NCBI RefSeq assembly: GCF_030913705.1
Contig: NZ_CP133190.1
Span: forward strand, 4,923,501 to 4,987,500
Length of the DNA stretch: 64,000 nucleotides
Direction of reading: 5' to 3'
From: Anaerocolumna sp. MB42-C2
GTDB lineage: Bacteria; Bacillota; Clostridia; Lachnospirales; Lachnospiraceae
Part shown: positions 1-64,000 of the stretch, in pieces
Position numbering within the stretch: the stretch's first letter is position 1
Layout: every line of letters starts with the position of its first letter
The notes under the pieces: generated by a model
Seen by the model: the letters and a program-made list of their open reading frames with translations, nothing else
Told to the model about the DNA's origin: nothing
Database searches by the model: none
Program-made: the position numbers and the translations under genes

Positions 1-1
1 T

Positions 2-916
2 CCGTTAAATAACATGCTGGATTTTTTCGCTGATTTTACTGGTTTTACCTATAGTGTATCCGCAGGAAATGAAGGAAATATGAAACGGCATTTTTACAGT
101 GAAATTGATCCATCAACCAGAAACAGTGTCGTAGAAATGTATGTCGGGGAGGGCGAACTCGGTTTTTCAATGGAAATTTGGGGTAATGCACCTAATACCT
201 ATTCCATTGACATTATGTCTCCGACAGGAGAGTATATACCAAGAATAGCGGAGAGCTTAAGAACTAACCAGGAGATACGTTTTATTTTTGAAAAAACCTT
301 AATTTCGGTTAATTATAGACTGGCAGAAACCTACACCGGGGAGCAGTTGATTCTGCTTCGTTTTCTCAAGCCTACACCAGGTATATGGCGAATACAGGTT
401 TACAGCAGGGGAGATCTTCCTGGCTCCTATCATATATGGTTGCCAATGAATGGATTTATCTCAGCAAATACCTATTTTTTGAGCCCTGACCCGTATACTA
501 CAATTACATCTCCCGGTAATACAAGCACTCCGCTTACAATGACTGCCTATAATCCTGCTAATAATGCTTTATATGAAAATGCAAGCTACGGGTATTCAAG
601 AAATGGTTATATCAATCCGGACCTGGCAGCCCCAGGAGTAGGTATTATAGTTCCGGATCTTTTAAAAGGATTTACCACGGCGTCCGGAACCGGTCTTGCG
701 GCAGCACATACCGCTGGTATCACAGCCATCATGTTGGAATGGGGTATTGTGAACGGCTTCTATCCAAGTATGAACTCTACGGTAGTAAAGAAATATTTAA
801 TCCGTGGAGCCAAGCGTAGTAAAGTGCTTTCATATCCTAATCCCGGCTGGGGTTACGGAATTATTGATTTATACAATGTTTTTAATATATTCAGATCTGA
901 TTTTCCCAGACAGTAA
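2..916 (+). CDS. S8 subtilase-like protein, 3' part, catalytic Ser replaced by Gly
   Basis: This is the C-terminal part of a subtilase; the frame is open to the left edge, so the start lies outside the window and the ATG at 14 is internal. It keeps the oxyanion-hole motif AGNEGN (near 62-79), the inserted beta domain typical of Csp-like clostridial subtilases, and the C-terminal DLAAPGVGI block. At the nucleophile motif, where active enzymes read GTSMA, it reads SGTGLAAAHTAG: the Ser codon is GGT (692-694). It is therefore predicted to be proteolytically dead, like the CspC and CspA pseudoproteases of Clostridioides difficile spore germination. It is homologous along its length to the protein at 1322-3019. 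A germination role is inferred from family resemblance only. Confidence 0.85.
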   Translation, partial: PLNNMLDFFADFTGFTYSVSAGNEGNMKRHFYSEIDPSTRNSVVEMYVGEGELGFSMEIWGNAPNTYSIDIMSPTGEYIPRIAESLRTNQEIRFIFEKTLISVNYRLAETYTGEQLILLRFLKPTPGIWRIQVYSRGDLPGSYHIWLPMNGFISANTYFLSPDPYTTITSPGNTSTPLTMTAYNPANNALYENASYGYSRNGYINPDLAAPGVGIIVPDLLKGFTTASGTGLAAAHTAGITAIMLEWGIVNGFYPSMNSTVVKKYLIRGAKRSKVLSYPNPGWGYGIIDLYNVFNIFRSDFPRQ

Positions 917-1012
917 GTTAGCATAAAAAGAATTATTTTTAAATCAACCCCTAAAATCAACCTTTTGGTTGATTTTTTATTTTGCGCTATTTTGTATGTG
1001 AAAAGATGCCTT

Positions 1013-1141
1013 ATGGATTTTAAGAGGCATATGGGTGTGGTACCTCAGGAATTAGCAATCTATGAGAATCTGAACGCTGAGCAGAATGTTCGTTTTTTTG
1101 CTTCTCTTTATGGCTTAAGAGGCAGGAATTGGAGAAAAAAA
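1013..1141 (+). pseudogene. ABC-transporter ATPase fragment
   Basis: A short in-frame stretch reads HMGVVPQELAIYENL followed by NVRFFASLYGLRG, the Q-loop region of ABC-2 exporter ATPases. There is no Walker A upstream and no signature motif or Walker B downstream, and the frame stops soon after. It is a decayed or recombined remnant. It differs from the same region of the intact ATPase at 6515, so it came from another transporter. Confidence 0.65.
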
Positions 1142-1321
1142 TTTGTATGGTAAACTTGGGGTAAATAACAGAGTTGCAGCCGTAAATAAGGGGAAACTAT
1201 ATTTGAATAATAATTGTATGATATCCAAACGGTGTGAACACATGACAAAAGAGAAAGGACTTATTTAGTCATCATTATTTAACAAAATTCATAGAATTAA
1301 TAAACTAATTATTTCGAGAAT

Positions 1322-3019
1322 ATGGTAACCATGACTGAGTCTGAACGATTTAAGATAACCAGTGATGAATATGCTGATTTAATCATTGATTATAATTATG
1401 ACAAGGGAATATTTGCTCAATATCCTAACACATCCTATAATATTATAAACCAACGTTATGCAGTTTTGAATATACCGGTAAGTGATATGACCTATAATGC
1501 TGTATATAAATATGGTTATGCGTCCATACCAAAATGTTATGGATTAATGTTTGAGTCATCAACTGAGCCGAAAGGTAATTATTATATACATAACTTGCCG
1601 GCCTATGATTATACTGGGGAGGGAGTTCTGATTGGATTTATTGACGGGGGAATAGAATATCGTAATAAGGCATTTCAATATGCCGATAATACTACCCGAA
1701 TTGTTTCAATTTGGGATCAGTCTATTGAAAGTCCTGACAGGTACCCCGCGGATCTATATTATGGAACGGAATACAGCAGGGAACAAATTAATCTGGCATT
1801 GCAGTCTGAGGATCCATTATCGGTTGTACCAAGCACAGAGATCAGCAGCCAGGGAACTGCAATGGCCGGAATTGCCGCCGGTTTCTATAGCAATCAGTTC
1901 ATCTTCTCAGGAACAGCACCCAAAGCAGAAATCGTTGTTGTAAAACTAAAACCGGCTAAACCCTATCTGAAAGAATTTTTTAATATACCGGAAGAAAGCC
2001 TATGCTATCAGGAAAATGATGTAATGATGGGTATTAAGTATCTGCTGCAGGTTGCCATAAGTTTACAACGCCCAATAATTATAGCACTTGGTTTAGCCTG
2101 TAATCAGGGTTCACATATGGGTGAAGATTATATTAGCAAGTATATTTCAGAAGTCGGGGAATTACCGGGCGTTGCAGTTATAGTTGGAGCAGGGGATGAG
2201 GGTAACCGCTATGGGCATTATTATGGTGAAATCAGTTCACCAAATATTTATAATACTGCAGAATTAAATGTAGGTGAGGAAAGTGAGAATTTTTCAATGG
2301 AATTGTGGGGGTATCCGCCTAATCTATTAGCGGTTGATATTATTGCTCCGAATGGTGATTTGGTATATCATATTTCCCTCAGTTTTAGACAATTAAATAC
2401 GATACCCGTTTATTATAATAACACAGTTATTTATATTGATTACCGTTTACAGGAACCTATTGCAGGGACACAATTAATTTTATTAAGGTTTCAAAATGCT
2501 TATAAGGGAATTTGGAGTTTTCAGGTTTCAGGTTCTTATGATTTAGTAAACCGGTTTCATATCTGGTTACCTTTGCATCAATTTTTAAGCAATACCTATT
2601 TTATTAATCCGGATATCAATACTACACTTTCCATTCCGGCAAATACAATTAATATAATAACAGTGACAGCATATAATCCGGTGTTCTTTGAATTATATTA
2701 TTATTCCAGCAGGGGTTTTACGAAAACGAATGAACCAAAGCCCGATATTACTGCTCCCGGTGTCAATATGGTTGTCCCTGCCGGTGTAGATCAGTTTGCT
2801 TATTTTACCGGTACAAGTATGGCATGTGCTTATACGGCAGGGATTGCAGCGCGATTAATGGAGTGGGGAGTGATAGATAAAAATCTGCCTAATATGAATT
2901 GTACCTTTATCAGATATATTGTAACCAGCAGTGCAAGAAGAGACAGTTCCACGAATTATCCGAATCAGAACTGGGGATTCGGGATATTGGAGGAAAATAT
3001 TTTTGGAAGCATAGTTTAA
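1322..3019 (+). CDS. S8 subtilase-like pseudoprotease (catalytic His replaced by Gln)
   Basis: A 565-residue CspB-like subtilase with a short N-terminal prodomain-like region (about 1-95), the catalytic domain split by a beta insertion, and a C-terminal GTSMACAYTAG block. Asp108 (FIDGGIEY) and Ser499 are present. The His motif, GHGT in active enzymes, reads SSQGTAMAG with Gln177, and the oxyanion Asn of AGNEG is Asp292 (GAGDEG). The charge relay is therefore broken. Family knowledge: active CspB processes the cortex hydrolase SleC in clostridial spores, while CspA and CspC are pseudoproteases. No clear Shine-Dalgarno precedes 1322; the in-frame ATG at 1331 is an alternative start. No signal peptide is seen. 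Confidence 0.85.
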   Translation: MVTMTESERFKITSDEYADLIIDYNYDKGIFAQYPNTSYNIINQRYAVLNIPVSDMTYNAVYKYGYASIPKCYGLMFESSTEPKGNYYIHNLPAYDYTGEGVLIGFIDGGIEYRNKAFQYADNTTRIVSIWDQSIESPDRYPADLYYGTEYSREQINLALQSEDPLSVVPSTEISSQGTAMAGIAAGFYSNQFIFSGTAPKAEIVVVKLKPAKPYLKEFFNIPEESLCYQENDVMMGIKYLLQVAISLQRPIIIALGLACNQGSHMGEDYISKYISEVGELPGVAVIVGAGDEGNRYGHYYGEISSPNIYNTAELNVGEESENFSMELWGYPPNLLAVDIIAPNGDLVYHISLSFRQLNTIPVYYNNTVIYIDYRLQEPIAGTQLILLRFQNAYKGIWSFQVSGSYDLVNRFHIWLPLHQFLSNTYFINPDINTTLSIPANTINIITVTAYNPVFFELYYYSSRGFTKTNEPKPDITAPGVNMVVPAGVDQFAYFTGTSMACAYTAGIAARLMEWGVIDKNLPNMNCTFIRYIVTSSARRDSSTNYPNQNWGFGILEENIFGSIV

Positions 3020-3082
3020 CCGGATGAAGAATATCTATCGGATCATTATCTGATCTATGCAGAATTAAAAATAATATAAATA

Positions 3083-3122
3083 AAGTGGCTGTTGCAAAAT
3101 TTTAAAATTGCAGCAACTTAGT
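3083..3122 (+). terminator. Hairpin after the subtilase gene
   Basis: Arms GTTGC and GCAAC extend into an AAAATTTT-AAAATT stem. A short T-containing tract follows (TTAGTTATTTC). Probable terminator for the gene ending at 3019, although the U-tract is weak. Confidence 0.5.
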
Positions 3123-3135
3123 TATTTCTTAATGA

Positions 3136-3242
3136 TTAGAAGGCAGGAATATCTTGGCCCTGGTTCATAAGTTGATAAAATCTTTTATATTTTTCTTGCG
3201 ATTCCTGCAGATATACATTATATTTAAAATGAGTTGGTAAGA
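3136..3242 (-). pseudogene. Possible C-terminal gene remnant
   Basis: On the minus strand an open stretch of about 35 codons ends with a normal stop and encodes a plausible protein tail (it includes NVYLQESQEKYKRFY and ends GQDIPAF). It has no start codon or ribosome site, and an in-frame stop lies upstream. It looks like the left-over 3' end of a gene. I cannot name the family. Confidence 0.3.
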
Positions 3243-3349
3243 AATGTATTAAATATTATGAGTTTATGATGTGGATAAAGAACATGATAAGCTTACAGAA
3301 TGGGGATAAACATCTGCGAATCCGGCCGGTGTTAGGGAAAGGACAGACA

Positions 3350-3889
3350 ATGAATTTACAGATACAATTGGGTACAGAAAAAGATATAGATGAACTTGAG
3401 CAGTTATATAATGATTTAAATGATTATTTAGAAGCCAATATTAATTATCCGGGATGGATAAAGGGAGTTTACCCTGTAAGAGAGAATGCGGTTAATGGTG
3501 TTAGCGGAAAACATTTATATACGGTAAAATACAAAAACAGGATTGTTGGATCCATAATACTGAGTCATGAACCTGAACAAGCATATCGAGACGTAAAATG
3601 GAAAATCGAAGCGGATTATTCGGATGTTTTTGTTATACATACCTTAGTAGTTCATCCGGAGTTTATAAATTGTGGAGTCGGAAGCCATTTAATGGATTTT
3701 GCACTGCAATGCGGAAGAGAACATCACATAAAAACGATTCGGTTAGATGTATTTGAAAAGAATAAACCCGCCATTCACTTATACGAAAAAAGCGGTTATC
3801 AGTATATTGATACAGTGGACTTAGGGCTGGAAGAGTACGGACTTAAGTGGTTCAGATTATATGAGAAAATAATAACGGAAACTTTGTGA
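3350..3889 (+). CDS. GNAT family N-acetyltransferase
   Basis: A 179-residue GCN5-related acetyltransferase. The start at 3350 is chosen because GGAAAGGA lies at the right distance before it; an open frame runs back to 3266 without a ribosome site. The core motif HTLVVHPEFINCGVGSHLMDFAL is the acetyl-CoA pyrophosphate loop (its consensus Q/RxxGxG/A appears as NCGVGS), and AIHLYEKSGY is the usual C-terminal motif B. The substrate cannot be told. It is followed after about 46 bp by an EFR1 redox gene, separated by a palindrome, so co-transcription is uncertain. Confidence 0.85.
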   Translation: MNLQIQLGTEKDIDELEQLYNDLNDYLEANINYPGWIKGVYPVRENAVNGVSGKHLYTVKYKNRIVGSIILSHEPEQAYRDVKWKIEADYSDVFVIHTLVVHPEFINCGVGSHLMDFALQCGREHHIKTIRLDVFEKNKPAIHLYEKSGYQYIDTVDLGLEEYGLKWFRLYEKIITETL

Positions 3890-3891
3890 CA

Positions 3892-3919
3892 GTAACACGT
3901 CTGTAAGCAGATGTGTTAT
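3892..3919. repeat. Palindrome before EFR1 gene, shared with 54427-54454
   Basis: Arms AACACGTCTG and CAGATGTGTT form an imperfect palindrome. It is followed by CAATGGGGT and then the ATG at 3936. A near-identical palindrome with the same CAATGGG follow-on lies before the flavoprotein gene on the minus strand near 54430. It could be an operator or an RNA hairpin controlling ribosome access. Confidence 0.7.
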
Positions 3920-3935
3920 ACAATGGGGTATTATT

Positions 3936-4811
3936 ATGGAAGATAAAAAGTATAAATATAAAATTGTATATTACTCCGGCACCGGTGGAACCAAAAGAAC
4001 TGCAGAGTGTTTTGATAAAATATTAAAAGAAAATGGCTGTATCGGAGAGTTGGAAAGGATATCAACAGGTGAATACAATAGCTCTGGGGATTATGATCTC
4101 CTTTTTCTAATATTTCCTGTTCATGCTTTTAATGCTCCGGCGGCAGTTTATAAATGGATTAGATTATCAGACAAAGTGAAAAATACGAAAGCAGCTGTTA
4201 TCTCAGTTTCAGGCGGTGGTGAAGTTTTTCCGAATAGGGCATGCAGACAGAGTAGTATCAGTCGCCTAAATAAAAAGGGGTATCATGTATTATATGAAAA
4301 TATGATTGTGATGCCATCCAATTGGATTGTGGATACGAAAGAACCTTTATCTGTTATGCTTTTACAGGTATTGCCGGATAAGGTCAATAACATGGTGGAT
4401 GCAATATTAAGAGGAGAAAAGAGAAGAACCACTCCTTTTGTTTTAGACAGGATTTTTTCGACTTTCGGTGAACTGGAAAAAATCATGGCAGGATTCTGGG
4501 GGCATCGTATTAAAGTATCCGGCAGCTGCAACAGCTGCGGGTTATGCAGCAGGGTGTGCCCTTCAGGTAATATTACTATGAAGAAAGGCAAACCCGATTT
4601 CGGCCATAAGTGTCATTTATGTCTTAACTGCATTTATTCCTGTCCGGGAAAAAACTTAACTCCTGGTTTTGCAAAATTTATCATTGTGAAACAAGGGTAT
4701 AACCTTGATAAATTAGAAAGCAAACTTCCACTAACAGAGAAAATTGATATTGAGAAATTAGCGAAAGGTTATTTATTCAATGGTGTAAAAAAATATCTGA
4801 TGGAACACTAA
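3936..4811 (+). CDS. EFR1 family flavodoxin-ferredoxin protein
   Basis: A 291-residue cytoplasmic electron-transfer protein. The N-terminal part (about 5-160) is flavodoxin-like, with the FMN phosphate loop YYSGTGGTKRTAE and LIFPVHAFNAP. A bacterial two-[4Fe-4S] ferredoxin domain follows, with Cys198, 201, 204 and 208 in CxxCxxCxxxCP and a second set at 226, 229, 232 and 236. This architecture defines the EFR1 family of anaerobic Firmicutes; the physiological partner is unknown. The start is supported by GGGGT seven bases upstream. The palindrome just upstream suggests dedicated regulation. A PHP phosphatase gene follows 54 bp downstream. Confidence 0.9.
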   Translation: MEDKKYKYKIVYYSGTGGTKRTAECFDKILKENGCIGELERISTGEYNSSGDYDLLFLIFPVHAFNAPAAVYKWIRLSDKVKNTKAAVISVSGGGEVFPNRACRQSSISRLNKKGYHVLYENMIVMPSNWIVDTKEPLSVMLLQVLPDKVNNMVDAILRGEKRRTTPFVLDRIFSTFGELEKIMAGFWGHRIKVSGSCNSCGLCSRVCPSGNITMKKGKPDFGHKCHLCLNCIYSCPGKNLTPGFAKFIIVKQGYNLDKLESKLPLTEKIDIEKLAKGYLFNGVKKYLMEH

Positions 4812-4865
4812 ATAATGTCATAGTTAAAAGGATGAAATGAAAAAACAGAAAGGAAATATGCGATT

Positions 4866-5585
4866 ATGATTAAAGTTGAATTAGATGTTCATACTCATAC
4901 ACTTGCCAGCGGACATGCCTATGGAACAATCCGTGAAATGGCACAGGCTGCAGCTGAGAAAGGGCTGAAAATATTAGGAATAACGGAACATGCAAAAGGG
5001 ATACCAGGTACCTGTGATGATATATATTTTGAGAATTTGAGAGTGGTACCCCGGGAAATGTATGGGATTGAACTGCTGCTGGGCTCTGAAATAAATATTT
5101 TAGACTATGACGGTAATTTAAGTCTTCCAGCCAAAATAATCGATAAACTGGATATTCGGATTGCCGGTATTCATTCTCACTGCTATAAGGCAGGAACCAT
5201 GGAGCAAAATACGGATGCCGTATTGAAGGCAATAAAAAATCCAAGGATTGATATTATCAGTCATCCGGATGACGGGAAATGTCCTCTTGATTATGAACCG
5301 ATTGTAAAAGCGGCTAAGGAAAACTCAGTGTTACTGGAGTTAAACAATAATTCACTGAATCCAATTAATAAACGTTTAAATGCCAGGGAAAATAACTTGA
5401 AAATGTTAAGCTTATGTATACAGTATGATGTTCCGATCCTGGTCAGCAGTGATGCCCATGACCCGGCCGATATTGCCCGCTATGACTTTGTTACAGAGGT
5501 ACTGAATGAAATACAGTTCCCGGAGAAACTTATTGTCAATAAAAATGCCGAAAAGTTTAAAAAGTTTTTATCCCAAAGAAGATAA
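4866..5585 (+). CDS. PHP domain phosphatase (YcdX-like)
   Basis: A 239-residue PHP-superfamily metal-dependent phosphoesterase. The first metal motif is HTHTLASGHAYGT (His9, His11). Other metal-site segments are GITEHA, GSEIN, GIHSHC, ISHPDDG and the C-terminal SSDAHDPADI. Length and motifs fit the YcdX-type trinuclear phosphatases; the substrate is not evident. It follows the EFR1 gene in the same direction. Confidence 0.88.
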   Translation: MIKVELDVHTHTLASGHAYGTIREMAQAAAEKGLKILGITEHAKGIPGTCDDIYFENLRVVPREMYGIELLLGSEINILDYDGNLSLPAKIIDKLDIRIAGIHSHCYKAGTMEQNTDAVLKAIKNPRIDIISHPDDGKCPLDYEPIVKAAKENSVLLELNNNSLNPINKRLNARENNLKMLSLCIQYDVPILVSSDAHDPADIARYDFVTEVLNEIQFPEKLIVNKNAEKFKKFLSQRR

Positions 5586-5620
5586 GGTCAGAAAGAATTC
5601 AGTGCTTTTCATAATATGTT

Positions 5621-6211
5621 TTAAGGTTTTTTATATTTAAGGAATTCTCTTTGGATACCGTTGGTAGTTATGGAAAATAATATTTCCAGAAACCGTTCCA
5701 GCGGCATATCTTTTCCGTTGGTATACCATTTTGAGATAGTACTTAACATGGCTGCACTTTGGTATTCCATGGTATATTTAATTTCCTGCAGTTCCGTATT
5801 AGTTATATCAGGAAAAAAAGATATAAGTGCAGGGAATAACTTCTTTAACAATTTCTGCCGGAAATAAGGATCTCCTTTTTCACTTAATAATACCGGAAGA
5901 TAGTCTTTATTGTTTTCAAATAACTGAATCAGTTGTCTTAATAAATCTTTCCTATCCTTATTATTTAAAAGCTGATCCAGAATAATTCTTTTAAACTCAT
6001 CTGCAGTAATAACCTGATTTTCTATCACATCCAATATTTCATACACATCTTTAAAATAAACATAAAAGGTCGACCTGTTATACCCTGCCAGTGTGCAGAT
6101 TTCTGTAACAGTAATTTTATCTATCGTTTTCTTACAATACAATTTCCAAAATGCATCAATCAGATTCTGTTTCGTAATTCTAGTGGTAGTAGTTAAGGAA
6201 TTGTCATCCAT
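5621..6211 (-). CDS. TetR/AcrR family transcriptional regulator
   Basis: A 196-residue TetR-type repressor. The N-terminal DNA-binding domain (about 12-60) contains ITVTEICTLAGYNRSTFYVYF, the characteristic helix-turn-helix ending in the FYxYF motif. The C-terminal helices form the ligand domain and are not diagnostic. It is transcribed divergently from the ABC-2 exporter at 6515-8247, and the 303-bp intergenic region holds paired repeats, so it probably represses the exporter and releases it on drug binding. Confidence 0.9.
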   Translation of the reverse strand: MDDNSLTTTTRITKQNLIDAFWKLYCKKTIDKITVTEICTLAGYNRSTFYVYFKDVYEILDVIENQVITADEFKRIILDQLLNNKDRKDLLRQLIQLFENNKDYLPVLLSEKGDPYFRQKLLKKLFPALISFFPDITNTELQEIKYTMEYQSAAMLSTISKWYTNGKDMPLERFLEILFSITTNGIQREFLKYKKP

Positions 6212-6410
6212 TAGTTTTCTCCTAAAGAAGTAGTTAAGTTATTATAAAACGACATTCAGTTACATGCAAGAAAAACTGATAAATAAGGAGCAGAAAATCC
6301 AACACATGTGAGATGACTGTTGATTGAAATCTGCCGGGTTTATTTATAAAATAAATAGAAAGAACAGAGTTATTTCATGTTCCGAGGTATTTTAGTGCAC
6401 GAAATATCTA

Positions 6411-6478
6411 AACTAATTAGTTATAAAGAATTAAAAATATAAATTTGATTTATAAGATTTTAAATAATTAGTTATAAA
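6411..6478. promoter_or_regulatory. Putative TetR operator repeats
   Basis: The 14-bp direct repeat TAATTAGTTATAAA occurs at 6414-6427 and 6465-6478. The first copy sits in the perfect 12-bp palindrome AACTAATTAGTT (6411-6422); the second in the near copy AAATAATTAGTT. The location between a divergent TetR gene and its likely target exporter fits an operator pair. The rest of 6212-6514 is AT-rich promoter DNA. Confidence 0.55.
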
Positions 6479-6514
6479 ATCTTACGTTTTTAGAGGATAA
6501 CAGGAGGTTTTTAT

Positions 6515-7243
6515 ATGAAGATAGAAGTGAATCAGGTCAGTAAATCTTTTCAGAAACATCAGGTTTTAGGTGATATCAGGATGACTATTAATTCCGGTCA
6601 AATTTTCTGCCTTCTGGGAGCTTCCGGATCGGGTAAGACTACCCTGCTTCGTATCATAATGGGAGCGATTTCAGCGGATAAAGGAGAGGTAAGTATTGGC
6701 GGAAAATCTATGCCGGATAGAAAGCTACTCGCAGTCATAGGATTTATGCCTCAAAATGATGCACTTTATGAGGAATTATCTGCCTGGGATAATCTCAGGT
6801 TTTTTGCAGGATTACAGAAAGTGAGAAGAGCCGAGTTTTTAAAAAATGCCGAACAGGTTTTAAGTATAGTAGGTTTAAAGAATGAGAAAAATAAATTAAT
6901 ACGGAATTTCTCGGGAGGGATGAAAAAGAGAATCTCTCTTGCGGTAGCACTGATTCATCAACCGGATATTTTGCTTCTGGACGAACCAACAGTAGGAATA
7001 GACCCGGTATTACGAAAGAAAATTTGGGATTATTTAAGAAAGTTAAAAGAGCAGGGGAAAACAATAGTGGTCACAACCCATGTTATGGATGAAGTAATGG
7101 AATGTGATAATGCGGCATTATTAAGAAATGGACATATTATAGCTTCGGACACAATCGATCATCTGATCAACAGCACTCCCAACGGAAAAATAGAAGAATT
7201 GTTTTTTATGGATAAAAAAACAGGGGAGGAATCATTATGCTAA
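6515..7243 (+). CDS. ABC-2 exporter ATP-binding protein
   Basis: A 242-residue ABC ATPase. Walker A is GASGSGKTT (about 35-43), the Q-loop GFMPQNDALY, the signature FSGGMKKR and Walker B ILLLDEPTVGID, with the H-loop in VVTTHVMDE. The start has a strong AGGAGG. Its stop overlaps the permease start by 7 bp, showing translational coupling. With the membrane protein at 7237 it forms a NatAB/drug-type exporter, probably controlled by the divergent TetR gene. The substrate is unknown. Confidence 0.92.
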   Translation: MKIEVNQVSKSFQKHQVLGDIRMTINSGQIFCLLGASGSGKTTLLRIIMGAISADKGEVSIGGKSMPDRKLLAVIGFMPQNDALYEELSAWDNLRFFAGLQKVRRAEFLKNAEQVLSIVGLKNEKNKLIRNFSGGMKKRISLAVALIHQPDILLLDEPTVGIDPVLRKKIWDYLRKLKEQGKTIVVTTHVMDEVMECDNAALLRNGHIIASDTIDHLINSTPNGKIEELFFMDKKTGEESLC

Positions 7244-8247
7244 GTATTTGGAAACGTATTATGTATCAAATTAAAAATGACAAAAGGTCCTTAGGATTAT
7301 TATTATTTGCTCCTTTATTGGTACTGACCCTTCTGTATTTTATTTTAGGTGATTCTGATTATGTTCCGAAGATTGCAATCTATGATATGGATCAAACTTA
7401 TATCACTAAACTGGAGCAAAACGCGAATGTAACCTTAGCAGATGAAAAACCGGATATAAAGGATTATTTAGAAGAGGAGGGGGCGGATGCTTTCCTATGG
7501 AGAGATAATTCGGGTCAACATATTACTTTGTTAGAAAAAAATTCAAAGTCAGCGGCAGCTGTAAAAACCATTCAGGAGACGAACCAGTCATTACAGAAAG
7601 GACAGTCCGGACCGGAAATATCCTATATCTACGAGACCAATGAAGATAATCAGCTGGATTCCTTAAGTTATGTATTTTTAGGTGTACTTTCCTTTTTCTT
7701 TGTATTTATCTTATCCGGAATGTCATTTGTCAGGGAACGTTTTGGACAGACGTTAGAGAGAATGCTTATGACACCCATCAGCCGTTTTGCAGTAATCGGT
7801 GGATATACTTTAGGATATGGAGTATTATCAGCCATACAAAGTATTTTAATCATTCTGTTTTCAGTATATGTATTAAAGCTTCAGGTGGAGGGCTCGGTAC
7901 TGTTATGTATCCTGGTTATGATTTTAATGTCATTTTCAGCCGTATCCATCGGTGCTTTGGCCTCCATATTTTCTAATAATGAATTGCAGATGGTACAGTT
8001 TATACCGATTGTTTTAATTCCTCAGATTTTTTACTCAGGACTGATACCACTTGATACAATACCCTTTGGACTGGGTAAATTGTGTTATCTGACTCCTGTT
8101 TATTATGGCTGTACTTCCCTGGAGAAGATTATGATTCAGGGAAAAGGTTTCATGGAAATTATGCCGTGGGTTATCGGCTCCATCCTATATATTGCAGTAT
8201 TATTTGCTTTTAATGTGAAAGCATTAAAAAAATACAGGAGATTATAA
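7237..8247 (+). CDS. ABC-2 type permease
   Basis: A 336-residue ABC-2 membrane protein. One transmembrane helix near 20-40 is followed by a large extracytoplasmic domain (about 45-140), then about five C-terminal helices. The segment RERFGQTLERMLMTPISR is the typical coupling region of ABC-2 permeases. It starts inside the ATPase gene (7 bp overlap). It is likely a homodimer pairing with the ATPase at 6515 to export a hydrophobic compound. Confidence 0.9.
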   Translation: MLSIWKRIMYQIKNDKRSLGLLLFAPLLVLTLLYFILGDSDYVPKIAIYDMDQTYITKLEQNANVTLADEKPDIKDYLEEEGADAFLWRDNSGQHITLLEKNSKSAAAVKTIQETNQSLQKGQSGPEISYIYETNEDNQLDSLSYVFLGVLSFFFVFILSGMSFVRERFGQTLERMLMTPISRFAVIGGYTLGYGVLSAIQSILIILFSVYVLKLQVEGSVLLCILVMILMSFSAVSIGALASIFSNNELQMVQFIPIVLIPQIFYSGLIPLDTIPFGLGKLCYLTPVYYGCTSLEKIMIQGKGFMEIMPWVIGSILYIAVLFAFNVKALKKYRRL

Positions 8248-8288
8248 TTTTGAGTAAGACACAACAATAAAATATTTTAGACAAACAG

Positions 8289-8334
8289 AAACCTCCAAAC
8301 GGATTGATTCATGTGAACAATTTGGAGGTTTTTC
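8289..8334 (+). terminator. Rho-independent terminator
   Basis: AAACCTCCAAA and TTTGGAGGTTT form an 11-bp stem followed by a T-run. It ends the TetR-linked exporter operon and can act on either strand. Confidence 0.85.
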
Positions 8335-8365
8335 AATACTGGGATATAAAAACAGCAGTAATATT

Positions 8366-8524
8366 TTAACTTTCGTTCTTATTCATATCTTTATTTTGAT
8401 AAGCAATTAAAACAATATTTTTATTTGTATCGGCACACATGTTTTTTTCTAACTCGGCAATTTGTTTTAATGCAGAATCATTAATATTTGCTATTTCATA
8501 ATCTGTAAAACGGCTTGTTTCCAC
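8366..8524 (-). CDS. Small hypothetical protein (52 aa)
   Basis: A minus-strand ORF that starts with GTG and is preceded by AGGA at a usable distance. It encodes a 52-residue acidic protein beginning METSRFTDYEIANIND and containing KNIVLIAYQNKD. There is no signal peptide or transmembrane helix. The composition is protein-like, with a predicted helix over ALKQIAELEKN. It resembles short unnamed proteins I associate with Lachnospiraceae; no function can be given. It ends about 30 bp from the terminator at 8289-8334. Confidence 0.55.
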   Translation of the reverse strand: METSRFTDYEIANINDSALKQIAELEKNMCADTNKNIVLIAYQNKDMNKNES

Positions 8525-8670
8525 CCTGACACATCCTTTCCCAATAAATTTGCATTTTTCTAAATGGTATTATGTGTAAATACAGAACGGTTTATTCTAA
8601 AATATTTATTTAAAATATAAAAGAACCATAAAACAGCATTTTTTATTAAGAGAGTGAACTATTTTTCTGA

Positions 8671-8676
8671 TATAAT
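8671..8676 (+). promoter_or_regulatory. Putative -10 box of AraC/ClpP operon
   Basis: TATAAT preceded by TGA (extended -10-like context); no good -35 is visible. It lies about 35 bp before the small leader ORF. Confidence 0.4.
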
Positions 8677-8710
8677 GATAAAAACAAATCAACGGGAGGT
8701 GTAGTGAAAA

Positions 8711-8764
8711 ATGAATTTTTCACACGTAAATTTGTGCCTGCAGCTCATAGTTTGCAGGTTATGA
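8711..8764 (+). CDS. Possible 17-aa leader peptide before AraC regulator
   Basis: An ATG follows GGGAGGTG at good spacing and opens a 17-codon ORF, MNFSHVNLCLQLIVCRL. It ends 7 bp before the ATG at 8772. The region also contains the self-complementary GTGAAAAA/TTTTTCAC around the start, so translation and folding may interact. It could be a regulatory peptide or a device for translational coupling. Nothing beyond the ORF and ribosome site supports it. Confidence 0.4.
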   Translation: MNFSHVNLCLQLIVCRL

Positions 8765-8771
8765 GAAAGGT

Positions 8772-9218
8772 ATGGATAATATTATGAATGATACGGCAAA
8801 TATAATTTCACGAACCATAAATTTCATGGAAGAGCATCTTAAAGACGATTTAAAGCTTAACGATATTGCTAAGTTCACCGGATATTCCAAATACCACTTA
8901 AATAGAATTTTTTCAAAAACTGTCGGATGTACTATGCATAAGTATATACAAAAGCGTCGTTTAACAGAAGCCGCTAAACAGCTTGTTTTTACGAATAATC
9001 CGATTATAGAGATTGCCCTGGAAGCCAAATATGATTCCCAGCAGGCATTTACGCTGGCTTTCAGGCAGGTATATTTACAAACTCCCCAGAATTACAGGGC
9101 AAATGGGATATTTGTACCCTTACAGACACAATACGGCATTCTTCATAACGGACAGAAAAGTTGTATTAGTACCGTATATTATCTAAATAATTACACGAAA
9201 AAGGAGATGGCAGCATGA
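8772..9218 (+). CDS. AraC family transcriptional regulator (short, HTH only)
   Basis: A 148-residue protein made almost only of the two-helix-turn-helix AraC DNA-binding domain. The first motif is [21 protein letters not shown], the second [20 protein letters not shown], ending in [13 protein letters not shown]. It has no ligand-binding domain, like the SoxS/Rob-type activators. The ATG at 8784 is an alternative start. Its stop overlaps the ClpP start by 4 bp (ATGA), so the two are co-translated. It may control the ClpP gene or stress genes elsewhere. Confidence 0.88.
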
Positions 9219-9796
9219 GTCTAGTTCCATATGTAGTTGAACAAACCAGCAGGGGTGAGAGAAGTTATGATATCTACTCCAGGCTATTAAGTGACCGTAT
9301 CATATTTTTGGGGGAAGAAGTAAATGATAATTCAGCAAGCTTGGTAGTTGCCCAGTTATTATTTTTGGAAGCCCAGGACCCGGATAAGGATATATCGCTG
9401 TATATCAACAGTCCGGGAGGTTCTGTCTCAGCAGGTTTTGCAATTTATGACACCATGAAGTATATAAAATGTGATGTTTCCACCATATGTATCGGAATGG
9501 CTGCCAGTATGGGAGCTTTCCTGTTAGCAGGAGGGACCAGGGGAAAAAGATTTGCACTTCCAAATGCGGAAATCATGATACATCAACCCTCCGGAGGAGC
9601 GAAAGGAACAGCCAGTGATATACGGATTGCAGCAGAATATGTTCTGAACAACAAAAGAAAATTAAACCGTATCCTTTCTGAGAATACAGGCAGGACAATA
9701 GAAGAAATTGAACGGGATACGGACAGGGATAATTTTAAAAGTGCGGAAGAAGCTTTACGTTACGGGTTGATCGATAAGGTTATAATAAGCCGTTAA
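9215..9796 (+). CDS. clpP: ATP-dependent Clp protease proteolytic subunit
   Basis: A 193-residue ClpP serine peptidase of usual length. The catalytic triad is visible: Ser98 in [13 protein letters not shown], His123 in MIHQPSGG, and Asp172 in DTDRDN. The segment [12 protein letters not shown] forms the substrate groove. It forms tetradecameric rings that degrade proteins fed by ClpX or ClpC. It is coupled to an AraC regulator rather than to clpX or tig, which suggests an accessory, stress-induced paralogue rather than the housekeeping copy. Confidence 0.92.
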
Positions 9797-9873
9797 TAAT
9801 ACTTACAGGCTGCAGAATTAAATATAGAGGGGACAAGACAAAGCAGCAGAACTGAGAAGTTTCGTTTGGAATA

Positions 9874-9930
9874 AAGCATCCTAAAGGCTAATGAAATAGC
9901 AGTAATTAGCATTCAGGATGCCTTATTTTT
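9874..9930 (+). terminator. Terminator after clpP
   Basis: Arms GCATCCT (9876-9882) and AGGATGC (9915-9921), with an inner GCTAAT/ATTAGC pair, are followed by a T-run. The remaining 9931-10101 holds only AT-rich upstream DNA of the next gene. Confidence 0.8.
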
Positions 9931-10101
9931 TGTAAAACATTTACTTTAGTATATTTTGAGGTTACGAACGTTGAAATAATTTCCTGCCTATGCTAAGATT
10001 ACCTTAATGAATGCTATGGTTAAGCCAGTGTAAAAATAGTGATAAAAACGGTTATCTCAAGAATATATGATTAAGTATAGTGAACGATATAAGGAGGATT
10101 T

Positions 10102-10476
10102 ATGGAACAACCTGTGATATTACTTTATAATTTAGAGAGTGCTAAGGGAAAAAAGATAGAGAAACTTTGCAACAGATTGAATATAACTGTAAAACATGTT
10201 ATTTCTTCCCAATATAAGGAACCGATAGGTTATTTAACCGGATTGCCTGGTATTACATCAAAGGGAGAAATTTTTGCAGGTGAACCTTTTTTAGATGAAA
10301 TGCTGGTAATGAGTGAATTTTCAGAAACTCTTCTTAACACATTTTTAAAAGAGTTTAAAGTACAGCATATTGATCCGGTTTATCTAAAAGCAATTATAAC
10401 CTCACAAAATAAAACATGGGATTCTTTGGAATTAAATAAAGAACTGACCCGTGAGAGGAAGGCGTTTGGAAATTAA
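10102..10476 (+). CDS. DUF3783-like small protein
   Basis: A 124-residue soluble protein with a strong AAGGAGG ribosome site. It starts with PVILLYNL and has the conserved-looking segment EPFLDEMLVMSEFSETLLNTFLKEF followed by VYLKAIIT, the layout I associate with DUF3783, a Firmicute family of unknown function. No enzymatic motif or membrane segment is present. It stands alone between two hairpins. Confidence 0.6.
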   Translation: MEQPVILLYNLESAKGKKIEKLCNRLNITVKHVISSQYKEPIGYLTGLPGITSKGEIFAGEPFLDEMLVMSEFSETLLNTFLKEFKVQHIDPVYLKAIITSQNKTWDSLELNKELTRERKAFGN

Positions 10477-10481
10477 CGAAT

Positions 10482-10524
10482 AAGTACCTGATCGGTTGAA
10501 TTGTAACCTATAGGTACTTAATTT
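10482..10524 (+). terminator. Terminator-like hairpin
   Basis: AAGTACCT (10482-10489) pairs with AGGTACTT (10512-10519), followed by AATTTAT. Probable terminator of the DUF3783-like gene; the U-tract is modest. Confidence 0.55.
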
Positions 10525-10558
10525 ATGGAAAATAATGGATTATTATATAACCTTATGA

Positions 10559-10690
10559 TATAATTGGTTGCTAAGGGATATCTAAATCCGATGAAAAGGA
10601 ACCATAAGGAGCGGAGAAGGGGGTGGCTGATTTAATCTGGTAGGCAGCTTAGGATTGACATAAAGCAATTGCTATATCTTAGATTAAAAA
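10559..10690 (+). promoter_or_regulatory. Promoter and possible structured leader of ABC exporter
   Basis: A TATAAT box at 10559-10564 is followed by a leader of about 130 nt. The leader holds a possible 14-codon ORF (10591-10635, beginning MKRNHKERRR; AAGGGA upstream is 12 nt away), a palindrome AGCAATTGCT (10664-10673) and a long-range CTAAG/CTTAG pairing. The paralogous exporter at 30286 has a clear leader-peptide attenuator, so control of this kind is possible here, but no competing terminator is evident. Confidence 0.3.
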
Positions 10691-10707
10691 CTGAAAGGGA
10701 GTTTACA

Positions 10708-11706
10708 ATGATAATTGAATTACAGCACGTAGGAAAAACCTTTAAACAGGCGGTAAAAAAACCCGGTTTGGCAGGAGCCTTAAAACATATCATGACACAG
10801 GAGTATTCCTATAAGGAAGCGGTTAAGGACGTTAATATCGATATTTCGGAGGGAGAAGCGGTTGCTTATGTGGGACCGAACGGAGCCGGTAAATCAACTA
10901 CTATTAAAATGATGGCCGGTATTTTACATCCGACCACTGGTACAATTAAGGTCTGTGGTATGGAACCTTATAAGAAACGGGTAGAAAATGCTAAAAATAT
11001 TGGAGTTGTATTCGGACAGAGAACCCAGCTTTGGTGGGATATACCCATACAGGAAACTTACACACTGCTTCGGGATGTATATGAGTTAAGTGAACACCAA
11101 TATAAAAAGCAGCTGGATATGCTGACAACATTACTGGACATGGGAGATTTTATGCATCTACCGGCCCGTAAACTATCTCTGGGCCAGCGAATGCGGGCAG
11201 ATTTGGCAGCAGCATTGATACATAATCCCAAAATCCTTTATCTGGATGAACCGACTATTGGACTTGATATCGTTGTAAAAAAGAGAATCCGGAATTTTCT
11301 CAGAGAATTAAATAAGGAGAATCATACTACCTTATTACTGACTACTCACGACCTGGAAGATATAGAAGACATTTGTGACCGTATTGTAATCATTGATAAG
11401 GGCTCTTTGGTATACGATGGAGGGTTAAATGAGATGAAAGATAAGTATGCCAGGGAACGTGCCCTTGTTCTTGAAACAACCGGTCCGGTTTCAGATGCCA
11501 AGGTCCGCCTTAAAAACTTCTCAGAGGTCCGGAGTGAAGACCTGGGAGATAACCGGATAAAACTTTATTTTGACCGGTTTGAAATAAGGGCAGCGCAGTT
11601 ATTAAATGCTTTTTCCCAGGACTATGAAATTGTTGATTTTAAAATAGATGAACCAAAAATCGAAACCGTAATCATGAAGATGTATGCCGGTAAATTACAG
11701 GAATAA
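10708..11706 (+). CDS. ABC transporter ATPase (COG4586-like)
   Basis: A 332-residue ABC ATPase with N-terminal sequence typical of the COG4586 group (KTFKQAVKKPGLAGALKHI), Walker A GPNGAGKST (about 55-63), signature LSLGQRMRADLAAAL, Walker B ILYLDEPTIGLD and a C-terminal extension of about 100 residues. The start at 10708 is chosen for AAAGGGA seven bases upstream; a TTG-initiated frame from 10669 lacks support. It forms a three-gene exporter with the two ABC-2 permeases downstream and is paralogous to 30286-33016. The substrate is unknown. Confidence 0.9.
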   Translation: MIIELQHVGKTFKQAVKKPGLAGALKHIMTQEYSYKEAVKDVNIDISEGEAVAYVGPNGAGKSTTIKMMAGILHPTTGTIKVCGMEPYKKRVENAKNIGVVFGQRTQLWWDIPIQETYTLLRDVYELSEHQYKKQLDMLTTLLDMGDFMHLPARKLSLGQRMRADLAAALIHNPKILYLDEPTIGLDIVVKKRIRNFLRELNKENHTTLLLTTHDLEDIEDICDRIVIIDKGSLVYDGGLNEMKDKYARERALVLETTGPVSDAKVRLKNFSEVRSEDLGDNRIKLYFDRFEIRAAQLLNAFSQDYEIVDFKIDEPKIETVIMKMYAGKLQE

Positions 11707-11720
11707 TGGAGGGATAAGAT

Positions 11721-12518
11721 ATGAGAAAAGGAAAGAAATATATTACCTTGATGAAAACATCGGTTCAGCAGACCATTGCTTATCGTTCCAATTTCTTTAT
11801 TTCCATTATGGTTACGGCGCTTCTTTTTATCTCCTCGTTTTTTTTATGGAAATCCGTTTTTGCTTCGAAAAATATGGTGTCTGATTATACTTGGGAATCC
11901 ATGAGAGCTTATCTGTTAGTTGCCTTTATCTGTAATACTCTGCTGTCCTGGTATTCCGAATCCTCCATATCAAGAAAAATACTGGATGGAAGTGTGGCAA
12001 TGGATTTAACAAAACCTTTTGACTTTTACTTTGCAAGACTGGCAGAAACGATTGGCTCCTCCTTATTTGAAGCTCTTGTAATACTAATCGTATCCATATC
12101 TTTAGTACTAGGACTAAATATACCGTTGCCTGGTCACATAAGCACCTGGTGCTTCTTTTTAATCAGTGTAGTATTAGCGCTAATTATTAAGTTTGAAATT
12201 GTATATCTTTTTTCTATGTTTGTCTTTACAACTACTTCCTATATGGGAATTCAGTGGTCAAGAGCTGCGATTACGAATTTGCTGTCAGGCGGGCTGATAC
12301 CCCTGACCTTTTTCCCGGAGGGTTTTTCTAATGTCTTAAATCAACTTCCGTTTTCCTATATTGTATCCATACCGGCGTCCATATTTCTGAATCAGGCGGA
12401 GTTATCCACAATTCCGGGAGTGTTTTTGAAAGAAATAATATGGGTCGTAACCCTATTTGCTCTCGGAAAGCTTTCGTTTGCTGTAAATATCAGAAAAATT
12501 ACTATAAACGGAGGTTGA
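11721..12518 (+). CDS. ABC-2 family permease (COG4587-like)
   Basis: A 265-residue membrane protein with about six predicted helices, including the N-terminal pair around 30-50 and 70-85, and the segment RKILDGSVAMDLTKPFDFYFARL, the cytoplasmic coupling loop seen in this permease group. It lies 14 bp after the ATPase gene. It probably makes a heterodimer with the next permease to form the export channel. Confidence 0.87.
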   Translation: MRKGKKYITLMKTSVQQTIAYRSNFFISIMVTALLFISSFFLWKSVFASKNMVSDYTWESMRAYLLVAFICNTLLSWYSESSISRKILDGSVAMDLTKPFDFYFARLAETIGSSLFEALVILIVSISLVLGLNIPLPGHISTWCFFLISVVLALIIKFEIVYLFSMFVFTTTSYMGIQWSRAAITNLLSGGLIPLTFFPEGFSNVLNQLPFSYIVSIPASIFLNQAELSTIPGVFLKEIIWVVTLFALGKLSFAVNIRKITINGG

Positions 12519-12621
12519 GTGCGAATAGTCTCACAAGGTACATGCGAGCCAAAAACCCCGGATACGAGGGTTGAGAAGAATAACAAAGGTAAGTGAAATT
12601 GGAAAATACAGGAGGAGTAAA

Positions 12622-13425
12622 ATGGGAAAGAAAATAAAGAGGTATTTATTTTTATACCGCCGTTACATGGGTCAGGATTTGAAAAGAGCGTTGGAATACC
12701 AACTGGATTTTTTCATTCAGGTGATTGCTACATTTCTTTTGCAAAGTGCAGGTTTGGTCACCATATGGGGAATATTTAATAAGATTCAGAACATTAACGG
12801 CTGGGGTTATTGGGAGATTGTAGTAGTATATGGATTAATGGGTTTTGCTGTAGGTTTCGGAGAGATATTTTTTGATGGACCATGGACGATCAATGGGCTT
12901 TATTTACAGGGAGGTCTGGATTATTATCTTACCAGACCTTTACCGGTGGTCTTTCAGATCTTTGCCTCCAAAATAGGTTTAAACGGAGTGGGTAATATGT
13001 TCACGTCACTGATTGTTTTAATTGTAGCAATCCCCAAGTGCAAAGAAAGTATATCCATCACCAGCCTTATTTTGTTTTTACTAATTTTTGCATTAGCCCT
13101 TCCTATAAAAGGTGCTATTATATTGGCTTCCAACTGTATCACTTTTTGGACCAAGGCACCGGGCAATGCGTTTGGCAACCTGGTACATAATATAGGGGAA
13201 TATACAAAGTATCCTATCAGTATATATCCTAAAGTCATTCAGTTCATTTTGTCATTTCTGGTTCCATATGCTTTCATCAGCTTCTTTCCGGCCTCTCTTT
13301 TATTGAACAAGGAAAGTAATGTGAAATTACTATGGCTGGCTCCGGTTGTTGTGTTTTACAGTATTTATCTTTCATTAAAATTGTTTCATAAGGGTCTGAA
13401 ATTGTATGAAAGTGTAGGAAATTAA
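12622..13425 (+). CDS. ABC-2 family permease (COG3694-like)
   Basis: A 267-residue polytopic membrane protein, second permease of the exporter. The start at 12622 is set by AGGAGG (12610-12615); an upstream TTG frame at 12571 has no ribosome site. The motif GGLDYYLTRPLPVVFQIFASKI matches the LD.LL.RP coupling helix of the paralogue at 32222 (KLDSFLVQPKSVLL). The 103 bp before it hold no gene. A Nudix gene follows 57 bp downstream. Confidence 0.87.
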   Translation: MGKKIKRYLFLYRRYMGQDLKRALEYQLDFFIQVIATFLLQSAGLVTIWGIFNKIQNINGWGYWEIVVVYGLMGFAVGFGEIFFDGPWTINGLYLQGGLDYYLTRPLPVVFQIFASKIGLNGVGNMFTSLIVLIVAIPKCKESISITSLILFLLIFALALPIKGAIILASNCITFWTKAPGNAFGNLVHNIGEYTKYPISIYPKVIQFILSFLVPYAFISFFPASLLLNKESNVKLLWLAPVVVFYSIYLSLKLFHKGLKLYESVGN

Positions 13426-13482
13426 AATAAAACCGCCTTGTAAGGTTTAAGCTCCTTTCAAAGCAAAGGGAAGGTTACAAAA

Positions 13483-14037
13483 ATGTATTATGCGGCAGAT
13501 GTAAATGCTTCGGACTATATCGGAATTCTGGATAGAAGAAATTATGATAAAAAGTGGGATAAAATCACCAGAGTAGCAATAAGGGGAATTATTGAGTCAG
13601 ATGGTAAAATTGCTTTGATCCACAGCGGAAAACATGGTGATTATAAATTTCCCGGCGGTGGAATGGAAGCAGGAGAAAGCAGAGAGGAGACTCTCATTCG
13701 GGAGGTTTTAGAGGAAACCGGATTAAAAGTAATTCCTGAAACGATAAAATATTACGGTAAATTTAAGGAAATTAAAAAAGATAAAGAACAATGTAAAATA
13801 TTTGAACAGTTATCTTATTACTATTACTGCGACATTCTTCCGGAAGAAGGGGAACGAAACCTGGATCATTATGAGGAAGAGGAAGAGTATGAATTAAAAT
13901 GGATTACACTGGAGGAAGCAATCGAGAATAACACCATAATAAATCATTCTGAACATACACCCTGGATATATCGGGATACACTGGTAATGGACCGATTAAA
14001 AGATCAAAAGGATATGAGGAGGGAGCGGAGAAAGTAA
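13483..14037 (+). CDS. Nudix hydrolase
   Basis: A 184-residue Nudix hydrolase with a perfect Nudix box at about 59-81 (Gx5Ex7REUxEExGU, reading GGMEAGESREETLIREV then LEETGL). It hydrolyses a nucleoside-diphosphate-linked compound; the substrate cannot be assigned. Its stop codon shares one base with the start of the response regulator (TAATG), so it is translationally coupled to the two-component and ABC genes downstream, an unusual leading gene for a Bce-like module. Confidence 0.92.
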   Translation: MYYAADVNASDYIGILDRRNYDKKWDKITRVAIRGIIESDGKIALIHSGKHGDYKFPGGGMEAGESREETLIREVLEETGLKVIPETIKYYGKFKEIKKDKEQCKIFEQLSYYYYCDILPEEGERNLDHYEEEEEYELKWITLEEAIENNTIINHSEHTPWIYRDTLVMDRLKDQKDMRRERRK

Positions 14038-14726
14038 TGAGAATATTAATTGTAGAAGATGATAAAACCATAGCGGAAGGGCTGGAATATTCTCTGACTG
14101 GTGAGGGATTTGAGGTCACCTTGTGTGAAAACAAAAAGGAAGCGGACAAAAAAACAGGTGAAAATTTTGATCTATATCTCTTGGATTTATCCTTGCCGGA
14201 TGGAAGCGGTTATGAAATTTGCAGAAAAATAAAAGAGAAACAGAATGTTCCCGTTATATTTTTAACGGCCTGTGACGATGAAGTTAATGTTGTTATGGGA
14301 CTGGATATGGGTGCTGATGATTATATTACAAAACCTTTCCGTATAAGAGAATTAATAAGCCGCATTAAAGCAGCACTAAGACATTACCAGAAGACAGGTA
14401 ATGTAACGGATATTTACCGTCTTTATAATATTATGATTAATACGAAACTGGCTAAGGTGTATCGGGATGGGGAGGAAGTATTTTTAACCTCTTTAGAATA
14501 CCGGCTGCTTCTTGTATTTCTGAATAATATGGGACAGGTACTCAGCAGGAATCAGTTATTACAGGGAATCTGGGATATTGACGGTAATTTTATAAATGAT
14601 AACACATTGTCTGTTTATATTAAACGCTTACGGGAAAAATTAGAAGAGGATGCCCAGAATCCCAAAATCATAGTTACGGTACGGGGGTTAGGTTACCGGA
14701 TGGGGAATACGGGGAAGGAAGTTTAA
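14037..14726 (+). CDS. OmpR/BceR-type response regulator
   Basis: A 229-residue response regulator. The receiver domain has acidic residues at 8-9, phospho-acceptor Asp50 (LLDLSLPDG), Thr77 and Lys99 (ITKPF). The winged-helix output domain (about 130-225) has LTSLEYRLLLVFLNNMGQVLSR and NTLSVYIKRLREKL. It is partnered with the kinase 1 bp downstream and probably activates the ABC genes at 15948-19207, as BceR, VraR-like and related regulators do for peptide-antibiotic exporters. Confidence 0.92.
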   Translation: MRILIVEDDKTIAEGLEYSLTGEGFEVTLCENKKEADKKTGENFDLYLLDLSLPDGSGYEICRKIKEKQNVPVIFLTACDDEVNVVMGLDMGADDYITKPFRIRELISRIKAALRHYQKTGNVTDIYRLYNIMINTKLAKVYRDGEEVFLTSLEYRLLLVFLNNMGQVLSRNQLLQGIWDIDGNFINDNTLSVYIKRLREKLEEDAQNPKIIVTVRGLGYRMGNTGKEV

Positions 14727-14727
14727 A

Positions 14728-15741
14728 TTGGGAACTAATATGGTTAGAAATAAAGAAGTTAAAAATTTATATCTCTTTTGCGGGTTTGCCGGAGTAATAA
14801 ATGTGGCGGTTGTTAGTTCTATTAATCTTACAGCAGCCCTAATAACGCTCATTACTCTGTCAGCAGTTTTTATCGCATTTTTTCTGTTTACCCATAAACG
14901 GTATCAGGATATTGAAAACCTATCGAAGTATCTTGCATCAGTTTATACAGGAAAGAATCAGATGGATATTCGGGATAATACAGAGGGAGAATTAAGTATT
15001 CTTAAAAATGATATTTACAAAGTTACTTTAACTCTGTACGAACAATCCGAGTTATTGAAAAAAGATAAGGTATATTTATCCGATACCTTGTCTAACATAT
15101 CCCATCAGTTAAAAACTCCGTTGACTTCCATGTTTGTTATGACAGACCTATTAAGTGATCCGAATTTACCTCAGGAAAAAAAAGAAGAATTTTTAAATAA
15201 GATAGCAAATCAGCTTAAACGCATTGAGTGGTTAGTAACATCTTTATTAAAGCTGTCTAAAATCGATGCACAGACGGTTACATTTAAACGGGAAAATATC
15301 CAGGTTCTCAGGCTTATTGAAAAAGCAGTGGAACCGCTTTTAATACCTGTGGAATTAAAAGAACAGGAGCTTATAATAGAGTGCAGCGATGATATTTTTA
15401 TAGAAGGTGATTTTAACTGGACGGCAGAGGCCATACTCAATATAGTTAAAAACTGTATTGAGCATACAAGTGTCGGAGGTACTATTACAATAACCTGTCT
15501 GCAAAACCCTTTATATACGGAAATTGATATTACAGATAATGGGGAGGGAATTGCAGAGGAGGATAAACCTCATATTTTTGAACGTTTTTATAAAGGTAAA
15601 AATGCCGGTACGGATAGTATTGGAATCGGACTGGCTATGTCTAAGAGTATTTTGAATAGTCAAAACGGAAATGTGGATTTGGATTCAAATCATAAAATCG
15701 GTACCAGATTCCGTATTAAATTTTACAGGCAGATTATTTAA
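14728..15741 (+). CDS. Intramembrane-sensing type histidine kinase
   Basis: A 337-residue sensor kinase, starting at TTG (14728) with GGAAG upstream, or at ATG 14740. Two helices (about 13-30 and 35-54) are separated by only a few residues, leaving no extracellular sensor, the hallmark of BceS-like intramembrane kinases that sense through their ABC partner. His126 lies in SNISHQLKTPL. ATPase boxes are NIVKNCIEHT (N), DITDNGEGI (G1), FERFYKG (F) and IGIGLAMSK (G2). Confidence 0.9.
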   Translation: MGTNMVRNKEVKNLYLFCGFAGVINVAVVSSINLTAALITLITLSAVFIAFFLFTHKRYQDIENLSKYLASVYTGKNQMDIRDNTEGELSILKNDIYKVTLTLYEQSELLKKDKVYLSDTLSNISHQLKTPLTSMFVMTDLLSDPNLPQEKKEEFLNKIANQLKRIEWLVTSLLKLSKIDAQTVTFKRENIQVLRLIEKAVEPLLIPVELKEQELIIECSDDIFIEGDFNWTAEAILNIVKNCIEHTSVGGTITITCLQNPLYTEIDITDNGEGIAEEDKPHIFERFYKGKNAGTDSIGIGLAMSKSILNSQNGNVDLDSNHKIGTRFRIKFYRQII

Positions 15742-15947
15742 GGTTAGTGACTAAATTGTAAGATTAAATGTCATCGGAGAGTCATGTCAGGCATATATAC
15801 TCGGATTATGGTCATTGTTACTTAATAAATTTAGAATGGTTGCACTGTCCAATACACCATTTATGCTTTTAATTTATATAAGTGAAATGGTATATTTGGA
15901 AAATTGTTAGTTTTGCAATTATTATTAATTTAAATCAGGAGGAATAT

Positions 15948-16631
15948 ATGCAAATATTAAAAGTAGAAAATCTGTCTAAAATATATGGAAGCGGTGAAAC
16001 AGCCGTAAAAGCCCTGGATAATATATCATTTTCCGTTAATAAAGGTGAATTTATTGCTATTGTAGGGCCATCGGGCTCCGGAAAGTCAACCTTGCTTCAT
16101 ATCCTGGGAGGAGTTGATGTACCCACTAAAGGTAAAGTAATTGTAGATAATACGGATGTATATGCCATGGACGAAACTGCTTTGGCAATCTTTCGGAGAA
16201 GGCAGATTGGTCTCATCTATCAGTTTTATAATCTGATACCGGTTCTTGACGTTACGGAAAATATTACACTGCCCCTTTTATTAGATGGGCGTAAAGTGGA
16301 TCAGGATAATTTTAATCATATTATTAAAATATTAGGACTTAAGGAGCGTTTAACCCATTTACCAAACCAACTGTCCGGCGGTCAGCAGCAGCGTGTTTCA
16401 ATTGGCAGGGCATTAATCGGAAGTCCGGCCATTATATTGGCGGACGAGCCCACCGGTAACCTGGATACGAAAAACAGCGGGGAAATTCTCCAGCTGTTAA
16501 AATATTTTCATGAAAATTATAATCAGACATTAATTGTGATTACACATGATGAAAGTATCGCTCTCCAGGCTGACCGTATTATCTCCATAGAGGACGGAAG
16601 AATTACCAGGGATGAGGTGATTCGAAGATGA
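15948..16631 (+). CDS. ABC transporter ATPase (BceA/MacB-like)
   Basis: A 227-residue ATPase of the LolD/MacB/BceA group. Walker A is GPSGSGKST (about 40-48), Q-loop IYQFYNLIPVLDV, signature LSGGQQQRVSIGRAL, Walker B IILADEPTGNLDT. The start at 15948 has AGGAGG just upstream; the open frame back to 15882 lacks a ribosome site. It overlaps the permease by 4 bp. About 200 bp separate it from the kinase, with no terminator seen, so a separate regulated promoter may lie at 15742-15947. Confidence 0.92.
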   Translation: MQILKVENLSKIYGSGETAVKALDNISFSVNKGEFIAIVGPSGSGKSTLLHILGGVDVPTKGKVIVDNTDVYAMDETALAIFRRRQIGLIYQFYNLIPVLDVTENITLPLLLDGRKVDQDNFNHIIKILGLKERLTHLPNQLSGGQQQRVSIGRALIGSPAIILADEPTGNLDTKNSGEILQLLKYFHENYNQTLIVITHDESIALQADRIISIEDGRITRDEVIRR

Positions 16632-19207
16632 ATATCGTAAATAAACTGACTTTAAAGTATATGAAGAAGAATAAAAGCCGTACGTTAGTTACGATTATCG
16701 GTGTTATAATTTCTGTTGCGATGATAGCTGCTTCTTCTACCATTGGGGCTTCTTTAATGGACATGCTACAACGCAGTATTATTGCTCAAACGGGTAACTG
16801 GCATTCTGTATGGGATGAAGTGCCCGGTTCCGGTGTGGATAAGATAACAGGAGATCCTAATGTAAAGAAAAGTCTTATAAGCCATACGGCAGGTATAGGT
16901 GAGCTGCCGGGTTCGAAAAACAGCCAACGGCCATATATTTATATCTTAGAATATAATTCCTTTGACCTTTCAGCCATCGCGCTAAAAGAAGGACGTTTCC
17001 CCAGAAATGAAAATGAGTTAGTAATAACGACTCAGATGTTAGATACCTCGGGTGTTACTTATCTCATCGGTGATAAAGTCACTTTTACCATGGGGGATCG
17101 CAGTATAGTTGAAAATAAGGTGAAAACTCCATTGGATAATACCTTTTCCTTTACGAAAGGAGAAGACTTCACAAAAACCGGAGAAAGAGAGTATACCATA
17201 ACCGGAATAGTCGATGCGGAAAGTAGGGAAAACAGCTCGAGAGCCGGGTATGTTGCTTTTAGCGGTATCAGTGAGAATAATGTGAAAAATGAAGAAGCTT
17301 ATACTGTTTACGCTGGATTTAATAAGTTAAATAAAAAAATATACGATATATCTGAAAAACTAAAAAAAGAAAGTAATGCAGGAAAATTAAATTATAATTC
17401 AGAGTTACTGTTTTATGCCGGAATTACGGACGACAATGAATTTAATACTACTTTAACAGTAGCGATCGGTATCGTTGGGAGTATTATATTATTGGGATCG
17501 GTATCTTTAATCTACAATGCTTTTGCCATATCCTTGTCGGAACGCAGCCGGACCTTGGGTATGTTGGCCAGTGTAGGTGCGACGAAAAGGCAAAAAAGAA
17601 ATTCCGTATTTTTTGAGGGATTTGTAATTGGCTGTATTTCAATACCTATCGGTCTTATTAGCGGTTATCTCGGTATCGGCATCACATTCTTTATAATAAG
17701 TCCGATTATGCAGAATTTATTTAATGTTACTGTACCACTTAAATTGGTGATATCTCCCTATGGCTTTATCGGAGCAATTTTATTCTCTGTTTTACTTTTA
17801 TTTATTTCAGCATGGTTTCCTGCAAAGCGGGCTTCTAAAATTACCCCTATTGATGCCATTCGGCAAACTCAGGATATTAGTATAAAGAGAAAAGCTGTTA
17901 AAACTTCAAAGCTCTCCAGGATTATATTTGGATTTGAAGCAGAACTTGGGTTAAAAAATCTAAAAAGGAATAAACACCGTTATTATGCAACTTTATTTTC
18001 CATGATTATCAGTATTGTTTTATTCCTGACAGCTTCTGCATTTTCAGAATTTTTAAAAGAATCCTTTATTATGGCAAACGCACCGATTAATTATGATGTT
18101 TCCGTGTCTGTGTACGGGGAGGATATGGATAAAGTGAATAGATATGTTAATGACCTCACCCATCTGGACCATATTAATACCTCAGTGGTAACTGAAAGTG
18201 TAAGTGGCACTGCAGTACTTAATGAAAGTGTGGTGAGTAATGATATTAAGAGCAGAATGGAACCGGAAGACGGAAAGTATTCTCTGGATGTTCAGATTAT
18301 ATCCATGGATGACATCTCTTTAAGACAATATGCGAAAGAAGCCGGTATTGATGAGGATAAAATAAAGTCTGAGGGAATGAAAGGAATATTAATCAATACC
18401 TTTAATTTAAAAGAGAAACATGAATTTACAACAGTATCTCAATTAAGAATAAAACCCGGTGATGCTATTCCGCTTACTTACTATTATGATGAAGTTAAAA
18501 AACTCGAAAGTCAAGTTGAAATTTCAGCTGTTACAGATAAAATTCCTATGATGTTGTACGGATATCAGGAGTATATTGGTAATTTAACAATCCTTGTATC
18601 AAAGCAGGGGTTACAGTCTTTTCTTAATCAAATGGAACAGTCAGGAATGAAGCTTTACCGAAATCTAAGCGTTTATTATATCACAGACAAAGCTTCTGAG
18701 TTGGAGAAAGAAATAGAAGCCGTAAAGAAGAATTATCCTGATTTAGATAGTTATATTTTCAACGTGATTACACAAAGGCAGAAACAGGAAAGATTATCCT
18801 TGATTTTTTCCGTCTTTTTATACGGCTTCGTAATATTAATTGCTACCGTCTGCACGGCTAATATTATTAATACTATTTCTACAGGTATTAATATGAGAAA
18901 AAGGGAATTTGCAATGTTAAAATCCTATGGTATAACTCCGGCAGGATTTCAGAAGATGATACGTTATGAAAGCATTTTTTACGGAATAAAAGCATTACTG
19001 TATGGTTTGCCCGCAAGTTTTGCTGTAATCTTTCTGGTTTATAAGACTTTAAGCCGTAATTTTGATTTTATCTTCTTCCTGCCCTGGTTAAACATAATAA
19101 TTGCGATTGTAAGCGTTTTCTTAATTATTGGATTTACTATGGTTTATGCGGTTAAGAAAACAAGTAAGGACAATATTATTGATGTGTTAAAAAATGAAAA
19201 CCTGTAA
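16628..19207 (+). CDS. FtsX-type ABC permease (BceB/MacB-like, two FtsX domains)
   Basis: An 859-residue membrane protein. An N-terminal helix (about 17-38) and a large extracytoplasmic domain (about 45-270) precede three helices with the first FtsX signature (SLSERSRTLGMLASVGATKRQ and FPAKRASKITPIDAIR). A second half repeats the arrangement (NMRKREFAMLKSYGI). Eight to ten helices are expected. This mechanotransmission-type permease, with the ATPase and the two-component genes, forms a likely antimicrobial-peptide detoxification module. The ligand is unknown. Confidence 0.9.
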   Translation: MNIVNKLTLKYMKKNKSRTLVTIIGVIISVAMIAASSTIGASLMDMLQRSIIAQTGNWHSVWDEVPGSGVDKITGDPNVKKSLISHTAGIGELPGSKNSQRPYIYILEYNSFDLSAIALKEGRFPRNENELVITTQMLDTSGVTYLIGDKVTFTMGDRSIVENKVKTPLDNTFSFTKGEDFTKTGEREYTITGIVDAESRENSSRAGYVAFSGISENNVKNEEAYTVYAGFNKLNKKIYDISEKLKKESNAGKLNYNSELLFYAGITDDNEFNTTLTVAIGIVGSIILLGSVSLIYNAFAISLSERSRTLGMLASVGATKRQKRNSVFFEGFVIGCISIPIGLISGYLGIGITFFIISPIMQNLFNVTVPLKLVISPYGFIGAILFSVLLLFISAWFPAKRASKITPIDAIRQTQDISIKRKAVKTSKLSRIIFGFEAELGLKNLKRNKHRYYATLFSMIISIVLFLTASAFSEFLKESFIMANAPINYDVSVSVYGEDMDKVNRYVNDLTHLDHINTSVVTESVSGTAVLNESVVSNDIKSRMEPEDGKYSLDVQIISMDDISLRQYAKEAGIDEDKIKSEGMKGILINTFNLKEKHEFTTVSQLRIKPGDAIPLTYYYDEVKKLESQVEISAVTDKIPMMLYGYQEYIGNLTILVSKQGLQSFLNQMEQSGMKLYRNLSVYYITDKASELEKEIEAVKKNYPDLDSYIFNVITQRQKQERLSLIFSVFLYGFVILIATVCTANIINTISTGINMRKREFAMLKSYGITPAGFQKMIRYESIFYGIKALLYGLPASFAVIFLVYKTLSRNFDFIFFLPWLNIIIAIVSVFLIIGFTMVYAVKKTSKDNIIDVLKNENL

Positions 19208-19239
19208 AGTTGTTATCTGGCAAAATCATTTAAGTGTAT

Positions 19240-19312
19240 TATAATAGAATTGGAGGTTTAAATGTTCATTCAAAGAAATAATGTAAGCACAAATACTTAC
19301 TTATTATCTTAG
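19240..19312 (+). promoter_or_regulatory. Promoter and 16-aa leader ORF before AAC(6')-like gene
   Basis: A TATAAT box at 19240-19245 is followed by GGAGG and, at the best spacing, an ATG (19262) opening a 16-codon ORF, MFIQRNNVSTNTYLLS, that ends at 19312. The resistance gene starts 36 bp later behind its own weaker site. An upstream ORF with a better ribosome site than the gene it precedes suggests translational control. No competing hairpins were worked out. Confidence 0.45.
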
Positions 19313-19347
19313 GTTGAATTAATTAATTATACTATGAGGATTATTAC

Positions 19348-19782
19348 ATGACAAGAAAAGCAGATATAACTGATTGTAAGTTAATAACTGATTTAGCTTT
19401 ACTACTATGGCCCCATCATACCCGGACCGAATTAGAAGAAGAGATTACTGGCATTATGAAAATGGATACTGCTGCATTTTTCTTAGCCTATGAAATGCAA
19501 CAGCCGGTGGGATTCGCCCAATGCCAGTTACGTTTTGATTATGTACAAGGATGTAAAAGCAGTCCCGTAGGGTATTTAGAAGGAATTTATGTTAGCGAGG
19601 GCAGTCGCAGAAAAGGAATAGCAAAGCATCTTCTGGCTTCCTGTGAAGCCTGGTCTAAGGATATGGGATGTGAAGAATTCGCCAGTGACTGTAATATTAG
19701 CAATACGGAAAGTTTACAGTTTCATCTAAAAATGGGATTTGAAGAAGAAAGCAGGATTATATGCTTCAAGAAAAAGGTATAA
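19348..19782 (+). CDS. AAC(6')-I-type aminoglycoside N-acetyltransferase-like
   Basis: A 144-residue GNAT acetyltransferase with the pattern of aminoglycoside 6'-N-acetyltransferases: LLWPHHTRTELEEEI at the start, AFFLAYEMQQPVGFAQCQL, SSPVGYLEGIYV, the acetyl-CoA loop RRKGIA (about 87-92), CEEFASDCNISN and LQFHLKMGFEEESRIICFKK. Family knowledge: these transfer acetate to the 6'-amine of kanamycin/tobramycin-type drugs. Activity is inferred; chromosomal homologues vary in resistance level. Confidence 0.85.
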   Translation: MTRKADITDCKLITDLALLLWPHHTRTELEEEITGIMKMDTAAFFLAYEMQQPVGFAQCQLRFDYVQGCKSSPVGYLEGIYVSEGSRRKGIAKHLLASCEAWSKDMGCEEFASDCNISNTESLQFHLKMGFEEESRIICFKKKV

Positions 19783-19815
19783 TTATTATTTATGACTTGG
19801 TATATAAACTTATAA

Positions 19816-19864
19816 GTGAACCGGAAGAAAGATGCATAATTTTTTTTTCTTCCGGGTTCATTTT
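19816..19864. terminator. Bidirectional terminator
   Basis: TGAACC-GGAAGAAA pairs with TTTCTTCCGGGTTCA around an A/T-rich loop and is followed by TTTTT. It separates the convergent AAC(6')-like and DUF6774-like genes. Confidence 0.8.
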
Positions 19865-19918
19865 TACATTTGGAGCAGTCTTCCTTATTATCGCTCGCTT
19901 TTTTGTACTGGCATTCTT

Positions 19919-20143
19919 TTAATTTACATTAGTGTTCTTTGTACCCGTATTATGATTTGTGTCTGAGTTCTGGTCAAGGTTAACCGGTGGATTAATGTAA
20001 GCTTCTTGTGCAAGAATCGTAGTCAAGGTGTCCCCAAGCTGAGTAAAGGTTGCTGCCATTACGGTTATTTCATCAACAGTACAGTTATTAGCTATGGCAC
20101 AGGCAAGCGCTGTAATTGTAGCAACAAGTTCACATGACTGCAT
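19919..20143 (-). CDS. DUF6774-like small protein
   Basis: A 74-residue protein. The N-terminal 48 residues (MQSCELVATITALACAI, then DEITVMAATFTQLGDTLTTILAQ) match the short DUF6774 proteins I associate with Lachnospiraceae. The C-terminus is a polar Asn/Thr-rich tail. It has the start context GGGGGTGAAAAT-ATG. The function is unknown; it is monocistronic between a terminator and the attenuator region. Confidence 0.7.
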   Translation of the reverse strand: MQSCELVATITALACAIANNCTVDEITVMAATFTQLGDTLTTILAQEAYINPPVNLDQNSDTNHNTGTKNTNVN

Positions 20144-20283
20144 ATTTTCACCCCCATAAAATATATGCTGATACTAAAGAATATTGCACACAACGATTAA
20201 ATATATAAGCATTATGCTGCTTTTTGCAGGGGAGTGAACAGTAACGATTTTATTCGGCACGAAAAGTCGGGTATATTTTAATC

Positions 20284-20313
20284 TTGATTTTTAGTGGAAG
20301 TTGATGTTATACT
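20284..20313 (+). promoter_or_regulatory. Promoter of the MFS attenuator
   Basis: TTGATT (20284-20289) and TATACT (20308-20313) are 18 bp apart, about 45 bp before the leader-peptide start. The promoter at 29765-29793, before the other attenuator, has the same TGTTATACT -10 region. Confidence 0.6.
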
Positions 20314-20356
20314 TAATAAAGCATTATTTTAACCATTATGGAAAGGAAAGAAACTT

Positions 20357-20470
20357 GTGAAACTTAATTTTGAAATAAAGGGATACAGAATTTGTGTTTG
20401 CAGCGGTCTAACTTTTAACGGAATAAATTCCGTAAATTGGGTTACTGCGCCCTTTTTCAGGAAAGTTTAG
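20357..20470 (+). CDS. 37-aa leader peptide of MFS attenuator
   Basis: A GTG start is preceded by GGAAAGGAAAG and encodes a 37-residue peptide (begins MKLNFEIKGYRICVC, ends APFFRKV) with no homology I know. Its last ten codons contain GGGTTACTGC (20439-20448), which can pair with GCAGTAACC just before the terminator. Ribosome progress through this ORF therefore decides which RNA structure forms, the layout of inducible antibiotic-resistance leaders such as those of erm, tet(M) or msr genes. Confidence 0.7.
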   Translation: MKLNFEIKGYRICVCSGLTFNGINSVNWVTAPFFRKV

Positions 20471-20542
20471 CTGTTTCTTATTATAGAAATACTATAACAT
20501 CCGGCAGTAACCTGTTTCTTAAATATAAGAAACAGGTTTTTT
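20439..20542 (+). promoter_or_regulatory. Transcription attenuator (anti-terminator and terminator)
   Basis: Region 1, GGGTTACTGC (20439-20448, inside the leader ORF), pairs with 1', GCAGTAACCT (20504-20513). The terminator stem is AACCTGTTTCTTA (20509-20521) with TAAGAAACAGGTT (20526-20538) and a T-run. They share AACCT, so they compete. A second copy of CTGTTTCTTA at 20471-20480 could also pair with the 3' terminator arm. Prediction: a stalled ribosome early in the leader frees region 1 and allows readthrough into the MFS gene. Confidence 0.75.
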
Positions 20543-20562
20543 ATTTTATAGAATAGTTCTCC

Positions 20563-20616
20563 GAACTTCCCTATAAAATAGCGCTAGAGTCTGGCAGACC
20601 AGACTCATTCTTATGC
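20563..20616 (+). repeat. Shared post-terminator module, copy A
   Basis: GAACTTCCCTATAAAATA (20563-20580) is followed by a hairpin GAGTCTGG-CAGA-CCAGACTC (20587-20606) and CTTATGC. Both blocks recur in the same order after the attenuator terminator at 30049-30186. It lies between terminator and MFS start. Confidence 0.7.
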
Positions 20617-20641
20617 TTGAATTATAACCGGAAAGGATAGT

Positions 20642-21961
20642 ATGATGGAAAATAATATAAGTACTCAAGACAATAAAATAAATGAGATTAATAAAATTAA
20701 TGATAAAAATCAGATTAACAAAAATGAGATTAACAAGTCAAATGAAATTCACAAAGTCAGCTGCGAGATCTTAGAAAATAATACATACATATGTGGTTTA
20801 AGGAAAAATATTAAAACGGATTATATGTTTCGATTTATGTCCAATTTCAACTTGACCGGAGCAATATGGGTTTTATACTTGAGTTATAAAGGTATGTCCT
20901 TAGGACAAATTGGCCTTTTGGAGGGAATTTTTCATATTGTCAGTTTTCTTTTTGAAGTACCAACCGGTGCTATGGCTGATTTAACAGGTAGAAAAAATAC
21001 CATATTACTAGGGAGACTATCAGCAGTTATATCCGGTTTGCTTATGGTAACAAGCAATCATTTCTTGGGTTATGCCATAGCGTTTGCTTTTTCCGCTTTC
21101 AGTTATAATTTAAATTCAGGGTCAGAAGAGGCACTCGTTTATGATAGTTTGAAAATTTTAAAAAGGGAAAAGGAGTTTTTAAAGATTAATGGCAGGTTAA
21201 ATTTTATACAGGAAGCGGCAAGCGGTTTTGCTTCCTTTTTAGGCGGAATTTTAGCGGAGATTTCATATTTCTACGCATATACCGCAGGTATGATAATCAG
21301 TGCGGCGGCATTATTTAACGGGAGTTTTTTTTATGAACCTAAAGCATTAGTTGATAGGGGAAATAGTGAGAAAAGTACGGTTAGGAAGCATTTTAAAGCC
21401 TGCATTACTATTTTTAAACATAATAAACCGGTCAGGTCTGTATTGGTATTTTATCCTGTAGTAACCGCTTTTGCTACTGCGACATACTTTTATGGTCAGC
21501 AGCACTTATTCAATATTGGCTTAAATAAAATACAAATTTCCTTTGTTATATTACTTAGTGGGATTTTTGCATCTTTTGGAGCATTATCCGCTGAAAAATT
21601 CAGCCGAATATTTGGAGATAAAGAGAAATATGTGGGTGCATCAGGATTAGCAATTTTTATTGCTGCATTTGGGATAAATCATACATATATTTCTGTTGTT
21701 GCATTTTTAGTGCAGAGTTACTTTGGATCACTATTATATCCAATATCATCCAACGCTTTGAATCAGCTAATACCATCCGCTCAGAGAGCAACAATTATAT
21801 CCGTGAGCAGTGTAATGTTTTCAGCGGCAATGATTGTTATCTTCCCTATTTGCGGTTATGTTGGAGATTATATCGGGTTAGGAAAAGTCTTTTATATCTT
21901 AGGTATATGGATTCTAATTTTCCAGGTCTGGTTTATTGGAAAGGGAAAAGCAAATCATTAA
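20642..21961 (+). CDS. MFS efflux transporter under leader-peptide control
   Basis: A 439-residue major facilitator protein with about twelve helices. After an unusual Asn/Lys/Ile-rich extension of about 55 residues (repeating NKINE/NKIND/NKNEINK units) comes YMFRFMSNFNLTGAIWVLYL and the cytoplasmic loop motif FEVPTGAMADLTGRKNTILLGR (MFS motif A). The sequence type is like proton-driven drug exporters such as macrolide/tetracycline pumps. The attenuator and leader peptide upstream suggest induction by a ribosome-binding antibiotic. The exact substrate is not evident. Confidence 0.85.
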   Translation: MMENNISTQDNKINEINKINDKNQINKNEINKSNEIHKVSCEILENNTYICGLRKNIKTDYMFRFMSNFNLTGAIWVLYLSYKGMSLGQIGLLEGIFHIVSFLFEVPTGAMADLTGRKNTILLGRLSAVISGLLMVTSNHFLGYAIAFAFSAFSYNLNSGSEEALVYDSLKILKREKEFLKINGRLNFIQEAASGFASFLGGILAEISYFYAYTAGMIISAAALFNGSFFYEPKALVDRGNSEKSTVRKHFKACITIFKHNKPVRSVLVFYPVVTAFATATYFYGQQHLFNIGLNKIQISFVILLSGIFASFGALSAEKFSRIFGDKEKYVGASGLAIFIAAFGINHTYISVVAFLVQSYFGSLLYPISSNALNQLIPSAQRATIISVSSVMFSAAMIVIFPICGYVGDYIGLGKVFYILGIWILIFQVWFIGKGKANH

Positions 21962-22211
21962 TACATACAATGAATACTATGAAAATAGGATTAAATTCAT
22001 TAAAGATAAATTTGATTCTTGGTGATAAATGGATTATTATTAACTTAGGATATACGACGTAATCTGATATAAATAACAGGAATAAGCAAAAAAATTATCA
22101 GAAATAACATGAAACAAAAACAGGAATAAACAGAAAATCAGAAACAGGATATAATTATTCTGTTGATTCAATCAGGAGAAATATAAGAATAGAAAAGCGG
22201 GGCAAAATAGG

Positions 22212-22793
22212 ATGAATGACAACATATACAAGCAGATAGAACAATATAACCCATGGAATGAGCAGGAGGAAAACGACCGAAAAATTACACTGAAATATAT
22301 GGACTTATTTGATAATGTATTTACAAGAGAGAATGAAATTGCTCATATAACGGCATCTTCCTGGATTGTGAATTCGGACCGGCAAAAAGTTTTAATGATA
22401 TACCACAACATTTATGACAGCTGGGCGTGGACCGGGGGACATGCGGACGGAGAGAAAGACCTGTTATCTGTAGCAATTCGTGAAGCAAAAGAAGAGACAG
22501 GAATCATTAATATAACCCCTGTTTTTACAAATATTTATTCCATGGAAACCCTCTGTGTCAATGGTCATATCAAAAGAGAAAAATATGTTTCATCTCATCT
22601 GCATTTAAATATTACATACTTATTGGAGGCGGATGACCGGGAGATTTTACGGATAAAAGAAGATGAAAACAGTGGTGTAAAATGGGTGGGCAGAAAGGAA
22701 GCCATAAAGCTGTCGACTGAAGTATGGATGTCAGGAATATATAGCAAATTGAACGAGAAATTAGATAAATTAATATATAAAGAGTTGGTTTAA
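22212..22793 (+). CDS. Nudix hydrolase
   Basis: A 193-residue Nudix hydrolase. The box at about 75-98 reads GGHADGEKDLLSVAIREAKEETGI and fits the consensus. The preceding segment SSWIVNSDRQKVLMIYHNIYDSWAWTG is like a group of Firmicute Nudix proteins of unknown substrate. About 250 bp separate it from the MFS gene; that gap holds no gene or clear hairpin. Confidence 0.9.
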   Translation: MNDNIYKQIEQYNPWNEQEENDRKITLKYMDLFDNVFTRENEIAHITASSWIVNSDRQKVLMIYHNIYDSWAWTGGHADGEKDLLSVAIREAKEETGIINITPVFTNIYSMETLCVNGHIKREKYVSSHLHLNITYLLEADDREILRIKEDENSGVKWVGRKEAIKLSTEVWMSGIYSKLNEKLDKLIYKELV

Positions 22794-22877
22794 ACTGGTA
22801 ACAAGCAATGTGCAATTAGTCTGCAGGTAATAAGCAGATATTACCTTAGTCAGCAAGGTGTGGAAAGGGGATTAATT

Positions 22878-23396
22878 ATGGATAATGGTATTAGCTATGT
22901 TGAAATCATTCGAGATCAGACAAACCGGGCATTATGGAATGTAGGTAATGTAATTGATTGCATTCCTGGTGATATGTGGGAGGAATTATATTGCGAGATG
23001 CCTTTATGGAAGCATGTCTATCACATGCTGTTATCTCTTGATACCTGGTATATCAATCCGAGAAAATATCAGGCACCGTCTTTTCATGTAAAAGACTTAA
23101 ATAACCTAGATGTAACCTCGGAAAAAAAGCTTTCCAAGGAATTATTAAACGAATTTTTTCTGTCTGTAGAAAAGAAGATTAAAGATTATGATAAACAATT
23201 ATCAGATGATCTTCTGCTAGAAAAACCTGAGAATTGTGAATGGACCAGATTTGCATTGATAATGGCGCAGCACAGGCATTTACATAGTCATATGGGAATG
23301 CTAATGGGATTTATTATAGCAAGGACAGGTTTATGGCCAAGAGTTATTGGGTTAGAAGGAGTTATTCCGGAAAATGGTTATAAAAAGTATTATTAA
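22878..23396 (+). CDS. DinB-like putative metal-binding protein
   Basis: A 172-residue all-helical protein of the DinB/YfiT four-helix-bundle type. Candidate metal histidines are in MPLWKHVYHMLLSLDTWY and AQHRHLHSHMGMLMG. The start at 22878 is chosen because GAAAGGGG precedes it; the GTG at 22860 is weaker. Such proteins can be thiol-dependent transferases; no substrate is suggested by the context. Confidence 0.65.
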   Translation: MDNGISYVEIIRDQTNRALWNVGNVIDCIPGDMWEELYCEMPLWKHVYHMLLSLDTWYINPRKYQAPSFHVKDLNNLDVTSEKKLSKELLNEFFLSVEKKIKDYDKQLSDDLLLEKPENCEWTRFALIMAQHRHLHSHMGMLMGFIIARTGLWPRVIGLEGVIPENGYKKYY

Positions 23397-23410
23397 TAAA
23401 TAAAAAAAAT

Positions 23411-23684
23411 AGGATTCAAGTGTCAAAAGGTCTCACAACCTGCATTTTATGAATATCGGTGTATATATATTCGGTTTTGGTCGAATTATTTCGACTACGT
23501 ACGGCCGAGGACACTGCTAATATTTTGTCAAGACTCTGGCCAAAAATCAAGCCAGCTGGTTTGATTTTTAAGACGTTAGAGGCTTGTAAAAAATATAGTG
23601 TTTGAGGGAAAGGCAGCTAAATTGAATATATATACGCTGGTATTTATTAAAAAAGCAAAATTGACCTTTTGATACCCTAATCCT
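23411..23684. mobile_element. Non-coding inverted-repeat (MITE-like) element, copy 1
   Basis: The left end AGGATTCAAGTGTC-AAAAGGTC (23411-23432) is matched in inverse by GACCTTTTGATAC..AATCCT (23663-23684), 18 of 22 bases identical. The interior has a near-perfect palindrome AATCAAGCCAGC/TGGTTTGATT (about 23545-23568) and TCAAGACTCTGGC. No ORF is inside. Related copies lie at 31302-31420 and 56763-56860. The right end supplies TTGACC exactly 17 bp before TATATT. Confidence 0.75.
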
Positions 23685-23689
23685 ATATT
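23661..23689 (+). promoter_or_regulatory. Hybrid promoter at element end
   Basis: TTGACC (23661-23666), inside the right inverted repeat of the element, and TATATT (23684-23689) outside it are 17 bp apart and face the MFS gene at 23718. The element thus seems to bring the -35 box. Confidence 0.55.
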
Positions 23690-23717
23690 AAATTAAATGT
23701 AAAAGGGAGAAGTATAT

Positions 23718-24878
23718 ATGGCAACCATTTTATTAATCATCATCTATATTGCATTTATCAGTCTGGGATTACCGGATTCCCTGTTAGGATCGGCCTGGCC
23801 GGTCATGCATACGGAATTATCTGTTCCGGTATCTTTTGCAGGCATTATAACTATGATTATATCCGGCGGAACAATTATATCAAGTTTTTTCAGTGAAAAA
23901 ATTATCAGAAAATTGGGAACGGGTAAAGTTACTGCAATCAGTGTTTTTATGACAGGTTTTGCACTTCTTGGATTTTATGCCATGCCCCATTTTATCTGGC
24001 TGTGTATTTTTGCCGTACCTTTGGGGCTTGGAGCCGGTTCCGTGGATTCTGCCCTGAATAATTTTGTAGCATTACATTATAAAGCGAATCATATGAACTG
24101 GCTGCATTGTTTTTGGGGAATTGGAGCAACTGCAGGTCCCTTTATCATGTCAATGTTTTTAACCTCAACCGGCGGTTGGAATAAGGGATATCTTACCGTA
24201 TCCGTAATACAAATCACACTGGTCGTTTTATTATTTTTATCTTTACCTATCTGGAAGTCCTTTGAAACGAATACGGAACTTACACAGGAAGTGAAACAAG
24301 ATGCCACGCTGCCTATGTTATTTGGGATGAAGGGGGCAAAAGCAGCCCTGTTATCTTTTTTTTGCTATTGTGCGGTTGAAACCACAACCGGTCTATGGGG
24401 AGGAACTTTTTTGGTACAGCATGTAGGCCTATCTGTCAATACTGCGGCAAAATGGGTATCCCTGTATTATTTTGGTATTACTGCAGGAAGATTTTTATCC
24501 GGTTTTCTGGCAATGAAAATGAACAATGTATCTTTAATACGATTAGGACAAGTTATCTGTACTCTTGGCGGACTCTCTTTGGTACTGCCTTTTTCAAGGT
24601 ATTTCAGCTTAGCAGGATTTATTCTGATCGGTTTAGGATGTGCACCTATATACCCTGGCATGCTCCATGAGACTCCAAAAAGGTTCGGAAAAGATATATC
24701 TCAGGCGATTATGGGAATACAGATGGCTTTTGCCTATGTAGGGAGTACCTTCATGCCGCCTGCATTTGGATTTCTGTCTGAAGTTACTGGAATAGTAATA
24801 TTGCCTTTCTTTTTATTAATTTTTATATTCTTGATGATACTATCTTCTGAGATGATTAACCGTGTGGCAGCGGAATAG
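23718..24878 (+). CDS. MFS transporter (FucP/FHS-like)
   Basis: A 386-residue, twelve-helix major facilitator. The start IYIAFISLGLPDSLLGSAWP and the pair ALNNFVALHYKANHMNWLHCFWGIGATAGP resemble sugar-type MFS proteins of the FHS group. AAGGGAGA precedes the ATG. It seems to be transcribed alone from the hybrid promoter at the preceding repeat element. The substrate, sugar or drug, cannot be decided. Confidence 0.85.
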   Translation: MATILLIIIYIAFISLGLPDSLLGSAWPVMHTELSVPVSFAGIITMIISGGTIISSFFSEKIIRKLGTGKVTAISVFMTGFALLGFYAMPHFIWLCIFAVPLGLGAGSVDSALNNFVALHYKANHMNWLHCFWGIGATAGPFIMSMFLTSTGGWNKGYLTVSVIQITLVVLLFLSLPIWKSFETNTELTQEVKQDATLPMLFGMKGAKAALLSFFCYCAVETTTGLWGGTFLVQHVGLSVNTAAKWVSLYYFGITAGRFLSGFLAMKMNNVSLIRLGQVICTLGGLSLVLPFSRYFSLAGFILIGLGCAPIYPGMLHETPKRFGKDISQAIMGIQMAFAYVGSTFMPPAFGFLSEVTGIVILPFFLLIFIFLMILSSEMINRVAAE

Positions 24879-24965
24879 TTTTCGTAACCTGGTTACGGAA
24901 GAGGATTAATAATTGCAATATAATTACGGCATAATATCTTATGGAAATACACAAGGAGGTAATTT

Positions 24966-25280
24966 ATGCTGGGATTCTTAAAAGTAGAAACAGGAAAAAA
25001 CGTATCGGCAAATGAGCTGGAAAATTTAATCGGAAAGGCAGAGATTATAGACATACGGGAACCATATGAATATAAAACAGGCAGTATAAGGACTGCAAAA
25101 AATATTCCTATGGGTAATTTAATATCTAACCCGAATCAATATTTGAATAAAGATAAAACATATTATATCATGTGCCAATCAGGCGCAAGAAGCAGCAGGA
25201 CCTGCAAATTTTTATTAAGGCAGGGATATGATGTAATTAATGTAACAGGTGGTATCAGTTCTTATACAGGAACCAATTAG
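24966..25280 (+). CDS. Rhodanese-like domain protein
   Basis: A 104-residue single rhodanese domain. The active-site loop is CQSGARS with Cys70, and the family segments IIDIREPYEYKTGSI and NVTGGISSY are present. It probably carries persulfide sulfur in the cytoplasm. A strong AAGGAGG precedes it. Monocistronic, before the T-box promoter. Confidence 0.9.
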   Translation: MLGFLKVETGKNVSANELENLIGKAEIIDIREPYEYKTGSIRTAKNIPMGNLISNPNQYLNKDKTYYIMCQSGARSSRTCKFLLRQGYDVINVTGGISSYTGTN

Positions 25281-25362
25281 GTATGTGGGAACCGCTTATT
25301 TAATCTGTCCATGCCCAAATAAAAAAGTAATTTAATTATTCTTAAATATGATATAAAAAGGA

Positions 25363-25390
25363 TTGACAATTAAATCCAAAATGCTATAAT
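25363..25390 (+). promoter_or_regulatory. Promoter of valS T-box transcript
   Basis: TTGACA (25363-25368) and TATAAT (25385-25390) with 16-bp spacing; a consensus sigma-A promoter. Confidence 0.85.
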
Positions 25391-25396
25391 TTAACT

Positions 25397-25692
25397 AACA
25401 TTTACAGGCAAAAGCGTTGACAAGGAGGAGTACTTGCTTATCCTGATGCACAGAGAGAAGATGGCTGGTGAAAATCTTCGTAATGGAAGCAGGGAAGTAG
25501 CCTTTGAGCTTTGGATCCAACGGATAATGCGATTTATCTTAGTAGACTCCAACGGAAATTTCTACCGTTATCAAGGAAAGCAGTATCGGAATTTAATTTC
25601 CCGTACTGACAAAGAGCAGTATTATACTGAATTTAGGTGGTACCACGGACATATCAGTTCGCCCTAAGCGTAAAGCTTAGGGCGATTTTTTT
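25397..25692 (+). promoter_or_regulatory. T-box riboswitch, valine specifier
   Basis: A leader of about 300 nt with the T-box signature AGGTGGTACCACGG (25635-25648), whose bulge pairs with the uncharged tRNA end, directly followed by a GCCCTAAGC/GCTTAGGGC terminator (25660-25692). In the 3' side of stem I the likely specifier codon is GTA (25497-25499), in the context GGAAGTAGCC, which is a Val codon and agrees with the downstream gene. Uncharged tRNA-Val should favour antitermination. Confidence 0.92.
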
Positions 25693-25741
25693 GCCTTTAT
25701 TAACGTTCTGCTTGTATATGTAAATAAAAGGAGGTATCTAC

Positions 25742-28105
25742 ATGGATAAAAAGTATGATTTTAAAATTGCAGAAAAAGAAATGCAGAACTTATGGAAAAA
25801 ATATGATATTTACAAGTTTCATAACGGGGAAGAGAAAAAGGTTTTTTCTATTGATACTCCGCCGCCGACAGTAAGCGGAAGTCTTCATATTGGCCACATA
25901 TTTTCCTATACCCAGGCAGAAATAATTGCCAGATTTAAAAGAATGCAGGGATTTGACGTATTTTACCCCTTTGGTTTTGATGATAATGGTTTACCTACCG
26001 AACGGCTGGTAGAAAAAACTGAAAAAATTCATGCCAGAGAACTGCCCAGAAGTGAATTTGTGGAAAAATGTATGGCTGTTTCAGAAAAATATGAAGAGGA
26101 ATTTAAACAAATGTGGGAATCACTTGGCTTTAGTGTTGACTGGAATCAGCAGTATCGTACCGTAATACCAAAAACCCAGAGAATATCCCAGCGTTCTTTT
26201 TTAGAACTGGTTAAAATGAAAAAAGCATACCGGAAAGAGTCACCGGTTTTATGGTGTACGGAATGTCAGACGTCTATAGCCCAGGCTGAACTGGATACGA
26301 AAGATTTAGCCAGTACCTTTAATTATCTGGAATTTAAGACAAACCGAACAGCTCTTACGATTGCAACAACACGTCCGGAATTATTATATGGCTGTGTTTG
26401 CCTTTTTGTTAATCCGGGTGATGAGAGGTATATTTCCTATATAGGTGAAACAGCCAAGGTTCCTTTGTATAATTTTACAATACCCATATTAGCCGATGAA
26501 GAGGTAAGTATGGAGAAAGGTACCGGAGTTGTTATGTGTGCAACCTTTGGAGATGCTGCGGATGCCGTTTGGTTCGAAAAACATAAACTTCCGTTGAAAC
26601 AGGTAATAAAACCGGATGGAAGAATCAGCGATGAGGTACCTTATCTTAGCAGAATGAAAGTAAAAGAAGCAAGAGAAGAAATTATCCGTCTCTTAAAGGA
26701 AAAATCATTATTAATAAAACAGGAGGAGATCACTCACACGGTTGCTGTCCATGAACGTTGCGGAAAGGAAGTAGAAATAATCCCATCCAGTCAATGGTAT
26801 ATTGATATTTTATCAGAAAAAGAAAGATTTCTAAAAGCAGCCGATGAAATTAACTGGTATCCGGCAAGTATGAAAACCAGATATCAATTATGGGTAAAAA
26901 ATTTAAAATGGGATTGGTGTATCTCCAGGCAGAGATATTTTGGTGTACCATTTCCGGTATGGTATTGCAAGAATTGCGGCAGGGAATTATTTGCAGATGA
27001 AGAAGAACTTCCGGTTAATCCTATGGAAAGTATACCTAAGGATACCTGCAGCTGCGGCTGTACTGAATTTGTGCCGGAAACTGCTGTCTTTGATACCTGG
27101 GCTACCTCTTCGGTTACACCTCTTATTAATGCCAGATTAGGGGAAAAAGATGATAGAAGTGATATTATTCTTCCTATGGGTATGCGGACACAAGCCCATG
27201 AAATCATTCGTACCTGGGCATTTTATACCATTGTAAAAAGTTTATACCATACCAATCAGATACCCTGGAAAGACATTATGATTAGTGGTTTTGTACTTGC
27301 CAAAAAAGGGGAAAAGATAAGTAAGTCAAAAAATAATGCAGTAAATTCCCCAGCTGTTTTAATTGATAGCCACTCAGCGGATGTTTTACGGTACCATTCT
27401 GCCAATTCTAAATTAGGTACGGATACCTTTTTTAGTGAAGATGAGTTAAAAAATTCTAAAAGATTCGTAACTAAGCTTTGGAATGCGTCCAGATTTGTTT
27501 TATCCCATTTAGAAGATGTGGACATAGATTATAAAGTGAATTTAAAACCGGTTGATCTTTGGATATTGGAAAAGGTTAAGGAAACAACTTTAAAAGTGAC
27601 GGACCTGTTAAATGAATACGAAATCGGGCAGGCAAGGCATGTAATTGATGAATTATTTTGGAAAGACTTCTGCGATTATTATATCGAAATAATAAAGGAA
27701 AGGCTTTATCAGCCGGATAAGCACGGAGCCGAAGCAAGAAAGTCAGGTCAATACGCTATATATTATGCCTTATTAGGTATTTTGAAACTTTATGCTATTT
27801 ATACTCCTCATATTACCGACTATATATACCAGGAATTTTACCGTGATCGGGAAAAAGAGATATCCATTCATAATTTGTGCTGGAAAACAGAGAATGACAT
27901 GAATCAGGAACTGCTGATATTCGGCGAAGAGTTAAAGAGAATAATTTTGGAGGTGCGAAGATATAAATCGGAGAACAATTTATCCATGAAAGATGAAATA
28001 GATATGGTTACTGTTGAAAGTAAACCTAATATTAAAAGGTACTTTAGGGAAACCGAAAATGACATATTAGCCTGCACCGGCAGCAAGGAAATCAACTATA
28101 AATAA
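25742..28105 (+). CDS. valS: Valine--tRNA ligase
   Basis: A 787-residue class I synthetase charging tRNA-Val. HIGH is at about 49-52 (VSGSLHIGH), the editing (CP1) domain follows (TIATTRPELLYG), and KISKS is at 525-529. It contains zinc-type Cys clusters (CTEC, and CKNCG then CSCGC). The length is about 90 residues shorter than the usual bacterial form because the C-terminal coiled-coil arm is missing, and the sequence is of the archaeal-like short type. It has the T-box leader and a strong GGAGG site. It may be a second or replacement ValRS. Confidence 0.93.
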   Translation: MDKKYDFKIAEKEMQNLWKKYDIYKFHNGEEKKVFSIDTPPPTVSGSLHIGHIFSYTQAEIIARFKRMQGFDVFYPFGFDDNGLPTERLVEKTEKIHARELPRSEFVEKCMAVSEKYEEEFKQMWESLGFSVDWNQQYRTVIPKTQRISQRSFLELVKMKKAYRKESPVLWCTECQTSIAQAELDTKDLASTFNYLEFKTNRTALTIATTRPELLYGCVCLFVNPGDERYISYIGETAKVPLYNFTIPILADEEVSMEKGTGVVMCATFGDAADAVWFEKHKLPLKQVIKPDGRISDEVPYLSRMKVKEAREEIIRLLKEKSLLIKQEEITHTVAVHERCGKEVEIIPSSQWYIDILSEKERFLKAADEINWYPASMKTRYQLWVKNLKWDWCISRQRYFGVPFPVWYCKNCGRELFADEEELPVNPMESIPKDTCSCGCTEFVPETAVFDTWATSSVTPLINARLGEKDDRSDIILPMGMRTQAHEIIRTWAFYTIVKSLYHTNQIPWKDIMISGFVLAKKGEKISKSKNNAVNSPAVLIDSHSADVLRYHSANSKLGTDTFFSEDELKNSKRFVTKLWNASRFVLSHLEDVDIDYKVNLKPVDLWILEKVKETTLKVTDLLNEYEIGQARHVIDELFWKDFCDYYIEIIKERLYQPDKHGAEARKSGQYAIYYALLGILKLYAIYTPHITDYIYQEFYRDREKEISIHNLCWKTENDMNQELLIFGEELKRIILEVRRYKSENNLSMKDEIDMVTVESKPNIKRYFRETENDILACTGSKEINYK

Positions 28106-28269
28106 TAAATCCGGGCTGGAGTCTGGCCTGTCAGATTCCGGCCTGCTCACTATCTGACTATATTGTTCCTGATTGAAACCATAGATTTCCAGTAAAGCTC
28201 TTTTCATGAAACAAAATATATGTTAAGATAATACGCAGTACTTAGTTTAGCTGAGTTTAGGAGGAAAGT

Positions 28270-29211
28270 ATGGAAGAAATTTTACTTTCGTTTCGTGTGG
28301 TATTTCCGATGTTTATCCTTATGGCATTAGGATATATTTTGAAACGAACGATACATTTAACAGATGCAACTTTAAAACAGATAAATAAAATGATATTCTC
28401 AATATTTCTTCCGGTGGTGCTTTTTAAAAACATCTATACATCGGACCTTTTAGCGGATGTAAATCCTTTATTGCTGATATTCGGCGGACTTGCTACCTGT
28501 ATTACTTTTCTTATCTTATACTTTTTAATGCCCCATTTTGTAAAAAACAGAAGTGATGCGGCAACGATGGTCCAGGGAATTTTCAGATCCAATAATGTTT
28601 TATTTGGATTAACCATTGTAGGTTCCATCTATCCGGATAGTGAGGTCCTTGGGATGGTATCCTTGCTTGCTGCACTAACCGTATTTATATATAATACCTT
28701 AGTCGTTTTTTTATTTGAGTCATATCGTGATGCCAAGATGAATGTGATCAGAGTTATGGCAGGAGTAGCTAAAAACCCTATGGTGGTAGGTATCTTTCTT
28801 GGTCTTCTTTTTCTGATATCCGGTATAAAACTTCCTGAGATGTTAATGGATGTGGTAAGTGATGTGGGAGGTATGGCTACACCTCTGGCTCTGATTGTAC
28901 TTGGCGGAACCTTTACTTTTAACGGGTTCGCCCGTTACAGGATTAAATTGATAGCATGCGCTTTAGGTAAGTTGATAGTCATTCCTGCAGTTGTTCTTCC
29001 GGTTGCAATATTAATCGGGTTTAGAGGAGCTGAGCTGGTGTCTTTAATGTCTTTATTTTCATCACCTACTGCGGTTGCTTCTTTCACCATGTCCGATCAG
29101 ATGGGTGGAAATGGTGAATTGGCAGCCTTAATCATTGTTGTAACCTCCATATGTTCCATTTTTACCATATTTTTCTGGACATATTTAGGAAATTTGTATG
29201 GTGTGATTTAG
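28270..29211 (+). CDS. AEC family transporter (auxin efflux carrier-like)
   Basis: A 313-residue membrane protein with about ten helices in two halves, of the bile/auxin efflux carrier superfamily. Recognisable parts are RVVFPMFILMALGYILKR, FRSNNVLFGLTIVG and the C-terminal SLFSSPTAVASFTMSDQMGG. Bacterial members move carboxylates such as malate; the substrate here is unknown. The ribosome site TAGGAGGAAAG is strong. The gap 28106-28269 holds a GGAGTCTG/CAGATTCC hairpin without a clear T-run. Confidence 0.88.
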   Translation: MEEILLSFRVVFPMFILMALGYILKRTIHLTDATLKQINKMIFSIFLPVVLFKNIYTSDLLADVNPLLLIFGGLATCITFLILYFLMPHFVKNRSDAATMVQGIFRSNNVLFGLTIVGSIYPDSEVLGMVSLLAALTVFIYNTLVVFLFESYRDAKMNVIRVMAGVAKNPMVVGIFLGLLFLISGIKLPEMLMDVVSDVGGMATPLALIVLGGTFTFNGFARYRIKLIACALGKLIVIPAVVLPVAILIGFRGAELVSLMSLFSSPTAVASFTMSDQMGGNGELAALIIVVTSICSIFTIFFWTYLGNLYGVI

Positions 29212-29217
29212 TTATCC

Positions 29218-29577
29218 TTACTCTTCATTACGTTCATCAAAACGCTTATTTTCCTGAGGGTCATATAGAGGACAATCGTAATCATACATGATGTCAATGA
29301 ATTTGTTCATATCGTCTTCATCCATTTGATAACAGTCAAAGCGAACGAAATTATTCTTCACGGTAAACTGAAAGAAACCGGAATTATCTTTTTCGTATTC
29401 ATTTTCTTCAACCAGTTTCCAATCCTTAAAGACCTCTTTTATGTCATTTAGAATGTCGTCGGTGGGTAGGTCATCAATGCCATATACTTCTTCGTCTCTG
29501 CTTAACAGGGTGTATACTTTCTGATTATTTTTGTATATACCCTCTTTATATTTCCAAAATCCCAATTCATAATCCAT
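29218..29577 (-). CDS. Hypothetical protein (119 aa, acidic)
   Basis: A 119-residue acidic soluble protein, convergent with the AEC gene (6 bp apart). It has a GAGGAT ribosome site. Visible features: an N-terminal DYELGFWKYKEGIYKNNQKVY and a C-terminal half rich in Asp/Glu/Tyr with FVRFDCYQMDEDDMNKFIDIMYDYDCPLYDPQ. The pattern is like immunity or SMI1-type small proteins, but I do not recognise a family. Confidence 0.6.
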   Translation of the reverse strand: MDYELGFWKYKEGIYKNNQKVYTLLSRDEEVYGIDDLPTDDILNDIKEVFKDWKLVEENEYEKDNSGFFQFTVKNNFVRFDCYQMDEDDMNKFIDIMYDYDCPLYDPQENKRFDERNEE

Positions 29578-29764
29578 TTTTTATCCTCGCTTTTCTGTAG
29601 GTAATTAGTACTTGTGAAATCAGATAGTTATCTGAATTAATGTGATTCATCTTATCATTGTACCATAAATCCTTAGCTTTTTGTAGATAATTTATACCAA
29701 TAAAAATTATTATGTTTCATATTCCTTAGACAGGATGATACAGGAAAATAATTCTAAAAAAGTG

Positions 29765-29793
29765 TTGCCAAAGAAAAACCGTTATGTTATACT
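29765..29793 (+). promoter_or_regulatory. Promoter of ABC-exporter attenuator
   Basis: TTGCCA (29765-29770) and TATACT (29788-29793) with 17-bp spacing, about 34 bp before the leader ORF. Confidence 0.75.
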
Positions 29794-29826
29794 TTTTCGA
29801 AATAACAAATTTTAGGAGAAAACAAA

Positions 29827-29883
29827 ATGAACAAATCTATTCTTATTATCCTAATTAGTCACTTACGATTTATGGAAAGTTAA
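29827..29883 (+). CDS. 18-aa leader peptide of ABC-exporter attenuator
   Basis: An ATG with AGGAGAA seven bases upstream opens an 18-codon ORF, MNKSILIILISHLRFMES. It is directly followed by stacked hairpins. Its hydrophobic ILIILIS core is like nascent peptides that stall ribosomes in inducible resistance leaders. Confidence 0.75.
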   Translation: MNKSILIILISHLRFMES

Positions 29884-29888
29884 CTTTT

Positions 29889-30026
29889 GCATCTATTGCA
29901 AGCATAGATGCAGATGTAATATTTCATTTGTGTCTATGCGGTTATGAATAGATTTCTTTTTTTAATATAACCGCATTGAATAATATTTTTCCTATTTAGG
30001 AAAATGTTATCCAAGGCGGTTTTTTA
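29889..30026 (+). promoter_or_regulatory. Transcription attenuator before ABC exporter
   Basis: Hairpin A pairs GCATCTAT (29889-29896) with ATAGATGC (29904-29911). Hairpin B pairs TGCGGTTAT (29937-29945) with ATAACCGCA (29967-29975). The terminator pairs AACCGC (29969-29974) through an AATAATATTTTTCC/GGAAAATGTTAT inner stem with GCGGTT (30016-30021) plus a T-run. B and the terminator share AACCGC, so they exclude each other: B is the anti-terminator. The design resembles tet(M)-type leaders. Confidence 0.78.
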
Positions 30027-30048
30027 TTTTCGACCGGGAAAATTTTCT

Positions 30049-30186
30049 GAACTTCCCTATAAGATAAAAAGGCCCGCCGGGCTAGATGCACATGAACATG
30101 CAAAAGGATAATATCCTTTGGTGGATTGTCACTGAAGTAACAGCGCGTCAGTAACAGAGTCTGGCAGACCAGACGCTTACTTATGC
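30049..30186 (+). repeat. Shared post-terminator module, copy B
   Basis: GAACTTCCCTATAAGATA (30049-30066) and, about 90 nt on, GAGTCTGG-CAGA-CCAGACGC (30157-30176) with CTTATGC match the blocks at 20563-20616. The 90-nt insert contains GGCCCGCCGGGC-type and GGATAATATCC hairpins. From 30186 to the gene a further TGCAATA/TATTGCA hairpin is seen. Confidence 0.7.
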
Positions 30187-30285
30187 AATAGAAAAAATAC
30201 GTCTTATTGCATGCAAAGGGGGTATCATTTTAAATTGGCATTTGGTACTTGATTCCAAAGTCTTTAGAAAGAAAGGGGATTTTTT

Positions 30286-31263
30286 ATGGAGGTTATTACA
30301 GTAAATCAATTAACAAAGAACTTTCAGGTTAAGGTAAAAGAAAAGGGTTTGGCAGGAAGTGTAAGGTCTATAGTAAAACCAAATTATAAAACTGTGAAAG
30401 CGGTTGATAACATTAGTTTTAAGGTGGAACAAGGAGAAATGCTTGCATTTATCGGTCCTAACGGAGCCGGTAAAAGCACCACGATAAAAATGCTTACAGG
30501 TATTTTATATCCGGACAACGGCAACATGTCAGTATTGGATATTAATCCGACAGAAAAGCGAAAAATGTTATCTTACAAGATAGGAACGGTATTCGGTCAG
30601 AAAGAGCAGCTTTGGACCCATCTTACACCGTATGATAATTTTAAATTCTTTGGAGCTATTTATGATTTGTCAAATGCAGAAACAGAAAAAAGGATTCAGG
30701 AACTAAAGGAAGTATTTGAATTAGAGGATTTTGTGAATACACCGGTGAGAAACCTTTCTTTAGGGCAGAGAATCCGTTGTGAAATCGTTGCTTCCTTAAT
30801 TCATAAACCGGAGATATTATTTTTGGATGAGCCAACGATTGGACTTGATCCGGTAGTTAAGGAAAATATACGGGAGCTCATTAAAAAAATGAATAAAGAA
30901 TACAGAACTACTGTATTTCTTACAAGTCATGATGTTGGAGATATTGAAAAGTTATGTAAAAGGATTATTATCGTAAACCACGGAAGAATTGTTTTAGATG
31001 ATACAATGGAAAACCTAAAATACCATTATCTGAATAAAAAAATTATTGAGGTGAAACTAAAAGAAGTATGCAGTTTAAAGGAAGAAATCGGGATTACGGT
31101 ATTAAAAAGTAAAGGCGGTAATATAAAACTGGAAGTGGATACAACAAAAAGAAAAATAAGTGAAGTATTTCAATTATTTGACGCAGATAACATGGTGGAT
31201 ATAAATATATCCAATGTACCGCTTGAATCCATTATTACGGAAATCTATAAGAATAAAGATTAA
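30286..31263 (+). CDS. ABC transporter ATPase (COG4586-like)
   Basis: A 325-residue ATPase paralogous to the one at 10708: same N-terminus (LTKNFQVKVKEKGLAGSVRSI), Walker A GPNGAGKST (about 57-65), signature LSLGQRIRCEIVASL, Walker B ILFLDEPTIGLD and C-terminal extension. A strong AAAGGGGA precedes the ATG. The attenuator upstream suggests antibiotic-responsive export. Its permeases follow after a small repeat element at 31302-31420. Confidence 0.9.
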   Translation: MEVITVNQLTKNFQVKVKEKGLAGSVRSIVKPNYKTVKAVDNISFKVEQGEMLAFIGPNGAGKSTTIKMLTGILYPDNGNMSVLDINPTEKRKMLSYKIGTVFGQKEQLWTHLTPYDNFKFFGAIYDLSNAETEKRIQELKEVFELEDFVNTPVRNLSLGQRIRCEIVASLIHKPEILFLDEPTIGLDPVVKENIRELIKKMNKEYRTTVFLTSHDVGDIEKLCKRIIIVNHGRIVLDDTMENLKYHYLNKKIIEVKLKEVCSLKEEIGITVLKSKGGNIKLEVDTTKRKISEVFQLFDADNMVDINISNVPLESIITEIYKNKD

Positions 31264-31301
31264 AGATCCATTTAACTTTGAACTTATATAAGTTGCATGG
31301 C

Positions 31302-31420
31302 AGGTTACCAGGTGTCAAAAGGTCAATTTAGCATTTTGAATGAATATCAGTATATATAGATTCAACGGAAGCTGCCCTTCCCCCGAACACTGGGTAAGGA
31401 CCTTTTAACACTAAAATCCT
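31302..31420. mobile_element. Non-coding inverted-repeat (MITE-like) element, copy 2
   Basis: GTGTCAAAAGGTC (31312-31324) is matched in inverse by GACCTTTTAACAC (31399-31411; one mismatch). The left arm continues with GCATTTTGAATGAATATC and TATATA as in copy 1 (23420 onwards). The element is short (about 119 bp), lacks the central palindrome, and sits inside an operon between the ATPase and permease genes. Confidence 0.7.
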
Positions 31421-31449
31421 GTTAAGTATAAGATTGAAAGGAGTGCCGT

Positions 31450-32238
31450 ATGAAAAAATACCTTTATATTTATAAAGCAACTTTAATTGAAAATCTCCAA
31501 TATATTATGAATATCTTATTGGGTTTTATCAGTTTCTTTATCATACTTTTTGTTTTCTTAAACCTGTGGGAATACATTTATTCAGATACCTTAAGCATAA
31601 GCGGGTATTCCATGAACCAAATGGTATGGTATGTTATAATTACTGAAATTATGTGGTTTGGTACCAGAAACCGAACCCTGACGAATCAAATCAGCAATGA
31701 TATTAAAAGCGGAACCATTGCTTATGGAATCAACAAGCCCTATAATTATTTGTTTTATATAGTTTCAAAACATCTGGGTGAGATTACGATTAAGTTTTTC
31801 TTGTTTTTAACTGCCGGCATATTACTTGGTTTTAGTTTTGTCGGTAAGCTATATAATTTTCATATTCGATTTCTTCCGTTGATAATATTGGCTGCATTTA
31901 CAGGCATCTTGATTAACAGTGTAATCCGAATCGGTATCAGTATACTGTCCTTTTGGATAGAAGATTCCGGCCCTTTCCATTGGATTTATGACAAATTAAT
32001 TATTGTTGTTGGTACCCTTTTTCCGATTGAGGTATTTCCGGTATGGATTCAGCCGTTTATTAAAGGTTCACCTATTTATGTAGTTACGTATGGTCCGGCA
32101 AAACTGATTATCGACTTTACTATGGATATGTTTTTTAAAGTTTTTGCTGTCCAGCTTGTTTATCTGGTGGTAACTATATTTCTATTAGGAATATTATTTA
32201 AGAGGGGAGTGAAAAAATTAAATGTTAACGGTGGTTAG
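31450..32238 (+). CDS. ABC-2 family permease (COG4587-like)
   Basis: A 262-residue membrane protein with about six helices, first permease of the second COG4586-type exporter. The coupling segment SNDIKSGTIAYGINKPYNYLFYIVSKHLGE corresponds to that of 11721-12518. GAAAGGAG precedes the ATG. It overlaps the next permease by 17 bp. The expected export channel is a heterodimer. Confidence 0.87.
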   Translation: MKKYLYIYKATLIENLQYIMNILLGFISFFIILFVFLNLWEYIYSDTLSISGYSMNQMVWYVIITEIMWFGTRNRTLTNQISNDIKSGTIAYGINKPYNYLFYIVSKHLGEITIKFFLFLTAGILLGFSFVGKLYNFHIRFLPLIILAAFTGILINSVIRIGISILSFWIEDSGPFHWIYDKLIIVVGTLFPIEVFPVWIQPFIKGSPIYVVTYGPAKLIIDFTMDMFFKVFAVQLVYLVVTIFLLGILFKRGVKKLNVNGG

Positions 32239-33016
32239 AAATCAATTAAAGGTAATATTTCTTTCAGTAAAATATAACATTATGCGGGAGATGACCAATC
32301 AGGTAACCTTTGCAACCAATATCCTTTTTATGATGTTAAATAACGCTATTTTTATCATCCAGTGGTTTATATTATTTCATTTGAAAGATAATATCGGTGG
32401 TTATAAAATGGAGGAAGTATTGGTATTATGGGGGCTTGCAGCCAGTACTTTTGGATTTTCCCACATATTTTTTAACATGGCATTTGATATACCTGATCTG
32501 ATTATAGGCGGTAAGCTGGATTCTTTTCTGGTTCAGCCTAAAAGTGTGCTCCTTGGTGTAATAACTTCAGGTACCAGTACCTCTGCAATAGGGGATCTGA
32601 TATATGGATATGTGATTTTATGTATATTTCGGTTCAGTCTGTTCAATCTTTTACTATTTACTGTCTTAACGGTTACAGGGGGATTGATTCTTACTTCTTT
32701 TGCAGTAATAATGGGCAGTATATCATTCTGGATTGTAAAAGGAGATATTATATCAAATAATTTAATTGGAGTAATGCTTAGTATGTCTACTTATCCGGAC
32801 GGTATATTTAAAGGTCTCGTAAGATTATTATTATATTCGATAATTCCCATAGGCCTTGTAATTTATCTTCCCACAAGGCTGATGATAAGTTTTCACATAT
32901 GGTATTTATTAATAATATTGGTATTTACAATATTTATTATAGGGCTTGCATTTTTTGTTTTTTACAGAGGATTAAAAAGATACTCCTCCAGTAATCTGAT
33001 GAGTGCCAGAGTGTAA
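32222..33016 (+). CDS. ABC-2 family permease (COG3694-like)
   Basis: A 264-residue polytopic protein, second permease, paralogous to 12622-13425. The loop DLIIGGKLDSFLVQPKSVLLGV carries the LDxxLxxP motif of this group. Translation begins inside the upstream permease gene, so the two are coupled. No terminator is evident in the 90 bp before the SulP gene. Confidence 0.87.
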   Translation: MLTVVRNQLKVIFLSVKYNIMREMTNQVTFATNILFMMLNNAIFIIQWFILFHLKDNIGGYKMEEVLVLWGLAASTFGFSHIFFNMAFDIPDLIIGGKLDSFLVQPKSVLLGVITSGTSTSAIGDLIYGYVILCIFRFSLFNLLLFTVLTVTGGLILTSFAVIMGSISFWIVKGDIISNNLIGVMLSMSTYPDGIFKGLVRLLLYSIIPIGLVIYLPTRLMISFHIWYLLIILVFTIFIIGLAFFVFYRGLKRYSSSNLMSARV

Positions 33017-33106
33017 ATATATTTACAATCATACTTGAAAATAATTGAAAGAAAGACTATTATCTTTAAGTATATCTTTTTACAAATGACATGGAGGCTT
33101 TATTAA

Positions 33107-34762
33107 ATGAACAAATTAAAACCCAAATTGTTTTCAGTTTTGAAAACATACACCAAAGAACAGTTTGCGAAAGACATGGTTGCAGGTATTATAGTGGCTA
33201 TTATAGCCCTTCCTTTATCCATCGCTCTGGCTCTGGCATCCGGAGTGACACCGGAAAAAGGATTGTATACCGCAATCGTAGCCGGTTTTGTCATATCATT
33301 CTTAGGGGGCAGCCGAGTCCAGATTGCCGGTCCCACAGCAGCATTTGCTACCATAGTTGCCGGTATTGTAGCAGAAGATGGGATGGAGGGGCTCATAATA
33401 GCTACCATAATGGCAGGAATTATCTTAATCATCATTGGTTTGCTGCGGTTCGGAAGTATGATCCGTTTTATACCATATACCATTACAACAGGATTTACAT
33501 TTGGTATCGCAGTAACTATCTTTATCGGAGAAATAAAAGATTTTCTTGGATTAACTTTTCAAAATTCACCTGTGGAAACCCTGGAGAAAGTAAAAGCATG
33601 TTTTGAAAATATACATACAATTAATTATAGTGCATTTATTATTGGTATGATTTCCCTTGGTATATTAATTCTTTGGCCTAAAATAAATGGGAAAATTCCG
33701 GCCTCTTTCATTGCGGTAATCATAGCTTCTGTCCTTGTCAAGATTTTTTCTGTTCCGGTTAATACCATAGGCAGTTTATATGAATTATCAGCTAATCCAC
33801 CAACAATCCATATCCCCCAGTTTAGTTTAGGCACAATCCGTAATGTTATGCCGGATGCAGTTACCATAGCGATTTTAGCCGGTATTGAATCTTTGTTATC
33901 CTGCGTAGTTGCGGATGGAATGATCGGAAGCAGACATCGCTCCAATATGGAATTAATAGCTCAGGGTGCAGGTAATATCTGTTCCGGTTTATTTGGCGGG
34001 ATACCGGCAACCGGTGCTATTGCTAGAACTGCTGCCAATGTTAAGAACGGAGGACGAACCCCTATATCAGGTATGGTTCATGCAGTTATGTTATTGCTTA
34101 TCCTGGTTTTGCTTATGCCTTACGCGGCTCTGATACCTATGCCTGCTATTGCAGCTATTTTATTTATGGTTGCTTATAATATGAGCGGCTTAAGGGAATT
34201 TGCTGTATTATTAAAAAGGTCCCCTAAAAGTGATATCCTGGTTCTTGTGACAACCTTTGTATTAACCGTAGCGTTTGATCTGGTAGTTGCAATCGAAGCA
34301 GGAATTCTCCTTGCAGCCATATTATTTATGAAAAGGATGGCCGATGTTACCAAGGTTGAGAGCTGGCAGTATATAGAAGAGGAGAATGAAGAAGAGGATT
34401 TAAACGATACGGAAAACATAAGGTTGAAAAAAGTTCCAAGACATACTCTTGTATATGAAATTAACGGGCCTATGTTTTTTGGAGCTGCAGATAAATTTAT
34501 GAATATCTCTTTGGACTCACATATTAATGCGGTTATCTTACGTATGCGCAGTGTTCCGGCAATGGATGTAACAGCATTACATGCACTGGAAGAAATATTG
34601 ATAAAGTGCAAAAAAAAGCAGATAACTTTGATTTTATCCCATGTACAGGAACAACCTTTAAATATGATGCAGAAAGCAGGCTTTGCATCAAAAATCGGCA
34701 GCGGAAATTTCTGTGACAATATCGATATTGCTTTGGAAAGGGCGGCGGAAATTGCTTCCTGA
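33107..34762 (+). CDS. SulP family anion transporter with STAS domain
   Basis: A 551-residue SLC26/SulP transporter. The N-terminal membrane domain (about 20-420) has the family signature around ALASGVTPEKGLYTAIVAGFVISFLGGSRVQIAGPTAAF, and GLFGGIPATGAIARTAANVKNGGRTPISG. A cytoplasmic STAS domain occupies about 445-551 (RMRSVPAMDVTALHALEEI). Members carry sulfate, bicarbonate or dicarboxylates; the ion cannot be fixed here. GACATGGAGG precedes the start. Confidence 0.92.
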   Translation: MNKLKPKLFSVLKTYTKEQFAKDMVAGIIVAIIALPLSIALALASGVTPEKGLYTAIVAGFVISFLGGSRVQIAGPTAAFATIVAGIVAEDGMEGLIIATIMAGIILIIIGLLRFGSMIRFIPYTITTGFTFGIAVTIFIGEIKDFLGLTFQNSPVETLEKVKACFENIHTINYSAFIIGMISLGILILWPKINGKIPASFIAVIIASVLVKIFSVPVNTIGSLYELSANPPTIHIPQFSLGTIRNVMPDAVTIAILAGIESLLSCVVADGMIGSRHRSNMELIAQGAGNICSGLFGGIPATGAIARTAANVKNGGRTPISGMVHAVMLLLILVLLMPYAALIPMPAIAAILFMVAYNMSGLREFAVLLKRSPKSDILVLVTTFVLTVAFDLVVAIEAGILLAAILFMKRMADVTKVESWQYIEEENEEEDLNDTENIRLKKVPRHTLVYEINGPMFFGAADKFMNISLDSHINAVILRMRSVPAMDVTALHALEEILIKCKKKQITLILSHVQEQPLNMMQKAGFASKIGSGNFCDNIDIALERAAEIAS

Positions 34763-34778
34763 TAAAGAGGATAACACA

Positions 34779-34808
34779 TTGACAATCGCCTGCTTCTTTT
34801 GATATATT
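34779..34808 (+). promoter_or_regulatory. Promoter of nitroreductase gene
   Basis: TTGACA (34779-34784) and TATATT (34803-34808), 18-bp spacing, immediately after the SulP stop codon. Confidence 0.7.
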
Positions 34809-34870
34809 ATTAGGCATAGGGAATATCTCCCATTTGTATATCTTAGCATAAAATTTAAAGGAGGTATTAT

Positions 34871-35383
34871 ATGGAAGAAATCTTTAATCGAAGAAGTGTG
34901 AGGAAATTTCAGGACAGACCCGTGGAAGATGAGAAAATCGATAGATTACTTCATGCGGCTATGCAGGCACCATCAGCAGGAAATCAGCAGCCCTGGGAAT
35001 TTATCGTTGTGAGGGATAAAGAGGTATTAAGTCAACTTTCTCTTATGACACCTTATTCGAAACCGGCAGCGGGTTCTGCAGTAACTTTTATACTATTAGC
35101 AAATTGTAAAGATTTAAGACATCCGACTTTCTGGCAGCAGGACATGAGTGCCGCCATGGAGAATATTCTGCTGGAAGCCGTACACTTAGAGCTAGGTGCA
35201 GTTTGGATGGGTGTTGCAACAAATGAATCCGCTGAAAAATTTCTAAAAGAAATGTACCATTTCCCGGAATATATTAAACCGTTTGCTTTGGTCTCAGCAG
35301 GATATCCAGATAACCAGAAAAATGATTTCCTAGATCGTTACAGGCCGGAAAAAGTACATTATGAGACTTGGAGCAATGGATGA
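34871..35383 (+). CDS. Nitroreductase family protein
   Basis: A 170-residue FMN-dependent nitroreductase. The N-terminal FMN phosphate motif RRSVRKFQDRPVED, APSAGNQQPWEFIVV and the C-terminal YPDNQKNDFLDRYRPEKVH are typical. It dimerises and reduces nitro compounds, quinones or flavins with NAD(P)H. It has its own promoter and AAAGGAGG site. A monooxygenase-like gene follows 101 bp later. Confidence 0.9.
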   Translation: MEEIFNRRSVRKFQDRPVEDEKIDRLLHAAMQAPSAGNQQPWEFIVVRDKEVLSQLSLMTPYSKPAAGSAVTFILLANCKDLRHPTFWQQDMSAAMENILLEAVHLELGAVWMGVATNESAEKFLKEMYHFPEYIKPFALVSAGYPDNQKNDFLDRYRPEKVHYETWSNG

Positions 35384-35484
35384 TTCTTATGAAAAATTAC
35401 TTGAATTAAGGAACAAATGAATGGAGCAAATTAAAAGAACTGTGTAGAAATTAGCAGAAACTAAAAGAAAGAATGGTGTAAAAG

Positions 35485-35775
35485 ATGATTAAAATAGTAG
35501 CTAAAAATTACGTGAAAGCAGACAAAGTAAAAGACTATATTGAATTAGCCAAAAAATTAGTAATAGCGACTAATGATAAAGATGCAGGATGTGTGCATTA
35601 CCAGTTATATCAGGACACAAAAGATCCTCAGGTACTGACTTTCTTAGAGGAATGGGAAAGTGAGGAACATTTAAAACAGCATATGGAAGCAGAACACTTT
35701 AAAGAAATGGTTCCAGCTTTATCCAAATTCCAGGAAAAACCAGGGGAACTGAATATTTACCGGGTAGCTGAATAA
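35485..35775 (+). CDS. Antibiotic biosynthesis monooxygenase (ABM) domain protein
   Basis: A 96-residue YgiN-type ABM protein with the dimeric ferredoxin-like fold: YVKADKVKDYIELAKKLV, CVHYQLYQDTKDPQVLTFLEEWESEEHLKQHMEAEHF. Such proteins act as quinol monooxygenases or cofactor-free oxygenases, or as stress proteins in anaerobes. The strong H/E pattern is complete. It may pair with the nitroreductase in quinone or electrophile stress. Confidence 0.88.
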   Translation: MIKIVAKNYVKADKVKDYIELAKKLVIATNDKDAGCVHYQLYQDTKDPQVLTFLEEWESEEHLKQHMEAEHFKEMVPALSKFQEKPGELNIYRVAE

Positions 35776-35794
35776 GATTCAGTTTTATTTTTAA

Positions 35795-35878
35795 GGGACT
35801 GCCGCAAAATTCTTAGAGTGATGAACTTGTCAAAGTGCAAGGTTACTAATCGAAAGATTTCGCGGCAGTCCTATACTT
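35795..35878. terminator. Long hairpin / terminator
   Basis: GGGACTGCCGC (35795-35805) pairs with GCGGCAGTCC (35862-35871) over a loop of about 55 nt, followed by TATACTTTTT. It probably ends the ABM transcript; the long loop makes a small palindromic insertion possible. Confidence 0.6.
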
Positions 35879-35988
35879 TTTATAATAAACAGAATAACCG
35901 GCATAGCCTAGTTTATTACGGTTATATAAAAGCTGATAATTGTAAATTAATAGAGAATTGGCAGGTAATCCTGATAGGAGGAACATAA

Positions 35989-36606
35989 ATGGTTAATAAA
36001 TTTCCATTAATAGAAACGGCGGAACAGGAATTATTAGCTGCCGGACGTATGAATCCTGGCTTATGGATCGGCCACTCCAGATATGTGGCAGCGGCCTGCA
36101 AAAATATAGCGGAACACTGTGATACGCTGAATACGGAAAAAGCTTATATACTGGGCCTTTTACATGACATTGGGAGAAGAGTTGGCATTGTTTCCGAGAA
36201 ACATCTTCTGGAGGGCTATAAGTTTTGTATGTCTAAAGGCTGGGAGGATGTTGCACAGATATGCATCACTCATTCTTTTATGATACAGGATATTAAAACT
36301 GCAATCGGGAAATGGGATGTTACGGAAGAAGACTATAATTTTATAAATAAGTTTTTAGCTTCTATTCAGTACAGTGACTACGATAAACTTGTCCAGTTGT
36401 GTGACAGTCTTGCACTTTCTACAGGATTTTGCATACTTGAAAAGCGGTTTGTTGACGTAACAAGGCGATATGGTGTGAATGAATATACAGTGGCAAGATG
36501 GAATGCCGTTATAGGAATTAAAGAATATTTTGAAAATCTAATCGGATGTTCAATTTATGATGTTTTACCCGGAGTCAGGGAAAATACTTTTGAAGCGAAA
36601 TATTAA
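35989..36606 (+). CDS. HD domain protein
   Basis: A 205-residue HD-superfamily protein. The metal motif is His29 (GHSRYVA), His59-Asp60 (LGLLHDIGRR) and a C-terminal Asp (YSDYDKLVQLCDSLAL). It is a phosphohydrolase, of a group probably acting on nucleotides; no partner domain helps to specify it. GATAGGAGG precedes the start. Monocistronic. Confidence 0.85.
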   Translation: MVNKFPLIETAEQELLAAGRMNPGLWIGHSRYVAAACKNIAEHCDTLNTEKAYILGLLHDIGRRVGIVSEKHLLEGYKFCMSKGWEDVAQICITHSFMIQDIKTAIGKWDVTEEDYNFINKFLASIQYSDYDKLVQLCDSLALSTGFCILEKRFVDVTRRYGVNEYTVARWNAVIGIKEYFENLIGCSIYDVLPGVRENTFEAKY

Positions 36607-36763
36607 ATATAATATAAAAAGAGCGAAGATACAATAACCGATATTAACCTCTGCTTTGTTCTTAACTTAGGCTGACTATTTTAGTATAGGAATAGTTTAA
36701 TAAGATAATTGATAATTCTATAGTATATAAGAGAATAAATTATGAAAAGGAGTAAGACAGAAT

Positions 36764-37687
36764 ATGAATACAGAACTAAAGTTTAATAGTAACGGAACTT
36801 TTAAGATATTACAGTTTACCGATATTCATTATTCTAATGATAATGAGCTGGATCATGGTACTACAAAACTGATGGAACAGATACTAAAAGCAGAAAAACC
36901 AGATTTTATTATGATAACCGGAGATACTGTATATGGTCCTGATAATATCAGTTTGTTAAGTAAAGCTTTATTACCGGTTACAGATGCAGGTGTTCCGTGG
37001 AGTTTTACTTTCGGTAACCATGATACGGAAGAAGGAGCAGGATATGACAAACTTTTTGATGCTTTTACCAGACTCTCGAATTGTGCGGCATTCAATGCGG
37101 ATGATTCAATCAGTGGTATGGGAAATCATTACCTGGAGGTAAAGGACTGGGAGGATAACACGAAATGGCTTTTGTTCGGAATAGATTCGGGAGCGTATAA
37201 TCAGCTGCCGCAGGTTGAGGGTTATGATTATGTAAAAGATAGCCAAATTCACTGGTATAAGAAAGTGGTACAGGAGTTTGAAAAAAAGGCAGACAATTTT
37301 TCCGCGCTGGTTTTTATGCATATCGCGTTACCGGAATATAACGAGGTTTGGGATACGAGAATCTGTTATGGAGATAAGAGAGAAGAAGTTTGCGCTCCTA
37401 AGATTAATTCGGGTTTTTTTACGGCTATGTTGGAAACAGGTCATACTAAGGCAGTGTTTGTGGGTCATGACCATATTAATGATTACATAGGAGATTTATA
37501 TGGTATTTTATTAGGGTACGGAAGGGCGACCGGTTATAATACTTATGGACAGGAGGGCTATTTAAGAGGAGCAAGGATTATTGTACTGAATGAGAACAAT
37601 ACCGAGTCCTTTCAGACTTATATACGACTGGAGGATGGGATAGTCTTACAGGAACAAATGATACACCAGCCTGAAAAACAACGGTAG
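36764..37687 (+). CDS. Calcineurin-like metallophosphoesterase
   Basis: A 307-residue metallophosphoesterase. Metal motifs run in order: FTDIHYS (Asp20, His22), GDTVYG (about 54), GNHDTEEG (about 85), HIALPEYNE (His) and GHDHINDY (about 228). There is no signal peptide, so it is cytoplasmic. The layout resembles DcpB/PhoD-unrelated purple-type bacterial phosphodiesterases; the substrate is unknown. AAAGGAG precedes the start. It lies before the PfkB-GH4-GH125 genes, separated by a hairpin. Confidence 0.88.
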   Translation: MNTELKFNSNGTFKILQFTDIHYSNDNELDHGTTKLMEQILKAEKPDFIMITGDTVYGPDNISLLSKALLPVTDAGVPWSFTFGNHDTEEGAGYDKLFDAFTRLSNCAAFNADDSISGMGNHYLEVKDWEDNTKWLLFGIDSGAYNQLPQVEGYDYVKDSQIHWYKKVVQEFEKKADNFSALVFMHIALPEYNEVWDTRICYGDKREEVCAPKINSGFFTAMLETGHTKAVFVGHDHINDYIGDLYGILLGYGRATGYNTYGQEGYLRGARIIVLNENNTESFQTYIRLEDGIVLQEQMIHQPEKQR

Positions 37688-37782
37688 TTGCCTGATAATA
37701 CTTTAATGATAATTATATAAACCATACCGGATCAGCGTTCCTTTTGCCAGACAATCCGTTTGATCAGAAGTATTTTGCCCAA

Positions 37783-37806
37783 GGTGCCACAACCGGTGTG
37801 GCAAAA
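37783..37806. terminator. Hairpin after phosphoesterase gene
   Basis: GTGCCAC-AACCG-GTGTGGCA forms a compact GC-rich hairpin flanked by TTTTGCC/GGCAAAA. There is no T-run on the plus strand. It marks the boundary before the sugar operon; the rest of 37688-37966 shows no gene. Confidence 0.5.
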
Positions 37807-37966
37807 GCTTAATAAATTTCACGAAAAGACTTGTTAATTATACAAAATAATATAAAATATAAGAATAAGTTTATGTCCGTTTGATATTTGTCTGTATTTT
37901 CTGTAAATCAGTCAACATTCAGGCGGCCAGCCCAGTGGCACAGGAAAATCGAAAGGGTGTAAGCAG

Positions 37967-38914
37967 ATGGCAGATAATAAATGGGATGCTTTTATTTATG
38001 GTGATGTTAATGTGGATATTGTAATTCCGGGCGTAGAACACTTTCCTCTGCCCGGACAGGAAGATGTCGTAGATATTATGAATACTTATGTAGGCGGCGG
38101 AGCGGCGCTTTTTACATTAGGACTTGGAAAGCTTGGACTTAATCCTGTATTTCAGGGCACCATCGGAGATGACTGTTATGGAAAGTTTATAATGGAGGAA
38201 TTAAAAAAAACCAATACGGATTGTTCTTTAATAAGCGTCAGCAGGGATAACAAAACGGGAATCTCCATCAGTTTTACCAATGAAAAAGAACGCTCTTTTT
38301 TAACTTACCGGGGTACTAATGCGGAAATCAATCTTAATTCCATCAAATTAGATAAGGTACAAAAATCAAGACATATACATTTAACCGGATATGAAGGTAA
38401 TATTAACCATAATAAATATTTACAATTACTGAAAAAAGTGAGAAAGTTGAATGAAGTTACGATTTCTTTTGACGTAGGCTGGGACAGTACGGGAGAATGG
38501 TATAAGGGAATTTATGAATTATTTCCCTATATTAATGTTTTATTTATGAATGAAACGGAAGCAATTCATTACGGAAGAAAAGACAGTGCCCTAGAGGTTA
38601 TACAGGATTTCTCCGGGTATTGCGAGATTGCCGTTGCGAAACTGGGTAAGAAAGGAGCTATTGCATGCTCAAAGGGAAAGGATTATACAGCGGATTCCTA
38701 CCCGGTTACAGCGGTTGATACTACCGGTGCCGGTGATTCATTTAATGCAGGATTTATCTACGGGTACTTAAAAGGTAAAGATATTATGGATTGTTTAAAA
38801 TACGGAAATGGCTGCGGAGCTTTATCCGTTACGAAGTTAGGCGGTAATACGGGCTTTCCTGTTGAAGATGAATTATTGAGGTTCATTAAAAAACAGGAGG
38901 AAAGGTTGGGGTAA
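37967..38914 (+). CDS. PfkB family carbohydrate kinase
   Basis: A 315-residue ribokinase-type kinase. The N-terminal GDVNVDIVIPGVEHFPLPGQEDVV and the two-glycine YVGGGAALF region bind the sugar; the C-terminal signature DTTGAGDSFNAGF holds catalytic Asp257. It phosphorylates a sugar or nucleoside with ATP in the cytoplasm. Its gene ends 2 bp before the GH4 gene, so the pair acts together, presumably phosphorylating the sugar released or needed by the GH4/GH125 enzymes. Confidence 0.88.
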   Translation: MADNKWDAFIYGDVNVDIVIPGVEHFPLPGQEDVVDIMNTYVGGGAALFTLGLGKLGLNPVFQGTIGDDCYGKFIMEELKKTNTDCSLISVSRDNKTGISISFTNEKERSFLTYRGTNAEINLNSIKLDKVQKSRHIHLTGYEGNINHNKYLQLLKKVRKLNEVTISFDVGWDSTGEWYKGIYELFPYINVLFMNETEAIHYGRKDSALEVIQDFSGYCEIAVAKLGKKGAIACSKGKDYTADSYPVTAVDTTGAGDSFNAGFIYGYLKGKDIMDCLKYGNGCGALSVTKLGGNTGFPVEDELLRFIKKQEERLG

Positions 38915-38916
38915 AT

Positions 38917-40272
38917 TTGAAGATAACAGTGATAGGCGGAGCAGGAGTAAGGACAGTTATTTTTATCAACGGTCTGCTTAACCGTTATAAAGCGTTAAAG
39001 ATAGATAAAGTAGCTCTGTATGATATCAATCAGGAGAAGTTACAGATAATCGGTAAATTATGTAAACATGTAATTAATCGTAACAATAAAGATCTTAAGC
39101 TGGAAACGGCTGACAATGCTATAGATGCAATCAAAGGTGCGGATTATGTTGTAACTACACTCAGAGTAGGCGGGGACCATTCCAGAGTAGTGGATGAGAC
39201 CATAGCTCTTAAAAACGGAGTGATAGGGCAGGAAACCACAGGTGTGGGCGGCTTTTCCATGGCAGTACGTACGGTTCCGGTTCTGATTGAATACTGCGAA
39301 TTAATTAAGGAGTATGCACCGAATGCCTGGATCTTTAATTTCACTAATCCATCCGGTCTGGTTACCCAGGCCTTAAGAAATGCCGGATACGATAAGATTA
39401 TCGGCATCTGCGATGCACCCAGCAGTACGAAATTCCGAATGGCGAAACACCTTAATGTAGAAGAGAAAGATCTATACGTAGAATTCTTTGGATTAAATCA
39501 CCTATCTTGGATACGCAGCGTAAAAAATACCGGAACGGAAATATTACCGGATTTATTAAAAGACGATGAATTCTTAAATGATATTCAGGAATTTTCCATG
39601 TTCGATCCGGAATTACTTCGTTCTATTGGTTTTTTGCCTAATGAATATTTATATTATTATTATCATAGAGAAAAAGCTCTTGGGAATATCTTAAAATCCG
39701 GGGCCACCAGGGGGAAAACCATTGAAGAGGTGAATATCCGGATGATGGGTGAACTAAAATCCATGGATATGGAGGCCGATCCGGAGGGAGCTTTACAGAT
39801 CTTTTTATATTATATGGCGGTACGTGAAAATTCCTACATGAGTATCGAAACCGGAAGTGATAAGAGAGAAGTAATTGAAAAAGGTAATCTTAAAGTACCG
39901 GATGGTATGGGTTATGCCGGAGTCATGTTAGACTGTATCGAAGGACTGCAAAGTGAAGAGGGTAATTACCTGGTATTATCTGTTCAAAATAATGGCTGTA
40001 TAACAGGGCTTGAGGATGAGGATGTCATAGAAGTTACCTGTAAGGTATCCAAAGCAGGTATAGAGCCGATACCAATCGGAGAAGTTCCGGAATCCAATTA
40101 TCTGTTGATTCGTTTAATAAAATTATATGAAAAACTTACAGTTCAGGCAATTAAAACTAAATCAAAAGAGAAAGCGATACAAGCACTTACCCTACATCCT
40201 CTCATTAACTCTTATTCCTTAGCGAAAGAACTGGTAGAGCAATATGATGAAGCCTATGGAGGAATCTTTTAA
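38917..40272 (+). CDS. Glycoside hydrolase family 4 (6-phospho-glucosidase-like)
   Basis: A 451-residue GH4 enzyme, which uses NAD+ and a divalent metal in a redox-elimination mechanism. It starts at TTG (AGGAGGAAAGG upstream), supported by the canonical N-terminus MKITVIGGAGVRTVIFINGL (Rossmann loop). NFTNPSG (141-147), Cys165 (GICDAPSS) and Asn194-His195 (GLNHLSW) are the metal and substrate motifs. The profile is closest to 6-phospho-beta-glucosidases, but GH4 specificity varies. It is coupled to the PfkB kinase. Confidence 0.9.
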   Translation: MKITVIGGAGVRTVIFINGLLNRYKALKIDKVALYDINQEKLQIIGKLCKHVINRNNKDLKLETADNAIDAIKGADYVVTTLRVGGDHSRVVDETIALKNGVIGQETTGVGGFSMAVRTVPVLIEYCELIKEYAPNAWIFNFTNPSGLVTQALRNAGYDKIIGICDAPSSTKFRMAKHLNVEEKDLYVEFFGLNHLSWIRSVKNTGTEILPDLLKDDEFLNDIQEFSMFDPELLRSIGFLPNEYLYYYYHREKALGNILKSGATRGKTIEEVNIRMMGELKSMDMEADPEGALQIFLYYMAVRENSYMSIETGSDKREVIEKGNLKVPDGMGYAGVMLDCIEGLQSEEGNYLVLSVQNNGCITGLEDEDVIEVTCKVSKAGIEPIPIGEVPESNYLLIRLIKLYEKLTVQAIKTKSKEKAIQALTLHPLINSYSLAKELVEQYDEAYGGIF

Positions 40273-40295
40273 AAAAGAACGAGGTTTCAGGAAAT

Positions 40296-40331
40296 AAAGC
40301 GGATTGAAATATCCGCTTTTAAATTTTTTTT
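40296..40331 (+). terminator. Terminator-like hairpin between GH4 and GH125
   Basis: AAAGCGGAT and ATCCGCTTT pair over a short loop and are followed by AAATTTTTTTT. It should end or attenuate the kinase-GH4 transcript; GH125 starts 16 bp later with GGAGG. Confidence 0.8.
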
Positions 40332-40346
40332 GGAGGTATATAAAAT

Positions 40347-41633
40347 ATGAAGTTGGAAGAGAAACAGCTTGAACTAAGTCAGGCAGTGGAAGAGATAGCG
40401 GAAAAAATAGCTGTTAAATTTAAAGACAATAAGAAGTTATACGAGACATTTAAGAATTGTTTTGTAAGTACGGCAAAAACCACAACTAAGTTTTTAGATA
40501 ACGGAGAAGCCTTTGTATTCACAGGGGATATTGCTGCCATGTGGCTTAGAGATTCCTCGGCCCAGGTTGTTCATTATCTTCCGTTTATAAAAGATTATGA
40601 GATTATTGGAGATTTAGTGCGGGGTTTAATAAAAAGGCAGATGCGATGTATTTTGATTGATCCCTATGCCAACGCTTTTAATGAAGAAGCCAACGGAAAT
40701 TGCTGGGATGTGGATATAACGGAGTCAACACCCTGGGATTGGGAGAGAAAATATGAAGTGGATTCCTTGTGTTATCCTATATGGCTCTTGCACGAATATT
40801 GGTCTATATTAAAGGATAAAAGCATTTTTACAGAGGAAGTTAAGCAGGTATGCGGATTAATTATGAAACAATGGAAAAAGGAACAGAATCATGATAAGAA
40901 CTCCGAATATTCCTTTATAAGACTTAATTGTCCTGAATCTGACACCCTTACCAGAGAGGGACGGGGGGAACCAACCGGTTACACCGGAATGACCTGGTCA
41001 GGATTCCGTCCCAGTGATGATGCCTGTAAATATGGTTATCTCATCCCTTCTAATATGTTTGCAGCAGTAGTACTTGGATATATTGAGGAATTTGCAGCGG
41101 ACATTTTTATGGATTCTGTGATGAAAGAGCAGGCAGCTGGTTTAAAAAATGACATCCAAATGGGAATCAGAAATTACGGAATCGTTCAAGATAAAGATTT
41201 TGGGGATATTTATGCTTATGAAACAGATGGATTCGGTAATTATAATCTGATGGATGATGCTAACGTACCCAGTCTGTTATCACTTCCCTGGCTTAAATAT
41301 ACGGATGTCTCAGATGAAATATATCAGAATACCAGACAGTTTATATTAAGTAAAAAGAATCCTTATTATTTTGAGGGTACAAGTGCAAAAGGAATTGGAA
41401 GTCCCCATACTCCGGATCAGTATATCTGGCATATAGCCCTTACCATGCAGGGGTTAACCGCTGACACAAAAGCTGAAAAAGAAAGTATATTGGAAGTTTT
41501 ACTTAATACGGATGGAGGTAAACAGGTTATGCATGAGGGCTTTTACTGTAATAACCCTGAGAAATTTACCAGGGAATGGTTCGCATGGGCGAATTCCTTA
41601 TTCGCTTTATTTGTAATGGAAATAAATAATTAG
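40347..41633 (+). CDS. Glycoside hydrolase family 125 (exo-alpha-1,6-mannosidase)
   Basis: A 428-residue GH125 enzyme of usual length and without signal peptide, so intracellular. Typical segments are [19 protein letters not shown] (about 57-72), [56 protein letters not shown] and the C-terminal [27 protein letters not shown]. Family knowledge: inverting exo-alpha-1,6-mannosidases acting on N-glycan mannose branches. With the GH4 and kinase genes it suggests use of mannose-containing oligosaccharides. Confidence 0.92.
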
Positions 41634-41699
41634 AACCCTGGAATATAAGTTTAGGGCTAAAAATAATTTTTTACTTGATATTATAGGAGCTTGGATTTT

Positions 41700-42200
41700 A
41701 TGAATGTTTATGAGACTGCAATACCTGATTTCAAAATCAGGGCAGCGAAAGAAAAGGATGTTAACTTAATCTTAAATTTTATTAAGGAATTGGCAGAATA
41801 TGAAAAATTATCTAAGGAAGTAGTTGCTGATGAAGATATTCTCTATGAATCTCTATTTGTAAAACGTCAGGCAGAGGTAATTATTGGAGAATATAAAAAT
41901 ATACCTGTAGGTTTTGCTTTATATTTTCATAACTTTTCTACTTTTTTAGGCAAGGCGAATTTGTATCTGGAAGATTTGTATATCAAGGATAAATATCGCG
42001 GTTTGGGTTTAGGCAAAGCAATGTTTGGGTGTTTAGGTAAGATATGTTTAGAACGTGGATGCGGTCGTTTGGACTGGTGGTGCCTTGACTGGAACAAATC
42101 ATCTATCCGTTTTTATGAAAAGATGGGTGCAAAAGCCATGTCTGATTGGACCGTATACCGTGTGGATGGACAGGCATTGATAGATTTATCTAGTCAATAA
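41700..42200 (+). CDS. GNAT acetyltransferase (SSAT-like)
   Basis: A 166-residue acetyltransferase. The start at 41700 has AGGAG at ten bases; the TTG at 41691 is too close to it. The layout IRAAKEKDVNLILNFIKELAEYEKLSKEV, LYLEDLYIKDKYRGLGLGKAMFG (acetyl-CoA loop RGLGLGK) and RLDWWCLDWNKSSIRFYEKMGA is that of diamine/polyamine N-acetyltransferases related to SSAT. It probably acetylates a small amine. It lies between GH125 and the radical SAM gene. Confidence 0.88.
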   Translation: MNVYETAIPDFKIRAAKEKDVNLILNFIKELAEYEKLSKEVVADEDILYESLFVKRQAEVIIGEYKNIPVGFALYFHNFSTFLGKANLYLEDLYIKDKYRGLGLGKAMFGCLGKICLERGCGRLDWWCLDWNKSSIRFYEKMGAKAMSDWTVYRVDGQALIDLSSQ

Positions 42201-42241
42201 TTGATATACGTAAGAAAACGAACTGGGGCGAGGAAAGATCT

Positions 42242-43360
42242 ATGACGAATTTAACAATTTTAATAAAACCCGTATCGGGAACGTGTAATATGAATTGTCA
42301 GTATTGCTTCTATTATGATGTTATGAATCATAGAGAACTTAAGAATTATGGGTTTATGTCAGAAGAAACACTGGAGCAAATCGTGAAAAGAGCTTTTGAT
42401 TATGCGGATCAATCAGTAATATTTGCTTTTCAGGGTGGAGAACCTACTTTAATAGGTTTAGAGTTTTATGAGAAATTAATTCAATATGTTAAAAAATATA
42501 ATGTTAATAAGATAAAGACTGATTTTTCCTTACAAACAAATGGATTAAAAGTGGACCAGGAGTGGGCTGACTTTTTTAAAAAGCATAACTTTTTAATTGG
42601 CCTGTCACTGGATGGACCCAAAGAAACCCATGACAGGAACCGATTAGATCCATTAAGACAAGGTACATATCTAAGGGTAAATAAGACAGGTCAATTACTT
42701 CTTAAAACCGGGGTGGATGTTAATGTATTATGTGTGGTAAGTAAGAGTATAGCCAGACACCCTGCCGCCGTTTACCGGTTCTTTAAAAAGAATAACTATA
42801 AGTTTATGCAGTTTATTCCTTGTCTGGATGCCTTAGGAGAAAAACCAGGAATCAATGAATACTCGCTTATTCCGGAAGATTATGGAGATTTCCTGTGTGG
42901 TTTATTTGATTTATGGTATCAGGATCTAAAAAACGGGACACAGATCAGCATACGAATGTTTGATAATATCGTTCAGATGCTTTTGGGTTATCCTCCGGAA
43001 AGTTGTGATTTGGTAGGCCATTGCTCTATTAATGCCGTAATTGAGGGGGATGGAAAGGTATATCCCTGCGATTTTTATGTTCTCGATGAGTGGTGTCTTG
43101 GTAATATTAATATAAACAGCTTTGATGAATTAAAAGAACATAGTAATGGTAAACAATTTGTGGAGAGCTCAAGGAAAGAAGAACCGGAATGTCAGTCCTG
43201 TAAGTTTTATTCGATTTGCCGAACCGGCTGCAGAAGACACAAAGAACCGGTTATTAACGGCAAACTTTCTAAAAATTATTTTTGCAGTGCATATCAAAAC
43301 TTTTATAATTATACAATGACACGTTTTATTGAGATCGCGAATCAGTTCAGAACTAATTAA
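42242..43360 (+). CDS. Anaerobic sulfatase-maturating enzyme-like radical SAM protein
   Basis: A 372-residue radical SAM/SPASM protein. The SAM cluster is CNMNCQYCF (Cys15, 19, 22), followed by FAFQGGEPTL and LSLDGPKETHDRNR. The C-terminal SPASM domain binds two auxiliary [4Fe-4S] clusters (CDLVGHCSIN, CDFYVLDEWCLGN, CQSCKFYSICRTGCRRH, C near 352). It closely follows the anSME pattern, which converts a Cys or Ser in sulfatases to formylglycine. No sulfatase with CxPxR is encoded in the window, so the target must be elsewhere or a different protein. Confidence 0.88.
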   Translation: MTNLTILIKPVSGTCNMNCQYCFYYDVMNHRELKNYGFMSEETLEQIVKRAFDYADQSVIFAFQGGEPTLIGLEFYEKLIQYVKKYNVNKIKTDFSLQTNGLKVDQEWADFFKKHNFLIGLSLDGPKETHDRNRLDPLRQGTYLRVNKTGQLLLKTGVDVNVLCVVSKSIARHPAAVYRFFKKNNYKFMQFIPCLDALGEKPGINEYSLIPEDYGDFLCGLFDLWYQDLKNGTQISIRMFDNIVQMLLGYPPESCDLVGHCSINAVIEGDGKVYPCDFYVLDEWCLGNININSFDELKEHSNGKQFVESSRKEEPECQSCKFYSICRTGCRRHKEPVINGKLSKNYFCSAYQNFYNYTMTRFIEIANQFRTN

Positions 43361-43548
43361 GGTTTAGGGCCGGGAGAGCATCAATTATGGATATAGTTGA
43401 CTGTTTTCCCGGCTTATATCTTCCATTTCCTGGGATAGAGTTATTAAACATACGGCTACTTTATAATTAGGTAAAAATAACCGTAATGATCCAATAAAAG
43501 AGATGTTTATTGAAAAAAATTTAATCTTGATTGATAGAAAGAATAAAG

Positions 43549-43617
43549 CTGCCGGTTTATAAGAAAACCATTGTTTTTACAGGATGGTCTTTTCTTATAA
43601 ACTGGCAGTTAGTTTTT
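43549..43617. terminator. Bidirectional terminator
   Basis: CTGCCGGTTTATAAGAAAA pairs with TTTTCTTATAAACTGGCAG (43590-43608), followed by TTAGTTTTT. It lies between the convergent radical SAM and PPC-domain genes. The remaining 43361-43548 shows no gene. Confidence 0.8.
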
Positions 43618-44752
43618 ATTTATTCAGTTTGATATTATAAAAACCGGATGTATTTTTAGTACCTTTCGTTATCTTAATGTAATAAGTACCTTTAGGAAGT
43701 TTAGTAGATGTTAAGGTCTCAGCGGCAAAAGAGGCATCCTCATCTACGGTATCAAGAGTTTCAGTAATAGAACCGCTGATACCCCCGCCGTAGAAATCCA
43801 GTTTTATTTTACCTGAAGAAACACTTCCGGTAAATGTAATTTTAACGGCCTGAGATTTGGTAAGAGTCACTTTATACCAGTCAACTTTTCCGGTTTTGTC
43901 CGTTGCAGTCACAATTCCGGCTAAGGATTTACCGGCTGTTAGTTTTTTCGCTTTCGCTTTTGATGTGCCGCTTCCATCAGATATTGCTTTAAAAGTGTAT
44001 TTAACACGGAATAGCTCTGCAGAGCTTTCAACCTTTAAGTAATAAGTTCCCTTGTTTACTGCAAAGCATACATTACTGTTTGCCAAAGAAGAATACGTTT
44101 TGTCGGAAAGAGCTTTTTTACTGCTGCTTAACAAGGTAACATAACTTGAGTACTGAGACTCTACATTTACGGTAATACTGCCCGTTTTAGGAACTGTAAG
44201 TTTGTAATAAATCGGTTTCTGAGTATCCGTATTACCGGAGCATACCCATGCCTTATCCTTTAATATTCTGTCAGTTCCATTAAGAAACTGGGAAGCAAAA
44301 GCAAAAATATAACTATCAGGAGCTGTATCTGAAGCATAATCGTTTACTGAGAACTTAAGGTAATAGGTACCTTTTTTAAGTATTTTTGCTTCACTGTTAT
44401 AAGAGTCGTAACGGATTTCACTGGTACATGCTTCGTCAGCATAGATTTTAAAATCACCATAAACAGATTCATATTCCTCAGAGAGTTGGGCACTGCAGAT
44501 AAAGAGGCCCTTTTGATCAAAGGTTATGGGAAGTATGACTTCTTTTGTATCACCCGGTACATACACCTTATAGGTCTTAATTTTGTTAAATTCCGCATCA
44601 CTGCCGGTATTAATAACATAAGTAGACAGTTCATTAACTGAAGTGCCACTGTCAAGATCTTCTGCATATCCGGCTGCAAAAGCTCTCGTGGAGGGTATGC
44701 AAAGTAAAATAAGCATAAAAATCCCTAAAACTAATCCAAATCGTTTTTTCAT
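43616..44752 (-). CDS. Secreted protein with pre-peptidase (PPC)-like domains
   Basis: A 378-residue exported protein. Residues 1-26 are a signal peptide (KKRFGLVLGIFMLILLCIPSTRAFA). Three beta-rich repeats of about 100 residues follow, each ending in a GTYYLK(V/I/F) strand (ILKKGTYYLKFSV, AVNKGTYYLKVES, KLPKGTYYIKIT), as in bacterial pre-peptidase C-terminal domains; the last includes KVDWYKVTLTKSQAVKITF. There is no catalytic domain or sorting signal, so it may be a surface-binding protein. Confidence 0.8.
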   Translation of the reverse strand: MKKRFGLVLGIFMLILLCIPSTRAFAAGYAEDLDSGTSVNELSTYVINTGSDAEFNKIKTYKVYVPGDTKEVILPITFDQKGLFICSAQLSEEYESVYGDFKIYADEACTSEIRYDSYNSEAKILKKGTYYLKFSVNDYASDTAPDSYIFAFASQFLNGTDRILKDKAWVCSGNTDTQKPIYYKLTVPKTGSITVNVESQYSSYVTLLSSSKKALSDKTYSSLANSNVCFAVNKGTYYLKVESSAELFRVKYTFKAISDGSGTSKAKAKKLTAGKSLAGIVTATDKTGKVDWYKVTLTKSQAVKITFTGSVSSGKIKLDFYGGGISGSITETLDTVDEDASFAAETLTSTKLPKGTYYIKITKGTKNTSGFYNIKLNK

Positions 44753-45040
44753 TATTAAATCTCCTTTTCCCTATTATACAAGTGACATTATATTGTATAA
44801 ATCTACTGAATACAACAAAATATTACATATATGGAACTAAATTCCTATCTCTTAGATCATAAATCCTCAATTCTATTCATTACAAAAATGCAGAAATAAT
44901 AACCTTTTTAGTACTTTATTGTAAAATATTCAAAGGAGACCATAAACTATATATAAGATATTTAGCCGTTAAAATGTCTAAAAAAATCGTTTTGTAGATA
45001 AAAATATTGTATAAAATATTCAAAATGTAAAAAAAGTAAA

Positions 45041-45069
45041 TTGCATAGATAGTCAATATGTGGTAATAT
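45041..45069 (+). promoter_or_regulatory. Candidate promoter of chemoreceptor gene
   Basis: TTGCAT (45041-45046) and TAATAT (45064-45069) with 17-bp spacing. The 44753-45126 region is very AT-rich and holds divergent promoters, no gene. Confidence 0.45.
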
Positions 45070-45126
45070 ATATCTATAATTTACAAATATTTATAATAAA
45101 TTACACGAATGAATGGGGGCTATAAT

Positions 45127-46836
45127 TTGTTAAAAACGATTAAGAGTAAAATGATTTTCCTGGTATTTATTTTATTGTTCTTTGTTATTGGTCTAGGCTT
45201 ATATTCTTTAATGGTTCTTCGTAATGTAAATGAAAAATCGGAAATTATCTCAAACCAGATGTTACCCAACATTATAAACACGGAAGAATTAAATACGGCA
45301 ACTTCTAATTTTCGTAATTTGGAATATGAACATATTATTACCCAGGATAAAAAAGTAAAACAAGAAAAAGAAGATGCCATGGCAGCATTAAAAAAATCCA
45401 TACAATCAACTCTTGCCAATTATAAGAATACAGCCCAAACACAGGAAGTTAAAGAGTTAATCCAGACGGTAGATAAAAATTGGAACCAATATTTAACCTT
45501 GCATGATAAGGTAATCGAATTTAGTTTGAGTTTAAAAACAATCGAAGCCATGCAGATTATGAATGGGGATTCCAAGACATCATATGATGCTGCTTCAGAG
45601 GCCTTGCTAAAATTAGTAGAGATTAATAAAAATAAGGCAAATACAGAAAAGGCAGATGGCGATAAACAATATAAATATGCAGTTAAAATCAGTTATCTAT
45701 TTATTATTATCGGAATTTTGTTCAGTATTATAATTGTGACCATTATTATACGTTCTATTATGAAATCCATCCGTATTTTAATGAGGGAATTGAATCTTCT
45801 ATCTGATAAAGGCGGAGATCTGACACAGGAAATAAAAGTGCCGTCGAAAGATGAAATCAGCCAGTTAGCCAGCAGTATTAATAAATTTATTTCAAATATT
45901 AAATTGATTGTGGCTTCTGTTAATGATAATTCGGAAAGTACGGAGAATATTATTCAACATATTAAGGTAAATATGACAGAACTGAATGAAAGCATCGAGG
46001 CAATTTCGGCCACTACGGAACAAATATCGGCTGGTATGGAAGAAACAGCTGCTTCCACGGAAGAAATGACGGCAACCGCACAGGAATTAGTTAAATCCAT
46101 TCAGTCAATTACAGATAAATCTGCCCAGGGAGCTGTTAAAGTGGGAGAAATAAGCAGCCGTGCTGATGAAGTAAAAGAATATGTAACTGCTGCCCAAAAA
46201 GAAACTTATTCCTTGTTATCCGGGACAAAAGGCAAATTGGAGAAATCCATACAGGATTCAAAGGTTGTGGAGAAAATAAGCGTATTATCCAATGCCATTA
46301 TGCAGATCACAGAGCAAACCAATCTCCTTGCTTTAAATGCTGCTATTGAAGCGGCAAGAGCGGGAGATGCAGGAAAAGGTTTTTCTGTAGTGGCAGAAGA
46401 GATCAGAAAATTAGCAGAGGAATCCAAAAATGCGGTGGAAGAAATCCAGAATATAACCAACAAGGTGACTTTGTCAGTTAACAGTCTGTCTGATAATTCC
46501 AATAATCTTCTGACATTTATGTCTACCAATATCGAGAAAGATTATAAGATGTTTCTTGATGTTGCTGGGAAATATAGCGAAGATGCCTATTTTGTTGATA
46601 ATATGGTAACGGATTTTAAAGTGACTTCTCAGATGTTATTATCCTCTATAACTCAGATTATGTCCACGATAGACGGTGTTGCAATCGCCGCAAATGAGGG
46701 TTCGGAGGGAACAACAGAGATTGCCCAGAAGGTTGTTGGTATAAACAGTATGTCGTTGGATGTTCTCAATGAAGTAATCAATGCACAGGATAATGCCAAC
46801 GAATTAAAACAGGAAATATCCAAATTTAAAGTTTAA
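45127..46836 (+). CDS. Methyl-accepting chemotaxis protein
   Basis: A 569-residue chemoreceptor. The TTG start at 45127 is preferred because ATGGGGGC sits as ribosome site; the ATG at 45109 has none. A first helix (about 9-29), a four-helix-bundle ligand domain (about 30-180), a second helix (about 184-210), HAMP and a long cytoplasmic coiled coil follow. The signalling tip is [38 protein letters not shown]. It feeds the CheA/CheW pathway. No chemotaxis partners are nearby. Confidence 0.92.
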
Positions 46837-46869
46837 CAGATAAATTAATTACATAAAGAAACAGCTTAA

Positions 46870-46912
46870 AAAGGCTGCCTGTCTCAATAATTTGAGATGG
46901 CAGCCTTTTTTT
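46870..46912 (+). terminator. Terminator after chemoreceptor gene
   Basis: AAGGCTGCC..TCTCAA pairs with TTGAGA..GGCAGCCTT, followed by TTTTTT. Confidence 0.9.
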
Positions 46913-46938
46913 AAATGAGAATATAACTAATTTATAAC

Positions 46939-46967
46939 TTGACGCATTTTCTTGAAAGGACTAAAAT
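46939..46967 (+). promoter_or_regulatory. Promoter of lrgA-lrgB operon
   Basis: TTGACG (46939-46944) and TAAAAT (46962-46967), 17-bp spacing. Confidence 0.65.
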
Positions 46968-47055
46968 TGTGGTTATTATTACATTGGTTCTACCAATAAG
47001 AGAAAATAAATTCTTAGTGTTATTTATTTTAATCAAACACTGAAAATTGAAAGGT

Positions 47056-47436
47056 ATGGTAACGGAAATGAAGTATATGAATCAAGCAGGTATTATTCTG
47101 GGCATTACATTTCTGGGTGAAATGATACATAATATAGTACCCCTGCCAATTCCGGCAAGTATTTATGGATTAATTATTATGTTATTTTGTTTGTATTTTA
47201 AGTTGGTAAAGGTGGAAAATGTAAAACAGACAGGAGGATTTCTTATTGAAATTATGCCATTGATGTTTATACCTGCGGCAGTAGGCCTTTTAACAACCTG
47301 GAAAGATTTAAAATCCATATGGTTTACGATTATAATAATTACAGTAGTAACAACGATCGTTGTTATGGTAGTTACCGGAAAAACGGTTCAGGCCATAATA
47401 AATATGGATAAATCTGAAAAGGTTAAAAGAAAATAA
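47056..47436 (+). CDS. lrgA: LrgA/CidA family holin-like protein
   Basis: A protein of about 122-126 residues with four predicted helices. Typical: AGIILGITFLGEMIHNIVPLPIPASIYGLIIMLFCLYF and GFLIEIMPLMFIPAAVGLLTTW. The start is uncertain among 47047 (TTG), 47056 and 47068. Family knowledge: LrgA forms membrane oligomers linked to autolysis, or pyruvate uptake with LrgB in Bacillus (PftAB). The paired LrgB gene follows. Confidence 0.88.
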   Translation: MVTEMKYMNQAGIILGITFLGEMIHNIVPLPIPASIYGLIIMLFCLYFKLVKVENVKQTGGFLIEIMPLMFIPAAVGLLTTWKDLKSIWFTIIIITVVTTIVVMVVTGKTVQAIINMDKSEKVKRK

Positions 47437-47450
47437 ATCAAAGAAAGGAT

Positions 47451-47489
47451 GCCATATCTGGATTCTTTTAACCAGTTATAGATATGGCA
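47451..47489 (+). other. Intergenic hairpin between lrgA and lrgB
   Basis: TGCCATATCT pairs with AGATATGGCA over about 18 nt. There is no T-run, so it may stabilise mRNA or adjust lrgB expression rather than terminate. Confidence 0.6.
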
Positions 47490-47531
47490 GTAGCACATTT
47501 GCCAGCAGATGTGAATAAAGTGGGTGTAAAA

Positions 47532-48224
47532 ATGAAAGAGTTTCTGACTAATTCCGTATATTTTGGAGTAATTATCAGCATAGCGGGATATATCTTAGGA
47601 GTAAAAATCAAAAATAAATTTAAAAGAGGATTATTTAATCCTTTACTTATATCCATCCTCATAGTGATGGCAGCACTTTTATTATTAAGAGTGGATTACG
47701 AAAGTTATAATACCAGTGCTAAATATTTAAGTTATTTATTAACGCCTGCCACGGTGTGTCTTGCAATACCGCTGTATCAACAGCTGGAGCTTTTAAAGAA
47801 GAATATGAAAGCAGTCATACTTGGAATCCTGGCAGGAATGATGTCCAGTTTAACAAGTGTATTAGTTCTGGCATACCTATTTGGCTTAAGCCATGAACAA
47901 TATGTTACCTTATTGCCGAAATCCATAACAACAGCCATTGGTATGAGTGTCTCAGAGGAATTAGGAGGAATTACCACAATCACCGTTGCAGTGATTATCA
48001 TTACCGGAGTACTTGGCAATATTATTGCAGAGATTATTTGTAAAGTGTTTAAAATACATAATCCCATCGCTGTGGGCCTTGCCATCGGTACATCGGCGCA
48101 TGCCATCGGAACGGCAAAAGCGATGGAAATAGGCGAAATTGAAGGCGCAATGAGCAGTCTGGCTATTGCTGTTTCCGGTATATTGACGGTTATAGGTGCC
48201 TCTGTTTTTGCGAGTTTTCTATAA
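47532..48224 (+). CDS. lrgB: LrgB family protein
   Basis: A 230-residue membrane protein, the usual LrgB length when started at 47532. The longer frame from 47484 begins inside a hairpin arm. Typical segments: LSYLLTPATVCLAIPLYQQLELLKKN, LLPKSITTAIGMSVSEELGGITTITVAVIIITGVLGNI and AVGLAIGTSAHAIGTAKAMEIGEIEGAMSSLAI. It works with LrgA, in control of murein hydrolases or as a pyruvate-type transporter. Confidence 0.9.
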   Translation: MKEFLTNSVYFGVIISIAGYILGVKIKNKFKRGLFNPLLISILIVMAALLLLRVDYESYNTSAKYLSYLLTPATVCLAIPLYQQLELLKKNMKAVILGILAGMMSSLTSVLVLAYLFGLSHEQYVTLLPKSITTAIGMSVSEELGGITTITVAVIIITGVLGNIIAEIICKVFKIHNPIAVGLAIGTSAHAIGTAKAMEIGEIEGAMSSLAIAVSGILTVIGASVFASFL

Positions 48225-48260
48225 TGATAAAGAAATAATATAGAATATAACATGTAAAAT

Positions 48261-48297
48261 TATACCATAATAGCTTTTATTATGGTATACTATTTTT
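48261..48297 (+). terminator. Terminator after lrgB
   Basis: TATACCATAATA pairs with TTATTATGGTATA over a GCTT loop, followed by CTATTTTT. Confidence 0.88.
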
Positions 48298-48411
48298 GTT
48301 GGCTAAAAATATAGGCCTCTGAATAAAATTAGAAAGGAACCACGAAAGGCTTTTGCAGATAACGAATGTGGTATATCGCAGAAAAAGATTGTGGTATTTT
48401 GGATAATAATT

Positions 48412-50580
48412 ATGAATGTAAATCAAATGGAAGAACTTATTGGTAAAATGACATTAGATGAAAAAATAGGCATGATTCATGGTAATCAGTTATTTCAGAC
48501 TAAGGGTGTAGAAAGACTTGGGATTCCTCCGTTTATCAGTTCCGATGGACCCATGGGATGCAGACTGGATTATCAGCCGGCCAGCTGGCAGGTAATCGGA
48601 CAAAATTACGATTACACCTCATATCTTCCAAGCAATACAGCACTTGCAGCTACCTGGAATCCGGATATAGCTTATGAGACAGGCAAAATACTTGGCAAAG
48701 AGGCAAGGGGACGAGGAAAAGATATGATTCTTGCACCGGGAATTAATATGATGAGAACACCTCTATGCGGCCGTAGTTTTGAATATATGGGAGAAGATCC
48801 CCATCTGGCCGCAGAGATGGTTGTGCCTATGATACAAGGTATTCAGGAAAATGATGTAGCGGCCTGTGTAAAACATTTTGCGGTAAACAGTCAGGAAACA
48901 AACCGGACAAGCATAAATGCCAAGGTAGATGAAAGAACACTGCAGGAAATCTATTTTCCAGCGTTTAAAGCTGCTGTAAAAAAGGGAAAAGCAGCATCTG
49001 TTATGGGAGCATATAATAAACTGAATGGATCTTACTGCTGCCATAATGACTACCTTCTTAACGAAGTGTTAAGAAAAGACTGGGAATTTGACGGATTTGT
49101 CATATCTGACTGGGGTGGTGTAAAAGATACTATGGAAGCAGCCTTTAACGGTTTGGATATGGAAATGAGCGTAACGGATAATTTTGATGAGTATTATATG
49201 GCAGGACCGTTAAAGAAAATGGTGGAAGAGGGTAAGGTTCCGGAAAGTATCATTGACGATAAGGTTAGAAATATACTTCGGGTTATGAACCGGCTGCATA
49301 TGCTGGATGGAGAAAGAAAAACAGGTACCTATAATGATGCAGAGGACCGTAGGTCTCTTCGCAAAGCAGCGGAAGAATCTATTGTTCTCTTGAAAAATAA
49401 ACAGAATATACTGCCTCTTGATGAAAAGAAAATAAAACATATTTTAATTGTTGGTGATAATGGGGACAGAATGCACGCCCTTGGCGGAGGAAGTGCAGAA
49501 ATTAAAGCACTGTATGAGATTTCGCCGTTACTCGGTATGTCTATGCTCCTTGGAGGTAATGTTACAATTCAATACGAACCCGGTTATTATGCTTCTGTTG
49601 TGGGAAATGTATGGGATGAGGGCTGGCAGGCAAACAGCCTGGAGGAAGATTCTGTATCCGGGAACAGGGAAGATGGCAAAGGGACGGAATGGACTGAAAA
49701 GAACAGGGAATACAGGCAGCGAGCTCTGAAGGCGGCTAAAGATGCGGATGTGGTTATCTATATCGGAGGATTGAATCATGATTATGATGTAGAGGGTATG
49801 GATAGAAGAAACCTTAAGTTACCGTATGGTCAGGATAAGCTGATATTAGATTTGCTTTCGGTCAGGCAGGATCTCATAGTAGTTATGATGACAGGCTCAC
49901 CGGTAGATATGAGTGTCTGGCTTGATAAAACCGATACCCTGGTGCAGACCTGGTATAACGGTATGGAGGGAGGATATGCCCTGGCAGAAATATTATTTGG
50001 AAAAGTGAATCCTTCCGGTAAATTGCCTGAGACTTTCCCTATGGCACTAATTGACACACCCGCCTGTCAATCCGGAATTTCACCGGAAGATAAGGAATTA
50101 AATTATACCGAGGGAGTTTTCATCGGATATCGTCATTATGATATCAATCATATAAAACCTGCATTTTCCTTTGGATATGGATTATCCTATACGGATTTTT
50201 CTATCACAGACGGAAATGTTGAATTGAAACAATCGGAAGATGGACTAAAGGTTCAGGTTTCAGTGACTGTTACAAATGAAGGTAAACTTCCTGGTGCACA
50301 GGTTGTTCAGATCTATACCGGATGTGGTGAAAATTCGCTAAACCCGGCAGTACGGCCAATAAAAGAATTAAAAGGTTTTCAAAAAATAAGCCTTAATCCG
50401 GGTGAGAGCGGAAAAGTTACCATCATTCTTGATGGCAGTGCGTTTTCCTCTTATTCCACTAGTGAAAAATGTTTTATTGTAGAACCAGGTAAATACAATA
50501 TATATATCGCTACTTCCTGTACGGATATCATTGAAACTCATAAAATTTACATCAGTAACAGAATAAAATATAGTAAGTAA
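48412..50580 (+). CDS. Glycoside hydrolase family 3 beta-glucosidase-like
   Basis: A 722-residue GH3 enzyme without signal peptide, so intracellular. The N-terminal barrel contains the nucleophile Asp233 (GFVISDWGG), HFAVNSQETNR and the KHF substrate motif. The second domain follows (EESIVLLKNKQNILPL), and a fibronectin III-like C-terminal domain (about 600-715) ends it. The start at 48412 is chosen over GTG 48391 by homology of MNVNQMEELIGKMTLDEKIG. It is next to an MFS transporter and probably hydrolyses an imported beta-glucoside. Confidence 0.92.
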   Translation: MNVNQMEELIGKMTLDEKIGMIHGNQLFQTKGVERLGIPPFISSDGPMGCRLDYQPASWQVIGQNYDYTSYLPSNTALAATWNPDIAYETGKILGKEARGRGKDMILAPGINMMRTPLCGRSFEYMGEDPHLAAEMVVPMIQGIQENDVAACVKHFAVNSQETNRTSINAKVDERTLQEIYFPAFKAAVKKGKAASVMGAYNKLNGSYCCHNDYLLNEVLRKDWEFDGFVISDWGGVKDTMEAAFNGLDMEMSVTDNFDEYYMAGPLKKMVEEGKVPESIIDDKVRNILRVMNRLHMLDGERKTGTYNDAEDRRSLRKAAEESIVLLKNKQNILPLDEKKIKHILIVGDNGDRMHALGGGSAEIKALYEISPLLGMSMLLGGNVTIQYEPGYYASVVGNVWDEGWQANSLEEDSVSGNREDGKGTEWTEKNREYRQRALKAAKDADVVIYIGGLNHDYDVEGMDRRNLKLPYGQDKLILDLLSVRQDLIVVMMTGSPVDMSVWLDKTDTLVQTWYNGMEGGYALAEILFGKVNPSGKLPETFPMALIDTPACQSGISPEDKELNYTEGVFIGYRHYDINHIKPAFSFGYGLSYTDFSITDGNVELKQSEDGLKVQVSVTVTNEGKLPGAQVVQIYTGCGENSLNPAVRPIKELKGFQKISLNPGESGKVTIILDGSAFSSYSTSEKCFIVEPGKYNIYIATSCTDIIETHKIYISNRIKYSK

Positions 50581-50680
50581 GTTTATATGCAGACCTAAGC
50601 GGAAAGTTTCATACGGTTAAAGCTGCCTGAATTTTACGAATATCATAAAACAACTTAGATACATGACAACGAGGTCAAAA

Positions 50681-51889
50681 ATGAAAAAAATAAAAGAAAA
50701 TTATAATTACACCATCTATGCGGCTTATCTGGGGTATATTACCCAGGCTATTATTGTAAATTTTGCTCCTTTATTATTTATTATGTTCCATAAAAGTTAT
50801 CATATTAGTCTGGATAAAATTGCATTACTGGTAACCTTGAATTTTGTAACTCAATTAACTGTTGATTTTTGCTCAATCATGTGGATTGATAAAATCGGTT
50901 ATCGTGTATCAGTGGTTGCCGCACATATTTTTGCGGCAATCGGGCTGATCGGTTTAGCTGTGTTACCGAATATATTACCGGATGCTTACAGCGGAATTCT
51001 GATAGCTACTATATTTTATGCCATTGGGGGAGGATTAATCGAGGTTTTGGTAAGCCCCATTGTGGAGGCATGCCCTACGGAGAAAAAAGAAGCTGCTATG
51101 AGTTTACTCCATTCCTTTTATTGCTGGGGGCAGGTATTCGTAGTAATAGTAAGTACGATTTTCTTCGCATTATTTGGACTGAAGAACTGGAAAATATTAG
51201 CGTTTTTATGGGCGCTGATTCCTTTGTTTAACTGTTTCTTTTTTAGCAGGGTTCCAATCAAGGTGCTGGTTGAAGAAGGAGAGAGTATGAGTATCAAACA
51301 ACTCCTCAGCAATAAAATTTTCTGGCTGTTGGCATTGCTGATGATGAGTGCGGGAGCATCGGAACTTGGTATGAGTCAGTGGGCTTCTGCTTTCGCCGAG
51401 TCGGGACTGGGTGTATCTAAAACGATAGGCGATCTGGCAGGTCCCTGCGCTTTTGCGGTTTTTATGGGAAGCTCAAGGTTATTTTTTGGTAAATATAGTG
51501 AAAAAATCAATCTGAAAAGATTTATGTTTATCAGTGGAGTGTTATGTATCATTAGTTATTTACTGGCAGCTCTATCTGTAAATCCGATACTTGCTTTAGT
51601 CGGATGTTCCCTTTGCGGCCTTTCTGTTGGTATCATGTGGCCGGGCAGTTTAAGCCTAGCTTCTAAAGCTTTAAAAAGAGGAGGAACCGCACTATTTGCA
51701 TTTCTTGCATTGGCAGGAGATATGGGCTGCTCTATAGGACCGGGTTTGGTTGGAATTGTTTCAGAGAAGGCAGGTGATAATCTGCAGAGGGGGTTACTTG
51801 CTGCTGCAATATTTCCGTTCATATTAATCCTTGGACTTATATTTAACAGCAAATTCACTAAAGTTACGGATGTATCGTTAATAGATTAG
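50681..51889 (+). CDS. MFS transporter (FucP-like)
   Basis: A 402-residue twelve-helix major facilitator. The start at 50681 has CGAGG at seven bases. The segment IGGGLIEVLVSPIVEACPTEKKEAAMSLLHSFYCWGQV is typical of the FHS/FucP-type group for sugar uptake, and GCSLCGLSVGIMWPGSLSLASKAL marks the second half. It lies after the GH3 gene, so it may import the glycoside. It ends 11 bp before a GNAT gene. Confidence 0.85.
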   Translation: MKKIKENYNYTIYAAYLGYITQAIIVNFAPLLFIMFHKSYHISLDKIALLVTLNFVTQLTVDFCSIMWIDKIGYRVSVVAAHIFAAIGLIGLAVLPNILPDAYSGILIATIFYAIGGGLIEVLVSPIVEACPTEKKEAAMSLLHSFYCWGQVFVVIVSTIFFALFGLKNWKILAFLWALIPLFNCFFFSRVPIKVLVEEGESMSIKQLLSNKIFWLLALLMMSAGASELGMSQWASAFAESGLGVSKTIGDLAGPCAFAVFMGSSRLFFGKYSEKINLKRFMFISGVLCIISYLLAALSVNPILALVGCSLCGLSVGIMWPGSLSLASKALKRGGTALFAFLALAGDMGCSIGPGLVGIVSEKAGDNLQRGLLAAAIFPFILILGLIFNSKFTKVTDVSLID

Positions 51890-51900
51890 GAGATTTATAT

Positions 51901-52386
51901 ATGATAATAAGACAGGCAAAACCGTCTGAAAGAGAAGAATTATTTCGGGAAGCGTATAAAGAATGGAGTAAAAACAGGACTTTTGAACAATACAAAGCAG
52001 ATAACAGCAAAGAAGATAAATATGGCATAAGGTATGTGGCAGAAGAAAATGGACATATCGTAAGTTCTTTAATTATGCTTAAATTTAAGGAACTGTTTGG
52101 CTGTAAAGTTTATGGTTTTGGTTCTGTTTTGACACCCACAGAGTATGCCGGTAACGGTTATGCCACAAAGCTTTTAAAATACTGTATCGACAATGTTAAT
52201 ACGGAAGACAGTTTGATTCTTTTATATTCGGAAATCAATCCTGCATTTTATGCAAGATTGGGATTTAGGAGTTTGCCTGTCCATTTACAAAAGGATAAGA
52301 AAGCAGTCTGTATGGTTTTATGTGCTGATTCAACATGGAAGAAATTGGAAAACACATCCATAGACCGGATACCGGATTACTTTTAG
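51901..52386 (+). CDS. GNAT family N-acetyltransferase
   Basis: A 161-residue acetyltransferase beginning MIIRQAKPSEREELFREAYKEWSKN, with the acetyl-CoA loop GFGSVLTPTEYAGNGYATKLLKYC and the motif INPAFYARLGFRSLP. The N-terminal half is like a mycothiol/Eis-type GNAT. The substrate is unknown. Co-directional with the MFS gene (11 bp), followed by a hairpin. Confidence 0.82.
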   Translation: MIIRQAKPSEREELFREAYKEWSKNRTFEQYKADNSKEDKYGIRYVAEENGHIVSSLIMLKFKELFGCKVYGFGSVLTPTEYAGNGYATKLLKYCIDNVNTEDSLILLYSEINPAFYARLGFRSLPVHLQKDKKAVCMVLCADSTWKKLENTSIDRIPDYF

Positions 52387-52388
52387 AA

Positions 52389-52424
52389 TCAGGACATGGA
52401 GTTTGTGACACTTCCATGTCCTTA
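52389..52424. terminator. Hairpin between convergent genes
   Basis: AGGACATGGA (52391-52400) pairs with TCCATGTCCT (52413-52422). The T-tract is poor (TAAGTAG). It separates the GNAT and the minus-strand flavoprotein gene. Confidence 0.6.
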
Positions 52425-52449
52425 AGTAGCCTAAGAATGATAAAATGGT

Positions 52450-54411
52450 TTAAAGTAAATTTTCCATGCGGTGGCGATATTCCCTCCAGACATTTTCAAA
52501 CCAGACATCAGGGCAGGGAATTTCCCGTACAGGTACATACTCGGATTGATAGTGGTTTCCGCTTTTCTGCGTTAATAAAATCATGTTGGAGCTAAGGGGC
52601 TTAAAGGGTTCAAAGGTAAAGTCAGGCAGGTAACGGTCAAGAGTTTCGCCTCCATTCTTTAAAACAAGGGAGGAGCCTATTGAGCCTGTAGTTTTTGCCG
52701 CTTTCTCCATGGCAGATAGTATTGCAATCTGGGTAATAAAAATATCGCGGGTTTTTAAAAGTTCAGGAAGTTTATTCATATCGGTTAATTTTGTATTAAT
52801 ATAAAAAGAATCCACTATTTCCTGTAGTTCTTTTAACAGAGCCATAAATTTTTCCCTGTTCCGGACGTGAGCAGCGAAAAGGCTCATCTTTTTTTTGATC
52901 TCATTTTTTTTATCAATAATCGAAAAGGCTGTATCAGTGTTGTTAACCATATATTTTATATGGTTTATCAAAGCTTTTGTTTCGGAGGCAGCCGTAATTT
53001 CAAAGCCTTCCGAGTTAAAAATATCTGCCTTCGTTGTGTATGCAATATGCTGTGCGGCGCGCATGGAACCTACCTGAGCCGAATTAAGCGCACTTCCGCC
53101 GGGGCGTCGTACACCAAAGGTTCCGGCTGCTTCTCCTGCTGCATACAGGCCTTTTATATTCGTTTCCCAATTGCTGTCTACTGCCAGCCCGCCATTATGA
53201 TGTTGTGCACATACCGAAATCTCCAGAGGTTCTTTACTTAAATCAATGCCGTGGGTTAAATATAAATCAATTGCCAGAGGATTCATCTTTTTAAGGCGTT
53301 CAATTGGTTTCGGTAATAAGGAAAGGGAATTGGACAGATAGGTAACCGCCTCCTGTCCCAGTTTATGAAACCCATCCTTAAGACAGGTTGGATCATTGCG
53401 AAAGTCCATATATACACGGCGGCCGAGGACTACGGTCTCATAATAAACGATCATATCAATTTTGGAGGAAGTTCTGATATTTTCAATAGAAAATGGCCAT
53501 TCATAACCTTTCAGGAATTCCATATCAAGTGCCTTAAAAGGATCATCAAAATAATCAGGTAAAAATTCTCTCTCATATCCATCCTGATCAACAGATATGT
53601 ATCTGGGTAATACCTGCTGATAGGTACCTGAGACATTCCAACGGAATTTAGTGGATGCCAGACCATATTGCCACTGATCCAGATTTGCTCCTTTTACCCC
53701 TGCTTCCAGGGCTATGCCGCTCATTCCGGTCTGACTGCGTGGATAGACTGAGTTCAGGTAACATCCGGCCGGTCCGCCTGTTGCAAGAATAACATGCCTG
53801 GCTTTTACAAGAGTGATACCCATGGAGGAAGTGTTGATTGCATTCTGGTTCAGACAAATTAAACCCTCAATATGATTATTCCACACCAGCAGCTTTATTG
53901 CCATATAGCGGTTTAAAATTCGGATTCCTTTTTGCCTGACCGAACGTTCCAGGCATTCAGTCATATATTTACTGGTCAGAGGTCCCGCACTGGTTGCCCT
54001 TTGACGGGGATCATGATCGGTTTTGTATCCTGCATATTCACCATATTCATTAGTAGGAAACGGTACCTTTAAATTGGCCAGTTTGATAAAGCAGCGGACA
54101 GAATTGGCAGCTTCTGCCAGTGCATTATCCCCATTAACATAACCGCCGGAAAATAAATCTGAAGCCATCTGTCTGACACTGTCGGCTTCATCTGACGCCA
54201 GAGATAATTTATAATAAGTCTGCTTATCACTTCCGGTATTACGGCTGGTACCCATGTTGATCCCCTCAGTTAGAACGGCAATATCTTTCCGCTCCAAATC
54301 ATAAAGCCAGTCTGCCGCATTAAAACCCGCACAGCCGCTTCCTATGATAGCGGTATCAAGAGAAATAACAGGAATATGGATTCCGTCAATGGATAAGATT
54401 GTATCTTTCAT
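52450..54411 (-). CDS. FAD-dependent oxidoreductase, fumarate reductase/SdhA-like
   Basis: A 653-residue soluble flavoprotein of the SdhA/L-aspartate-oxidase group. The Rossmann motif is AIIGSGCAGFNAADWL; the FAD covalent-type region reads GTSRNTGSDKQTYYK. ILATGGPAGCYL, AQHHNGGLAVDSNW and GLYAAGEAAGTFGVRRPGGSALNSAQVGS are typical. The start at 54411 is chosen because earlier ATGs lie in a palindrome. It is the third gene of the OYE-SDR-flavoprotein operon. It probably reduces or oxidises a C=C or C-O group; the substrate is unknown. Confidence 0.85.
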   Translation of the reverse strand: MKDTILSIDGIHIPVISLDTAIIGSGCAGFNAADWLYDLERKDIAVLTEGINMGTSRNTGSDKQTYYKLSLASDEADSVRQMASDLFSGGYVNGDNALAEAANSVRCFIKLANLKVPFPTNEYGEYAGYKTDHDPRQRATSAGPLTSKYMTECLERSVRQKGIRILNRYMAIKLLVWNNHIEGLICLNQNAINTSSMGITLVKARHVILATGGPAGCYLNSVYPRSQTGMSGIALEAGVKGANLDQWQYGLASTKFRWNVSGTYQQVLPRYISVDQDGYEREFLPDYFDDPFKALDMEFLKGYEWPFSIENIRTSSKIDMIVYYETVVLGRRVYMDFRNDPTCLKDGFHKLGQEAVTYLSNSLSLLPKPIERLKKMNPLAIDLYLTHGIDLSKEPLEISVCAQHHNGGLAVDSNWETNIKGLYAAGEAAGTFGVRRPGGSALNSAQVGSMRAAQHIAYTTKADIFNSEGFEITAASETKALINHIKYMVNNTDTAFSIIDKKNEIKKKMSLFAAHVRNREKFMALLKELQEIVDSFYINTKLTDMNKLPELLKTRDIFITQIAILSAMEKAAKTTGSIGSSLVLKNGGETLDRYLPDFTFEPFKPLSSNMILLTQKSGNHYQSEYVPVREIPCPDVWFENVWREYRHRMENLL

Positions 54412-54426
54412 TTTAACACCCATTGC

Positions 54427-54454
54427 GTAACACATCTGTTTACAGATGTGTTAC
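54427..54454. repeat. Perfect palindrome before flavoprotein gene, shared with 3892-3919
   Basis: GTAACACATCTGT and ACAGATGTGTTAC are perfect 13-bp arms with a two-base centre. On the minus strand it is followed by GCAATGGGTG and ATG (54411). The copy before the EFR1 gene has the same order, including CAATGGGG. Confidence 0.75.
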
Positions 54455-54529
54455 TGCCACAAATAAAAGTATGAAAGAATCAATATGTGGCATTCCTTTC
54501 AGTTATTATATTTTGGACTTCTGGTATAG

Positions 54530-55306
54530 TCAAAGCCTGCGTATGTGGAAGCCGCCGTCCGCATTCAGAACCTGACCGGTTGCAAAATCAAGATTTCCGC
54601 TTTCAATTGCAAGAACACAATCGGCCACATCTTGCGGTAAACCGAATCTCTTAATAGGTGTAATTCCATCTGCTATGAGAGTTTCATATTTACTTTTTAC
54701 TCCGGCAGTCATATCGGTCAGAATGATTCCGGGACGGATTTCAAACACGGGAATACCATACTCTGCCAGCCGGTCGGCGAAAAGAGATGTCACCATTGAG
54801 ATTCCCGCTTTACTTATGCAATATTCACCCCGGTTGGTAGAAGAAGTATAAGATGAAATGGATGCAATGTTAATAATACGGGGGGTATAATTTATAAGTT
54901 CTTTCTTTTTTAATTCAATCATTTCATTTGCAACGGCCTGGCACATAAAAAAGGTACCTTTTAAATTAGTATCCATAACAAAATCATAATTTTCTTCTGT
55001 AGTTTTAAGAAGATCCATACGTTTACGAGGGGCGGTGCCCGCATTATTAACAAACACGTCCAAACGTCCGTAACGATCCAGGATAGTATGGACAAAATGC
55101 AACCGTTCACTGCTGCTTTTGATATCACATCGTATATAACTTACTTCGGTTTCTAATTTACGTAAACTTTCTAATACTTCTTCAGTTTCCTGTTCCATTG
55201 CAGTTCCCGATATGATTATCCGATAACCTTTTCTGGCCAGTGCAGTTGCGATTGCAAGGCCGATACCCCTGCGGGAACCGGTTACTGCCGCTACTTTTTC
55301 CATCAT
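54530..55306 (-). CDS. Short-chain dehydrogenase/reductase
   Basis: A 258-residue classical SDR. NAD(P) motif TGSRRGIG (9-16; the Arg pair favours NADP), NNAG (87-90), Ser149/151 and YxxxK at Tyr162/Lys166, with IRPGIILTDMT. The C-terminus reads DFATGQVLNADGGFHIRRL. It oxidises or reduces a hydroxyl/ketone. It is the middle gene of the operon 56715-52450, between the OYE enzyme and the flavoprotein, so all three likely act on one substrate. FabG homologues are similar, but no fab genes are near. Confidence 0.88.
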   Translation of the reverse strand: MMEKVAAVTGSRRGIGLAIATALARKGYRIIISGTAMEQETEEVLESLRKLETEVSYIRCDIKSSSERLHFVHTILDRYGRLDVFVNNAGTAPRKRMDLLKTTEENYDFVMDTNLKGTFFMCQAVANEMIELKKKELINYTPRIINIASISSYTSSTNRGEYCISKAGISMVTSLFADRLAEYGIPVFEIRPGIILTDMTAGVKSKYETLIADGITPIKRFGLPQDVADCVLAIESGNLDFATGQVLNADGGFHIRRL

Positions 55307-55374
55307 ATTAATACCTGTTTATTCCTTTCTGAATTCTATTTCAACTCTATACCGTTTGTTTTAATTAAAAGGGT

Positions 55375-56715
55375 TTAATGGTCCTTTTCAATTTTCATTA
55401 CATCCCGTTTATAAATCGGAAGATAAACCTCACTGTCTCGAATAACACATCCTGCGGTACTGCCTGCCCGCATAAGCTGAGAACATTTACTGCAGGTGAT
55501 GCAGCATTTATTTCCGTCTAAATGGCTGTACTTAAGTATGTCCTTAGCAAAATCGGGATAAGCGAAAGCCTCCCGGCCAAAACCAGCAATATCGGCTTGG
55601 CCGGTTTTTAACATACCCGCAGCTAGATTTAGTGAAAATTGTCTCAGATAAGAGGTGCCGGAACTGATAACCGTAAGCTGGGGTAGAGATTGCTTTATTT
55701 CACCTATACAGCTGCACATTCTTGCAACTCCCTCAAGCGGATGCTCCTCCGGTTCATAGGGTCCGACATCAAAAGGACGGTTTACATGAGGGTTAGCATA
55801 AGGATTCCCCAGTGTTAAATTAAGAAGTTGTACACCGTTTTCCTCATAGAGAAGTCTGACCAACTCCATAGATTCAGACATATCAGGAATTAAACCGCCG
55901 TCTTTTTGTACACCAAAGCCATACGGATAAGGGAAACCGTCATAGATGTTCAAACGGGAGGTTACAACAAATGAAGAAGAAACTGCTGATTTTGCTGCCG
56001 CTATGGATTCTCTTAAGAGGCGGGTACGGTTTAGAAAACTTCCGCCGTAACTACCTGCCCTATTATAAGCGGACAGTAATTCAGAGATAAGATACCGGTG
56101 GCAGGCTTTTATATCCACTCCGTCAAACCCGACCTCCTTGACGAGCTTGGCAAAAGCCGCATATTGTTCGGTAAGATTTTTCAGATAATCATCCGATACA
56201 ATACAGGATTCATCCAGTGGGTGTTCTTTCTCAAGAACCGGGTTTTGGTATGCTATCACCGGGGATGGGGTTCCGTTTGGTTTCGAATATCTTCCCGAAT
56301 GGGTTGCCTGCATGATTAAGAGCGGTTCAAAACCATTTTCTTTTAAGGAGGTTTCCCGTATAGTTTCTATCAGGGATTTGAAAGAATCCCGATTTTTTTC
56401 AGTGAGCATAAGCTGTCTGGGATTTGCCCGTCCTTCGGGGACTACTGCGACTGCCTCCACCCATATTATTCCAGCTCCGCTTTCCGCAAATCGTTTATAA
56501 CGGCGAGTGGTAAGGGTATCAGGCCGTCCGTCCGCGGTTCCGTCGCAGCCCTCCATAGGTTGTATTGCTAAACGGTTATTGATTTTGTATCCATTAATAT
56601 GAATAGGCTGATTTAACACTTCTGTATTCGAAGAAAGAGGAAGATCTATTTTCAGCTCTTTTGCCTTTTCCTTTACTTCTTTTAAGGAAGAGTAGTGAAA
56701 TTTTTCATGTTGCAC
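55375..56715 (-). CDS. Old Yellow Enzyme-type NADH:flavin oxidoreductase
   Basis: A 446-residue FMN TIM-barrel enzyme. The GTG start follows GAGGTGA. Segments: NNRLAIQPMEGCDGTADGRPDTLTTRRYKRFAESGAGIIWVEAVAV, QATHSGRYSKPNG, GFDGVDIKACHRYLISELLSAYNRAGSYGG. The C-terminus has Cys404/405, 408, 411 and 423 (CCITCSKC, x11, C), an iron-sulfur motif as in 2-enoate/2,4-dienoyl-CoA reductases, but the C-terminal NAD/FAD domains of those enzymes are absent. First gene of the operon. It likely reduces an activated C=C bond. Confidence 0.88.
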   Translation of the reverse strand: MQHEKFHYSSLKEVKEKAKELKIDLPLSSNTEVLNQPIHINGYKINNRLAIQPMEGCDGTADGRPDTLTTRRYKRFAESGAGIIWVEAVAVVPEGRANPRQLMLTEKNRDSFKSLIETIRETSLKENGFEPLLIMQATHSGRYSKPNGTPSPVIAYQNPVLEKEHPLDESCIVSDDYLKNLTEQYAAFAKLVKEVGFDGVDIKACHRYLISELLSAYNRAGSYGGSFLNRTRLLRESIAAAKSAVSSSFVVTSRLNIYDGFPYPYGFGVQKDGGLIPDMSESMELVRLLYEENGVQLLNLTLGNPYANPHVNRPFDVGPYEPEEHPLEGVARMCSCIGEIKQSLPQLTVISSGTSYLRQFSLNLAAGMLKTGQADIAGFGREAFAYPDFAKDILKYSHLDGNKCCITCSKCSQLMRAGSTAGCVIRDSEVYLPIYKRDVMKIEKDH

Positions 56716-56762
56716 TTATATCACCTCGTTTATGTTATTTTGTTTATAATGATAGAGATTGA

Positions 56763-56860
56763 ACTTTCAAGTCAGCCTCTAAATAGCGGGGAAATCAAGC
56801 CGGCTGGTATGATTTTGCCAGAGTCTTGACAAATTATTTTGTGAAACCTTTTTGATACTC
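56763..56860. mobile_element. Non-coding inverted-repeat (MITE-like) element, copy 3, truncated
   Basis: This stretch matches the reverse complement of copy 1 (23411-23684) in order: CAAG..GCCTCTAA, the AAATCAAGCC/GGCTGG palindrome, GATTTTGCCAGAGTCTTGACAAA, then GTGA-ACC-TTTTGATAC. Internal parts are deleted. The GATAC end is 8 nt before TATAAT (56867-56872), as 8 nt before TATATT at copy 1. Confidence 0.65.
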
Positions 56861-56866
56861 GCACCA

Positions 56867-56872
56867 TATAAT
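56867..56872 (+). promoter_or_regulatory. -10 box of isomerase gene beside repeat element
   Basis: TATAAT lies 8 nt after the GATAC end of copy 3. The -35 match within the element is poor (GAAACC/AAACCT). It faces the gene at 57067. Confidence 0.4.
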
Positions 56873-57066
56873 AATTATAACATCCATATAAAGTTTCACA
56901 TCCGGAAATCATGCGGTAAAATATGCGTTTTTTGCACAATACCTTGTAAGAATATCCCAGCATGTAAATAATGTGATAAAATGAAGTAAGCAAGAAACGT
57001 ATGACATTGTTAAGGAACCCAAAACTGTTAGAAAATCACAAAATGTGCAAAGAAAGAGAGAAAAAG

Positions 57067-57807
57067 ATGACAGGATTAACATCAGTAACATTTCGCCAGA
57101 AAAAAGCAGAAGAAATTGTTGTCTTAGCGGCGGCGTCCGGACTTGATGGCATAGAGTGGGGAGGAGATATCCATGTGCCTGCGGGAGACAGGGAGGCAGC
57201 GAGAAATGCAGCTTATTTGACGCAGTCGGCAGGATTAAAAGTATTATCCTACGGCAGTTATTACCGGTTAAATCAGAAGGAGGATTTTACTCAAGTGCTT
57301 GAGACTGCCTATGAATTGGGAGCACCTAATATACGTATCTGGGCAGGTGAACTTTCACCGAAGAATGCAGACCGGACAGTCTATTTAAATGCGGAAAAAG
57401 AACTTTGCTTGCTATGTACTAAGGCGCAAAACTACGGAATACAGGTAAGTTTAGAATATCATCGGAATACACTCACAGAAACTGCCGAAAGTACATTAAA
57501 ACTTATTAAACTTGCATCCTGTAAAAACCTTCGCTGCTATTGGCAGCCGAATCCAGATATCTCACATAAGGAGAATTTAAGGGAACTTCTTATGGTAAAA
57601 CCATACCTGTCTAATATACATACATTTCACTGGAAAGACAATAATATCCGCTATCCCCTCATAGAGGGGCATTCCGAATGGCTTGATTATATCCGTATAG
57701 CAGATCTGAAACCGGATATCAGTGCCTATATCCTGGAGTTTGTAAAGGATGACAGGATAGATAATTTTAGGGAAGATGCAAAAGAACTTATAGAACTTCT
57801 TTCCTAA
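57067..57807 (+). CDS. Sugar phosphate isomerase/epimerase-like TIM-barrel protein
   Basis: A 246-residue AP-endonuclease-2-fold protein of the sugar isomerase/epimerase group. MTGLTSVTFRQKKAEEIVVLAAASGLDGIEWGGDIHVP is the first strand-helix unit. ELGAPNIRIWAGE, VSLEYHRNTLTETAEST and NIHTFHWKDN supply the probable Glu, Asp and His metal ligands. The start at 57067 is preferred (AAAGAGAG upstream). Its 3' end overlaps the convergent AraC gene by 20 bp. It is probably part of the catabolic island around it; the substrate is unknown. Confidence 0.82.
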   Translation: MTGLTSVTFRQKKAEEIVVLAAASGLDGIEWGGDIHVPAGDREAARNAAYLTQSAGLKVLSYGSYYRLNQKEDFTQVLETAYELGAPNIRIWAGELSPKNADRTVYLNAEKELCLLCTKAQNYGIQVSLEYHRNTLTETAESTLKLIKLASCKNLRCYWQPNPDISHKENLRELLMVKPYLSNIHTFHWKDNNIRYPLIEGHSEWLDYIRIADLKPDISAYILEFVKDDRIDNFREDAKELIELLS

Positions 57808-58642
57808 GTTTAAATTTCTTCCTGTATTGAAGGGGAGAACAGTCCTGGTTCTCCCTGAAAATCCGTATAAAGTGATTGATATCCTGATACCCTGCTCCGC
57901 TGCAGACATCGGATATAGGAAGTTCGGTGTTTCGTAATAATTTTTTTGCTTCATTTAAACGGTATAAAGTAAGATATTGTTTAAAGCCATAGCCTGTCAG
58001 TTCTTTAAATACACGGGATAAGTAATACTTACTGATAAAATATTTCTTGGCCATTTCTTCCAGGGTAATCTTATTTTTATAATCCAGTGCAATGTCTTTC
58101 TGCAATGAAAGTACAATTTGAACAGTTAATTTATCTCTTTTATGAGGAAAAACGGAACTGTTGCCTCGATATAATTCCAACAGAATCTCAGCGGTATACA
58201 TAGCTGTCCGCATCTCCCAAAAAGCCTTTTTTTGTGCACATTCCAGAACCGCTTTATCAAAACAGACGGTAAGCTTGTCGGCTAGCTCCTGTTCCAGAGG
58301 AATCACATGGTCAAATTTTTCCGGCCTTTGCATTAATAAAGAAAGCAGGATTGGTTCGGATATCACAAGCAGACTTAATTCCGCGGTGATGTTCAGGACA
58401 TACCGACAATAGGGCACCTCTTTGATAGATAATTCATGTTCTTCCAAATCGCTTATTACAACGAGAGAATTAGCTTCTGCAATTTTTTTTGCACCATTGA
58501 TTATAAACTCAGCGCTTCCGTTCCTTACAAGAATCAGCTCATGATTACAATGAAAATGATGACCTAGACGACCTCTGTTAAAACTTTTCTCATAATAGGC
58601 ATCAACTGATGTTAAAGATTTTAAGTGTTTGATTTCTTCCAT
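57788..58642 (-). CDS. AraC family regulator with cupin domain
   Basis: A 284-residue activator. An N-terminal AraC cupin (about 15-150; HHFHCNHELILVRNGSAEFIING) senses a sugar-like effector. The C-terminal DNA-binding domain contains TLEEMAKKYFISKYYLSRVFKELTGYGFKQYL and ISDVCSGAGYQDINHFIRIFRENQDCSPLQYRK. GAGGTGA precedes its ATG, 13 bp after the stop of the next AraC gene, so the two form one minus-strand operon. Confidence 0.9.
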   Translation of the reverse strand: MEEIKHLKSLTSVDAYYEKSFNRGRLGHHFHCNHELILVRNGSAEFIINGAKKIAEANSLVVISDLEEHELSIKEVPYCRYVLNITAELSLLVISEPILLSLLMQRPEKFDHVIPLEQELADKLTVCFDKAVLECAQKKAFWEMRTAMYTAEILLELYRGNSSVFPHKRDKLTVQIVLSLQKDIALDYKNKITLEEMAKKYFISKYYLSRVFKELTGYGFKQYLTLYRLNEAKKLLRNTELPISDVCSGAGYQDINHFIRIFRENQDCSPLQYRKKFKLRKEVL

Positions 58643-58655
58643 ATTTTATTTCACC

Positions 58656-60944
58656 TCATATTGTAAATTGGCTCCGCCATTTTCCAGGAGAAACCCCATA
58701 TTTTCTTTTAAAGGCTTTGTAGAAAGTATTAACGGAATTAAACCCAACCAGAGCAGGAATTTCGTTAATATCCACGCTGCTTCGCAAGAGTTCCTCAACT
58801 TTTGCAAAACGGAGCTGTTCAATGAATTCACCAAGACTTTTACCCGTAAGACTTTTTATGATAGTAAATACATATTTCTCAGATATATAAAATTTATCAC
58901 CGATTGTCATAGCGCATAGTTTACTGTCGGTGTAATTGTTTTTAATAAAATTGATTATTTCCTCTTTCTGTTTCAAATCTTCTTCACATTGATGCGTCGT
59001 TTTATGACTGCATAAATCAATACAAGGCTTATAAAAGGAAGAAAACAGTTCCACAACACCCATATCTTTGGAATACTCAGGCAGTTCAATAACCTCATCT
59101 GCATTCAGTATATCATAGGAGGCGCTTTCCAGTGTGTTACGCATTACATAAAAGGATTGGCAGATATCAGTTTCTGTTAGGAGACAGGGCTTAGAGAGGT
59201 TTCTTATAAGCAGATTAAAGTCTTCTTCTACATATAACGGATCTCCAATCAACAAAATCTCGTACAATCTCTGTGCGGTTTTATTTCCTAAAAACATATT
59301 GTTACGGTTCTTTTTCCTGTCAAACCAGGTATGTACCGGTTCTTTTATATGGGACAGTCGTAAGGCATCCTGTGCATTGGTGCTGCTAACAACAACTTGT
59401 TTTATTCCGTAAGCTATGGTTCCGATTCCGGTTATGATTTCTACACCGCAGGATTCCTGTATGGAAGCGGTCACTTTATTAAAATATTGGGAGAAAGCTC
59501 CGGGATCGCTTCTGCTTTCTTCGGGGAGATTGAAAATAATACTTATTTTAGGAATTTCCCCACTGTAAAAATACATGGGAAAATTGATCTCTTTTGATAG
59601 AAGCTCACGCAACAGTGCATTTATCTTAGTAGTGGTATCCAGTTCCTTACCTGACTGTGGGGCTTGTTCGATTTTAAGAAGACATACCAGAAAATAATCA
59701 CTGTTAAACTGAAACACAGCTTTACATTTTTCTTCATCTTCACGGGTAAGGATTTTACCGTTTAACATCCGGTCCAGGAGATTATTGTATATAGAATTAC
59801 TCATAAGTCTTAATTCTTCTTCGTAACGTTTGCTTTTGTTGTCTAAAGATAATATGATTTCAGAAATATAGCGGTATTCATTTCGTTCACCGGTGGGAAA
59901 GGTTATAACTTTCTGTATGGATTCTATCATCTTTTTAACCGGAAAGTATTGATAATAAGCCAGTACTATGGAGGCCAAAATACAAATTACAAGAATAAGT
60001 ACAGAGTATAAAACAATAAAGTAGTATACGGAGCTTACTTTCTCCTTAAAATAACTATCAGGAATACCAATAACGGCTCTTATCCCATTCTCTGTATTCT
60101 CTGCTTTCATAACTGTATAAGATTTGCCGTTTACCGTTAGTGTATTAATATCCTGAGGAAGAGTAAGGGCTTTGCCGGAATAATTTTTATTAAGGGCAAT
60201 CATACCACTTCGGTCCGTGAGATAGATAAAACTATTATCTATTAGTTCATTCGTACCGAAGTTTAAAAAGAAGTCGTCATAAGCCAACATAAATACAGTT
60301 ACACTTGTTACTTTAAAAGTTGCCTGGCTCAGGGACGGCACTGCGATATGGATCGTATTTTGCATTGCCTGGTTGGTACGGGGTACAAAAGTCCAGTTAG
60401 CCTGACCATTATGTATAAATTTAAAAGGCTTTTGAGTGTTAAAAACCATTTCAATCCATTTTTTTTCAGAAATCCCCTCTATTTTATAATAGTCATTGTA
60501 TATCTGCGATCTGTCTGCACTTGTTAACGACTTGGAGAGAAATAGGTTATTATTCTTAAACAGGGTATAAGCGTTTTTTACCATATTGTCAGAGGATAAT
60601 ACATTTACCATAAAATTCTGTGCTTTCATCAGTGACATGTAATCTCTAGGCCCCATTGACCCCTGTATTATAGAAAGCCTAGCAGTATCTTGTTCGCGGG
60701 AGATTGCATCCGCAATATTAACCAGATTATTTAATATTCCGTTTGTTCTGGTGAGCCCGGTTTCAAATCCTCTGTATGCTTCATGAATTGCATTTTCTTT
60801 AGTTGAATTCAATGCAACAGCATAGATAGGGATAAAAGCCAAAGATATTACACAGGAAAATATTAAATATTTAGACAGGTACCGAAAGAATCTTTTGTGA
60901 TTACTCTTTCCTTTGACATCTCGTGAAAATAAACATAATTTCAT
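58656..60944 (-). CDS. Membrane-bound AraC family regulator (Cache-type)
   Basis: A 762-residue transmembrane regulator. Helix 1 (about 25-45) and helix 2 (about 300-325, YFIVLYSVLILVICILASIVLAYY) flank an extracellular Cache-like sensor. A cytoplasmic GGDEF-unrelated middle region and a C-terminal AraC domain (TIGDKFYISEKYVFTIIKSLTGKSLGEFI, INEIPALVGFNSVNTFYKAFKRKYG) follow. The start (near 60944) has GGGGGAG; an upstream TTG at 61010 is unlikely. It is divergent from the LplA-type binding protein gene at 61154, a pairing known from Paenibacillus and Lachnospiraceae sugar loci. Confidence 0.88.
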   Translation of the reverse strand: MKLCLFSRDVKGKSNHKRFFRYLSKYLIFSCVISLAFIPIYAVALNSTKENAIHEAYRGFETGLTRTNGILNNLVNIADAISREQDTARLSIIQGSMGPRDYMSLMKAQNFMVNVLSSDNMVKNAYTLFKNNNLFLSKSLTSADRSQIYNDYYKIEGISEKKWIEMVFNTQKPFKFIHNGQANWTFVPRTNQAMQNTIHIAVPSLSQATFKVTSVTVFMLAYDDFFLNFGTNELIDNSFIYLTDRSGMIALNKNYSGKALTLPQDINTLTVNGKSYTVMKAENTENGIRAVIGIPDSYFKEKVSSVYYFIVLYSVLILVICILASIVLAYYQYFPVKKMIESIQKVITFPTGERNEYRYISEIILSLDNKSKRYEEELRLMSNSIYNNLLDRMLNGKILTREDEEKCKAVFQFNSDYFLVCLLKIEQAPQSGKELDTTTKINALLRELLSKEINFPMYFYSGEIPKISIIFNLPEESRSDPGAFSQYFNKVTASIQESCGVEIITGIGTIAYGIKQVVVSSTNAQDALRLSHIKEPVHTWFDRKKNRNNMFLGNKTAQRLYEILLIGDPLYVEEDFNLLIRNLSKPCLLTETDICQSFYVMRNTLESASYDILNADEVIELPEYSKDMGVVELFSSFYKPCIDLCSHKTTHQCEEDLKQKEEIINFIKNNYTDSKLCAMTIGDKFYISEKYVFTIIKSLTGKSLGEFIEQLRFAKVEELLRSSVDINEIPALVGFNSVNTFYKAFKRKYGVSPGKWRSQFTI

Positions 60945-61153
60945 GATTTCTCCCCCATAAAAGCTCAATAGTTTATGGCATATTATATAATAATACGTGA
61001 GACATGACAATGATTTTCAAACAATTTCTCTAATATCCAATGAAATCTCTAACTGTATTCCAATGTTTTTCTGATAATCAAATTTACAGCTTTTTCAAAT
61101 TATAATACCATGGAACTGTCACATCACAACATTTTTGAAAGGAGTTTTATGAA

Positions 61154-62866
61154 ATGAAGAAAACACGAAAAGCATTGAAAAGAAAGGCGGTTTGCTTCCT
61201 GCTTATATCCTCTATGCTAATGCTGCCGGGATGCGGTTCAACCAAAGCCACACAGTCAGCGGGGGATAATAAAGCAGGGGGATCTGTGAGAGAAAAAGAG
61301 GCAGTCAGTATTGATACCGGTAACATGAATGCTAAGGGTACGGTTCCTATTTTAAAAAATAAGGTAACTCTAAAGATTTTACTGAATCAGGATACCAATA
61401 TTGAGGACTTTGAAACCAATGATTATACGAAAAAACTGGAAGAGGCCGTGAATGTGGATTTAAATTTTGAATTTCTTCCGGCAGGGACAGAGGGGGACCA
61501 AAAACTTGCAGTTATGATCGCATCCGACAGTGAATTGCCGGATATGATCTGCAGAGGACTTACAGATCTTCAGACTTACACTTATGGTTCCCAGGGATAC
61601 CTGCTCCCTTTAAATGAGATGACGGATCAGATCTCTGTCTATTTAAAGAAATATCTGGAGAGTGAAGACGGGCAGAAATATAAACAGTATATCAATTCAC
61701 CGGACGGAAATATGTATGCATTCCCCAGAATAGTAGAAGATTTGGGCAATGACTGGGATAACAGATTGTGGATAAATAAAACCTGGCTGGATAAATTGGG
61801 ACTTAAAAAACCTGTAACCACGGATGAATATTATGAAGTTTTAAAACACTTCAGGGATGATGATCCTAACGGTAACGGGAAGGCCGATGAGATTCCTTTA
61901 TTGGGTGATAAAGACGGATGGAACCAGAATATCTGGCCTGTCCTAATGAATGCTTTTACTTATTCCAATAAGAATTACGATTATATGCAGGTTGAGAAAG
62001 GTAAACTGCAGGTAGCCTACACACAAGATGCCTGGAGAGATGGCCTTAAATATATGCATAAATTAAGTGATGAGGGACTGCTTTCTCCTTTAACATTTAC
62101 ACAGGATCAGAACCAGTTTAAACAAATCATTGAGAATAAGGATATACAGCTTGTGGGTGCCATGACGGCCGGTTCCATGTCTGTTTACCAGGTGGATTCA
62201 AAGAGAAAAGAAGATATGAGCCATTTAGCTCCGTTAACCGGCCCGGATGGTGTCTGCTACACAAGTTATAATGCCAGCGGTATTCCTACATATGCCGGTT
62301 TTATAACAAAAGATTGCAAAGACCCGGCTGCTGCCTACATGGTTTTTGATTATATGTACCAGACGGATATGATTTATCAGGGAAGGTTTGGAATTAAGGA
62401 TGTGGACTGGAAAGATCCGGACCCATCAAAACCCGGCCTTTATGAATCCTTGGGTTATGAGAAAAAGGTAGAATATATCAATCCTATCTGGGGTACTTTA
62501 CAGAATCATCAATGGGGTGAAGTACATCCGACAGCAAGAACATATGATATGATCTGCGGCCAGGTATGGAATGGCAATCCATATGATTCACAATATATGA
62601 CTTCCCAGGCCGTACCGGAATATATCAATAAAATACCGGATGAAACAGTACAAAGAATACTTTACCTGCCGGAGGAAGCGGATGAGATAGCAGATATAAA
62701 ATCTACACTGGGTACTTATAGGGACGAAGCCGCCGCCGCTTTCATTACGGGCACAAGGCCGCTGTCCGATTGGGATAAATACATACAGGAACTAAACGAT
62801 ATCGGCTTACAGAAATACCTGGAGGTCTCCCAGAAAGCATATGACAGGATGTTGTCAAATAAGTAA
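61154..62866 (+). CDS. Extracellular solute-binding lipoprotein (LplA-like)
   Basis: A 570-residue lipoprotein. The signal peptide ends in the lipobox LPGC with Cys27. The mature part is a family 1-type sugar-binding protein of the large LplA kind (LKILLNQDTNIEDFE; LNFEFLPAGTEGDQKLAVMIASDSELPDMICRG). A TATAAT lies at 61102-61107, and GAAAGGAG precedes the start. With the permeases at 63002 and 63977 it is a CUT1 ABC importer, probably for an oligosaccharide or glycoside. The ATPase (usually a shared MsmX) is not encoded here. Confidence 0.9.
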   Translation: MKKTRKALKRKAVCFLLISSMLMLPGCGSTKATQSAGDNKAGGSVREKEAVSIDTGNMNAKGTVPILKNKVTLKILLNQDTNIEDFETNDYTKKLEEAVNVDLNFEFLPAGTEGDQKLAVMIASDSELPDMICRGLTDLQTYTYGSQGYLLPLNEMTDQISVYLKKYLESEDGQKYKQYINSPDGNMYAFPRIVEDLGNDWDNRLWINKTWLDKLGLKKPVTTDEYYEVLKHFRDDDPNGNGKADEIPLLGDKDGWNQNIWPVLMNAFTYSNKNYDYMQVEKGKLQVAYTQDAWRDGLKYMHKLSDEGLLSPLTFTQDQNQFKQIIENKDIQLVGAMTAGSMSVYQVDSKRKEDMSHLAPLTGPDGVCYTSYNASGIPTYAGFITKDCKDPAAAYMVFDYMYQTDMIYQGRFGIKDVDWKDPDPSKPGLYESLGYEKKVEYINPIWGTLQNHQWGEVHPTARTYDMICGQVWNGNPYDSQYMTSQAVPEYINKIPDETVQRILYLPEEADEIADIKSTLGTYRDEAAAAFITGTRPLSDWDKYIQELNDIGLQKYLEVSQKAYDRMLSNK

Positions 62867-62886
62867 TAAATGATTTTCCATACAAA

Positions 62887-62935
62887 ATGCCCTGCAGTCA
62901 AAAAAGCTCAGGAATTTTTATTGATTGCAGGGTAT
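62887..62935 (+). other. Stem-loop between binding-protein and permease genes
   Basis: ATGCCCTGCAGTCA pairs with TGATTGCAGGGTAT. The T-run lies in the loop rather than after it. It may protect the 3' end of the abundant binding-protein mRNA and reduce readthrough into the permeases. Confidence 0.6.
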
Positions 62936-63001
62936 ATTCTGGGAACGATAGGATTTAGCAATTAACATAAATACATGATATTACGAAAGGATATGCAATG
63001 A

Positions 63002-63961
63002 ATGAAAAATATAAGCATAGATTCAGCACGAAATCCTGTTCATAGCAAAAATAACTTAACAAAAAGAATATTGGGGAGATGGCAGCTTTATGTGTTTCTT
63101 ATAATTCCTGTCATTTATATTATTTTATTTAATTATGTACCTATGTTAGGAATACAGCTTGCTTTTAAGAAATTTAATGCAAGGCTCGGTATATGGGGCA
63201 GTCCCTGGGTGGGATTTGATCAGTTTATTAAGTTTTTTACTTCTTATCAATTTGTCAGGGTTATTAAAAATACGCTGACCTTATCCTTCTACGGACTTCT
63301 GGCGGGATTCCCCCTGCCAATTATTTTAGCTCTGGTACTTAATTCAATTCGAAGTGAGCGGTATAAGAAATTTATTCAGACAGTTACTTATCTGCCTTAT
63401 TTTATTTCCCTTGTAGTTATGGTTGGTATACTGACCCAGATGCTCAACCCGCGTATCGGTATGATTGCAAATATATACAGCTTTATAAGCGGCAACGAAG
63501 CACCGGATATGATGTCCAATCCCAGCGCTTTTCCGCACATTTACGTATTGTCCGGCGTATGGCAATCCATAGGGTATAATTCTATTATTTATATTGCAGC
63601 ACTCTCCGGAGTAGATCCAGAACTCCACGAAGCAGCGGAAGTGGATGGTGCCAGCCGTTTTAAACGGGTCATTCATGTTGATTTACCCACTATATTGCCG
63701 ACAGCCGCAATTATGCTTATTTTAAATGCCGGACAGATCATGAATATCGGCTTCGATAAAGCTTATCTTATGCAGAATCCTTTGAATCTTTCTGCCAGTG
63801 AGGTGATATCGACCTATGTATATAAAGTCGGTATCGCAAGTTCAACCAACGACTTTTCCTATGCAACAGCTATTGATTTTTTTAATTCCAGTATCAATAT
63901 GGTATTAATAACCGTTGTTAATTTCATCAGTAAAAAGCTTGGCGGCAATAGCCTGTTCTAG
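63002..63961 (+). CDS. Sugar ABC transporter permease (LplB-like)
   Basis: A 319-residue inner-membrane protein with six helices. The start GRWQLYVFLIIPVIYIILFNYVPMLGIQLAFK and the EAA loop ELHEAAEVDGASRFKRVIHVDLPTILPTAAIML are typical for LplB permeases of CUT1 importers. It ends 16 bp before a second permease gene. Import specificity follows the binding protein at 61154. Confidence 0.92.
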   Translation: MKNISIDSARNPVHSKNNLTKRILGRWQLYVFLIIPVIYIILFNYVPMLGIQLAFKKFNARLGIWGSPWVGFDQFIKFFTSYQFVRVIKNTLTLSFYGLLAGFPLPIILALVLNSIRSERYKKFIQTVTYLPYFISLVVMVGILTQMLNPRIGMIANIYSFISGNEAPDMMSNPSAFPHIYVLSGVWQSIGYNSIIYIAALSGVDPELHEAAEVDGASRFKRVIHVDLPTILPTAAIMLILNAGQIMNIGFDKAYLMQNPLNLSASEVISTYVYKVGIASSTNDFSYATAIDFFNSSINMVLITVVNFISKKLGGNSLF

Positions 63962-63976
63962 AAAGGAGTTTTAGGT

Positions 63977-64000
63977 TTGAAAACACAGACATTATTTTAT
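63977..64000 (+). CDS. Start of second sugar ABC permease (LplC-like), truncated by window
   Basis: GAAAGGAG is followed by a TTG codon opening MKTQTLFY, in frame to the window edge. The position just after an LplB-type gene makes an LplC permease expected; only eight codons are visible. Confidence 0.45.

Follow-up and report, generated by a model that had tools for sequence, protein, structure and literature searches.

Two neighbouring subtilases with incomplete catalytic triads in Anaerocolumna sp. MB42-C2 belong to a CspA/CspC-type family and may act as regulators of spore germination

The window analysed here is a 64,000-nucleotide stretch of the genome of Anaerocolumna sp. MB42-C2 (contig NZ_CP133190.1, positions 4,923,501 to 4,987,500). 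It begins with two subtilase genes that encode different defects in the catalytic triad, which raises the question of whether the two proteins are remnants of enzymes or are retained for a function other than cutting. Judged from the alignments, catalytic residues are missing from both proteins, and the same losses occur in other species. We estimate the probability at about 55% that both proteins are dead as proteases and are functionally retained within an expanded CspA/CspC-type germination family, as non-cutting regulators of the activation of SleC by CspB. The features of the locus are as follows.

2..916, + strand: first pseudoprotease, S4922; C-terminal 304 residues, catalytic Ser replaced by Gly, with Asp, His and Asn intact
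692..694, + strand: Gly codon GGT at the nucleophile Ser position of S4922; SGTG where SGTS is expected
1290..1297, + strand: CATAGAAT, a -10-like element of the sporulation mother-cell type, preceding S4925
1322..3019 (coding 1322-3016), + strand: second pseudoprotease, S4925, 565 residues; divergent prodomain region and subtilase domain
1643..1645, + strand: Asp108 codon of S4925; catalytic Asp kept, next residues GG instead of TG or SG
1850..1852, + strand: Gln177 codon of S4925, at the catalytic His position
2195..2197, + strand: Asp292 codon of S4925, at the oxyanion Asn position
2816..2818, + strand: Ser499 codon of S4925; nucleophile kept

Re-reading of the codons agreed with the first-pass annotation, which had reported Gly in place of the nucleophile in the first protein and D108, Q177, D292 and S499 in the second. 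An alignment of the Csp-like proteins of the genome places these four residues of S4925 on the catalytic Asp, His, oxyanion Asn and Ser columns. The Gly codon of S4922 lies within ...TTASGTGLAAAH..., where intact paralogues have GTS or GSS. The canonical Ser-motif pattern had no match in the window and was uninformative. The two subtilases are adjacent and both triads are broken, as had been described, but the locus contains three subtilases in a row, and the first protein in the window is a fragment of a longer one. The whole S4922 gene spans contig positions 4922692-4924416, encodes 574 residues and starts 809 bases ahead of the first base of the window. It is preceded by an intact 566-residue paralogue with a complete catalytic triad, which ends 45 bases ahead of S4922. 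The true start of S4925 may be 1331 instead of 1322, because its A. sedimenticola orthologue begins with MTESERF. S4922 and S4925 are 41% identical and belong to separate clades, and the reading as recent duplicates of each other was rejected on these grounds. Sequencing error, which the annotation had named as a possible source of the lost residues, was rejected, since orthologues from other genomes carry the same losses.

Both proteins are, by sequence similarity and tree position, members of the CspA/CspC-type family. A search of the PDB returned best E-values of 5.8e-64 and 6.2e-74. The best solved matches were C. difficile germination-protease chains that we read as CspA from depositor names, lengths and letters (219-253 bits, alignment spanning residues 80-557), followed by CspB and then CspC, whose chains score under those of CspB. 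The Csp subtilase domain carries a jelly-roll insertion of about 130 residues, according to the excerpts used of PMC6636752; the extent of the alignment to the CspA chains (residues 80-557) would be in keeping with such an insertion in the window proteins. In the phylogenetic tree, the family groups not with CspB but on the CspA/CspC side, which comprises 119 rows (SH-aLRT 100), and the 96 rows from the genus form a single clade within it (SH-aLRT 99). CspA and CspC of the C. difficile type form a clade of their own; therefore, the losses in Anaerocolumna are independent of those in C. difficile. At least four changes of the Ser>Gly label are forced by the starred branches of the tree, and on the tree alone the Ser>Gly losses appear to be independent of one another as well. 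The window genes score 258-298 bits with the NCBIfam CspBA model NF040809 (curated cut-off 1250) and 229-280 bits with the CspC model NF040808 (curated cut-off 675), below the cut-off in both cases; both models are of the NCBI type "exception". The proteins resemble CspB in their homologous subtilase domain and, distantly, in the N-terminal region, which aligns to the CspB prodomain region with an HHalign probability of 93 at 10% identity. Membership in CspB was nevertheless rejected, since neither protein matches the CspB prodomain family PF18425, their triads are not intact, and a deep split in the tree separates them from CspB. A structure model of S4925, calculated from a four-row alignment, had a mean pLDDT of 45.8 and was too poor to use.

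The genome encodes fourteen full-length free-standing Csp-like subtilases, five of which lack a triad residue, and a residue of the triad is missing in 28 of the 96 tree rows, which represent 15 genomes of the genus. Excluded before counting were L120, in which one half of a split cspB is spuriously extended, the frame-broken L048 and the split cspB halves. The truncated L047, which ends ahead of the Ser, was left out of the tree, and the partial rows L123, L141 and L142_4585 were left out of the extended row set. Internal stops were not counted, because several of them mark the normal end of a gene (as in L042 and L083), and family matches in genomes G001, G003, G004, G005 and G013 were retrieved in part. 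A homologous-locus search with S4925 returned three loci. The intact Anaerocolumna members, free-standing and with complete triads, are like the Csps of Clostridium perfringens and of other Clostridiaceae and Lachnospiraceae. In the consulted sections of PMC6636752 and PMC12880746, the Lachnospiraceae Csps are described as intact, and those of Clostridiaceae and Lachnospiraceae as all predicted to be active, in contrast to the 28 rows without a triad residue. The retention of dead members across species suggests that they are regulators or sensors and not enzymes.

The resemblance to the C. difficile proteins extends from the same side of the family tree and the loss of catalytic residues to the substitutions themselves: Ser>Gly is shared with CspC, and His>Gln with the presumed CspA. 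Both replacements occur in proteins of G330 that we take to be the CspA and CspC of C. difficile, with the help of excerpts of PMC6636752. The Anaerocolumna losses differ in their separate origin in another bacterial family, and the genes are free-standing and multi-copy, unlike the single cspBA-cspC locus of C. difficile. The source genome also encodes one GerA receptor (a single match, 558.6 bits) and several sleC homologues, and its cspB is split. Unlike the organism without Ger-type receptors in which CspC and CspA operate, the source genome has such a receptor, and therefore the window proteins need not be germinant receptors. The first-pass annotation had proposed a divergent pseudoprotease sensing pair outside the Peptostreptococcaceae; the PDB matches and the tree bear out Csp-type pseudoproteases there, but not the pairing of these two.

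The promoter motifs of the family point to synthesis in the mother cell. A sigma-E-like motif precedes 29 of 87 rows (shuffled mean 4.2, maximum 10; the rows include one cspB, L049, and omit L108), as against 9 of 378 control genes (shuffled mean 10.4). The element CATANNNT occurs upstream of 17 of the 19 genes whose products lack the catalytic His (shuffled mean 5.5, maximum 9). A sigma-K-like motif precedes nine of these 19 (shuffled mean 0.3), in a count for which the 87 rows were family rows only; this signal is partly unspecific, because the control genes also exceed their shuffles (9/378, mean 2.2, maximum 6). Sigma-G-like (9/87, shuffle maximum 10) and sigma-F-like motifs (3/87, maximum 7) did not rise above the largest shuffle, and cspB has a sigma-E-like motif in only one of eleven rows. 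Upstream of S4925, only the -10 element matches, with no convincing -35 found, and neither a sigma-E- nor a sigma-K-like pattern was found upstream of the couple of the intact gene and S4922. The search for sigma-E and sigma-G promoters, as had been proposed, gave sigma-E-like motifs in excess of shuffles in the family, no such excess for sigma-G, and little at the window genes themselves. These motifs, which are weak for the window genes, support but do not show that the proteins are made by the mother cell of sporulating bacteria.

Genes for spore-coat proteins use mother-cell type promoters. The same motifs would therefore fit a family, dead and alive members alike, that processes or scaffolds coat proteins and has no part in germination. 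This is the strongest competitor, which we nevertheless consider unlikely. Fourteen free-standing copies exceed what a germination switch seems to need, and ten of them lie more than 25 kb from any sleC of the source genome (four are closer). Against a role in the coat stand the grouping with CspA and CspC, the prodomain-like N-terminus and the proximity to sleC over six genomes, where 10 of 19 sleC loci are near Csp-like genes, compared with a circular-shift mean of 1.3, and none of 20000 shifts was as high (single-genome values 0.006 to 0.18; one split sleC counted as two loci; here and in the promoter counts, related sequences with an inherited common neighbourhood are included).

S4922 belongs to a recurring couple, in which an intact gene is followed by a gene of the S4922 type. 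Among seven such tandems from six genomes, the upstream partner is intact in all seven, and the downstream partner lacks a triad residue in five (two in the source genome, and one each in G004, G008 and G009) and is intact in G003 and G005. The G008 and G009 orthologues of S4922 share the Ser>Gly replacement, which is absent from those of G003 and G005. Ser>Gly may have arisen more than once, because the Ser-keeping rows fall beside the dead ones in the larger tree. The partner of S4922 is therefore the intact upstream gene, and the idea of a pair in which each protein lost a different residue is not supported. The dead gene immediately behind an intact paralogue in five of seven tandems is what would be expected if dead members inhibited active paralogues or helped them to fold, as dominant-negative subunits or prodomain donors, and sensed no ligand of their own. 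Pseudoenzymes frequently pair with active relatives, according to the excerpts used of PMC12880746. We regard this explanation as improbable; against it, the S4925 orthologues in G006, G007, G008 and G010 are solitary, and the flanking stretches retrieved for them contain no intact partner of this kind.

S4925 belongs to a clade of 19 proteins from ten genomes that lack the catalytic His (SH-aLRT 99 in the first tree, 98 with more rows and 98 without the active-site columns). The His position holds solely Glu or Gln in 19/19 rows, and in the subclade of S4925 all five members, from five genomes, combine His>Gln with Asp or Glu in place of the oxyanion Asn. Sedolisins have the same fold with a Ser-Glu-Asp triad and an oxyanion Asp. 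A rebuilt, sedolisin-like active site could thus explain the Glu or Gln, the acidic oxyanion residue of the five-member subclade and the Ser kept in 12 of 19 rows. It is very unlikely, since the other seven rows lack the Ser (three Cys, three Gly and one truncated), and S4925 and its His>Glu paralogue have Met four residues on, where the catalytic Glu of sedolisins is followed by Asp.

Plain decay after tandem duplication, suggested by apparently broken copies in the genus such as G006:C1:1051986-1053646 (two frames) and G001:C369 (two stops), has hardly any probability given full-length open frames, losses common to several species and dN/dS of about 0.1 in the two measurable dead genes. These values come from the four pairs of the source genome with A. 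sedimenticola (G006) that have dS below 1: 0.107 for S4925, 0.125 for another dead gene, and 0.115 and 0.095 for two intact genes. S4922 is not among them, its dS being saturated, and saturated pairs were left uninterpreted. Going by these ratios, S4925 is under purifying selection like its intact paralogues, and the earlier description of it as decayed is contradicted.

A mechanism for the preferred reading, regulation of germination by non-cutting Csps, can be proposed. By analogy with CspC and CspA of C. difficile, the dead members would be incorporated into the spore and exert their effect through binding instead of cleavage. S4922 is probably transcribed in one operon with the intact upstream paralogue, with which it most likely forms a dimer. 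S4925 probably represents a separate, older dead lineage and most likely serves as a stand-alone regulator or scaffold. The dead members would tune the timing at which CspB activates SleC-type cortex hydrolases, in a step that follows the GerA receptor or runs in parallel with it.

The sensing of germinants by soluble pseudoproteases has been described as a peculiarity of C. difficile and its family. The separately arisen dead Csps of a Lachnospiraceae genus, together with the intact G003 and G005 orthologues, form a natural before-and-after series, which bears on what a Csp gains once cutting stops. Because A. sedimenticola carries an S4925 orthologue, and also a dead His>Glu paralogue, this question need not be addressed in a pathogen. 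The other two subtilases are absent from its matching locus (NZ_CP048000.1, complete genome).

Outside the window, serine-recombinase elements split cspB in seven genomes and a sleC paralogue in six; the C-terminal half of cspB in G012 was missed by the search pattern and read by hand. We speculate, as a doubtful extension, that the germination switch was rebuilt with multiple channels, in which active Csps are joined by independently evolved pseudoprotease regulators, perhaps one for each signal, and CspB (seven genomes) and a SleC cortex hydrolase (six) can be made only after excision by the serine recombinase, presumably in the mother cell. No cell other than the one making the spore would then contain the finished germination machine. 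Rejoining of the split cspB and sleC during sporulation, if it takes place, would place germination genes alongside sigK, spsM, spoVFB, gerE and yabG among the genes subject to developmental DNA excision. In a rejoin test of the sleC copy of the source genome, the ends shared only five bases and the join was out of frame, and this copy may therefore be degenerate.

The host of the window belongs to the same genus as Anaerocolumna sedimenticola, within the Lachnospiraceae, and its genome is a single contig of 6.44 Mb, on which the window spans 4923501-4987500. Subtilases of the Csp-like family, the free-standing germination protease-like proteins of this genus, lie at the start of the window and just before it:

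Ending 45 bases before the start of the first window gene: third subtilase, 566 aa, triad intact
2-916: C-terminal part of the first window gene (574 aa), start outside the window
1322-3019: second window gene, 565 aa

Reading of the sequence bears out the active-site letters noted in the first-pass annotation: glycine in place of serine in the first window protein, and glutamine for histidine with aspartate for the oxyanion asparagine in the second. The two proteins are related (41% identity), as had been proposed, but they are not each other's partners, since the first pairs with the intact gene upstream. A 62-aa open frame between the two window genes (965-1153), which we take to resemble a piece of an ABC-transporter ATPase, is probably a remnant.

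The best PDB matches were the C. difficile germination-protease chains 9sj9_B, 9t7m_E and 9pr9_A, which we read as CspA chains, followed by CspB (4i0w) and CspC (6mw4). The N-terminal part matched the CspB prodomain region with an HHalign probability of 93 at 10% identity. A family tree that took in fusion proteins from other families split into a CspB side and a CspA/CspC side (119 rows, SH-aLRT 100). Within the latter side, all rows of the genus fall in a single clade (SH-aLRT 99), and CspA and CspC of the C. difficile type form a separate clade of their own (SH-aLRT 99). In an alignment of the Csp-like proteins of this genome, the altered positions fall in the catalytic and oxyanion columns. 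Outside the genus, the second half of the fusion proteins has an intact triad in 10 of 11 cases. The exception is a C. difficile-like genome (G330), in which the CspA half has glutamine for histidine and alanine for serine, and CspC has threonine for histidine and glycine for serine, the letters published for C. difficile CspC (PMC6636752, in excerpt). The separate clades and the intact second halves indicate that the losses in this genus are independent of those of the C. difficile type. The dead proteins resemble C. difficile CspA and CspC in having lost triad residues, but differ from them in origin. Another genome of the same family as G330 (G402, locus L131) encodes a CspBA fusion whose CspA half is intact (DHNS), together with two CspC-like pseudoproteases; thus, a dead CspA is not common to the whole family of these two genomes.

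In excerpt, PMC6636752 associates Csp pseudoproteases with C. difficile and the Peptostreptococcaceae and describes the Csps of Clostridiaceae and Lachnospiraceae as having intact triads; PMC12880746 describes the Csps of these latter two families as all predicted to be active. A search of the open-access literature, which leaves most subscription papers outside its scope, returned no report of Lachnospiraceae Csp pseudoproteases among the matches listed, judged by title or start of abstract. Searching this genome with the Pfam subtilase model yielded 35 hits, in many cases as pairs of fragments from a single gene, and fourteen genes are full-length and Csp-like (products of 555-597 aa, pairwise identity 40-66%). 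Nine of the fourteen proteins retain Asp, His, Asn and Ser, and five lack a triad residue: two with Ser to Gly, one with Asp to Gly, one with His to Glu, and the second window protein. Elsewhere in this genome, a protein of 586 aa that has a subtilase domain at its N terminus (L028, G000:C1:4639629-4641389) scored 119 bits against the QhpE-type subtilisin-like protease, below the cut-off of 165.

Csp-like loci were also taken from 14 more genomes of the same genus, covering a subset of the matches there. A triad residue is absent in 27 of the first 88 family rows (460 aa or longer), a count that takes one row ending before the serine as intact, and one more row has only an oxyanion change; among nine added rows, one lacks a triad residue. 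With the row ending before the serine dropped, the 96 genus rows of the tree form one clade, and 29, counting the row changed at the oxyanion position alone, are marked as broken. Glu or Gln occupies the histidine position in 19 proteins from 10 genomes, and all of these form one clade (SH-aLRT 98), with the same support when the active-site columns and their neighbours were removed. The second window protein belongs to a subclade of five members, all of which also have Asp or Glu in place of the oxyanion asparagine. Ser to Gly requires several gains or reversals in the tree. Some family members in other genomes appear broken, one by two frames (L048, G006:C1:1051986-1053646) and one by two stops (G001:C369), a sign that copies are born and lost.

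The second window protein has its best match among named genomes in A. sedimenticola (NZ_CP048000.1, 5500435 bases), and dN/dS between the two orthologues is 0.107 (dS 0.63). The corresponding values are 0.125 for the dead His to Glu paralogue, and 0.115 and 0.095 for two intact paralogues. The earlier view that the second gene had decayed does not agree with a value so close to those of intact paralogues; this applies to the second gene, since dS is saturated for the first.

The couple of an intact upstream gene and a gene of the first window type recurs as seven tandems in six genomes. The upstream partner is intact in all seven. Both copies of the downstream partner in this genome are dead (one by Ser to Gly, one by Asp to Gly), as are those of G004, G008 and G009, whereas G003 and G005 have an intact one. 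In the tree, upstream and downstream partners each cluster with their own counterparts (SH-aLRT 99 and 82, respectively), and the downstream clade holds five dead and two intact rows. Therefore, the tandem is older than the loss of activity, which, judged from these sequences, may have occurred more than once. The second gene stands apart from the couple: its A. sedimenticola orthologue lies in a matching locus that lacks the couple, between an alpha/beta hydrolase gene and GNAT, ferredoxin-type and PHP genes. No Csp-like gene was found within the approximately 4 kb fetched on each side of the orthologues in G007, G008 and G010.

Sigma-E-like sites precede 29 of 87 genes, usually at 42-65 bases from the start, against a mean of 4.2 and a maximum of 10 in shuffles; the counts are 9 of 378 for controls (shuffled mean 10.4) and one of 11 for cspB rows. 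Sigma-K-like sites precede 9 of the 19 His-less genes, where shuffles gave a mean of 0.3 and at most 1, and 2 of the 68 other family genes; the 9 of 378 controls also exceed their own shuffles (mean 2.2, maximum 6). Promoter evidence for the two window genes themselves is weak. The second has a -10-like CATAGAAT at 1290-1297, and no sigma-E- or sigma-K-like match was found upstream of the operon of the first. Homologues of SleC are present in all 15 genus genomes, and the sleC query matched the solved pre-pro-form of a spore cortex-lytic enzyme (9h68) with an E-value of 1.5e-93. In six single-contig genomes, 10 of 19 sleC loci have a free-standing Csp-like gene no more than 25 kb away, one of these loci being 14 kb upstream of the window's subtilase cluster. 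Circular shifts gave a mean of 1.3, and none of 20000 reached 10; the counts include inherited neighbourhoods and the split sleC halves of G009 as two loci. This genome has one GerA receptor gene. In C. difficile, a CspC:CspA heterodimer transduces germinant signals (PMC12880746, in excerpt). By analogy, a retained dead Csp would probably act as a regulator of CspB and SleC.

Outside the window, cspB, which alone among the genes of this genome matches the PF18425 prodomain above its cut-off, is itself split by an element of about 15 kb, and a sleC paralogue is likewise interrupted:

G000:C1:5629524-5630168: N-terminal half of cspB (loci L039 and L040 span 5629524-5646602)
G000:C1:5645409-5646602: C-terminal half of cspB
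G000:C1:5748168-5752066: split sleC (L152); also in G002, G004, G006, G009 and G010 (L153-L159)

Across the 15 genomes, cspB is present as the N-terminal half alone in seven and whole in four, and four have no clear cspB; in G004 the halves are on two contigs. In all six split genomes with junctions read, the break is at identical codons (GHGTHV, at the catalytic histidine), the element ends share a core of 5-14 bases, a large serine recombinase adjoins one half, and joining the halves in silico at the core gives an in-frame protein of 583-592 aa. In this genome, the recombinase, of 555 aa, is at the end of the element directly before the C-terminal half, and inverted arms surround the core, as judged by eye. 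In six genomes, elements of 2.6 to 43 kb interrupt a sleC paralogue at CPGWMTQW. Every one of these elements encodes a large serine recombinase (481-511 aa), and joining the sleC halves gives an in-frame product in five of the six, failing in this genome. Both genes are candidates for rejoining by excision. Genes already known to have intervening elements include sigK, spsM, spoVFB and gerE, as well as yabG (PMC10747680, in excerpt); a literature search, judged by title or start of abstract, gave neither cspB nor sleC as such a case among the matches listed. The sleC elements of G002 and G009 look prophage-like by eye, and that of G004 contains a Csp-like gene whose triad is intact (L159:5476-7185). 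Within the window, the sole Rfam match above the gathering score is a T-box leader at 25408-25669 (120.5 bits).
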